A stretch of 45,493 bases of DNA from an uncultured Pelagibacteraceae bacterium (GTDB lineage Bacteria; Pseudomonadota; Alphaproteobacteria; Pelagibacterales; Pelagibacteraceae): positions 1 through 45,493 of the forward strand of contig CACDHZ010000005.1 in the NCBI GenBank assembly GCA_902552705.1, in the 5' to 3' direction. The position numbers and the translations under genes are program-made. Positions 1 to 45,493 of the stretch are shown in pieces. Numbering within the stretch: position 1 is the first letter of the stretch; the number at the start of each line of letters is the position of its first letter. A model generated the notes under the pieces. The model did no database searches and was not told where the DNA came from. It saw only the letters and a program-made list of their open reading frames with translations.

Positions 1-2
1 TG

Positions 3-2435
3 AGAAATGCCTCCATCGCTTGCTTGAGAAAAATTGGAGTTGAAACCGGAGGCTCTAATGTTCAATTTGCTATTAATCCAAAAAATGGGAGAATGGTTAT
101 TATTGAGATGAATCCCCGGGTGTCGCGTTCCTCAGCATTAGCTTCAAAGGCAACTGGTTTTCCAATAGCAAAAGTCGCAGCAAAACTAGCTATAGGGTAT
201 ACTTTAGATGAGCTACAAAATGAAATAACAAAAGTGACTCCTGCTTCTTTTGAGCCAACTATTGATTATGTTGTTACAAAAATTCCAAGATTTACCTTTG
301 AAAAATTTCAAGATACAAAAGCAATATTGGGTACTTCAATGAGATCAGTTGGTGAAGCGATGGCCATAGGAAGAAATTTTAAAGAATCCTTTCAAAAAGC
401 CTTGGTATCTCTAGAAACTGGATTATCAGGATTAGACAATATCTTTAATTATTCTAAGAATGAAATTTTAAAACAACTTAAAATAAATATACCCAACAAA
501 TTACTGCTCGTAGCTGAAGCATTAAGAAAAAAAATTTCATTAAAAATAATATATAAATTATCAAAAATAGACCCATGGTTTCTAAGACAAATAAAAGAGT
601 TAGTTGAAGAAGAGGAAAAAATAATAAAAAAAGGTTTACCAAAAAATTATATAGAATTTAATAGAATCAAATCAATTGGATTTTCAGATAAAAAGTTATC
701 AAAACTTACTAAAATAAAAGAAGAAATTGTTAAAAGAAAAAGAATAGCTCTCAAAGTATTACCTGTTTTCAAGAAGGTAGATACTTGTGCGGCTGAATTT
801 AAATCTTTTACGCCTTATATGTATTCTACTTATCAACGTAATTTTTCATTAAATGTTGAATGCGAAGCAGATCCTAGTAGTAGAAAAAAAATAATAATTC
901 TTGGAGGTGGGCCAAACAGAATTGGCCAAGGTATTGAATTTGATTACTGCTGTTGTCAAGCTAGCTTTTCTTTGAAAGAGGCAGGATTCGAAACCATAAT
1001 GATTAATTGTAATCCTGAAACAGTCTCTACTGATTATGATACAAGTGATAGACTTTATTTTGAACCTTTAATTGGGGAGTATGTACAAAATATAATTTTA
1101 AAAGAAAAATCCAAAGGTAATCTAATTGGTGTAATAGCACAATTTGGAGGACAAACTCCAATTAAGCTTGCTAAATTCTTACATGAAAATAAATTACCAA
1201 TTCTTGGTACACAATATTCCTCTATAGACCTTGCTGAAGACAGAGACAGGTTTCGAAATTTATTAAATAAACTAAATCTAAAACAAGCTCAAAGCGGAAT
1301 TGCGGATAAATATAACAAAGCAATAAATATTGTAGAAAAAATTGGTCTTCCAGTAGTTGTTCGTCCCTCGTATGTATTAGGAGGAAGAGCTATGGAAATC
1401 ATACATGATAAAAGTCAATTAAAAAAATTTATTACTCAAGCTTTTGAAGCTTCTGATAAAAATCCTATTTTAATTGATAAATTTATAGATAATGCAATGG
1501 AAGTGGATGTTGATGCTATATGCGATGGAAAAGATGTTTATGTTGCAGGTATCATGCAGCATATTGAAGAAGCAGGAATTCATTCTGGTGACTCTGCTTG
1601 TTGTTTGCCTCCCGTATCTATTAAAGATAACATTTTAAAAGAAATAAAAATTCAAACAAGAAAATTAGCTCTAGCATTAAAAGTTAAAGGTTTTTTAAAT
1701 ATTCAATTTGCAATTAAAAAAGACGAAATTTTTGTTATTGAAGTAAATCCTCGTGCAAGTAGAACTGTTCCTTTTGTTTCAAAAGCTAATGGAATTCCTC
1801 TTGCAAAAATTGCTTCAAAAATCATGGCAGGAGAAATGCTTTCAAAATACAAACTAAAATACAAAAAAAATAAAAGATTTGCTGTTAAAGAAGCCGTGTT
1901 TCCTTTTAATAAATTTCCAGATAGCGACATTCTTTTAGGGCCTGAAATGAAATCTACTGGAGAAGTAATGGGATTTGACAATGACTTTGGAATGGCAATT
2001 GCTAAAAGTCAAATTGCTTCATCAAATTCACTTCCGATTAGTGGTATGGCTTTCTTATCTGTAAAAGACTCACACAAACAAGAAATTGTTGGTATTGCAC
2101 AAAGATTAGTAAAACTTGGTTTTAGCATTTCTGGGACAAAAGGTACCGCTAAAATCTTAATTGAAAATGGAATTAAATGTAAAACTATTAATAAAGTAAG
2201 CAGTGGTCGACCTCATATAGTTGATGTTTTAAATTCAAAAAAAATCTCATTTGTTATTAATACCGGAGGTGGAAATAGCGAACATAGAATTAACGATGCA
2301 AGAGCCTTGAGAAGAGGCACTTTAGCAAATAAAATTCCATACTGCACCAACATGTCTACAGCTTATTCTTTTCTTGAAGCTATAAAGTCTCTTAAAACAA
2401 AAAAATTAGAGGTGAAGGCACTCCAGGATACTTAA
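3..2435 (+). CDS. carB: Carbamoyl-phosphate synthase large subunit (5' truncated by window edge)
   Basis: Frame is open to the window start (RNASIACLRKIGVETGGSNVQFAINP); ATP-grasp repeats (EMNPRVSRSSALASKATGFPIAKVAAKLA, EVNPRASRTVPFVSKANGIPLAKIA) and C-terminal MGS-like domain. Confidence 0.97.
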   Translation, partial: RNASIACLRKIGVETGGSNVQFAINPKNGRMVIIEMNPRVSRSSALASKATGFPIAKVAAKLAIGYTLDELQNEITKVTPASFEPTIDYVVTKIPRFTFEKFQDTKAILGTSMRSVGEAMAIGRNFKESFQKALVSLETGLSGLDNIFNYSKNEILKQLKINIPNKLLLVAEALRKKISLKIIYKLSKIDPWFLRQIKELVEEEEKIIKKGLPKNYIEFNRIKSIGFSDKKLSKLTKIKEEIVKRKRIALKVLPVFKKVDTCAAEFKSFTPYMYSTYQRNFSLNVECEADPSSRKKIIILGGGPNRIGQGIEFDYCCCQASFSLKEAGFETIMINCNPETVSTDYDTSDRLYFEPLIGEYVQNIILKEKSKGNLIGVIAQFGGQTPIKLAKFLHENKLPILGTQYSSIDLAEDRDRFRNLLNKLNLKQAQSGIADKYNKAINIVEKIGLPVVVRPSYVLGGRAMEIIHDKSQLKKFITQAFEASDKNPILIDKFIDNAMEVDVDAICDGKDVYVAGIMQHIEEAGIHSGDSACCLPPVSIKDNILKEIKIQTRKLALALKVKGFLNIQFAIKKDEIFVIEVNPRASRTVPFVSKANGIPLAKIASKIMAGEMLSKYKLKYKKNKRFAVKEAVFPFNKFPDSDILLGPEMKSTGEVMGFDNDFGMAIAKSQIASSNSLPISGMAFLSVKDSHKQEIVGIAQRLVKLGFSISGTKGTAKILIENGIKCKTINKVSSGRPHIVDVLNSKKISFVINTGGGNSEHRINDARALRRGTLANKIPYCTNMSTAYSFLEAIKSLKTKKLEVKALQDT

Positions 2436-3094
2436 TCAACTTTCCAATCAGTTTTAAAGGTAACATAGTTCACTTGAAGACATCTTCTTTCTTTAACAAT
2501 TTCTTTTTTTTCCATTCCATGCCAAGTATTAGGTCCACTTGTAAAGAAATATCCATAATTATCTTTATAAGGCATAGTTTTAACTTTTTTCAAATCTTTG
2601 TCATAAAAGTCTGTTCCTAAGTCTTCACTTTCATTTGTTTTATTTATAAAAAGTAAACATGACATTAATTTTTCTTTAATGTCACAGTGTGGCTTTAACC
2701 AGAAACCTTGTCTATCACAAATAACCTCAACTCTTACATAAGAGCTAGATAAATCTTTACCAACAAGTTTTGAGATTTTTTCATGAGTTTTTTTACTCTG
2801 TAATTCCTTAATAAGTTTTAATAATTGAGGAAATTCATTAGAATTTTCTTTAGTAATAAAACATCTAAATTTTAGCGCTTTCCCACCATGTGAAAGACCC
2901 TCTCTAAATTCAGGTGTACCTCCATCAATAGCTCTTGTCCCGTCATAGTTTAAACTGTGTTCAACTGGATTTGCTATATCAGCATTTACAATTTCACTAA
3001 TTTGCTCTCTAGTTAAAGGTTGATTTAATTCCCAATGCGTAAAAGGATTTTCAAATTTTTTTGAATTTTTTTCTAGTGAGTTTAGGAATGACAT
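2432..3094 (-). CDS. Putative 2OG-Fe(II) oxygenase family protein
   Basis: HxD...H...R arrangement: KPHCDIKEKL ... TSGPNTWHGM ... KERRCLQVNYV. Confidence 0.65.
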   Translation of the reverse strand: MSFLNSLEKNSKKFENPFTHWELNQPLTREQISEIVNADIANPVEHSLNYDGTRAIDGGTPEFREGLSHGGKALKFRCFITKENSNEFPQLLKLIKELQSKKTHEKISKLVGKDLSSSYVRVEVICDRQGFWLKPHCDIKEKLMSCLLFINKTNESEDLGTDFYDKDLKKVKTMPYKDNYGYFFTSGPNTWHGMEKKEIVKERRCLQVNYVTFKTDWKVD

Positions 3095-4032
3095 TATGAT
3101 ATTTGCTTTTTGATTAATTTGGCTATTCTACTCGTTTCATCTAGGCTTTTATAGTTCCAAATTTCAAGTTTTTCATTTAAATTTTTTGTTATATTTAATT
3201 TATTAAATAATTCTCTAAATTTCTTAAATCTTTGGTCTTGTCTTTTTGCTGGTAAATCTGCTACATAAATAGGTTTTCCAGTCATTGCCGCCTCAGATAT
3301 CATAGATGTAGAGTCACAAGTTACAACAATATAATTTGCTAACGATAATCCAGAAAGATAAGCTTTTTTATCAACACTTTTAATCACAAGATTTTCTTTA
3401 CCCATTTTTTCATCAGCTAAATCAATTGTTTTTTTAGGTGTTCTCATTGAAGGAATTATTATTGCCTTCAAGTTGTTATTATTTAAAATTACTTTTACTT
3501 TATTAAAAATATTTATTAAATTTTGATGATCATAATTGTAATACTTATTTGGACCTCCTAAAATTAGTAACAAATAATCTTTATCTTTGTCTATTTTATT
3601 AAGAAGATAATCATGATTATTTTTAATTTCTTTTAATGTTAGATAATGTAGTGCACCTTTTGAAGTGATAACGTTTTTTCCATTAAGACCATCGTGCTCT
3701 GGTGCTATTACGATATCGAAATTATTCAATGCAACCTTTGGGTCTTGGATATGAATATTAAAAACTTTTTTTTTTGAATTTTTTTTTAAATATATTGATG
3801 GGATTACACTTTTTCTTCCACAAGAAATTAAAATATCAAAATCTTGAGCATTAATTTGTTTGAAAACAAAATTTGAAATAGGGGTTAAACTTGGAGGAAT
3901 CATTTTCCAAAAATTGTTTAGTTCAACTCTATGGTGAGTAAACTCAATGTCCAAAGCTTTAGCCAAACCTTCAACTTGGCTAATCATGCCATGCATTCCC
4001 TCAGTCAATAATAACCCTTTTAATTTACTCAT
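3094..4032 (-). CDS. ELM1 / mitochondrial-fission-ELM1-like family protein (GT-B-like fold expected)
   Basis: MSKLKGLLLTEGMHGMISQVEGLAKAL...; ILGGPNKYYNYD; VVTCDSTSMISEAAMTGKPIYVADLPAKRQDQRFKKF resembles the alphaproteobacterial ELM1 family. Confidence 0.75.
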   Translation of the reverse strand: MSKLKGLLLTEGMHGMISQVEGLAKALDIEFTHHRVELNNFWKMIPPSLTPISNFVFKQINAQDFDILISCGRKSVIPSIYLKKNSKKKVFNIHIQDPKVALNNFDIVIAPEHDGLNGKNVITSKGALHYLTLKEIKNNHDYLLNKIDKDKDYLLLILGGPNKYYNYDHQNLINIFNKVKVILNNNNLKAIIIPSMRTPKKTIDLADEKMGKENLVIKSVDKKAYLSGLSLANYIVVTCDSTSMISEAAMTGKPIYVADLPAKRQDQRFKKFRELFNKLNITKNLNEKLEIWNYKSLDETSRIAKLIKKQIS

Positions 4033-4053
4033 TAATAACTATATAGCTTTGAT

Positions 4054-4998
4054 ATGACTCAAAATCCAACTAAACACACAAAAGTGTTAATAATTGGATC
4101 TGGCCCTGCCGGATATACTGCGGCTGTTTACGCTGCAAGAGCAATGTTAAAACCAATAATGGTATCAGGAATAGAACCCGGTGGACAATTAACAACCACA
4201 ACTGATGTTGAAAACTATCCTGGGTTCGCAGAAGTAATTCAAGGACCTTGGTTGATGGAACAAATGCGAGACCAAGCAAAAGCTGTAGGAACTGAAATGA
4301 TAGAAGATCATATTGCTTCGGTTAACTTGCAATCAAAACCTTTTGAAGCTGTTGGTGATGGCGGTCAAAAATATACTGCTGATTCAATTATTATTTCAAC
4401 AGGAGCTCAAGCCAGATGGTTAAATATTGACTCTGAACAAAAATTTCGAGGCTTTGGTGTTTCGGCATGCGCAACATGTGATGGATTTTTTTTCAAAGAT
4501 AAAACAGTTGCAGTAGTAGGTGGTGGAAACGCTGCTGTTGAAGAAGCAATGTTTCTTACAAAATTTGCCTCGAAAGTAAAATTAATACATAGAAGAGATT
4601 CTTTAAGAGCTGAAAAAATGCTTCAAAGTAAATTAATGTCAAATAAAAAAATTGAAATTATTTGGGACAGTATTGTAGATGAAGTAATTGGAGATGATAA
4701 TCCTAAAAATGTAAAAGGATTAAAAATTAAAAATGTGAAAACAAATAAAAAAGAAGAATTAAAAATCGATGGTCTTTTCATAGCTATCGGTCACGACCCA
4801 GCAACACAATTATTTAAAAATCAACTAGATATGGATAAAGAAGGTTATTTAACAACCAAACCAGATTCAACAGAAACAAATGTACCTGGTGTTTTTGCAG
4901 CAGGAGATGTAAAAGATAAAATTTTTAGACAGGCCGTAACTGCTGCGGGTATGGGCTGTATGGCAGCACTTGAAGCTGAAAAATTTTTATCTCACTAA
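4054..4998 (+). CDS. trxB: Thioredoxin-disulfide reductase
   Basis: GSGPAGYTAAVYAARA, CATCDGFFF active site, GGGNAAVEEA, AAGDVKDKIFRQAVTAAGMGCMAALEAEKFL. Confidence 0.97.
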   Translation: MTQNPTKHTKVLIIGSGPAGYTAAVYAARAMLKPIMVSGIEPGGQLTTTTDVENYPGFAEVIQGPWLMEQMRDQAKAVGTEMIEDHIASVNLQSKPFEAVGDGGQKYTADSIIISTGAQARWLNIDSEQKFRGFGVSACATCDGFFFKDKTVAVVGGGNAAVEEAMFLTKFASKVKLIHRRDSLRAEKMLQSKLMSNKKIEIIWDSIVDEVIGDDNPKNVKGLKIKNVKTNKKEELKIDGLFIAIGHDPATQLFKNQLDMDKEGYLTTKPDSTETNVPGVFAAGDVKDKIFRQAVTAAGMGCMAALEAEKFLSH

Positions 4999-6198
<1,200 letters not shown>

Positions 6199-6222
6199 TT
6201 ATTCTACTACGTTCTTTAATAT

Positions 6223-8397
6223 ATGGAAAATACTTATCAAGATTTAATTACAGATATTCAGAGTAAAAACCCAAAAATTAGTGGAAAACTTGAAGGTGGT
6301 AAAAAATTTAAAATTAAATCAGATTTTAAACCTGCAGGCGATCAGCCAGAAGCAATTAAAAAATTGGTTAATGGAGCAAATAAAGAGGAATTTAATCAAG
6401 TATTGCTTGGAGTTACTGGTTCAGGAAAAACCTTTACAATGGCAAAAGTAATAGAAGCAACCAATAGACCAGCTTTAATTTTAGCTCCAAATAAAACTCT
6501 AGCTGCGCAGCTTTATGGTGAAATGAAAACTTTCTTTCCCGATAATGCAGTTGAATATTTTGTTTCTTATTACGACTACTATACTCCAGAGGCTTACGTT
6601 CCTAGATCAGACACCTATATAGAAAAAGAAGCTTCTATTAATGAACAAATAGATCGAATGAGACATTCGGCTACAAGATCTCTTCTTGAGAGGGACGATG
6701 TTTTAATTGTTGCAAGTGTATCATGTATTTATGGATTAGGATCAGTAGAGGCTTATAGTAAAATGACTTTAACTCTTCAAAAAAATTATGAGTATAATAG
6801 AGAGCAAATAATAAGATCTTTGGTTGCTTTACAATATAAACGAAATGATCAAAATTTTTATCGAGGAACTTTTAGAGCTAGAGGAGAATATTTAGAAATT
6901 TTTCCGTCTCATCTTGAAGATAGAGCTTGGCGTTTAAGTTTATTTGGAGATAAACTTGAACAAATAGAGGAGTTTGATCCACTTACTGGAGACAAAGTAA
7001 GAGATTTAAGTTTAGTTAAGGTTTACGCTAATAGTCATTATATCACTCCAAAACCAACAATTGAACAAGCATTAATTAATATAAGAAAAGAATTAGAAAT
7101 AACTTTAAAAAAACATAAAGCTGAAAATAAATTACTTGAGGCACAAAGATTAGAGGAAAGAACTAAATTTGATTTAGAGATGATAGAGGCCACTGGATCT
7201 TGTGCTGGAATTGAAAATTATTCTAGATTTTTATCAGGACGAAAACCTGGAGAACCACCTCCTACCCTTTTTGAGTATTTTCCAGATAATACATTAGTTT
7301 TTGTTGATGAGTCTCATGTTACAGTTCCTCAACTCAATGGAATGTTCAAAGGGGATAGGTCAAGAAAAAGTACTTTAGCTGAATATGGTTTCAGACTTCC
7401 ATCTTGTATGGACAACAGGCCTTTAAAGTTTGAGGAGTGGGATTTAATGAGAACCCAAACTGTATTTGTTTCTGCAACACCAGGTCCATGGGAGCTTGAG
7501 CAAACTAAAGGTAAGTTTATAGATCAAGTGATAAGACCAACTGGATTAATTGATCCTCCTGTCGAAGTAAGACCAGCAAAAAATCAAGTGGATGATTTAA
7601 TGCATGAATGTAAAAAAGTAATTGAGAATAACCATAGGGTTTTAGTTACAACATTGACAAAAAAGATGGCTGAAGATTTAACCGAGTATCTTCATGAAAA
7701 TGGGGTAAAAGTAAGATACCTTCATTCAGATATTGACACACTTGAACGGATAGAAATTATGAGAGATTTAAGAATGGGAGTATTTGATGTGCTTGTTGGA
7801 ATTAATTTGTTAAGAGAGGGATTGGATATTCCAGAGTGTGCCTTAGTTGGAATTTTAGATGCAGATAAAGAAGGTTTTTTGAGATCTGAAACTTCGTTAA
7901 TTCAAACGATTGGAAGAGCTGCTAGAAACGTAGACGGAAAAGTTATTCTTTATGCTGATAAAGAAACTAAGAGTATTAAAAAAGCAATCGATGAAACTGA
8001 AAGAAGAAGAAAAATTCAATTAGCTTATAACAAAAAACACAAAATAAATGCAAAGACTGTTAAAAAAGAAATAAACGATATTTTAGAAAGTGTGTATGAA
8101 AAAGATTATGTAAAAATTAGTGAGGGTTCTAATGTTGGAGGTAATCTTAAGAAACATCTAAAAGCACTTGGTAAAAAAATGAAAGATGCAGCTTCAAACC
8201 TAGAGTTTGAAGAAGCAGCCAAAATAAGAGATGAAATAAGAAAATTAGAAAGTACTGAATTAGAAATTACATTAAACCCAAAAATAAGGCAGTATGATGT
8301 TAAAAACAAACTTTATCCAAAGGGAAGATCTACTATGGGTATGCCAGGCACTAAAGTTACAAAGAAGAAAGATAAAAAATGGAAGCACGTAAAATAA
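6223..8397 (+). CDS. uvrB: Excinuclease ABC subunit B
   Basis: [41 protein letters not shown]-terminal UVR motif. Confidence 0.98.
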
Positions 8398-9134
8398 TAA
8401 TTACTGGAGGAGCAACTAGGATTGGTGCTGCTATAGCTGAAAAATTATCTGCTCCAAATAAAGAAATCGTCATACATTTTAATAAATCAAAATCTAAAGC
8501 AGAAATCTTAAAAAAAAAATTGCAAACATTTGGTGCAACAGTTTATTTAGTAAGCGGTGATTTGAGTAAAGAGAAAGATGTGAGTAAAATAATCAAATTT
8601 TCAAAATCAAAAATGAAATTTTTTGATTGCTTAATAAATAATGCCTCATTGTTTGAAAACGATAAATTAGAAAATTTCAGTTCTAAAAGCTGGGAAAAAC
8701 ATATTTCAACAAATCTAAAAGCCCCTGCACTTTTAATAAAAGAATTTTCAAAGAACATTAGAGGTAAAAACAACAATATAATTAATATAATTGATCAGAG
8801 AATATTCAAATTAACTCCGTATTTCTTCTCATATACATTAAGTAAAACAGGTTTATATACGCTTACTAAAACTAGTGCAATGAGCCTATCTCCAAATATA
8901 CGAGTTAATGGGATTGCTCCTGGACCAACAATCAAAAATAAAAGACAATCAGAAAAGCATTTTAAAAATCAATATTTGGCTACACCACTAAAAAAACAAG
9001 TTGATGTAAACGAGATTTGCAATGCAGTTGACTTTTTTATTAAAAACAGTTCTATTACTGGTCAAGTTTTAGCAATAGATAGTGGTCAAAGCTTAAATTG
9101 GCAGACACCAGATATAATTAAGGGTAAAGAATGA
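8379..9134 (+). CDS. SDR family oxidoreductase, pteridine reductase/FolM-like
   Basis: TGGATRIG (PTR1/FolM-type TGxxxRxG motif), [20 protein letters not shown]; immediately upstream of folB. Confidence 0.75.
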
Positions 9135-9556
9135 AAAAAAATAATTTTAAAGTTATAAAAATAGACAAATCTAAAAACCTATTTAATTATGAAAAGAAAA
9201 TTCTAATTAATGAACTAATTTTAGATTTGAAACTTGGTTATTATGACTATGAGAAAGAAAAAACTCAAAAAGTAAAGTTCAGTCTTGAAATTGATTATGA
9301 AGATAAAAAACCAACTAATGACAAAGATATAAAATCTATCGTTAATTATAGTACAGTTGTTAAACTAATTAGAAAACTGGTAAAAAAGAAACATTATAAT
9401 TTTTTAGAGTCTCTTGCTGAGGCTGTCTTTGATGAGTTATTTAAAGACAAAAGAATTGCAAAAATAATGCTTAAAATTGAAAAACTAGAAATTTTAAAAG
9501 AATGTTCATCTGTTGGTATCCAAATTACCAAAAAAAAAAGTCATGATAAGTTCTGA
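9131..9556 (+). CDS. folB: Dihydroneopterin aldolase family protein
   Basis: [32 protein letters not shown]... [14 protein letters not shown]...[15 protein letters not shown]. Confidence 0.85.
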
Positions 9557-11378
9557 AATTGGTAAGGAAGTAATAAAAAAACAACTACCTTTAATACCTA
9601 AACTACCAGGTGTTTACCGAATGCTTAATAATAAAAATGAAATTCTTTATGTTGGTAAAGCCAAGAACCTTCCTAATAGACTTAAAAGTTATGTAGCAGA
9701 AAAAAATCATATTATAAGAACAGAGAGGATGTTATCTCAAACAAGAAAGCTTGAGATAACAACTACTTCTAATGAGAGTGAAGCTTTACTTCTTGAAGCT
9801 AACTTAATAAAAAAAAATAAACCAAAATTTAATATTCTTTTAAGAGATGATAAATCTTTTCCTTTTATCTTTATAGGTAGTAAAGATAAGTGGCCACAAA
9901 TTAAAAGACATCGAGGTAAAAAAACTAAAGAAGGATTTTATTTTGGTCCCTTTGCCTCAGCAGGATCTGCTAACTGGACAATTAAAATGATTCAAAAAAT
10001 TTTTCACTTAAGAGTTTGTGATGATACAGTTTTTAAAAACAGAGAACGTCCATGTATATTATATCAAATTAAAAGGTGTTCTGGTCCATGCGTAGATTAT
10101 ATTGAAAAGGATGAATATAAAAAAACTGTAGAGGACGCTATAGAATTTGTTTCTGGTAAATCAAGAAAAATTCAAAAAAGTCTATCTGAACAAATGGAAA
10201 AAGCTAGTAATGATTTAAATTTTGAAAAAGCAGTAATTTTAAGAGATAGAATAAAATCATTAAATATTATTCAGTCTTCCCAAAGAGTTAATGAGGCCAA
10301 TCTAATTGAGGCAGATGTAATTGCCGGTTATAAAGAGTCTGGTAAAGCTTGCATTCAAGTTTTCTTTTATAGATCAAAACAGAATTGGGGAAATCAAGCT
10401 TTCTTTCCAAAACATGATCCAGACGAAAAGTTAAGTGATATATTAAATTCTTTTATTTCTCAATTTTATGAAAATAAAAGTGTGCCTTCTTCTATTATTT
10501 TGTCAGAAGAAATTAAAGAAAAAGCTCTAATAGAAAAAACTCTTTCTCAAAAAGAAGGTAAACAAATAAATATTTCAATTGCAAAAAAAGGATCAAAGCT
10601 AAAAGTAATTCATCAAGCAGTCAAAAATGCAAAAGATAGCTTAAACAGGAAACTTTATGAAAGCCAAAACAATAAAGGTCTATTTGAATCTGTCGCAAAA
10701 AAATTTAACTTTGAAAACAATATAAATCTAATTGAGGTTTATGATAATAGTCATATTCAAGGCACAAATAGTGTTGGAGCTTTAATTACATATGGTGATG
10801 AAGGTTTTATAAAAAAAAGATATCGAAAATTCAATATTAAATTTAAAAAAAATGAACAAGATGATTATGGAATGATGCGAGAAGTATTAAATAGAAGGTT
10901 TAAAAGAGCGGTCCAAGAAAAAGATAATTACCTTACTTTTCCTGATTTAGTTCTAGTTGATGGAGGAAAAGGTCAATATTCTGTTGCAAGAGATACTTTA
11001 AATGAATTGGGTCTTCACGATATACCAATTGTTGCAATAGCAAAAGGTAAATTTAGAAATAGTGGTAACGAGACTTTTTTTCATAATGGAAAAGATTATA
11101 AATTCACAAAAAATGATCCTACCCTATTTTTTTTGCAAAGAATACGAGATGAAGCTCATAGATTTGCAATAAGCGCTCATAGAGCTAAAAGAAAAAAAGG
11201 TATTTCAAGGTCTATGCTTGACCAAATAGATGGTATAGGTGCTATTAGAAAGAAGGCTCTTTTAAATCATTTTGGTTCTGCGAGAGCTGTGGAGTCTGCT
11301 AGCCTAGATGAAATTAAATCAGTTGAAGGTGTTGAAGAAAAAGTTGCAAAAAAGATATATAATTTCTTTCATGAATAA
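9543..11378 (+). CDS. uvrC: Excinuclease ABC subunit C
   Basis: GIY-YIG domain ([22 protein letters not shown]), UVR motif, [17 protein letters not shown]-terminal HhH. First ATG in the ORF used as start. Confidence 0.97.
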
Positions 11379-11387
11379 AAAATTAAT

Positions 11388-11972
11388 ATGCTAAAAAAAA
11401 TACCAAATTTATTAACTGTTGGGAGAATTTTGATAGTTCCCTTTTTTGTGTTGGCTTTTTACTTGCCGGGATTCTATGGAGATTTAACTGCGCTAATATT
11501 ATTTATTGTTGCATCTTTTACTGACTTTTTAGATGGTATGTTGGCAAGACTTCTTGGGGAAGAGTCTAAACTTGGCGAATTATTAGATCCAATCGCAGAT
11601 AAAATAATAGTAGCAACAGCACTTATTCTATTGGTTATGGATGGCACTATAAGACAATATGAAGTGATTGCTGCAATAATAATCTTAACGAGAGAAATAT
11701 TAATTTCAGGATTAAGAGAATTTTTAGCTAAAGGTAAAATAAAACTTCCTGTCTCTAATCTAGCAAAATTAAAAACAGTTTTACAGATGGTTTCAATTGC
11801 TCTTTTGCTCTCTGGTGAAACTGGTAACAAAATAATAAATTTTCAAGACTATAATGCTCAAACTATTGGCATTATTCTACTTTGGTTATCTGCAGCATTA
11901 ACTTTATTCACTGGATATGAATACATGCGAAAAGGAATTGACCATGCAATTTCCGAAGATAACAAAAATTAA
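11388..11972 (+). CDS. pgsA: CDP-diacylglycerol--glycerol-3-phosphate 3-phosphatidyltransferase
   Basis: CDP-alcohol phosphatidyltransferase motif (DFLDGMLARLLGEESKLGELLDPIADK). Confidence 0.95.
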   Translation: MLKKIPNLLTVGRILIVPFFVLAFYLPGFYGDLTALILFIVASFTDFLDGMLARLLGEESKLGELLDPIADKIIVATALILLVMDGTIRQYEVIAAIIILTREILISGLREFLAKGKIKLPVSNLAKLKTVLQMVSIALLLSGETGNKIINFQDYNAQTIGIILLWLSAALTLFTGYEYMRKGIDHAISEDNKN

Positions 11973-12850
11973 GCTGCTTTTTTTTTTCTTACCAAAGCTT
12001 GATAGCTTTCATTTAAATCAATTATCATTTTAGAAACTTTGAATTGATGATTGGCTATACAAGATACAGGTGTTACTTCTGCTGCTGTTCCAGTTAGAAA
12101 ACAACCTTCGAAATTTTTTAATTCGTCTGGGTTTATTTTTCTTTCATTTACTTTTATATTTTTGGACTTTGCTATCTCAATGACAGTTCTTCTGGTAATT
12201 CCATCTAAAAAAGAGTCAGGAATCGGAGTATGTAACTCTCCATTTTTATCTATAAAAAAAATATTGGCTCCTGTAGCTTCAGCTACATTTCCCTCATAGT
12301 CTAACATTAGTGAATCGGCATAACCTTGTTGTTCTGCTTCATGCTTTGACAATGTACAAATCATATAAAGACCTGAGGCTTTAGTGTCCCAAGGTATTGT
12401 ATTAGGAGCGGGTCTTCTCCATTTTGAGACATTTAATTTAATTCCTTCTATTTTTAACTTAGGATCAAAATAAGAGCCCCATTCCCAAGTAGCTATAGCA
12501 ACATGAGTTTTTGTTTGTTGAGCAGAAATTGCCATCATCTCACTGCCTCTCCAAATAATTGGCCTAACATATCCGTTAGTTACATTTTGAACTGATATTA
12601 TTTTTTTACTCGCAATATTTATTTCTTCTTCAGTGTATGGAACTGTTATACCCATTCTTTTTGCTGAGTGAAAAAGTCTAGCAGTATGTTCCTCAAGTTT
12701 AAAAATTAGACCATCGTATACCCTCTCTCCTTCAAAAACACAGCTTGCATAATGAAGACCATGGCTCAGAATATGTATCTTAGCATCACTCCAATCAACA
12801 AGTTCGTTATTATACCAAATTTTGCCTGATCTTTTATCGTAGGGTATCAT
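11969..12850 (-). CDS. ilvE: Branched-chain amino acid aminotransferase
   Basis: Class IV aminotransferase: HGLHYASCVFEGERVY, KASGLYMICTLSKHEA, EATGANIFF, GITRRTVIEIA. Confidence 0.93.
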   Translation of the reverse strand: MIPYDKRSGKIWYNNELVDWSDAKIHILSHGLHYASCVFEGERVYDGLIFKLEEHTARLFHSAKRMGITVPYTEEEINIASKKIISVQNVTNGYVRPIIWRGSEMMAISAQQTKTHVAIATWEWGSYFDPKLKIEGIKLNVSKWRRPAPNTIPWDTKASGLYMICTLSKHEAEQQGYADSLMLDYEGNVAEATGANIFFIDKNGELHTPIPDSFLDGITRRTVIEIAKSKNIKVNERKINPDELKNFEGCFLTGTAAEVTPVSCIANHQFKVSKMIIDLNESYQALVRKKKAA

Positions 12851-12854
12851 TAGT

Positions 12855-12876
12855 GAAATAAATTTAATTTTATTTC
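12855..12876. promoter_or_regulatory. 8-bp inverted repeat (GAAATAAA-N6-TTTATTTC) in the ilvE/MarR divergent intergenic region; candidate operator
   Basis: Perfect 8-bp arms read directly, starting 4 nt upstream of the ilvE start and next to a MarR-family gene. Confidence 0.45.
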
Positions 12877-12921
12877 AAAATTATCTTTGTATCTATAATA
12901 TGTCAATATAACTTACCCATA

Positions 12922-13359
12922 ATGAAAGAACTTTTATATTTAAAAGATGCTCAATTAAAGCAATTGATTGAAAAACTTTTCACTAGTTATAGAGAATCCT
13001 TTAGTGATGCCAAAAAAACTTTAGACAAATATACTATTGGAATTGCACATCATAAAGTGTTGCATCTACTTTCAATGTACGAAGGAATTACAATATCGGA
13101 ATTGCTTAAAAAGTTAAAAATTACTAAACAAAGTTTAAATAGAGTTTTAAAAGACTTAATCAAGCTCGATGTGATTTTTTTTAAAAAAGATCAGCAAGAT
13201 ACTAGAATAAAACATGTTTTCTTAAACGATAAAGGTAAAAAAATTTTTGATGAAGTTTTCGCAACTCAAAAAAAAAGGATTTATAATGCACTTTTAAACT
13301 CAAGTTCTGAGCAAGTTTTAAACTTTGACAGTGTTTTAAAAAAAATAATAAATGGATAA
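12922..13359 (+). CDS. MarR family transcriptional regulator (PetP-like)
   Basis: Winged-helix (VLHLLSMYEGITISELLKKLKITKQSLNRVLKDLIKLDVIFFKKDQQDTRIKHVFLNDKG); adjacent to an OmpR-type regulator and ilvE. Confidence 0.88.
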   Translation: MKELLYLKDAQLKQLIEKLFTSYRESFSDAKKTLDKYTIGIAHHKVLHLLSMYEGITISELLKKLKITKQSLNRVLKDLIKLDVIFFKKDQQDTRIKHVFLNDKGKKIFDEVFATQKKRIYNALLNSSSEQVLNFDSVLKKIING

Positions 13360-14029
13360 TTTTATAGCACATATTTTGGTAGTTGATGATGACGATGGAA
13401 TTAGGTCATTAGTTAAACAATACCTGAATGAAAACAATTTTTTAGTGACCACATCAGACAGTGCAGAAAATGCTGAAAAAAAAGTTGAAGTTATTAAATT
13501 TGATTTAATTGTTCTAGATGTAATGATGAAAGGAAAAAGTGGGTTAGATTTTATCAAAGATAACAAATCAAAAATTGATACTCCTATAATATTATTAACT
13601 GCTAAAGGAGAGGCAGAAGATAGAGTTAGTGGATTAGAGATTGGAGCTGATGATTATTTACCAAAACCTTTTGAACCAAAAGAATTAACACTTAGAATAA
13701 AAAATATTTTAGATAAAACAAAAAAAAGTGATCAAAAAAGAATTATTGAATTTGATAATATTAAAATTGATCTTAATAAACTTTTGATAATTAAAAATAA
13801 AAATGAATTTAAAATAAATAATACTGAAAAAATTATCTTAGAAAAAATGATTAATAATCCAGGCAAAACATTTACAAGAGAAAATATTGGAAATTTAATT
13901 GATCTTGACAAAGAGAGATCAATAGATGTTATAATTACGAGATTAAGAAAAAAAATTGAAACTGATCCAAAAAATCCAAAATATTTACAAACTTTAAGAG
14001 GTATGGGCTATGTATTATGGATTGAATAA
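13352..14029 (+). CDS. OmpR-family response regulator (PetR-like)
   Basis: Receiver (VVDDDDGIRS, LDVMMKGKSGLD, LTAKGEAEDRVSGLEIGADDYLPKPF) and C-terminal wHTH (DVIITRLRKKIETDPKNPKYLQTLRGMGYVL). Confidence 0.95.
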   Translation: MDNFIAHILVVDDDDGIRSLVKQYLNENNFLVTTSDSAENAEKKVEVIKFDLIVLDVMMKGKSGLDFIKDNKSKIDTPIILLTAKGEAEDRVSGLEIGADDYLPKPFEPKELTLRIKNILDKTKKSDQKRIIEFDNIKIDLNKLLIIKNKNEFKINNTEKIILEKMINNPGKTFTRENIGNLIDLDKERSIDVIITRLRKKIETDPKNPKYLQTLRGMGYVLWIE

Positions 14030-15329
14030 ATTTATTAAAAATCTTTTACCTAAGAGATTATTTTATAGAGCTTTATTAATAGTAGCTGTTCCAATTATTG
14101 TTATACAATTAATTATAACTATTGTTTTTTTTGATAGCCTCTGGATTAAAACAAATAAAGGTATGACTAGAGCGTTAGTTGGTGAAATAAAAACATTTAT
14201 TACTGCTTATGATAATAGTGCATATAACAATAATGATTTGTCTGGTCTTTTTTCAATTTATCTAGATCTAAATGTTGAATTTAAAGACAATGCACCTTTT
14301 GATAAAGAAATAAAAGAAAGATGGTTTAGCCCAATTGACAGAACACTAAGGAGGGAACTGAAGTCAAAAATTGGTAATGGAAATTATTGGTTTAGCACAA
14401 CATCATACAAAGAGCTTATTCATATAGATATTAAATATAAAAATGGTTATTTTGAATTTTTTATTCCTAAAGATAGAGTAACTAGCAGTTCTGCAAGAAT
14501 GTTCGCACTTTGGATAACTCTTCCAGCATTACTAATGATATCCATAGCTATTATATTTTTAAAAAATCAAACAAGACCAATAGTTAATCTTGCTAAAGCT
14601 GCAGAAAAATTTGGTAGAGGTGAAAATATCGATGAATATAGGCCTTCCGGTGCATTAGAAATTAGACAGGCAGGTCTAGAATTTGATAAAATGAGAAAAA
14701 GAATTCTTAGACATCTCAATCAAAGATCTGAAATGTTATCAGGAATAAGTCATGATTTAAGAACACCACTAACAAGATTAAAGCTTCAACTTTCATTTAT
14801 CAAAGATAAAGAATTATCAGAAAAGATGTCTTCAGATATAGATGAAATGGAAAATATGCTAAATGAATATCTGCAGTTCACAAGTTCAACTTATTTAGAA
14901 AAAAGTGAAACATTTGATGTTTCTCAATTAATAAAAGACCTAATTGATAAATTTGATAATATTAACATTTCAAAAGAAGTACCCCCAAGAGTTTATATGA
15001 ATGGTAAAAAAAATTTAATAAAAAGATCTCTTGAAAATATAATAGGAAATTCGATTAAATATGCAGAAAAAATAAACCTAGAATTAACTAAAAAGAATAA
15101 TAGTATTTTAATTATGATTGATGATGATGGTCCTGGAATACCTGAAAAAGAATTTAACAATGTTTTTAAACCTTTTTATAAAATTGATAAAAGTCGAGGT
15201 GACTCAAAGTCAAGTGTTGGCCTTGGTTTATCAATTACATCAGATATAATTAAATCGCACGGAGGGAACATTTTGTTAGATAAATCTCCATTAAAAGGAC
15301 TTAGAGTCAAGATTTTTTTACCTTTGTAG
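14010..15329 (+). CDS. Sensor histidine kinase (EnvZ-like)
   Basis: Two TM segments, HAMP, H-box SGISHDLRTPLTRLKLQL, N/G boxes (DDDGPGIPEKEFNNVFKPFYKIDKSRGDSKSSVGLGLSI). Confidence 0.95.
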   Translation: MYYGLNKFIKNLLPKRLFYRALLIVAVPIIVIQLIITIVFFDSLWIKTNKGMTRALVGEIKTFITAYDNSAYNNNDLSGLFSIYLDLNVEFKDNAPFDKEIKERWFSPIDRTLRRELKSKIGNGNYWFSTTSYKELIHIDIKYKNGYFEFFIPKDRVTSSSARMFALWITLPALLMISIAIIFLKNQTRPIVNLAKAAEKFGRGENIDEYRPSGALEIRQAGLEFDKMRKRILRHLNQRSEMLSGISHDLRTPLTRLKLQLSFIKDKELSEKMSSDIDEMENMLNEYLQFTSSTYLEKSETFDVSQLIKDLIDKFDNINISKEVPPRVYMNGKKNLIKRSLENIIGNSIKYAEKINLELTKKNNSILIMIDDDGPGIPEKEFNNVFKPFYKIDKSRGDSKSSVGLGLSITSDIIKSHGGNILLDKSPLKGLRVKIFLPL

Positions 15330-15561
15330 GTTTTTTATTTGAATTTTTTTTTTCTAATTTTGTAATTTTTTTTTCTAAGTTTTCTACTCTTTTAATTAAA
15401 ATCTCATGCTCTTCTTTGCTTGTTAATTTCATTTTAAATACTATTTCATCTCTTTTTGATCTAAGAATGTTTAAAATCTCAGAACTTAAATCTCTATAAG
15501 AGATTAGTCCTTGTTCCAATAAGTTGGCTAATTTATCAATTACAAATTTTGATTTTGTCAT
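15307..15561 (-). CDS. BMFP/UbiK-family accessory factor
   Basis: Small protein with C-terminal coiled coil (SKEEHEILIKRVENLEKKITKLEKK) typical of the BMFP domain family. Confidence 0.75.
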   Translation of the reverse strand: MTKSKFVIDKLANLLEQGLISYRDLSSEILNILRSKRDEIVFKMKLTSKEEHEILIKRVENLEKKITKLEKKNSNKKPTKVKKS

Positions 15562-15607
15562 ATATTCATTTATAAGTTTAATATACTTTATAAGTATTTT
15601 TTTAAAA

Positions 15608-16390
15608 ATGTTTATTAATAATTTTGACCCAGTTGCTTTACAAATTTTTTCAATAGAAATAAAATGGTATTCTTTAGCCTATATTTTTGGCATAATTATT
15701 GGTTGGTTTTTAAGTAAAAAAATTTTCATTACAGACTCTAAAATAAATGAAAAATTTGATGATTATATAACTTATATTATCTTAGGTATAATTATTGGAG
15801 GAAGATTAGGTTACGTATTTTTTTATAACTTTAATTATTACTTAAATAACATATTTGATATATTTAAAATTTGGCAAGGTGGGATGTCATTCCATGGTGG
15901 CTTAATAGGAATAATTGTTTTTAGTATTTGGTTCGCAAAAAAAAATAATCATAATACTTTTAAATATTTAGATATAGTTTCAATAGTAGCGCCAATAGGA
16001 ATTTTTTTTGGAAGAATAGCAAACTTTATAAATTCTGAGTTATATGGAATAGAAACGAGCGTTCCTTGGGCAGTGAAATTTATACAAATAGATAATATAT
16101 ACCGACATCCTTCACAATTATATGAGGCAATTTTAGAAGGATTAGTATTATTTCTGATTTTACTATATTTTAGAAATAAAGGTTGTATGAAAACTCCAGG
16201 TTTTATATCTGGTTTATTTTTAATTTTTTATTCTTTTTTCAGATTCATTATTGAATTTTTTAGAGTGCCAGATGAACAATTAGGCTATTTGTTTTTAGAC
16301 TTAACAATGGGACAAATCATAAGTTTCCTATTTTTATTAATTGGTATTTATTTAACTATTAAAAAATATGAAATTAAAAAAGAGACGTAA
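15608..16390 (+). CDS. lgt: Prolipoprotein diacylglyceryl transferase
   Basis: GGRLGYVFFYN, MSFHGGLIGI, GRIANFINSELYG, RHPSQLYEA. ATG at 15608 preferred over the 15524 ORF start. Confidence 0.95.
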   Translation: MFINNFDPVALQIFSIEIKWYSLAYIFGIIIGWFLSKKIFITDSKINEKFDDYITYIILGIIIGGRLGYVFFYNFNYYLNNIFDIFKIWQGGMSFHGGLIGIIVFSIWFAKKNNHNTFKYLDIVSIVAPIGIFFGRIANFINSELYGIETSVPWAVKFIQIDNIYRHPSQLYEAILEGLVLFLILLYFRNKGCMKTPGFISGLFLIFYSFFRFIIEFFRVPDEQLGYLFLDLTMGQIISFLFLLIGIYLTIKKYEIKKET

Positions 16391-17414
16391 TCTACCTCTA
16401 GATAAATTTATAAATTTTTCTCTTTATAATAATAAATCTGGATACTACATGAAAAAAAATCCTTTTGGTGCAAAAGGCGATTTCATAACTGCTCCTAATA
16501 TTTCGAGACTTTTTTCTGAGATGATTGCAATTTGGATTTTAAGTTTTTGGCAAAGCCTAGGATCTCCAAAGAAATTTAATTTGATTGAATTAGGAGCAGG
16601 TAATGGTGAGATGATGAAAGTTCTTATTGAAAGCTTTAAAAATTTTCCTGTTTTTTTAAAAGCATGTAATTTTATTATACACGAAAAAAGTCCATCATTA
16701 ATTAAAATTCAAAAAAAAAAATTAATCAAAAAAAAAATAGTTTGGCTATCTAATATTAGCAAAATAAAAAAAAAACCTAGTGTATTTATTGCAAATGAGT
16801 TTTTTGACTCAGTTCCAATTAAACAGTTTGAAAAAAAAGGGGACTTGTGGTTTGAAAAGTTTGTAAATTTAGTTGACTCAAAAAAAGCTAAATTTTTTGA
16901 AAGAAAAGTTGATATAAAAAAAATTGAAAAAAAATTAAATTTCAAGATATCTCAAAATCAAAATTTTATAGAATATTCTGAACTTGGTCATTATTATTTA
17001 AAAGAAATATCTAAAATAATTAAAAAGAATAATGGAGGTTTATTGCTTATAGACTACGGATATACTCACAAAAAAATGAAAAATACCTTACAAGCAATTT
17101 CAAATCATAAATTTGCCAATATTCTAAGTAATATCGGAAATGTAGACATTACTCACAATATAAGTTTTGAACTCTTAAAAAAATTAATAAAGCAAATGGG
17201 TAGTTTAGAAAACAATTTAACGACTCAAAAAGAATTTTTAATCAAAATGGGAATAAAACAAAGAGCAGAAATTATATCCAAAAATCATAATTTTATAAAA
17301 AAGGCAGATATTTATTACCGACTGAACAGACTAATAGATGAAAGACAGATGGGAAATTTATTTAAAGTAATGTTAATAAAAAATAAAAAAAATAAATTTA
17401 AACTTGGATTCTGA
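16368..17414 (+). CDS. SAM-dependent methyltransferase, MidA/DUF185 family
   Basis: GYYMKKNPFGAKGDFITAPNISRLFSEMIAIW, LIELGAGNGEMM, FIANEFFDSVPIKQF. Confidence 0.92.
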   Translation: MKLKKRRNLPLDKFINFSLYNNKSGYYMKKNPFGAKGDFITAPNISRLFSEMIAIWILSFWQSLGSPKKFNLIELGAGNGEMMKVLIESFKNFPVFLKACNFIIHEKSPSLIKIQKKKLIKKKIVWLSNISKIKKKPSVFIANEFFDSVPIKQFEKKGDLWFEKFVNLVDSKKAKFFERKVDIKKIEKKLNFKISQNQNFIEYSELGHYYLKEISKIIKKNNGGLLLIDYGYTHKKMKNTLQAISNHKFANILSNIGNVDITHNISFELLKKLIKQMGSLENNLTTQKEFLIKMGIKQRAEIISKNHNFIKKADIYYRLNRLIDERQMGNLFKVMLIKNKKNKFKLGF

Positions 17415-17416
17415 GA

Positions 17417-18178
17417 TTGATTACCTCTAAAAAACTATCAAAACAAAAAAAAATTAGTCATGGTTTTTTCAATAGAAACGGAGGTAAATCAAATGGTATT
17501 TATAAAAGTCTAAATTGTGGAATTGGCTCAAAAGATGATAAGAATAAAGTAAAAAAAAACTTAAAAATTGTAAAAAATAAAATTAGTAAAAAGGCAAAAG
17601 ATATTTTTTTAATTCACCAAGTTCATAGTAATAAGTTTGTTTTTATAAATAAAAATATAAAATTTTACAAAAAGAGAATTAAAGCTGATGCTATAATAAC
17701 AAATCAAGAGAAGCTTCCAATTGCAGTTTTGACAGCAGATTGTGTCCCAATACTTTTGTTTGATAATAATAAAAAAATGATTGCTGCAATTCATGCTGGA
17801 TGGAAGGGAGCTTTTAAGGGAATAATAAACAAAGTTATAAATTTTATGTTAAAAAATGGTTGTAAAAAAAACCAAATTACTGCTGCGATTGGACCTTGTA
17901 TTAAGCAAAAAAGTTATAATGTAAAAGATGATTTTAAAAAAAAATTTATAAAAAAAGATAGAAAGAATAAGATTTTTTTTAAAAATAAAAGAAACACTAT
18001 TTTTTTTGATTTACCTAATTTTGTCAAATCTCAACTTAAATCAAACAAAATTACAAAAATTGACATGATAAATATTGATACTTTTGATGAAAAAAATAAT
18101 TTTTTTAGTGCTAGACGATCTTTAGGATTAAAACACGATGATTATGGTAGAAATATTTCAATAATTATGATTAATTAA
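17417..18178 (+). CDS. pgeF: Peptidoglycan editing factor PgeF / YfiH (polyphenol oxidase) family
   Basis: SHGFFNRNGGKSNGIYKSLNCG, HQVHSNKF, LTADCVPILLFD, IHAGWKGAFKGI, GPCIKQKSY. TTG start assumed. Confidence 0.93.
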   Translation: MITSKKLSKQKKISHGFFNRNGGKSNGIYKSLNCGIGSKDDKNKVKKNLKIVKNKISKKAKDIFLIHQVHSNKFVFINKNIKFYKKRIKADAIITNQEKLPIAVLTADCVPILLFDNNKKMIAAIHAGWKGAFKGIINKVINFMLKNGCKKNQITAAIGPCIKQKSYNVKDDFKKKFIKKDRKNKIFFKNKRNTIFFDLPNFVKSQLKSNKITKIDMINIDTFDEKNNFFSARRSLGLKHDDYGRNISIIMIN

Positions 18179-18187
18179 ACTTTTTCA

Positions 18188-19120
18188 ATGAAACTATTAA
18201 CTGGAAATAGCAATAAAGTTCTGAGTAAAAATATTGCAAAATATTTAAAGTCTAAACTTGTAAACTCAAGTATAAAAAAATTTTCAGATGGGGAACTTTA
18301 TGTCGAAATAAATGAAAATATTAGAGGAAATAGTATTTTTATTATTCAATCTATTTCATCTCCAGCAAATGATAATTTAATGGAATTGCTATTATGTATT
18401 GATGCTTTAAAAAGATCTTCTGCAAAAAATATAACTGCAGTCATTCCATATTTTGGATATGCTAGACAAGATAGAAAAGTTGTCCCAAGAACATCTATAT
18501 CAGCCAAACTTGTTTCAAATTTAATTACAAAGGCTGGAGCAGATAGAGTTGTGACAGTTGATTTACACGCGGGACAAATTCAAGGATTTTTTGATATTCC
18601 AGTAGATAACCTTTTCGCTACTCCAATATTTGCAAGACATGTCAAAAAGAAAATTAAAAGTAATAAAATTATTTGTGTTGCACCTGATGTAGGTGGAACA
18701 GAAAGAGCTAGAGCACTTGGTAAACTTTTGAATGCTGGTCTTGCAATTGTAGATAAAAGAAGACCAAAACCTGGTAAATCAAAAGTTATGAATGTTATTG
18801 GAGATGTGAAAGACCAAACTTGTATTGTTGTAGATGATATAATTGACTCAGGTGGAACAATAGTAAATGCAGCTAAAGCACTAAAAGAGAAAGGTGCTAA
18901 AGAAGTTTATGTTTATATTACCCATGGTGTTTTAAGTGGAGAAGCAGTCAAAAAAATAAAAAATTCAGTAATAAAAAAATTAGTAATTACAGATACGATT
19001 GATAATGGTGAAAAAACTAAAAATGTTAAAAATATAGAAGTTTTACCTATTTCTGGCCTTATGGGAGAGGCAATAAAAAGAATTTCTAATTCAAATTCCG
19101 TGTCAGATTTATTTAAATAA
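18188..19120 (+). CDS. prs: Ribose-phosphate pyrophosphokinase
   Basis: [61 protein letters not shown]. Confidence 0.98.
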
Positions 19121-19125
19121 TTACC

Positions 19126-19160
19126 TTGATTATTTATCAACATGGGTTAAAAACCTGTGT
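19126..19160 (+). promoter_or_regulatory. Two tandem small hairpins in the prs-rplY gap (rplY leader or weak terminator)
   Basis: TTGAT-TATTT-ATCAA (19126-19140) and ACATGGGTT-AAA-AACCTGTGT (19140-19160; 9 bp including two G-U pairs), ending 3 nt before the rplY ATG. Confidence 0.45.
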
Positions 19161-19163
19161 TTT

Positions 19164-19919
19164 ATGAATTCTCTAAAAGTAAACACAAGAAATACCAAAT
19201 CAAAAGGAGAGGTAAAATCTCTGAGACTAGCAGGAAACATTCCAGCTATAATTTATGGTGGAAAAGAAGAAAATCAAAAAGTTTCTGTATTAAAAAAAAC
19301 TCTTAAATCTTTAATTGAAAAAGAAAATTTTTTATCAAATATTATAACTCTAGATTTAGATGGAAAATCTCAAAATGTTCTACCAAAAGAAATCAAATAC
19401 AATGTTATAACGGATGAACCAACTCATATTGATTTTCTTAGAGTGGTTCCTGGAGTAAAAATTAAAATAGACGTACCGGTAAAATTTATAAATCAAGAAA
19501 AATCTCCAGGTTTAAAAAGAGGTGGAGTTCTTAATATAGTTAGAAGAAAAATTGAATTAAAATGTCCAAGTGAAAAAACTCCAAAAGAAATTGTGATAGA
19601 CCTAGACGGAGTTGATATTGGAGAAAGTTTTAAGATATCATCTGTTAAATTAGAAGAAGATGTAACTCCAACAATTATAGGAAGAGACTTTGTGATTGCA
19701 ACATTAGCCGCTCCTACAGTTATGAAAGAACCAGAAAAACCAGCTGCAGAGACTGAAACAGCCGAAGGCGAAGAAGCCGCTGGAGAAGAAGGTAAGGAAG
19801 CAGCAGCTGATGGAGATAAAAAAGCAGCAGCTGATGGAGATAAAAAAGAGGGTGATAAAAAAGAGGGTGATGACAAAAAAGCTTCTACAGAAAAAAAAGC
19901 CCCTCCTGAAAAAAAATAA
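19164..19919 (+). CDS. rplY: 50S ribosomal protein L25/general stress protein Ctc with extended A/E/D/K-rich C-terminal tail
   Basis: GNIPAIIYGGKEENQKVSV, THIDFLRV, VPVKFINQEKSPGLKRGGVLNIVRRKIELKCP; low-complexity tail. Confidence 0.95.
   Translation: MNSLKVNTRNTKSKGEVKSLRLAGNIPAIIYGGKEENQKVSVLKKTLKSLIEKENFLSNIITLDLDGKSQNVLPKEIKYNVITDEPTHIDFLRVVPGVKIKIDVPVKFINQEKSPGLKRGGVLNIVRRKIELKCPSEKTPKEIVIDLDGVDIGESFKISSVKLEEDVTPTIIGRDFVIATLAAPTVMKEPEKPAAETETAEGEEAAGEEGKEAAADGDKKAAADGDKKEGDKKEGDDKKASTEKKAPPEKK
19800..19880 (+). repeat. In-frame tandem repeats in the rplY tail: 24-bp unit x2 then 15-bp unit plus an 18-bp variant
   Basis: gcagcagctgatggagataaaaaa at 19800-19823 and 19824-19847; gagggtgataaaaaa at 19848-19862; gagggtgatgacaaaaaa at 19863-19880. 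Confidence 0.85.
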
Positions 19920-19961
19920 TCAAATCATAGTGAAAATTTCGAGTCCCGATCTAAAAAAATT

Positions 19962-20522
19962 ATGCTTTTATTCGTAGGTTTAGGAAATCCAACTCCCAAT
20001 AGTGAAAATAACAGACACAATATTGGTTTTAAACTAATTGATGCTCTAAATAAAAAATTTGGGTTATCAAAACAAAAACCAAAATTTAAAGGACTTTTAA
20101 CAACTGGAAATGTTAATAATAAAAAAGTTTATGCTATAAAACCTTTAACTTTTATGAATAATTCAGGAATTTGTATTAGAGAATTAATTGAATACTTTAA
20201 AATCAATGCAGAGGACGTAATTGTTTTTCATGATGATTTAGATATTGAGTTTGGAAAAATAAAAGCTAAATTTGGAGGTTCTAGTGCTGGACATAATGGA
20301 ATTGAGTCTATAGATAAATTTATCGGAAAGGACTATTCAAGAGTAAGAATTGGTATTGGAAGACCAAAAACTAATACTGAAGTTACTGATCATGTATTAA
20401 AAGATTTTGATGAGGATGAAATGTTACAACTTAAAAAAATTACAGATAATATTATTGACTCCATACCTATATTGATTAATAAAAAATTAGATCTATTCTC
20501 GAGTACTGTAAATAATAAATAA
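19962..20522 (+). CDS. pth: Peptidyl-tRNA hydrolase
   Basis: FVGLGNPTPNSENNRHNIGF, KPLTFMNNSG, HDDLDIEFGKIKAKFGGSSAGHNGIESI. Confidence 0.97.
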   Translation: MLLFVGLGNPTPNSENNRHNIGFKLIDALNKKFGLSKQKPKFKGLLTTGNVNNKKVYAIKPLTFMNNSGICIRELIEYFKINAEDVIVFHDDLDIEFGKIKAKFGGSSAGHNGIESIDKFIGKDYSRVRIGIGRPKTNTEVTDHVLKDFDEDEMLQLKKITDNIIDSIPILINKKLDLFSSTVNNK

Positions 20523-21595
20523 TGAGTTTTAAATGTGGTATTGTTGGTTTACCAAACGTTGGTAAATCAACTTTATTTAATGCGCTTACCAATTCTAACA
20601 AAGCTCAAGCAGCAAACTTTCCTTTCTGCACAATTGAACCTAATGTCGGTGTAGTTCTAGTTCCTGATGAAAGATTAGATAAATTAGTAGAAATATCAAA
20701 ATCAAAAAAAAAAATAAATACTACTATTGAGTTTGTAGATATTGCAGGCCTTGTTGAAGGAGCATCAAAAGGAGAAGGTTTAGGAAATAAATTTCTATCT
20801 CATATACGAGAAGTCGATGCTGTAATTCATATGATAAGATGCTTTGACTCTGATGATATTCAAAACGTAAACTCCTCAATAGATCCCATAAGAGACTTAG
20901 AAATAATAGAAACTGAAATGATGTTGGCAGATCTTGAATCAATTCAAAAAAGATTAGAAAAAAATAATAAAAAAAATATAGATGAAAAACAATTAAAGAT
21001 ATTAGATATTGCTTCAGAATGTATAAATAAATCCAAAGATCTAAATATTATTTATGATCAATTTGAAAAAAAAATTATTAATCAAAGTGGCTTATTATCA
21101 TTAAAACCAAAAATATTTGTGTGTAATGTAGACGAAGCAAGTATTAAAAATGGTAATAAATATACTGAAAATTTCATAGCTAAATTTGGAGAAAAAAACA
21201 CATTAATCATTTCAGCTGATATCGAAAATCAAATAAATCAATTAGAAAATGATGAAAGAGTTAATTATATGGAAATGATTGGATTAAAAAAAACTGGATT
21301 AAATATGTTAATTCAAAAAGGATACAATATTTTGGAACTTGATACTTATTTTACATCAGGACCTGAAGAAACTAGAGCTTGGACAATTGAAAAAAATTGC
21401 ACCGCTCCAAAAGCAGCTGGGGAAATTCATACTGATTTTGAAAAAGGATTTATAAGAGCAGAAACAATAGCTTATAAAGATTTTATAGCCTACGACGGCT
21501 GGACAAACGCGAAAGCGAATGGAAAAATGAGACTTGAAGGAAAAGATTACATAGTTAAAGATGGTGATATATTAAACTTCAGATTCAATACGTGA
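20522..21595 (+). CDS. ychF: Redox-regulated ATPase/GTP-binding protein YchF
   Basis: GIVGLPNVGKSTLFNALT, FPFCTIEPNVGVV, DIAGLVEGASKGEGLGNKFL, GDILNFRFN. Confidence 0.97.
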   Translation: MSFKCGIVGLPNVGKSTLFNALTNSNKAQAANFPFCTIEPNVGVVLVPDERLDKLVEISKSKKKINTTIEFVDIAGLVEGASKGEGLGNKFLSHIREVDAVIHMIRCFDSDDIQNVNSSIDPIRDLEIIETEMMLADLESIQKRLEKNNKKNIDEKQLKILDIASECINKSKDLNIIYDQFEKKIINQSGLLSLKPKIFVCNVDEASIKNGNKYTENFIAKFGEKNTLIISADIENQINQLENDERVNYMEMIGLKKTGLNMLIQKGYNILELDTYFTSGPEETRAWTIEKNCTAPKAAGEIHTDFEKGFIRAETIAYKDFIAYDGWTNAKANGKMRLEGKDYIVKDGDILNFRFNT

Positions 21596-22351
21596 CCAAA
21601 TTTTCTTCATACTAAAATACACTAAAATAGATAGAATAATTAAATATACAATTGCTTTGAAACCCATTCTGTGTCTTGTTTCTAAATGTGGCTCAGCCGC
21701 CCACATCAAAAAAGTTACTACATCTTTTGCCATTTGTTCTTCAGTTGCTTCTGTTCCATCAGAGTATTCTACCAAACCGTCATCAAGAGGTTTTGCCATT
21801 TTTATATTATTTCCATACATGTATTTATTGTAATAAACGCCATCATCTAAAGTAATTCCACTGGGTGGATCTTCATATCCTAAAAGAACTGAATAAAGAT
21901 AATCAACTCCCCCGCCTCTGGCTTTTGCTAAAACTGACATATCAGGAGGATAAGCACCACCATTTGCTGCCTGAGCTTCTTTTTCATTTGCATATGGCAT
22001 AGCAAATTTATCAGACAATTTGCCGGGTCTTGTAAACATTTCACCGTCCTCATTAGGACCATCAGTAATATCAAAACTTGCTGCTATTGCTTTTGCTTGA
22101 TCAATAGAAAACTCTGGCCCACCTTTTTCACTCAAATTTCTATAGCTTAGATATTTCATTGAGTGACATGAAGCACAAACTTCGGTGTAAACTTGATATC
22201 CTCTTTGTAGAGATCCTCTATCAAATTTTCCAAATAAACCTTTAAAGCTCCAATCTGTTTTTAAAAATTCTACTTTTTCTGCAGAATTTACTTGAGATGC
22301 TCCAATTATAATTAAAGAAAATAAATATATTATTTTAAAAAAATTTTTCAC
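21572..22351 (-). CDS. petC: Cytochrome c1
   Basis: CASCHSMKYLSYRNL heme motif, C-terminal TM anchor. Confidence 0.96.
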   Translation of the reverse strand: MKNFFKIIYLFSLIIIGASQVNSAEKVEFLKTDWSFKGLFGKFDRGSLQRGYQVYTEVCASCHSMKYLSYRNLSEKGGPEFSIDQAKAIAASFDITDGPNEDGEMFTRPGKLSDKFAMPYANEKEAQAANGGAYPPDMSVLAKARGGGVDYLYSVLLGYEDPPSGITLDDGVYYNKYMYGNNIKMAKPLDDGLVEYSDGTEATEEQMAKDVVTFLMWAAEPHLETRHRMGFKAIVYLIILSILVYFSMKKIWSRIESEV

Positions 22352-22355
22352 TAGA

Positions 22356-23615
22356 TTAATTTAGACTTTCTTTTTTTTTAACAGTTGAGGGATTTGGAAA
22401 ACCACCAAGAACTGGTTCAGTAATGCTTAATGGTAAAGGTATAGTCTTTTCTTTATAACCTAAAACTGGCAAAATAATCAAAAAGTGTAGAAAGTAATAC
22501 GCTGTTGCTACTCTTGCTATCAACAAATAAAGTCCTTCAGCAGGCATCGCGCCCACATAACCTAAAACTAAAACATCTATGACCAAGATCCAATAAAACT
22601 GTTTGTATAAAGGTCTAAAAACAGCAGATCTAATTTTTGAAGTATCTAACCATGGTAAAATTACTAATACAAAAATTGCTGCAAACATTGCAATAACGCC
22701 AAATAATTTATCTGGCACAGACCTCAAGATTGCATAAAAAGGTAGCAAGTACCATTCAGGAACAATATGAGCAGGTGTTACCATCGGATTAGCTTCAATA
22801 TAATTGTCTGCATGTCCTAAAATATTTGGTGAATAAAAGACAAAAAATGCAAATACAATTAAAAACATTAATAATGCAAAAGCATCTTTAATTACGATAT
22901 AGGGATGAAATGGCACTGTATCTTTTGATGGTTTTTTTATATTAATTCCGATAGGATTATTATTGCCAGGTACATGTAATGCCCAAATGTGAAGAACTAC
23001 TAACCCAAGAATTAAAAAGGGTAATAAATAATGTAAACTATAAAATCTTGTTAAAGTTGGATTATCTACTGCAAAACCTCCCCACAACCAAGATACTATA
23101 CCTTCTCCCACAAAAGGAATTGCACTAAATAAATTTGTAATTACTGTTGCTCCCCAAAAGCTCATTTGTCCCCATGGAAGTACATAACCCATAAAAGCTG
23201 TAGCCATCATTAAAAAATATATAATCATTCCAATAATCCAAATTACTTCTCTTGGCGCCTTGTAAGACCCATAATATAATGCTCTAAAAATGTGAATATA
23301 AACTGCAAGGAAAAACATCGAGGCACCATTTGCATGAACATATCTTATTAACCATCCATAGTTTACATCTCTCATTATATGTTCAACGCTGCCAAAGGCT
23401 AAATCTGAATGAGCAATATAATGCATTGCTAAAGTCAAGCCAGTTACTATTTGCGTAATCAAACAGAAGGTTAATATTCCACCAAAAGTCCACCAATAAT
23501 TTAAGTTTTTTGGAGTTGGATAATCTGTTAAATGATTTGCAAGACTAAGAAGTGGCAACCTATCATTAAACCATTTTCCAAATTTTGATTTAGGTACATA
23601 TTCTTGATCACTCAT
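22356..23615 (-). CDS. petB: Cytochrome b of the bc1 complex
   Basis: [48 protein letters not shown]. Confidence 0.98.
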
Positions 23616-23624
23616 AATTATTTA

Positions 23625-24134
23625 TTATCCAATTTTAATTGTATTACTATTAACAAATTCATATTTAGGAACTTCCATATTTGTTGGTGCAGGACCTTTT
23701 CTAATTCTACCTGATGTATCATAATGAGATCCATGACAAGGACAAAACCATCCATTGTAATCTCCTTTGTCATTTAGAGGAACACATCCTAAATGAGTAC
23801 AAATACCTAGCATAACTAACCATTCAGGATTTTTCGCTCTATCTTCGTCTTTTTCAGGATGAGGAAGATCCTCTAATTTTACATTTCTTGCCTCTTGAAT
23901 TTCTTCTGGCGTTCTTCTTTTTATGAAAACTGGTTTTCCTCTCCAAAGAACAGTGATTGTTTTTCCTGGCTCAACTGAACTAACGTCAACCTCTGTGCTT
24001 GCTAAAGCTTTCACTGAAGCATCTGGGTTCATTTGATCAATTAAAGGCCAAACAACAGCTCCTACTCCCACAGCTCCAACTGCATATGAGGCTGTAAACA
24101 GAAACTCTCTTCTTTTAGGAGATTTTTTTGTCAT
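23625..24134 (-). CDS. petA: Ubiquinol-cytochrome c reductase Rieske iron-sulfur subunit
   Basis: Tat-like N-terminus ([16 protein letters not shown]), Rieske motifs CTHLGC and CPCHGS. Confidence 0.97.
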
Positions 24135-24221
24135 CTTAAATTTTATTTGTTATTGTTATCTAATATATGATTTCATATAAGAAAAAAGTTTTTTTTCCAA
24201 AAAAAAAATGACACACGTCCT

Positions 24222-24680
24222 ATGAATAACAGACCCAAAATAGCCCTATATGAGCCTGATATTCCTCAAAATACAGCTGCGATCATTAGAACATGCTCAT
24301 GTTTAGGTGCAAAATTAGAAATTATTGAACCTTGTGGATTCCTATTAAATGACAAAAGATTTAAAAGAGTTGTTATGGACTATATGGATAATGATGAGAT
24401 TGAGATTTATGAAAGTTTTGATTACTTTTTTAAAAAAAAAAAGAATCAAAGAATAATATTAATGACTACAAAAGCATCTAAGTCATATACAAAATTTAAA
24501 TTTAAAATAAATGATACTATTTTATTTGGTCGTGAAAGTGCCGGAGTCCCAGATAAAATACACAAATTAATAAATTATCGACTAAAAATACCCATGAGAG
24601 AAAAAAAAAGATCTTTAAATGTGGCCTCGTCTGTAGCAATTATTTTAGCTGAAAGTTTTAAACAAAATAGATTATTTTAA
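24222..24680 (+). CDS. trmL: tRNA (cytidine(34)-2'-O)-methyltransferase
   Basis: SPOUT: IALYEPDIPQNTAAIIRTCSCLGAKLEIIEPCGF, ILFGRESAGVPD, LNVASSVAIILAE. Confidence 0.93.
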   Translation: MNNRPKIALYEPDIPQNTAAIIRTCSCLGAKLEIIEPCGFLLNDKRFKRVVMDYMDNDEIEIYESFDYFFKKKKNQRIILMTTKASKSYTKFKFKINDTILFGRESAGVPDKIHKLINYRLKIPMREKKRSLNVASSVAIILAESFKQNRLF

Positions 24681-24682
24681 AA

Positions 24683-25510
24683 ATGAATTTAGAAATTAAA
24701 AAAAATATTACAAGTAATTGGTTTAAATTACTTCAAAATGCGATTTGCGAAGACATATTAAAAATAGAGAAAAATAAAGTCAAATTTAAATCTAAAGTAT
24801 GGGAAAAAAATAAAAAAAAAGATGAAGGCGGAGGGGAATTTAAAATTTTAGAGAATGGAAAAATTTTTGAAAAAGTAGGTGTTAACTTTTCTAAAGTAGA
24901 AGGAGTATTTCCCAATAAATTTAGAAAAAATATTCCTGGAGCTGCAAAAAATCCAAGATTTTGGGCATCAGGTATATCAATTGTTATGCATATGAAAAAC
25001 CCTCATATACCTGCAATGCATTTTAATACAAGATATATTTGTACTACACACGAGTGGTTTGGTGGTGGTATAGATGTTACCCCAGCAATTAAAGATGCAA
25101 AAGAAAAAAAAGAATTTCACGAAACATTAAAAAAAATGTGTAATCGCCATAATAAGAATTATTATAAAAAATATAAAAAATGGTGTGATGAATATTTTTA
25201 TTTACCTCATAGAAAAGAAACGAGAGGCATTGGTGGAATTTTTTTTGATTATAAAAAAGATAACTTTGAAAAAGATTTTAAATTTACAAGAGATGTTGGT
25301 GTTACATTTCAAACGTTATTTAACAAAATTATAAATAAAAAATATAAAAAAAAATGGACTACTAAGGAAAAAAATTTACAGTATATTAAAAGAGGTAGAT
25401 ATGCAGAATTTAATTTATTGTATGATAGAGGAACTAAATTTGGTTTACAAACAGGTGGCAACATTGAGGGTATCATGATGTCTTTACCGCCAATAGCTAA
25501 ATGGAGTTAA
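24683..25510 (+). CDS. hemF: Aerobic coproporphyrinogen-III oxidase
   Basis: [61 protein letters not shown]. Confidence 0.97.
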
Positions 25511-25511
25511 A

Positions 25512-25988
25512 ATGGATAAAGAACCAATAACATTGATAGGTTTAGAAAATTTAAAAGAGGAATTAATTTTTTTAAAAGAAAAAAAACGTCCAGAAATAGT
25601 TGCTGCAATTTCTGAAGCGAGATCTCATGGTGATTTAAAAGAAAATGCCGAATACCACGCTGCTAAAGAAGAACAATCTCATAATGAAGGAAGAATTGCA
25701 GAAATCAATGATATTATTGCAAGAGCAAACGTAATTGATGTTACAAAAATAAATAATGATGGCAAAGTTATTTTTGGTTCTACTGTTAATTTAGAAAATC
25801 TGGATAATGGAGAAAAAATAACCTACAAGATTGTAGGAAAAGATGAAGCAGATTTAAAAAAAAAATTAATTTTTTTTCAATCTCCACTCGGAAAAGGATT
25901 AATTGGCAAAAATAAAAATGATCTAGTTGAAATTAAAACTCCTGCCGGTATTAAAAACTTTGAAATTAAAGACGTTAAATATATTTAA
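25512..25988 (+). CDS. greA: Transcription elongation factor GreA
   Basis: [51 protein letters not shown]. Confidence 0.97.
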
Positions 25989-27259
25989 TTACTTACAATT
26001 TTTCTAACTTCCTGATCTGAAATTTGAAAATTATTACTAGTCCACACTTCTTCTATTGCCTTAAGTTTTAAACCTAATTCTTTTCCTTCTGGAATATTGT
26101 ATTTTTCAATTAAAAAATCTGCTTTAAAAGGCATTACTGGAATTTTCTTATCTCTATATTTTTCTATTAATCTTATTAATTCACCATCAACTTTTTTTGA
26201 TTTAAAAATTTTAAAATAGATAATATCCATTAAAGCTTCTCTACCATTATAATAAAAAATTTTATTTAGATTTTTTTCAGTGAAAGTTTTATTAGTAATT
26301 TTTTGAGAGTAAAATTTATCTAATAAAAGAAGTCTTTTTTGATCTTTTTTAGAAATATTAAATTTATATATAAAATAGTTTACGTTATCCGTGCCATCGA
26401 TAATCATTAAGGATATTAAAAAAATAAAATCGAATTTTGAAATATTTTCTTTTGCAAAACTATTTAATTTTGAAAATAAAGAAATATTTTTAAATTGAGG
26501 AAAAATAAGATTAATAATTTCTAAACAATCTTTATCTTTATTTAATTTTAAAAAACCATTTGATTTTAATAATTTATAAAATTCATCTAGTAATCTTTCT
26601 GAAGAAACATTAGAAAGGCCACTTAAATTTTTTTTAATTATCTTAATAATTTCAGGATCGTGTTTTTTTTTTGAATAGTTTAAAAAAAATCTAATATATC
26701 TTAAAATTCTTAAATAATCTTCCTTAATTCTTGTTTCAGCATCTCCTATAAAGTTAATTATTCCTTTTTCTAAATCTTTTTTACCATCAAAGGGATCAAA
26801 TAAACTTCCATTTAAATCTGCATAAATTGAATTAATTGTAAAATCTCTTCTAGCTGCATCCTCTTTCCAGTTTTCGGAAAAAACAACTCTTGCATGTCTT
26901 CCATCAGTATCAACATCTTTACGAAGTGAAGTAATTTCGAATTTGAAATTATTAATTAATGCTGTGACTGTTCCATGTTCTATCCCACTTTCATAAAATT
27001 TAATATTATTCTTTTTTAAAATTTCACAAACATTTTTTGGTTCTAAATTTACTGCTAAATCAATATCGTCAACTTTTTCTTTATTAATTATTTTTCTAAC
27101 ACATCCACCAATATAACGAATTTCACTTTTATTTGAAAAAGACTCTATGGCATGAAAAATTTTATTTATTTCAGTTTTTTCTTTTATATTTTTAAAACCC
27201 AAATTTATATAATTAAGATTTTTGGTTCTTAGAAAAATTTTATCTATCAAGTTAATCAT
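25985..27259 (-). CDS. cca: CCA tRNA nucleotidyltransferase / poly(A) polymerase family
   Basis: [75 protein letters not shown]. Confidence 0.93.
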
Positions 27260-27262
27260 ATT

Positions 27263-27336
27263 TGGCTGGGGCGCTAGGATTCGAACCTAGGATGCCGGTA
27301 CCAAAAACCAGTGCCTTACCGCTTGGCTACGCCCCA
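27263..27336 (-). tRNA. tRNA-Gln (anticodon TTG), CCA encoded
   Basis: Reverse complement TGGGGCGTAGCCAAGCGGTAAGGCACTGGTTTTTGGTACCGGCATCCTAGGTTCGAATCCTAGCGCCCCAGCCA folds as a cloverleaf: 7-bp acceptor TGGGGCG/CGCCCCA, anticodon loop TTTTGGT, T-loop TTCGAAT. Confidence 0.96.
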
Positions 27337-27368
27337 ATACTAATTTCGTATAACACAAAAAAAAAAAA

Positions 27369-28214
27369 TTATATAGTTTTAGATGTAATACACCAATGAC
27401 TATTAAATCTCACCTTAAACCGCTTGTATGCTTCATTGCATGCACTCTTTGAGTTAAAATAAGCCACAATAGTAGAGCCTGAGCCAGACATGCGGACAAA
27501 CATATTATTTCTCAAATTTAATAAATATGCTTTAATGCTTTTAAGTTTTGGGTATTTCTTAAATGCAATCTTTTCTAAATTGTTATCTAATGTCTTCAAA
27601 TATTTTACATGAAACATTGACTGTTTAGGTGAAGAAAATTTAGGCTTAGAAAATGATTTTACTTTTGAATAAATATATTTTGTAGAACACCCAAAATTAG
27701 GTTTCACAACTAAGGTGTATAAATTAATATTTTTGGAAAATTTTTTTATTTTACCATTAGCGCATAAAATTGTGTTTTTTGGATTAATGCCTAAAATAAC
27801 ATCTGATCCTATTTGATTTGTTAATTTAATAAGATCATTATTACTTATCTTAAATAATTTTTTTTTGATAAAGAAATTAATCAAACTTGCTGCATTCATT
27901 GACCCTCCACCCATTCCTGCTTGATTGGGAATATTTTTAATAATTACAAATTCAAATTTTTTATTTCTTAAGAATTTTTTTTTATCTAAAAGCTTTAATA
28001 ATGTTGAAATTGTATTTATCTTTCCAATATTTTTTGAAAACTTACCCTTAAAAAAAATCTTATGTTTCTTTCCCGATATCTGTTTAACATAAATCAGGTC
28101 ATGCAAACTAATAAAGCTAACAATACTCTCAATCTTATGTAAATTAGTTTTTTTACTAATTATATTTAATGCAAGATTAATTTTAGCATGAGATTTAATC
28201 TTAAATATTCTCAT
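27369..28214 (-). CDS. ispE: 4-(cytidine 5'-diphospho)-2-C-methyl-D-erythritol kinase
   Basis: GHMP kinase: SHAKINLALNIISKK, NIPNQAGMGGGSMNAASLI, VRMSGSGSTIVAYF. Confidence 0.95.
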   Translation of the reverse strand: MRIFKIKSHAKINLALNIISKKTNLHKIESIVSFISLHDLIYVKQISGKKHKIFFKGKFSKNIGKINTISTLLKLLDKKKFLRNKKFEFVIIKNIPNQAGMGGGSMNAASLINFFIKKKLFKISNNDLIKLTNQIGSDVILGINPKNTILCANGKIKKFSKNINLYTLVVKPNFGCSTKYIYSKVKSFSKPKFSSPKQSMFHVKYLKTLDNNLEKIAFKKYPKLKSIKAYLLNLRNNMFVRMSGSGSTIVAYFNSKSACNEAYKRFKVRFNSHWCITSKTI

Positions 28215-28217
28215 AAA

Positions 28218-29903
28218 CTATGTATTATTTAATCCATTTATCAATTTTTCCTCAATATTTTTTATCATTTTTTCTTCGGTATCATCTAAAAACAAAACAC
28301 TTTTCCAAAAATATCTAGCTTGAATTTTTCTATCTAGTTTCCAAAGAATATCTCCATAATGGTCATTTACAATAGGATCATCCGGCATCAATTCCACTGC
28401 TCGTTTTAAAAATTTTTCTGCTTTTATATAATCTTTAGTCAAATAGTAAGCCCAACCAATTGAGTCAATTATATAAGCATCATTACTTTTAGACTGATAA
28501 GCTTTTTCAAGCATTTTTAGTGCAATATCAATCTTATAATTTCGCTCTAACCATGAATATGCCAAATAATTTAAAACATACGCATCATTTGGATCAATCT
28601 CTAAAGATTTTAATAAATCCTTATCTGAATTTTTATAATCACCAATTCTTTCAAAACTACCTCCTCGTCTATATAAAACTTCAGAATAAAAAGGAGAGTT
28701 AATATCGATTTCTGATATTACCTGATCATAATAATATATTGCTTCTTTAAACTCACCTGCTTTTTTATAAAAATTTGCGATATCAAATACTATTTTTATA
28801 GAAGGGTCTTTAATATTTCTAAACTTTGAGGTAATAAAATTTAAAGAAACTTTGTCAGTTTCTTCTTTTGATATAATTTGAGCTTTCTTTTTTAATTTAA
28901 ACCAATAATAAAAAACATCTTTTTTTTTAAAAGAGTTTAAAATTTTTAATGTCTTTGAGTAATCTTCATTAAAATAATAATTTTCGGCAAGTAGAGATAA
29001 ATTGAAGTAAAATTTAGGGTTAAGATTATAAGATATATTTAAATAAAAATTTGAAAGTTCATAGTCATTTTGAGAAGAGTATATATTGGCTACTATAAAG
29101 AAAAGCTCACTAATTATATCATGAGAATTTTTACAAGAAAAAACTTTTTTAAATTCTCCAATTTGTTCATTCTCTATCCAAAGCTTTGCTTGAGAAATAA
29201 GTAATGATGAATTTAAATAGTCCACTTTATCAGTTATGAACTTAGCTTCTTCATATCTGTCATTATCTATCAAATAATTAATATAAAAAAATATGTACCT
29301 AGAGTAATTTGAATTATCTTCAGAATTAACTATTTTATTAAAATAATTATCAATTTTTTTATCATCTAAATAGCATCTTTGAAAAACTTCATTAATAAGT
29401 GAAAAATTTCCAAATTTTTTTTCAATATTAGGCAATTTATTTTCCTCAAAAAGAAACAGATATTCTTTTAATGTTTCTACAATTATTAATGATATTCTGT
29501 CATTATTAATATGAGCACTTGATTGGTTCAAATGCTCCCTGCTCTTTTTATAATTTTTTTTTTTTAAACTATCTAATGCTAGTATTAAGTGTGCTTCAAA
29601 AAAATTTGAATTATTTGCAGTTAAATTTTGTTTAATTTTGTTTGTGGCTTGCTGAACTTTTCCCTCTAATACTAAAGAATATATGTATTTTTCAAGATAA
29701 GAATCATGTTCTTTAATTAAAAAATTAGATGATCTAAAAAAATTTAAAGCTTTAAGATTATCTTGATTATTATAAGCAATTATTCCAGAGAAATAATTAG
29801 ATAAATTATTTGAATTAACTTCATTAAAAGTCTTATTTTTTGAGTATAATGGGTGCTGAAAAAATAAAAATATTAAAATAAATTTAAAAAAATTTTTTAA
29901 CAT
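28218..29903 (-). CDS. TPR repeat protein with signal peptide
   Basis: N-terminal hydrophobic signal (FFKFILIFLFFQHPLYS); TPRs such as AYVLNYLAYSWLERNYKIDIALKMLEKAYQSKSNDAYIIDSIGWAYYLTKDYIKAEKFLKRAVELMPDDPIVNDHYGD. Confidence 0.88.
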   Translation of the reverse strand: MLKNFFKFILIFLFFQHPLYSKNKTFNEVNSNNLSNYFSGIIAYNNQDNLKALNFFRSSNFLIKEHDSYLEKYIYSLVLEGKVQQATNKIKQNLTANNSNFFEAHLILALDSLKKKNYKKSREHLNQSSAHINNDRISLIIVETLKEYLFLFEENKLPNIEKKFGNFSLINEVFQRCYLDDKKIDNYFNKIVNSEDNSNYSRYIFFYINYLIDNDRYEEAKFITDKVDYLNSSLLISQAKLWIENEQIGEFKKVFSCKNSHDIISELFFIVANIYSSQNDYELSNFYLNISYNLNPKFYFNLSLLAENYYFNEDYSKTLKILNSFKKKDVFYYWFKLKKKAQIISKEETDKVSLNFITSKFRNIKDPSIKIVFDIANFYKKAGEFKEAIYYYDQVISEIDINSPFYSEVLYRRGGSFERIGDYKNSDKDLLKSLEIDPNDAYVLNYLAYSWLERNYKIDIALKMLEKAYQSKSNDAYIIDSIGWAYYLTKDYIKAEKFLKRAVELMPDDPIVNDHYGDILWKLDRKIQARYFWKSVLFLDDTEEKMIKNIEEKLINGLNNT

Positions 29904-29914
29904 TTGGTCATTGT

Positions 29915-30646
29915 ATGTCTAAAAAAATAATAAATCAAAATAGGAATTATAACACAGAATTACTAGATTCAATTGAGTCTCAGTTTATTTTTGAAAAAAA
30001 ACCAGTCAATAGATTTAGCAAAACCAAGATTTCTTATACACAAAATGATCTTGAAGAAAAATTAAATAAACAACAGAAACTTGATGAATTAAGGAGTCAA
30101 ATTAACTCAATCGAAGATTGTAGTATTAAAAATAATTCAAAAAAAATTATTTTAGGGAGTGGAAATATTTATAGTCCAATTATGTTAATTGGAGAAACCC
30201 CTGGTACTGAGGAGACAGAATCTGGAGAAACATTTTTGGGTGAAGTTGGAGAACTTTTAAAAAAAATGCTAATCGCAATAAATATTAAAAAAGAAAATAT
30301 TTACTCTACTTATGCTATAAATTTTAGACCCCCAAATGATAGAAAGCCCTCCTCAGCTGAAATTAGAAGATATAGTCCCTTTCTTCAAAAACATATTTCA
30401 ATAATTAATCCAAAGATTATTATTCTTATGGGTAGTACAGCTATGGAGTCACTGACAAGTTTGAATAGTAAAATTTCTATTGAAAGAGGAAAATGGAAAG
30501 AAATGATTATTAAAAATACAAATTATAATATTATGATAACATTTAATCCATCTTATCTTTTAAGATTTCCTGAAAATAAAAAATATTCTTGGAAAGATTT
30601 AAAAATGATAAAACAAAAAATCAAAGATTTAAATATATCTGTTTAA
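29915..30646 (+). CDS. Uracil-DNA glycosylase, family-4-like (most Fe-S cysteines not conserved)
   Basis: GETPGTEETESGETFLGEVGELLKKML, FRPPNDRKPSSAEIRRYSPFL, NPSYLLRFPENKK. Confidence 0.88.
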   Translation: MSKKIINQNRNYNTELLDSIESQFIFEKKPVNRFSKTKISYTQNDLEEKLNKQQKLDELRSQINSIEDCSIKNNSKKIILGSGNIYSPIMLIGETPGTEETESGETFLGEVGELLKKMLIAINIKKENIYSTYAINFRPPNDRKPSSAEIRRYSPFLQKHISIINPKIIILMGSTAMESLTSLNSKISIERGKWKEMIIKNTNYNIMITFNPSYLLRFPENKKYSWKDLKMIKQKIKDLNISV

Positions 30647-31248
30647 TGAAAATTTTAGCTGGTGTTGATGAAGTTGGGAGAGGTAGTCTTATTGGTCCAG
30701 TTTATGCAGCAGCAATAATATTAAAAAAATCTATTAATAAGAACCTATTAAAAGATTCAAAAGCATTATCTAAACATAAAAGAGAGGAGCTTTTCACTTA
30801 TATAAAAAAGAATTCTATTTGGACTATAGGTAAAGCATCTGTTAAGGAAATTGAAAAAAAAAATATATTAAATGCAAGTTTGCTGGCCATGAAAAGAGCT
30901 ATTATAAAACTCAAAAAAAAACCTTCTCTTGTTTTGATTGATGGAAATAGATTGCCTGATCTTAAAAATTACAATTTAAGATATGTTATAAATGGAGATA
31001 AAAAAATTCCTAGTATTTCAGCAGCTTCTATTATTGCAAAAGTTAGTAGAGATAAATTTATAATAAAACTCTCTAAAAATTATAAAAATTATGGTTGGGA
31101 AACTAATAGTGGTTACGGAACTAAAGAACATTTAAAAGCAATAAAAAAATTCGGTATTACAAAATACCATCGAAAAACTTTTTCCCCAATTTTAAAAAAA
31201 AATAGTTTCACGTATAACAACACAACATCTAGTAATCAAAAAAAATAA
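30646..31248 (+). CDS. rnhB: Ribonuclease HII
   Basis: AGVDEVGRGSLIGPVYAAAIIL, LIDGNRLP, SISAASIIAKVSRD, SGYGTKEHLKAI. ATG at 30646 (TAATG overlap with the UDG) preferred over the 30589 ORF start. Confidence 0.96.
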   Translation: MKILAGVDEVGRGSLIGPVYAAAIILKKSINKNLLKDSKALSKHKREELFTYIKKNSIWTIGKASVKEIEKKNILNASLLAMKRAIIKLKKKPSLVLIDGNRLPDLKNYNLRYVINGDKKIPSISAASIIAKVSRDKFIIKLSKNYKNYGWETNSGYGTKEHLKAIKKFGITKYHRKTFSPILKKNSFTYNNTTSSNQKK

Positions 31249-31283
31249 TAACACAAATTAAAAGTTAATAATTCAATCCTAGG

Positions 31284-31312
31284 TTGACCCAAGAATCTTT
31301 TTGGAGTCTAAT
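31284..31312 (+). promoter_or_regulatory. Putative sigma70-type ccrM promoter (TTGACC-N17-TCTAAT) containing two GANTC sites
   Basis: -35 TTGACC 31284-31289, 17-nt spacer, -10 TCTAAT 31307-31312; GAATC 31293-31297 and GAGTC 31304-31308. Confidence 0.6.
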
Positions 31313-31326
31313 TTATTTTTTACAAA

Positions 31327-32397
31327 ATGAATTTAGATCTTAAAAATAAATTAATAAACGGAGACAGTTTAGAGGAGTTAAAAAAAATTCCCAATGAAAG
31401 TTTCGATTTAATCTTTGCTGATCCACCTTACAATCTACAATTAAAAAATGAACTTACCAGACCAGACAGATCTAAAGTTAACGCGGTAAATGATAAATGG
31501 GATAAATTTGAAAATTTCAAAAAATATGACAATTTTACTTATGCTTGGTTAAATGAATGTAAAAGAATTTTAAAAAAGAACGGAGCAATTTGGGTTATTG
31601 GTAGTTATCATAATATCTTTAGAGTTGGAACAGTAATTCAAAATTTGGGTTTTTGGATTTTAAATGATGTCATTTGGAATAAAAAAAATCCTATGCCAAA
31701 TTTTAGAGGAACAAGATTTACTAACGCTCATGAAACTTTGATTTGGGCATCAAAATCTGAAAAATCAAAATATACTTTTAATTATCAATCTTTAAAATGT
31801 TTAAATGATGATCTGCAAATGAGATCAAACTGGGAATTGCCTATTTGTAATGGTTCAGAAAGATTAAAAAAAAACGGTAAAAAAATACATTCTACTCAAA
31901 AACCAGAGGCTTTATTACACAGAATTTTATTAGCTACTTCAAATAAAAATGATTTAATTTTGGATCCATTTTTAGGGTCAGGAACAACAGCAACAGTTGC
32001 AAAAAAATTAAGAAGAAATTATTACGGTATAGAAAAAGGAAAGACTTATTTTAAGGCTGCCGAGAAAAGACTGAAAAATACAAAGCCGATAGAAGACAAT
32101 TATTTAGACACCCTTAAAAATAATAGATCTAAACCAAGAATTCCTTTTGGTTCATTAGTTGAGCTTGGAATAATAAAACCAGGCGTGACTATTTTTGATC
32201 ATAAGAAAAAAATTAGTGCAAAGATTATGGCTGATGGAAGTATTAAGCACGCTCAAACTGAAGGTTCAATTCATAAAGTTGCAGCTACAATTTTAGGTGC
32301 TGAAAGCTGCAATGGATGGACTTTTTGGCATTACAATCTGGATGGACAATCAGTTCCGATCGATCATTTGAGACAAAGATTAATTTCTAATAATTAA
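31327..32397 (+). CDS. ccrM: DNA adenine methyltransferase, CcrM type (GANTC specificity expected)
   Basis: FADPPYNLQLKNEL (DPPY), LDPFLGSGTTATVAKKLRRNYYGIE, C-terminal IMADGSIKHAQTEGSIHKVAATILGAESCNGWTFWH. Confidence 0.94.
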   Translation: MNLDLKNKLINGDSLEELKKIPNESFDLIFADPPYNLQLKNELTRPDRSKVNAVNDKWDKFENFKKYDNFTYAWLNECKRILKKNGAIWVIGSYHNIFRVGTVIQNLGFWILNDVIWNKKNPMPNFRGTRFTNAHETLIWASKSEKSKYTFNYQSLKCLNDDLQMRSNWELPICNGSERLKKNGKKIHSTQKPEALLHRILLATSNKNDLILDPFLGSGTTATVAKKLRRNYYGIEKGKTYFKAAEKRLKNTKPIEDNYLDTLKNNRSKPRIPFGSLVELGIIKPGVTIFDHKKKISAKIMADGSIKHAQTEGSIHKVAATILGAESCNGWTFWHYNLDGQSVPIDHLRQRLISNN

Positions 32398-33540
32398 CTT
32401 TTATAAATTTGTCCTAAATAAAACTCTAAAAACTTTTTGCTCTTCACTAGTTTTTTCAAAAAAATATCTCTAAAAAATGAAGTGAAAGGACTAGATAAAT
32501 GAAATGCAAATAGATTAAATTTTGATCTGTTGTTGACCATTTTGGTTTTACTGACTCTATTCTTAAAAAAGCTATCTTCTGTATTGTTTTCTATACTTTT
32601 GAATAATTCATAAGCATCCTCTATTGACTGGGATGCACCTTGAGCAAATGATGGTGGAAAAGCAAAAAAAGCATCACCTATAAAATGAATATTGTTATTT
32701 TTTATTTTAAAAAAATTATCACTGACAAATATTGGGAATATTTTTAGTTCCTTAATCTCATCTAAAAATTTCATCATTTCTAAAGGAACATTATCTAAAA
32801 TTTTTTTGATAAAATTATTATCATTAAATAATGAATAGTTTTTTTGTTCATTAGTTGCAAGTTTATATTTCATAATCGCTATAAAGTTTAAATTTCCATT
32901 TTGAGTTACTGGGTAAATTACATAATGAAAATTTGGACCTAAAAATAATGAAATATTTTTTTTATCAATTATATTAGAGGAACTAGGAATCATTCCTCTA
33001 ATGGCCAGCGTATCATTATATCTAGGTTGATCTTGATTTTTTGAAATAAGTTTTTTACTTTTTGAAAAAACTCCATCTGATATGATTAAATAATCACATT
33101 CAAAAGCTTCATTATTTTTAAAGGTAATTTTGATCTTTTGATTTGCATGATCTATCTTCGAAATACTATGATTAGTCTTAATTAAGTTTTCTAAATCTTT
33201 TTTTAGAAAATTGACTAAATCAGATCTTTTCAAAGTAGTGTACTTACAGTCTTTTGAATTGAAATCAGAAATATTTAAATCACATATCTTGTTCAAGTTT
33301 TTTATTGAGTAAAAATTTATTTTATCTGGATTAAACTTTTTATTTTTTTCAAATTTATTAAATTCAATCTTGTTTAAGAGCTTGACGCTATTCACTGATA
33401 ATTGAATTCCATAACCCTCCTCCAAATTAATTGAGTGATTTTTTTCATAAACTGTAATTTGATAATTTGGACTTTTTTTGAATAAATTAGCAATAAACAA
33501 TCCTGAAATACCTGCTCCAATAATTGCAATTTTTTTTCAT
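32394..33540 (-). CDS. FAD-dependent monooxygenase; apparent 1-nt frameshift near the N-terminus (conceptual start 33540, open frame from 33500)
   Basis: GDAFFAFPPSFAQGASQSIEDA and DYLIISDGVFSKSKK; dinucleotide-binding motif IAIIGAGISGL lies upstream of the called start in the main frame, but ATG 33540 is out of frame by one. Confidence 0.8.
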
Positions 33541-34520
33541 TAATTTTTCTCTAAATATTGAACAACTTTTTTTGTAAATGATGGCAACATGTAACTATTC
33601 AACTTTTTTCCATCCACCCAATAAGATGATGGAAATTTTTGATTATCTTTTGAATATTGAATTTTAATATTCATGTTCATATTAGACATTTTAAAATTTA
33701 AATTTTCATTAAAATTTTTAGGATTAGATAATTCAAACATTGGGAATATTGATAAATTTTTTAAAAAATTAAATTTTTTGTTTTTAATTAATAAATATCT
33801 TTGTTTTTTTTTGTAAACTTTTAATATAAAATATTTATTTTTATTTTTCTTAATACTCTTTGTTAGACTAAAATCTTTCTTTTTATAAGATTTGCAGTTT
33901 TTTCTAATTGGGCACTGATTACAAATTGGATTACTTGGTTTACATATTAAAGCTCCTAATTCCATTAATGCTTGAGCATAATCACTAGACCTTAAAGTAT
34001 TTCCGAATATATTTTTTTTTTGTGCGAGATTATCTTTTTGAATTTCTTTATCTTTTTTTAAATAAAGATATCTTTTTAAAACTCTTTCGATATTTCCATC
34101 TAATGGGATATATGGTTTATTAAATGCAATAGCTAAAATTGCACTTGCAGTATAATTCCCTATACCAGGAAGTGTAATTAAATCTTCAAAATTATTGGGT
34201 AATTTTCCTTTAAAATCTTTAATAATAATTTTTGCAGTTTTTTTTAAATTTCTTGCTCTAGAATAATATCCAAGACCTTCCCAAAGCTTAATTAATTTTG
34301 TGTTATCGATTTTTGCAAGAGTTTTAAGATTTGGAATATAGTTAATAAACCTTTTAAAATAAGGAACAACAGTTACAACCTGTGTTTGCTGTAACATAAA
34401 TTCGCTTACTAATGTGTAATATTGTTTTTTTTGTAATGAAACATTTTTTCGCCATGGTAATGATCTTTTATTTAAATCATACCAATTAAGAATTTTTTTT
34501 GTTACTAATTGTTCTTTCAT
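33540..34520 (-). CDS. mutY: A/G-specific adenine glycosylase
   Basis: WYDLNKRSLPWR, SEFMLQQTQVVTVVPYF, LPGIGNYTASAILAIAFN, Fe-S loop C-x6-C-x2-C-x5-C. Internal ATG at 34520 preferred. Confidence 0.96.
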   Translation of the reverse strand: MKEQLVTKKILNWYDLNKRSLPWRKNVSLQKKQYYTLVSEFMLQQTQVVTVVPYFKRFINYIPNLKTLAKIDNTKLIKLWEGLGYYSRARNLKKTAKIIIKDFKGKLPNNFEDLITLPGIGNYTASAILAIAFNKPYIPLDGNIERVLKRYLYLKKDKEIQKDNLAQKKNIFGNTLRSSDYAQALMELGALICKPSNPICNQCPIRKNCKSYKKKDFSLTKSIKKNKNKYFILKVYKKKQRYLLIKNKKFNFLKNLSIFPMFELSNPKNFNENLNFKMSNMNMNIKIQYSKDNQKFPSSYWVDGKKLNSYMLPSFTKKVVQYLEKN

Positions 34521-35009
34521 ATGCAATATAAAAAATATACTAAGCAGAGAAGTGGTAGCATTCAAGGCTTAAGATCCTTTAAAGACACTTTGCCAACAAA
34601 CATCAAAAAAATAATCAAAAAAAAAGGACATATATTTTCAGAAACACTTAATAATTGGAAATTGATAGTTGGAGATGAGCTTTTTCAGATTTGTTACCCA
34701 AAAACTTTTAAAAATTCTAATAAGTTTGGAGTAAGTACTCTTCATATAATGGTAAAAAGAGGACATGAAGTAGACTTAGAATACTCAAAAAAAGAAATAA
34801 TAGATAAAATGAATAGTTTTTTTGGTTATTCAGTTGTAGAAAAATTAAAATTTATCAGTTTTAATGATGCTCAAAATAAATTTAAAAAAGAAATTAAAAA
34901 AAATAATAGTGTGACAAATAATAGATATACAGATAAAGTTAAAAGTATTAAAAACGAAAAAATTAAACAATCACTTATAAAATTAACTAAATTATTTAAA
35001 CAAAGATGA
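34521..35009 (+). CDS. DUF721 (DciA-like) domain protein
   Basis: LNNWKLIVGDELFQICYPKTFKN...LHIMVKRGHEVDLEYSKKEIIDKMNSFFGYSVVEKLKFI, between mutY and a DsbA-like gene. ATG at 34521 preferred. Confidence 0.75.
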   Translation: MQYKKYTKQRSGSIQGLRSFKDTLPTNIKKIIKKKGHIFSETLNNWKLIVGDELFQICYPKTFKNSNKFGVSTLHIMVKRGHEVDLEYSKKEIIDKMNSFFGYSVVEKLKFISFNDAQNKFKKEIKKNNSVTNNRYTDKVKSIKNEKIKQSLIKLTKLFKQR

Positions 35010-35596
35010 AAAAGATTACTTTATTACTTTTTGTCTTAATGATTGGGTTTTGCAATAACTTATTTGCTGACCAATATCAAAAAATCAAAAGAATTTCAGA
35101 AGGTAAAGAAAATGCTAAAATAATTATTATAGCGTACGAATCTCTCACTTGTGTACATTGTGCAGAATTCCATAAAAATGTTTATCCATCTCTTAAAAGA
35201 GACTTTATTGAGAAAGGTTTGGTTAGAATTGAATTTAGACATTTCCCTTTAGACATACTTGCATTTAATGCTTCAAAAATAGGACAATGCAATAATGATG
35301 GAAAATCAGATTTAATGCATATTTTATTTTCTGGACAAGAAAAATGGGCTAAAGGCAAAACACCAGAAGAAGCAAAAGGACATTTAAAGAAATTTTTATC
35401 TGACGAGGGTATAAAAATAGATTTTGAAAAATGCTTAAATAATAAAAATATTGAAGATTATGTTTTAAATGATCGAATCGAGGGTGTTAAAAAATTTCAA
35501 GTTAATGCTACTCCTACGATAGTTATTAATGATAAAAAGTTTGATAAAGCTCTAAATTATAAAAATTTAAAAAAATACCTAGAAAAACTGATATAA
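35006..35596 (+). CDS. DsbA family thiol:disulfide oxidoreductase, secreted
   Basis: Signal peptide MKKITLLLFVLMIGFCNNLFA; YESLTCVHCAEFHKNVYP (CxxC); VNATPTIVINDKKFD. Confidence 0.92.
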   Translation: MKKITLLLFVLMIGFCNNLFADQYQKIKRISEGKENAKIIIIAYESLTCVHCAEFHKNVYPSLKRDFIEKGLVRIEFRHFPLDILAFNASKIGQCNNDGKSDLMHILFSGQEKWAKGKTPEEAKGHLKKFLSDEGIKIDFEKCLNNKNIEDYVLNDRIEGVKKFQVNATPTIVINDKKFDKALNYKNLKKYLEKLI

Positions 35597-35604
35597 TCTA
35601 GATT

Positions 35605-38001
35605 ATGGAGTTTAAAAAAATCCAATTAAATGGATTTAAATCATTTGCTGAAAAAACAGATTTTTTAATCGAAGATGGATTAACAGGTATTGTTGGTCCT
35701 AACGGTTGTGGAAAATCAAATATTGTGGAGTCTTTAAGGTGGGTTATGGGGGAAACCTCAGCAAAAAGTATGCGTGGATCAGGAATGGAAGATGTTATTT
35801 TTTCTGGGACTTCCAACAAAGCTTCAAAAAATATTGCTGAAGTTTCAGTTAATGTAATTAATAAAAATCATGATGGTCCTGTTAAATATAAAAATTTAGA
35901 TCAAATTGAAATTAGAAGAAAGATTGAAAAAGATAAAGGTTCTAAATTTTTTATAAACAACAAAGAAGTTAGAGCTAGAGATGCACAAATGTTTTTTGCT
36001 GACTTATCAACAGGTGCTCATTCACCTTCAATGATTAGCCAAGGACGTATAGGAGCACTTGTGACAGCAAAACCCGCAGATAGAAGAGCTATTTTGGAGG
36101 AAGCAGCAAATATTTCAGGTCTACATGTTAGACGGCATGAAGCTGAGCTAAGACTGAATGCTGCTGAAAACAATTTAAAAAGAGCTGATGAATTAAGAAA
36201 ACAACAAGAAAAACAGTTAGCAAATCTTCAAAAACAAGCTGAAGAAGCTACAAAATACAAAATGATCTCTGAAGAGATTAAAAAAATTGAGGCTGGTTTA
36301 TATTATTTAAAATTATTAGATATTGATAATGAAATTAGAATTGAGAATGAAATTAACACTGAAGCTGAGGGAGAGGTAAGTGGTTTTAATAACAAAATAT
36401 CAGATCTTGAAAAAGTAATAAAATCAGAAACAGATAAAGTCTCACCCTTGAGAGAAAAAAATATTGAAAATTTATCAAAAATTCAGAGACTTAATTTGGA
36501 GCTTCAGAGTCTTGATGAAGAAAATACTAGAACTCAAGATGAAATTGAAAATATAAAAAGATCTCTTAAGACTTTTGATGAAGATATTAATAGAGAAAAA
36601 GGAATAATAATTGATGCAAATTCTAATGAAAAAAGACTTAAAGAAGAAAAAAATGACCTAATTGAAATTGACTCAAAATATTATGAAACTGAGAAAAATT
36701 CTAATAAAGATTTAAATTTTTCTAAAGAAAAATTAAAATTTGAAATTAATAAAATTAAAGATTTAATTAACTCAAATAAAAATCAAGAAGCAATAAAAGT
36801 TTTAGATAACTGTGAATTAGTTATAGATGAATATGCTGAGAGCTATAGTAAAAATCAAAATATCAAAAAAGAATCTGTAAAAAGAAACGAAAGAATAAAT
36901 ACTATTGATAAAGAAATAGAAAGTTGGAAAAATTTATTATCAAATTCTGAAAAAATGGTAACTGAACTTACTGAGAGAAAAAGTAGGCTAAATTTGCAAT
37001 TAGAAAAATTAGATACCCAACCAAAATTACAGGCTGAAAAAAAAGGTCAAATTTCTGAAAATTTAAGAATCTCTGAGCAAGAAAAAATTAATAATGAAGC
37101 TATTATAAATGATACTGATAAAAAAATTGAAACTTTACGAACTGAGTTAAATGAAGTTCAAGAACAATCTATACAAATCAGAGAAAGAAAAGCTAGCTCT
37201 AGTGCAACTGTTGAAGGTTTAAAAAAACGTAAAGATGATTTGTTAGATAGAATTCTGTCTGAACTTAATATGAAAGAAAATAATATTCTTGAAAATTCTA
37301 ATTTATATGGTGTTGAAAATTTGCCAGACGCAGTCACTCAAGAAGAAGTGTTAGATAAAAAAAAACGAGAAAGAGAAAAGCTTGGATCTGTTAATTTACG
37401 AGCTGATGAGGAAACAAATACGTATAAAATTGAAATAAAAAAAATGGAACAGGATAGAGAAGATCTTGTGTCAGCTATAATGAAACTAAAAGAAAGTATT
37501 AATGAATTAAACGAAAAAGGAAGGGAAAGGCTTTTAGAGGCTTTTGAAAAAGTAAATAGAAAATTTAATGAAGTCTATACTAAATTATTTAATGGAGGTA
37601 GTGCAAAACTAGAGTTAGTCGACTCAGATGACCCACTAGAAGCAGGACTTGAAATGTTAGTAAGTCCTCCTGGCAAAAGACTTCAATCGATAACTCTTTT
37701 ATCTGGAGGAGAACAGGCTTTAACAGCTCTATCACTTATATTTGCAGTATTTTTAACTAATCCATCTCCAATATGTGTTCTGGATGAGGTCGATGCTCCA
37801 CTTGATGATGCAAACGTCACTAGGTTTTGTAGTCTTTTGGAAGAATTAATAAAAATAACTAATACAAAATTTGTTATTGTAACTCACCACGCATTAACAA
37901 TGTCAAAAATGAATAGACTTTATGGTGTAACAATGCCAGAAAAAGGAATAAGTCAATTAGTAGCTGTAGATTTACAAAAAGCTGAAAGTATGGTCGCTTA
38001 A
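35605..38001 (+). CDS. smc: Chromosome segregation protein SMC (short; no recognisable hinge)
   Basis: Walker A GPNGCGKSNIVESLRWVMGE, signature LLSGGEQALTALSLIFAVF, Walker B CVLDEVDAPLDDANV; 798 aa with coiled coil only between the heads. Confidence 0.93.
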   Translation: MEFKKIQLNGFKSFAEKTDFLIEDGLTGIVGPNGCGKSNIVESLRWVMGETSAKSMRGSGMEDVIFSGTSNKASKNIAEVSVNVINKNHDGPVKYKNLDQIEIRRKIEKDKGSKFFINNKEVRARDAQMFFADLSTGAHSPSMISQGRIGALVTAKPADRRAILEEAANISGLHVRRHEAELRLNAAENNLKRADELRKQQEKQLANLQKQAEEATKYKMISEEIKKIEAGLYYLKLLDIDNEIRIENEINTEAEGEVSGFNNKISDLEKVIKSETDKVSPLREKNIENLSKIQRLNLELQSLDEENTRTQDEIENIKRSLKTFDEDINREKGIIIDANSNEKRLKEEKNDLIEIDSKYYETEKNSNKDLNFSKEKLKFEINKIKDLINSNKNQEAIKVLDNCELVIDEYAESYSKNQNIKKESVKRNERINTIDKEIESWKNLLSNSEKMVTELTERKSRLNLQLEKLDTQPKLQAEKKGQISENLRISEQEKINNEAIINDTDKKIETLRTELNEVQEQSIQIRERKASSSATVEGLKKRKDDLLDRILSELNMKENNILENSNLYGVENLPDAVTQEEVLDKKKREREKLGSVNLRADEETNTYKIEIKKMEQDREDLVSAIMKLKESINELNEKGRERLLEAFEKVNRKFNEVYTKLFNGGSAKLELVDSDDPLEAGLEMLVSPPGKRLQSITLLSGGEQALTALSLIFAVFLTNPSPICVLDEVDAPLDDANVTRFCSLLEELIKITNTKFVIVTHHALTMSKMNRLYGVTMPEKGISQLVAVDLQKAESMVA

Positions 38002-38006
38002 TCTTA

Positions 38007-38282
38007 ATGCCAGATAATCAATTTAAAACTCGCTTAGAGATTGCAAAATCTAAACTCTTGAGAAAAAATCAAAATAAAGACAAAAATAGACCCTCTTCAA
38101 TTGGAATTGCATTTAAAATGAGCACAGAATTGGTATCAGCTGTTGTAGTTGGGACAATTATTGGGTTTATTTTAGATAAGACCTTTGGTACTAAACCATG
38201 GTTAATATTAATATTTTTTTTTGTAGGGGTAATTGCTGGTATATCTAATGTAATTAAATCTGCAAAAAACATGCAAAAATAG
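38007..38282 (+). CDS. atpI: ATP synthase protein I (AtpI/AtpZ-like)
   Basis: Small 2-TM protein (ELVSAVVVGTIIGFILDKTFGTKPWLILIFFFVGVIAG) directly upstream of atpB. Confidence 0.88.
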   Translation: MPDNQFKTRLEIAKSKLLRKNQNKDKNRPSSIGIAFKMSTELVSAVVVGTIIGFILDKTFGTKPWLILIFFFVGVIAGISNVIKSAKNMQK

Positions 38283-38292
38283 ATAAAAATTT

Positions 38293-39027
38293 ATGGCAGC
38301 AAATCCAATGACTCAATTCGAGGTTTATAGAATTGGTCCAGAAATTAAAATAGGTGCTTTTGACATTTCTTTTACAAATGCAAGTTTATTTATGGTTATT
38401 AGTTCGGTTGCAATTTTAATTATATTTAATCTAGGCTCTAAAAAAAATTTAATGTTACCAAATAAGATTCAGCTCTTAGCCGAATTAAGTTATACTTTTG
38501 TCTCAAAAATGATTAGTGATACCGCAGGTTCCAAAGCAAAACCTTACTTTGCTTTCATATTTTCATTATTTATGTTTGTTCTTTTTTGCAATATGTTTGG
38601 AATGATACCATACACTTTTACAGTCACCAGCCATATTATAGTAACATTTGTTTTAGCAGCATTTATTTTTATTGGAGTTACAATTGTTGGGTTTATCAAG
38701 CATGGATTTGGTTATTTAAAATTATTTGTACCAAGTGGAGTACCTATTGTGCTACTTCCACTAATAGTAGTTATTGAAATTATCTCATATCTAAGTAGAC
38801 CAGTAAGTTTATCTGTTAGACTTTTTGCTAATATGATGGCAGGTCATACTATGATGAAAGTTTTCGGAGGCTTTGTAATAAGCCTTGGAATAGTCGGTGG
38901 ATGGCTTCCACTGAGTTTTTCGGTTGCATTAACTGGTTTGGAAATCTTGGTTGCTTTTCTTCAAGCATATGTTTTTGCAATTTTAACCTGCATCTATTTA
39001 AATGATGCATTAAATTTACACCATTAA
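38293..39027 (+). CDS. atpB: F0F1 ATP synthase subunit a
   Basis: SRPVSLSVRLFANMMAGHTMMKV, LEILVAFLQAYVFAILTCIYLNDAL. Confidence 0.98.
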   Translation: MAANPMTQFEVYRIGPEIKIGAFDISFTNASLFMVISSVAILIIFNLGSKKNLMLPNKIQLLAELSYTFVSKMISDTAGSKAKPYFAFIFSLFMFVLFCNMFGMIPYTFTVTSHIIVTFVLAAFIFIGVTIVGFIKHGFGYLKLFVPSGVPIVLLPLIVVIEIISYLSRPVSLSVRLFANMMAGHTMMKVFGGFVISLGIVGGWLPLSFSVALTGLEILVAFLQAYVFAILTCIYLNDALNLHH

Positions 39028-39034
39028 CTAACAT

Positions 39035-39040
39035 AGGAGG
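39035..39040 (+). promoter_or_regulatory. Full-consensus Shine-Dalgarno AGGAGG upstream of atpE
   Basis: aggagg-atata-ATG (ATG at 39046). Confidence 0.8.
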
Positions 39041-39045
39041 ATATA

Positions 39046-39273
39046 ATGGAATTAGAAGCAGCAAAAATGATAGGAGCAGGTTTAGCAGCTATTGCTCTTG
39101 CAGGTGCCGGTGTCGGTATTGGAATAATCTTTGGAAATTATTTGTCAGGAGCGATGAGAAATCCGTCTGCTGCTCAAAAGCAATTTCCTAATTTGCTTTT
39201 AGGCTTTGCACTTGCTGAGGCTACTGGATTATTTGGATTGGTGGTTGCATTAATCATTCTTTTTGCATTTTAA
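39046..39273 (+). CDS. atpE: F0F1 ATP synthase subunit c
   Basis: MIGAGLAAIALAGAGVGIGIIFGNYLSGAMRNPSA...LLLGFALAEATGLFGLVVALIILF. Confidence 0.98.
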   Translation: MELEAAKMIGAGLAAIALAGAGVGIGIIFGNYLSGAMRNPSAAQKQFPNLLLGFALAEATGLFGLVVALIILFAF

Positions 39274-39278
39274 ATTAA

Positions 39279-39869
39279 ATGATTAGAAAAATATTTTTTC
39301 AGTCAATATTTTTTAATTTCTTTTTTTTAAAAGAAATTTTTGCGGCTGAAAGTGGTGGTATGCCTCAATTAAATCCTGAGTTTTGGATTTCACAAATATT
39401 CTGGCTTACACTTAGTTTTGGTATTTTGTATATAGTCTTATCGAAACTTATACTTCCAAAAATAAGTGCAAATTTAGAATCAAGAAAATCTTTAATACAA
39501 GAAAACATTGAGGCAGCAGAACTACAAAGAAAAGATAGTGAAACTAAATTAAAAGATTATGAAAATATAGTTTCAAAAAGTAAAATTGAAGCAAGTAACA
39601 TTTTAAACGAAGCTAGAAAAAAAGCACTTAAAGATATTAGTTCTAAGAAAGAAATTTTAGATAAGCAAATAGATGATGAAATAAAAAAAGCGGAGCAAGA
39701 AATTGATACGCTTAAAAAAAGTGCTCCTGCAAAAATAAATAAAATAGCTATTGAAACATCTTCAGAACTAATTAAAAAAATAATTGGTACTGAAATTAAT
39801 AACAGTAGCCTATCAGCTATTGTAGATGATTTATCAAAAAGAAATGGAGACAAATACTATGACAATTGA
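39279..39869 (+). CDS. F0F1 ATP synthase subunit b'
   Basis: N-terminal TM then coiled coil; MPQLNPEFWISQIFWLTLSFGILYIVLSKLILPKI; first of two b-type genes after atpE. Confidence 0.92.
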   Translation: MIRKIFFQSIFFNFFFLKEIFAAESGGMPQLNPEFWISQIFWLTLSFGILYIVLSKLILPKISANLESRKSLIQENIEAAELQRKDSETKLKDYENIVSKSKIEASNILNEARKKALKDISSKKEILDKQIDDEIKKAEQEIDTLKKSAPAKINKIAIETSSELIKKIIGTEINNSSLSAIVDDLSKRNGDKYYDN

Positions 39870-40356
39870 TGCAACTTTCTGGGTAGCTGTTTCTTTTATT
39901 ATATTTTTTGTAGGATTAATATACTTAAAGGTTCCTCAAAAAATTAATGAGATTCTTAACAAATTAATTTTAGATATAAAAAATGAAATAGACGAAAGTG
40001 AAAAATTAAGAACTGAAGCTAAAATATTATTAGATAATGCTCAAAACAAGTTAGACACAGCTCAATCAGTAAGTAGTGAAATACTAGAACAGACTAAAAA
40101 GGATGCTGATAGACTTATAATAGATTTAAATGATAAATTTCATAAATCATCTGAAATTAAAAAAAATCTTGCTGAAAATAAAATAAATCAAATGAAAGAA
40201 ACGGCTATTAAGGAAATAAAAGATGCTTCTATAGAAATAGCTGTAGACTCTGTAAAAAAAATTATTACTACATCTCTAGATAAATCTAAACTTGATGCCA
40301 TGTTTCAAAAAAATTTAGATGAAACGAAAGAAGAGTTAAAGAAGATTAACTCATAA
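39859..40356 (+). CDS. atpF: F0F1 ATP synthase subunit b
   Basis: MTIDATFWVAVSFIIFFVGLIYLKVPQKINEIL plus coiled coil; start chosen at the last of three Met codons (39826 and 39844 also possible). Confidence 0.9.
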   Translation: MTIDATFWVAVSFIIFFVGLIYLKVPQKINEILNKLILDIKNEIDESEKLRTEAKILLDNAQNKLDTAQSVSSEILEQTKKDADRLIIDLNDKFHKSSEIKKNLAENKINQMKETAIKEIKDASIEIAVDSVKKIITTSLDKSKLDAMFQKNLDETKEELKKINS

Positions 40357-40395
40357 TACTCTTACAATTTTTATAAAAAACTATAAATTATTAAA

Positions 40396-41856
40396 ATGAA
40401 TTCTATTATCATTGGATCAGGTTTTGGAGGTATAGCTGCAGCCCTTCGTCTTAAAGCGAAAGGTCATAAAGTTACATTAGTTGAAAAACATCCTGATCTT
40501 GGTGGAAGAGCTAGAGTATTTAAAAAAAATGGATTTATTTATGATGGTGGCCCAACTGTAATTACTGCTCCATATTTGATCAATGAATTATTTGAATTAT
40601 TTCAAAAAAATCCAAAAGATTATATAGAGCTTTCTCCACTCAAGATTTGGTACCAATTTATCTTTGAGGATAAAACTAGATTTAATTATTCTGGAGACGA
40701 AACAGAGATGAAAAAACAAATTGAAAAAATTAATAAAGAAGATGTTTTAGGCTATGAAAAATTAGTAAATTTTACAAAAAAGATTTTTGATAAAGGTTTT
40801 ACAGAACTTGCTGATGTTCCATTTGATAAACCGTTGGTCATGATGCAGCAGCTACCTGCATTATTAAAACTTAAAAGTTATAAATCAGTTTATTCCTTAG
40901 TTTCATCTTATATTAAAAATGAAAAACTTAGAAGAATGTTAAGTATGCATCCTCTTTTAGTTGGTGGAAATCCTTTCACAACAACTTCTATTTATGGATT
41001 GATTTTATATTTAGAAAAAAAATGGGGCATTCATTATTCAATGGGTGGAACAGGAAATATAATAAAGGGTTTTGAGAAACTAATGAATGAGGTTGGTGTA
41101 AAGATTATCAAAGGTCACGAAGTAAAGAAAATTCTTTCTAATGGGAATAAAGTAACTGGTATTCAATTAGACGATCAAACAAATATTGAATCTAATAATG
41201 TTATTTGCAATGCAGATCCACCTGCTGTTTATGAAAAAATGTTAAATAGAAATAAAAAAAATTCACTAATGTTTAAGTGGAAAAAAAGTAGAATGGAATA
41301 TTCTATGGGATTATTTGTTTACTATTTTGGAACTAAAAAAACTTATGATGATGTAGAACATCATACAATTAAATTTGGTAACAAATATAAAGAACATCTT
41401 GATGATATATTTGAAAATAAAAAATTAAATAATGATATCAGTTATTATCTCCACAGACCGTCAGCAACTGATAAATCTATGGCTCCGCCAGGACAAGATT
41501 GTTTTTATGTCTTGGTTCCGGTCCCAAATAATCAATCAAAAATTGATTGGTCTATTGAAGGTGAAAAAATGAAAAATTTGGTAATAGATAAAATGGAAAA
41601 AGATTTGATGCCAAATCTGAGAAAAAACATTCTAGAAGATTTTTATTTAACGCCAGATTATTTTGAAAAAGATTTAAATACCAAATATGGTTCTGGTTTT
41701 TCAATCCAACCGAAATTTTCACAATCAGCTTATTTTAGATTTCATAACAAATCAGAGATATTTGAAGGACTCTATTTTGTTGGAGCAGGTACCCATCCAG
41801 GTGCCGGCGTGCCAGGAGTGCTTTCATCAGCAAAAGTATTAGATAAGATTTTATAA
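40396..41856 (+). CDS. crtI: Phytoene desaturase (CrtI type)
   Basis: IIGSGFGGIAAALRLKAKGHKVTLVEKHPDLGGRARVFKKNGFIYDGGPTVITAP; GLYFVGAGTHPGAGVPGVLSSAKVLDKIL. Confidence 0.97.
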   Translation: MNSIIIGSGFGGIAAALRLKAKGHKVTLVEKHPDLGGRARVFKKNGFIYDGGPTVITAPYLINELFELFQKNPKDYIELSPLKIWYQFIFEDKTRFNYSGDETEMKKQIEKINKEDVLGYEKLVNFTKKIFDKGFTELADVPFDKPLVMMQQLPALLKLKSYKSVYSLVSSYIKNEKLRRMLSMHPLLVGGNPFTTTSIYGLILYLEKKWGIHYSMGGTGNIIKGFEKLMNEVGVKIIKGHEVKKILSNGNKVTGIQLDDQTNIESNNVICNADPPAVYEKMLNRNKKNSLMFKWKKSRMEYSMGLFVYYFGTKKTYDDVEHHTIKFGNKYKEHLDDIFENKKLNNDISYYLHRPSATDKSMAPPGQDCFYVLVPVPNNQSKIDWSIEGEKMKNLVIDKMEKDLMPNLRKNILEDFYLTPDYFEKDLNTKYGSGFSIQPKFSQSAYFRFHNKSEIFEGLYFVGAGTHPGAGVPGVLSSAKVLDKIL

Positions 41857-42707
41857 TGTCTGATAAAAATTACATATCTATTTATGCTAAGTCCTTCAGT
41901 TGGGCTGGTTTTTTTTTACCTAAAGAAACTTTTAAAAAATGTTCAGCTTTGTATGATTTTTGTAGAATTATAGACAACATTGCAGATGATAATGAAAAAA
42001 TAGAAAATAAAGAAAAAAAATTTAGTCAGTTTGAAAATGATTTTAATCAAAAAAACTTTGATAGTCCTATTATCAAAAAAATGTGGGATCTTATTATAGA
42101 ATTCAATATATCTTTGAAAATTGTTCAAGACTTATTTATTGGAATTAAATCAGATATTAAAAATGAAGTGAAATTAAATTCAAAAAAAGATCTATTAATT
42201 TACTCATACAGAGTGGCTGGTACTGTTGGATTAATGATGGCAAAAATTTTAAAAGTTAATAAAAAAAGTTCACTTAAATCAGCAATTGATCTTGGTATTG
42301 CAATGCAGCTTACTAATATATCCAGAGATGTTATTGAAGACTCAAAAAATAATCGTTTCTATATAGATAAGAGTTTTGAAGAAATTTCATCGACCATCAA
42401 TCTCGCTGACACTTTTTATGAAAATTCATTCTATTCAATCAAAGATATACCGATAAGTTTTAGATTCTCTATTTTGGTTGCTAGAAGGATTTATAGAAAA
42501 ATAGGATATAAAATTCTGAGCAAAAAAAATTTGGAAAATTATCTAAATTCTGGAAAAATTTATGTTTCAAATACAGAAAAAATCTTAGAGACTTTTCTTT
42601 CAATTTTTGACTTAATTAAACTATCATTCATTAATAAAAAAAATGATCAAGTCCAACATGATCATGATTTGATTAATGAAGAAATAAATTTAGATGAAAG
42701 AATTTGA
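41856..42707 (+). CDS. crtB: Phytoene synthase
   Basis: SFSWAGFFLPKETFKKCSALYDFCRIIDNIADD; YRVAGTVGLMMAKIL; AMQLTNISRDVIEDSKNNRFYI. Confidence 0.95.
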   Translation: MSDKNYISIYAKSFSWAGFFLPKETFKKCSALYDFCRIIDNIADDNEKIENKEKKFSQFENDFNQKNFDSPIIKKMWDLIIEFNISLKIVQDLFIGIKSDIKNEVKLNSKKDLLIYSYRVAGTVGLMMAKILKVNKKSSLKSAIDLGIAMQLTNISRDVIEDSKNNRFYIDKSFEEISSTINLADTFYENSFYSIKDIPISFRFSILVARRIYRKIGYKILSKKNLENYLNSGKIYVSNTEKILETFLSIFDLIKLSFINKKNDQVQHDHDLINEEINLDERI

Positions 42708-43761
42708 TTATATCATTATTGGTGGTGGTTGTGCGGGATTATCACTTGCGTATGAACTTGAGATTAATGAAAAATTAAAAGAAAAAACTTTAGCTATTAT
42801 TGAACCAAGGATTGAGTATAAAAAAGATAAAACCTGGTCTTTTTGGAAAGTGGCAGCCCATAACTTTGACGATTGTGTTAAGAAAAGTTGGGAAAATTTT
42901 TCAATTAATATCCCGAAAAAAACTAACCATTTAGAATGTATTAATTATCCATACCAAAGTGTTGATAGTGGGTTGTTCTACGAAAAAATTAATAACAAAT
43001 TAAAAAAAAATAAGAATGTTTCTTTCTTTAAAAAAATAAGTGAAATCAACTCAAAAAATTCTTTTATTTTCAATAGTGTTCCATCAATTAAAAAAGAGCA
43101 TCTTAACCTTTGGCAGCATTTCTCTGGCGTAGAAATTGAAACTCAAAATAACTTTTTTGATGATGAAATTTTTAATCTTATGGATTTTGACTGTGATCAA
43201 AGAGAAAGTGTTCATTTTTTTTATACACTGCCCTACTCAAAAACTAAGGCTTTAGTTGAAACTACCTGGTTATCAAAAATGAATGACGGTTCTCAAAAAG
43301 ATTATGACAATCAAATAAAAGATTATATAGAAAATCATTTAAATCTAAAAAATTATAAAATAACTTATAAAGAAGAAGGTGCAATACCACTCTTCTACCC
43401 CTCATATGAGGTAGAGAAAAATAAAATTAATATTGGGACTGCGGGAGGGATGACTAGATTAAGTACTGGATATACATTCTTAAATATTCAAGAGCACAGT
43501 AAATATATATGTCAAAATATTGAAAATATTTCGAAAGTTAAAAAATTTAATATAAGTAAAAAATATCAATTCCTTGATGATATCTTTCTAAAGGTTCTTA
43601 AAAAACATCCTGAAAAAATGCCCGATATTTTCTTTAAAATGTTTGAGAGTTCACCAAAGACTGTTATAAAATTTTTATCAAACAAAAGTAACTTTTTGGA
43701 GGATTTAAGCATAATTTTTAAAATGCCAAAATGGATTTTTATTAAAGCATTGTTTTATTAG
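42694..43761 (+). CDS. crtY: Lycopene beta-cyclase (CrtY type)
   Basis: DYIIIGGGCAGLSLAYEL, KTWSFW, FFYTLPYSKTKALVETTW, IPLFYP, IGTAGGMTRLSTGYTFLNIQEHS. Confidence 0.95.
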   Translation: MKEFDYIIIGGGCAGLSLAYELEINEKLKEKTLAIIEPRIEYKKDKTWSFWKVAAHNFDDCVKKSWENFSINIPKKTNHLECINYPYQSVDSGLFYEKINNKLKKNKNVSFFKKISEINSKNSFIFNSVPSIKKEHLNLWQHFSGVEIETQNNFFDDEIFNLMDFDCDQRESVHFFYTLPYSKTKALVETTWLSKMNDGSQKDYDNQIKDYIENHLNLKNYKITYKEEGAIPLFYPSYEVEKNKINIGTAGGMTRLSTGYTFLNIQEHSKYICQNIENISKVKKFNISKKYQFLDDIFLKVLKKHPEKMPDIFFKMFESSPKTVIKFLSNKSNFLEDLSIIFKMPKWIFIKALFY

Positions 43762-43773
43762 TTATATTTAGAA

Positions 43774-44709
43774 ATGAATAATCGAATTAAAAAAATAAAT
43801 TTAAATCATTCTCTTATTTTTTTTTTATTTTGTAACATTTTTTCTTTAATAGCTTTTAAGATAAATAATTTTACAATCTCTCCATTAATTTGCTTATTCT
43901 TAATTTTAAGTATTGGTATTTCTCATGGATCTCTTGACAATCAAAAAGGGGAGAAACTTTTTCAAATTTTTAGGATTAATAATTTTTTTATTTTTTATCT
44001 ATTGTATATTTTAATAGCTCTAATAGTAATAATTTTGTGGATAATTATACCATATATTTCTTTAGTTATTTTTTTAATAGTGGCCTCATATCATTTTGGT
44101 AAAGAAGATACTCAATTTTTGATAATTGAAAATTCACATCTTAATCAATTATTATTTTTCTTAAAAGGTTCTTTAATAATTTTTGCACCAATGTTTTTTC
44201 ATTTTGATGAAACAATATCAATATTTAAATTATTACTAATTGAAAACGAAACTTTCTATGAATTTTTAAATTTGATAGAAACCAATAAAATCTGGCTTTA
44301 TGGTATTATTCTTTCAACTTTATCAAGTATTTTATTATTTGCTAAAAATTTTGAATTTAAAAAATTCACAATTTTTTTAGATTATTTTTCAATTCTTATT
44401 ATAAATTATTATTTTTCTCCCTTAATAGCTTTTACAATTTATTTCTGCTTTTTACATTCAATAAGACACAGCATTTCATTAATATCTGAATTAGATAAAA
44501 ATAACCTAGGTAATGGATTAAAAATCTTTATAAAAAAATCTTTACCTCTAACAACTCTTTCTGCTATTTTTTGTTTAATTGGGCTTTATTTGTTAAATAA
44601 TACTTACAATTTAGATAGTTCGATTCTTAAAATTATATTTATAGGTTTGGCGTCTTTAACCTTTCCACATATATTACTAGAATATTTGATTGAAAAATAT
44701 GAAAAATAA
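43774..44709 (+). CDS. blh: Brp/Blh-family beta-carotene 15,15'-dioxygenase (retinal-forming)
   Basis: Polytopic membrane protein with GISHGSLDN, ASYHFGKEDTQF, CFLHSIRHS; directly follows crtY. Confidence 0.92.
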   Translation: MNNRIKKINLNHSLIFFLFCNIFSLIAFKINNFTISPLICLFLILSIGISHGSLDNQKGEKLFQIFRINNFFIFYLLYILIALIVIILWIIIPYISLVIFLIVASYHFGKEDTQFLIIENSHLNQLLFFLKGSLIIFAPMFFHFDETISIFKLLLIENETFYEFLNLIETNKIWLYGIILSTLSSILLFAKNFEFKKFTIFLDYFSILIINYYFSPLIAFTIYFCFLHSIRHSISLISELDKNNLGNGLKIFIKKSLPLTTLSAIFCLIGLYLLNNTYNLDSSILKIIFIGLASLTFPHILLEYLIEKYEK

Positions 44710-45493
44710 AGAATTAAAAATATTATTATCTGCTCCAAGAGGTTTTTGCGCTGGAGTAGAACGAGCAATAGAAATAGTTGAAAAATCAATTCAAAAATAT
44801 GGTGCTCCGGTTTATGTCCGTCATGAAATAGTACATAATAAATATGTAGTTGATGATCTAAAAAATAAGGGAGCTATCTTTGTAGAAGAGTTAGAGGAAA
44901 TAGAAGATAAATCAAGACCGGTTATTTTTTCAGCACATGGCGTTCCTAAAAAAATACCTGAAGATGCAAAAAATTATAACATGACTTATGTTGATGCTAC
45001 TTGTCCCCTAGTATCAAAAGTACATAGAGAAGCTGAAAATCTTCATAAGTCTGGATATCATTTAATTTTAATTGGACACGAGAATCATCCAGAGGTTATT
45101 GGAACAATGGGTCAATTGCCTAAAGGATCTATTGATTTAATTCAAAACGAAGATGACGCAAAAAAATATAAAACTAAAAATAAAAAGATTGCATATGTCA
45201 CACAAACAACTTTATCGATGGATGATACAAAAGATATTATACAAATCTTAAAAGAGAGATTTCAGGATATAAGAGAACCTATAAAAGAAGATATTTGTTA
45301 TGCAACAACAAATAGACAAATGGCCGTTAAAAATATTGCAAAAAAATGTGATTTATTTTTTGTAATTGGTAGTAGAAATTCATCAAATTCTGTCAGATTA
45401 GTTGAAGTTGCTAAAAAATCAGGATGCTCTAATTCACAATTAATTCATTCGCAAAGTAAAATTCCATTCGACTTAATTGAAAATTCAAATACG
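44699..45493 (+). CDS. ispH: 4-hydroxy-3-methylbut-2-enyl diphosphate reductase (3' truncated by window edge)
   Basis: ATG at 44699: MKNKELKILLSAPRGFCAGVERAIEIVEKSIQKYGAPVYVRHEIVHNKYVV..., VDATCPLVSKVH, CYATTNRQMAV. Missing from the ORF track because it has no stop in the window. Confidence 0.97.
   Translation, partial: MKNKELKILLSAPRGFCAGVERAIEIVEKSIQKYGAPVYVRHEIVHNKYVVDDLKNKGAIFVEELEEIEDKSRPVIFSAHGVPKKIPEDAKNYNMTYVDATCPLVSKVHREAENLHKSGYHLILIGHENHPEVIGTMGQLPKGSIDLIQNEDDAKKYKTKNKKIAYVTQTTLSMDDTKDIIQILKERFQDIREPIKEDICYATTNRQMAVKNIAKKCDLFFVIGSRNSSNSVRLVEVAKKSGCSNSQLIHSQSKIPFDLIENSNT

Follow-up and report, generated by a model that had tools for sequence, protein, structure and literature searches.

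Order-wide loss of the SMC hinge in SAR11 bacteria, with ATPase heads, coiled-coil arms and ScpA/ScpB partner genes retained

We propose that the SMC protein encoded in the window, the whole 45,493-nucleotide stretch of DNA analysed here from an uncultured Pelagibacteraceae bacterium, belongs to a hinge-less SMC-ScpAB condensin that lost its hinge before the SAR11 order (Pelagibacterales) diversified, carries a hairpin arm of about 229 residues, and pairs its subunits by means that include a loose contact at the arm tips, a reading to which we give a probability of about 0.6. SMC serves SAR11 in folding and separating the chromosomes, and across the whole order it has lost the hinge, the domain by which two SMC molecules are normally joined, while the heads, the arms and the ScpA/ScpB partner genes are kept. 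The hinge counts among the defining features of SMC motors, in which it closes the ring and acts as a DNA gate, and its order-wide natural deletion offers a natural experiment on whether loading and loop extrusion require it. SAR11 are among the most abundant groups of ocean bacteria, and with heads, arms and ScpAB kept, this long-standing mechanistic question becomes testable with a small recombinant complex. The gene, its parts and its neighbours lie in the window as follows.

33540..34565, minus strand: mutY-like gene, syntenic marker (PF00730; same neighbour in relatives)
34509..35009, plus strand: dciA-like gene, syntenic marker (PF05258)
35006..35596, plus strand: DsbA-like thioredoxin gene, syntenic marker (PF13462)
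35605..38001, plus strand: smc gene encoding the 798-aa hinge-less SMC (ATG start)
35605..36120, plus strand: N-terminal ATPase head half, residues 1-172 (motif alignment, AlphaFold)
35695..35721, plus strand: Walker A GPNGCGKSN, residues 31-39, invariant in the order (ortholog alignment)
36121..36771, plus strand: N-terminal coiled-coil arm, residues 173-389 (AlphaFold helices 173-247 and 255-389)
36742..36846, plus strand: arm tip, residues 380-414, where other Alphaproteobacteria have the hinge and distal arms (AlphaFold, alignment)
36772..36780, plus strand: predicted hairpin turn Ser-Asn-Lys, residues 390-392, with no globular domain (AlphaFold)
36781..37524, plus strand: C-terminal coiled-coil arm, residues 393-640 (AlphaFold helices 393-470, 472-553, 576-591 and 600-662)
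37525..37998, plus strand: C-terminal ATPase head half, residues 641-798 (motif alignment, AlphaFold)
37696..37731, plus strand: ABC signature LLSGGEQALTAL, residues 698-709 (ortholog alignment)
37774..37809, plus strand: Walker B / D-loop CVLDEVDAPLDD, residues 724-735 (ortholog alignment)
38007..38282, plus strand: atpI-like gene, syntenic marker (PF09527)
38293..39027, plus strand: atpB, ATP synthase A chain, syntenic marker (PF00119)

The open reading frame at 35605-38001 is a true orthologue of bacterial smc and the sole SMC found in the window's own genome, a MAG that is 71.6% complete. Pfam and alignment place in it a bipartite ABC ATPase head (SMC_N at 1.9e-46) whose Walker A, signature and Walker B/D-loop motifs vary little or not at all across 32 orthologues, which confirms at residues 31, 698 and 724 the canonical head halves that the preliminary description had read in this 798-aa protein. 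The NCBIfam equivalog TIGR02168 (SMC_prok_B) scores 651.2 bits against a cut-off of 567.35, Rad50 models reach at most 43 bits, and no RecN model matches at E<=0.001; the nearest solved structures are bacterial Smc heads by sequence and SMC-family heads by fold. The gene order mutY-dciA-dsbA-like-smc-atpI-atpB recurs in other SAR11 genera and, broadly, among alphaproteobacterial relatives that have the hinge, with nothing unusual seen among the genes flanking smc in the window or in these relatives. As the central hinge is absent, the protein is an smc orthologue by descent and a non-canonical SMC by architecture.

No Pfam hinge is found in the window protein, even at E<=10, and PF06470 matches none of 117 genomes of the order. 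We reject PF06470 alone as proof of absence, however, as it is too insensitive in Alphaproteobacteria, where 91 of 289 class genomes match, and feebly; a hinge profile was therefore built from 28 full-length alphaproteobacterial SMCs, with a 10-sequence version for six-frame genome searches. The alphaproteobacterial hinge is a diverged one with an invariant G--WRWDG motif, and most true hinges of this class are missed by PF06470. The custom profile returns 163-207 bits on the 28 SMCs used to build it, none of 60 SMC proteins of the order scores above 1.5 bits (E 0.87), and the profile matches neither the window protein nor, in six frames, any of 147 genomes of the order. In the wider class the 10-sequence version is positive, again in six frames, in 90 of 142 genomes, which take in every complete SMC gene outside the SAR11 order and one other small order, and a clear SMC head without a hinge match is limited among the 142 to two SAR11 genomes, one genome of that other small order (G219) and three genes cut by contig ends. 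An independent scan of named genomes gives about 80-206 bits for full-length alphaproteobacterial SMCs and at most 1.4 for complete SAR11 SMCs. A separately encoded hinge is likewise rejected, as no hinge homologue occurs in the 147 genomes of the order. The loss of the hinge suggested by the preliminary description is thus borne out by the lack of a match in the window protein and the order in the HMM search it proposed, of a predicted globular tip and of full-length relatives within the order; the stretch from SGFNNK to KKGQ (residues 259-479), which it took to be free of glycine, does hold one inner glycine, G333, but no hinge domain. Outside the order, a 1028-aa SMC of a Treponema MAG (L210) does not match the profile, which is an alphaproteobacterial one.

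The AlphaFold2 monomer model of the window SMC (32 orthologues, mean pLDDT 77, pTM 0.47) runs a helix from residue 255 to 389 into the turn at 390-392 and out again along a helix from 393 to 470, at a pLDDT of about 80-85 near the turn, and shows no globular tip. The SAR11 SMC arm is accordingly predicted to end in a plain helical hairpin, and the position of the turn identifies residues 380-414, earlier named as standing in place of the hinge, as the arm tip. Among SAR11 SMCs conservation is lowest at the tip (identity 0.56 vs 0.73 and 0.67 in the arms), whereas in full-length relatives the hinge stands at 0.53 and the arms at 0.38 and 0.35, so that the conservation pattern is inverted in the SAR11 SMC relative to hinge-bearing SMCs. 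Tip length and sequence vary between SAR11 lineages, and tip hydrophobicity is somewhat raised in most of them (0.34-0.43 vs about 0.27), weakly so in the 798-aa form. The window SMC has no CxxC zinc hook, and C403 is its single arm cysteine; a disulphide or zinc at this position is rejected, the cysteine not being conserved. Two tip-length forms, of 798 and 857 aa, alternate within the Pelagibacter-type genus (window 36742-36846; L034-L042, L153-L165), with three or more switches between them on a tree from which the tip was left out. AlphaFold predicts the 59 additional residues of the longer form, at lower confidence, as a small helical insert (401-418, 422-444). Family f2 (L172, L173, L049, L053) carries a conserved aromatic tip motif, GYDDPxxWTxxFxxKFY, not seen in other SAR11, which is perhaps a small folded tip module.

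The hinge is not all that is missing. Between fixed head motifs, full-length alphaproteobacterial SMCs hold an N-terminal arm of 326 residues, the hinge and a C-terminal arm of 344, whereas the head-to-head span of the window SMC is 459, divided by the AlphaFold turn at 390-392 into about 214 and 242; the protein therefore lacks about 112 aa on the N-terminal side, the hinge and about 102 aa on the C-terminal side, which leaves a mean arm of about 229 aa vs about 335. The preliminary description was right that the hinge is lost and overlooked the accompanying loss of about 100 aa from each arm. Comparison across the order places the removal of the hinge and about 100-110 aa per arm, approximately one coiled-coil superhelical turn, before the order diversified. 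An identical span of 459 recurs in 36 of 98 hinge-less proteins, and arm indels are absent within lineages (gap fraction 0.00). The mode of prokaryotic SMC arm length is 238 aa, and functional lengths are spaced about 91 aa apart (Buermann et al., PMC5344682); the closeness of the ~229-aa arm to this mode is suggestive, the two length measures not being identical. With dN/dS at about 0.04 in the heads, about 0.16-0.33 in the tip and about 0.08 overall, smc is under purifying selection.

Of 197 genomes of the order, 180 carry an smc orthologue of the same architecture, at 798-891 aa, single-contig genomes and single-cell assemblies included; the open frames of intact full-length alphaproteobacterial SMCs run to about 1100-1260 codons, a few being longer. 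Out of 49 good genomes of the order, 46 have ScpA and 46 have ScpB, whose genes adjoin, which answers in favour of retention the check on partners that had been proposed for this protein. The MAG from which the window comes has a fragment of scpA only (G000:C38:3018-3224, open frame 114 aa) and no match to scpB, as expected because the genome is incomplete.

In our model the SAR11 SMC, as product of the bacterium's single smc gene, is the motor of SMC-ScpAB condensin. Two subunits would continue to act as a pair through ATP-dependent engagement of the heads, with ScpA linking one head at its neck to the other at its cap. The arms may zip together, their hairpin tips meeting in a non-specific coiled-coil contact in place of the hinge, and the complex would still load on DNA and organise the chromosome. 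Dimerisation by means other than the hinge is plausible, and the paired-arm view draws on the fixed arm length and the slightly raised tip hydrophobicity of most lineages; an arm length fixed without indels near a functional mode is easiest understood if the arms pair. Low conservation of the tip, with its dN/dS of about 0.16-0.33, argues against a specific dimer interface and keeps alive an open-topped clamp, in which there would be no apical dimerisation, the heads would meet via ATP, ScpA-ScpB would act as tether and the arms would be levers or spacers. A tip of low conservation, differing from lineage to lineage in both length and sequence, predicted as a plain hairpin, and devoid of CxxC, conserved cysteine or other obvious interface speaks for such a clamp, but the arm length, fixed without indels and near a known functional mode, and the slight hydrophobic enrichment of the tip speak against it, and we hold it to be a tentative possibility that deserves to be taken seriously. 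Its extension to the whole SAR11 order, as a condensin without apical dimerisation whose subunits meet only at heads and kleisin, is slightly more doubtful; if true, DNA would be organised with no closed tripartite SMC ring.

The functional gap left by the hinge could also be filled by a separate partner protein that binds the hairpin tips and supplies dimerisation, for which the lineage-specific tip modules could be docking sites, but the tip is poorly conserved, nothing unusual lies beside smc, and no hinge homologue was found in 147 genomes, in a search covering hinge-like partners only; we think such a partner improbable. More improbable again is that condensin function was lost and the protein now serves another role, Rad50- or RecN-like, as its head and hairpin coil might suggest by their general resemblance to those proteins. 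The 651 bits of TIGR02168 vs at most 43 for Rad50 models, the missing zinc hook, the retention of ScpA and ScpB and the strong purifying selection on the heads all oppose this, and the Rad50-like machine once suggested for the window protein is not supported. That the window derives from a 71.6% complete MAG might raise the suspicion of an assembly error or an internal deletion in this one copy, which is already refuted, as 180 genomes, some of them single-contig genomes or single-cell assemblies, share this architecture.

The paired, hinge-less condensin that we favour may be set beside known systems. Canonical Smc of SMC-ScpAB (Caulobacter/Bacillus type) shares orthologous heads, arms, gene order and ScpA/ScpB with the window SMC, but is about 1150 aa long with a hinge, whereas the latter has 798 aa, no hinge and about 100 aa less per arm. 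Rad50/SbcC and archaeal ASRP/ClsN resemble the SAR11 SMC in combining a head with a long antiparallel coiled coil and no SMC hinge, but they dimerise by a CxxC zinc hook, which the SAR11 SMC lacks, and match it weakly in sequence. RecN, which is SMC-like with a short coil and lacks a hinge, is of a different family from the window SMC, with no RecN model matching. B. subtilis Smc works with the Rad50 zinc hook swapped in, making the dimerisation fold replaceable, and the arms of its mini-Smc work only at certain lengths (PMC5344682); these engineered variants always keep a dimerisation domain, unlike the SAR11 SMC. A hinge-less SMC that also lacks the zinc hook is described in uncultured marine Actinobacteria, as a metagenomic cluster, in the accessible part of Sussfeld et al. 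2025 (PMC12153180). Compared on that basis and at the level of architecture, both proteins have a head and an antiparallel coil without hinge or hook, while partner genes and an arm analysis are given here for a whole named order with ScpAB retained and, in the accessible part of that report, for none of the actinobacterial cluster. As marine Actinobacteria are of a different phylum, the two hinge losses are likely separate. No account of the SAR11 loss was found in the accessible part of PMC12153180 or in targeted literature searches of partial coverage, and the SAR11 SMC is an order-wide, better documented case of the actinobacterial kind.

Within the Alphaproteobacteria, head-only trees hold all SAR11 SMCs together (100/100). 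A second small order, of MarineAlpha6 type (G219; L145-L149, L177, L179), is also hinge-less, with a tip sequence different from that of SAR11; every complete copy but one is 817 aa long. These SMCs fall apart from SAR11, weakly, and the AU test does not reject a common clade (p-AU 0.168); one hinge loss shared by both orders is therefore not adopted, and we speak of one or two losses. The GC content is about 24% in L122 of this order, and L177 is labelled Pelagibacteraceae SP38, yet its SMC groups with the MarineAlpha6-type order. Other lineages (L181, L182, L230 and L121 (G226)) keep the hinge on arms of just 187-198 aa, so that shortening of the arms can be separated from loss of the hinge. 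The 869-codon frame of G226 is neither hinge-less, as the hinge profile matches it, nor a frameshift, as its relatives L181 and L182 are a real short-armed, hinged form. In L127 (G313) the hinge is likewise kept, on an arm of 239 aa vs 326-344 in full-length relatives.
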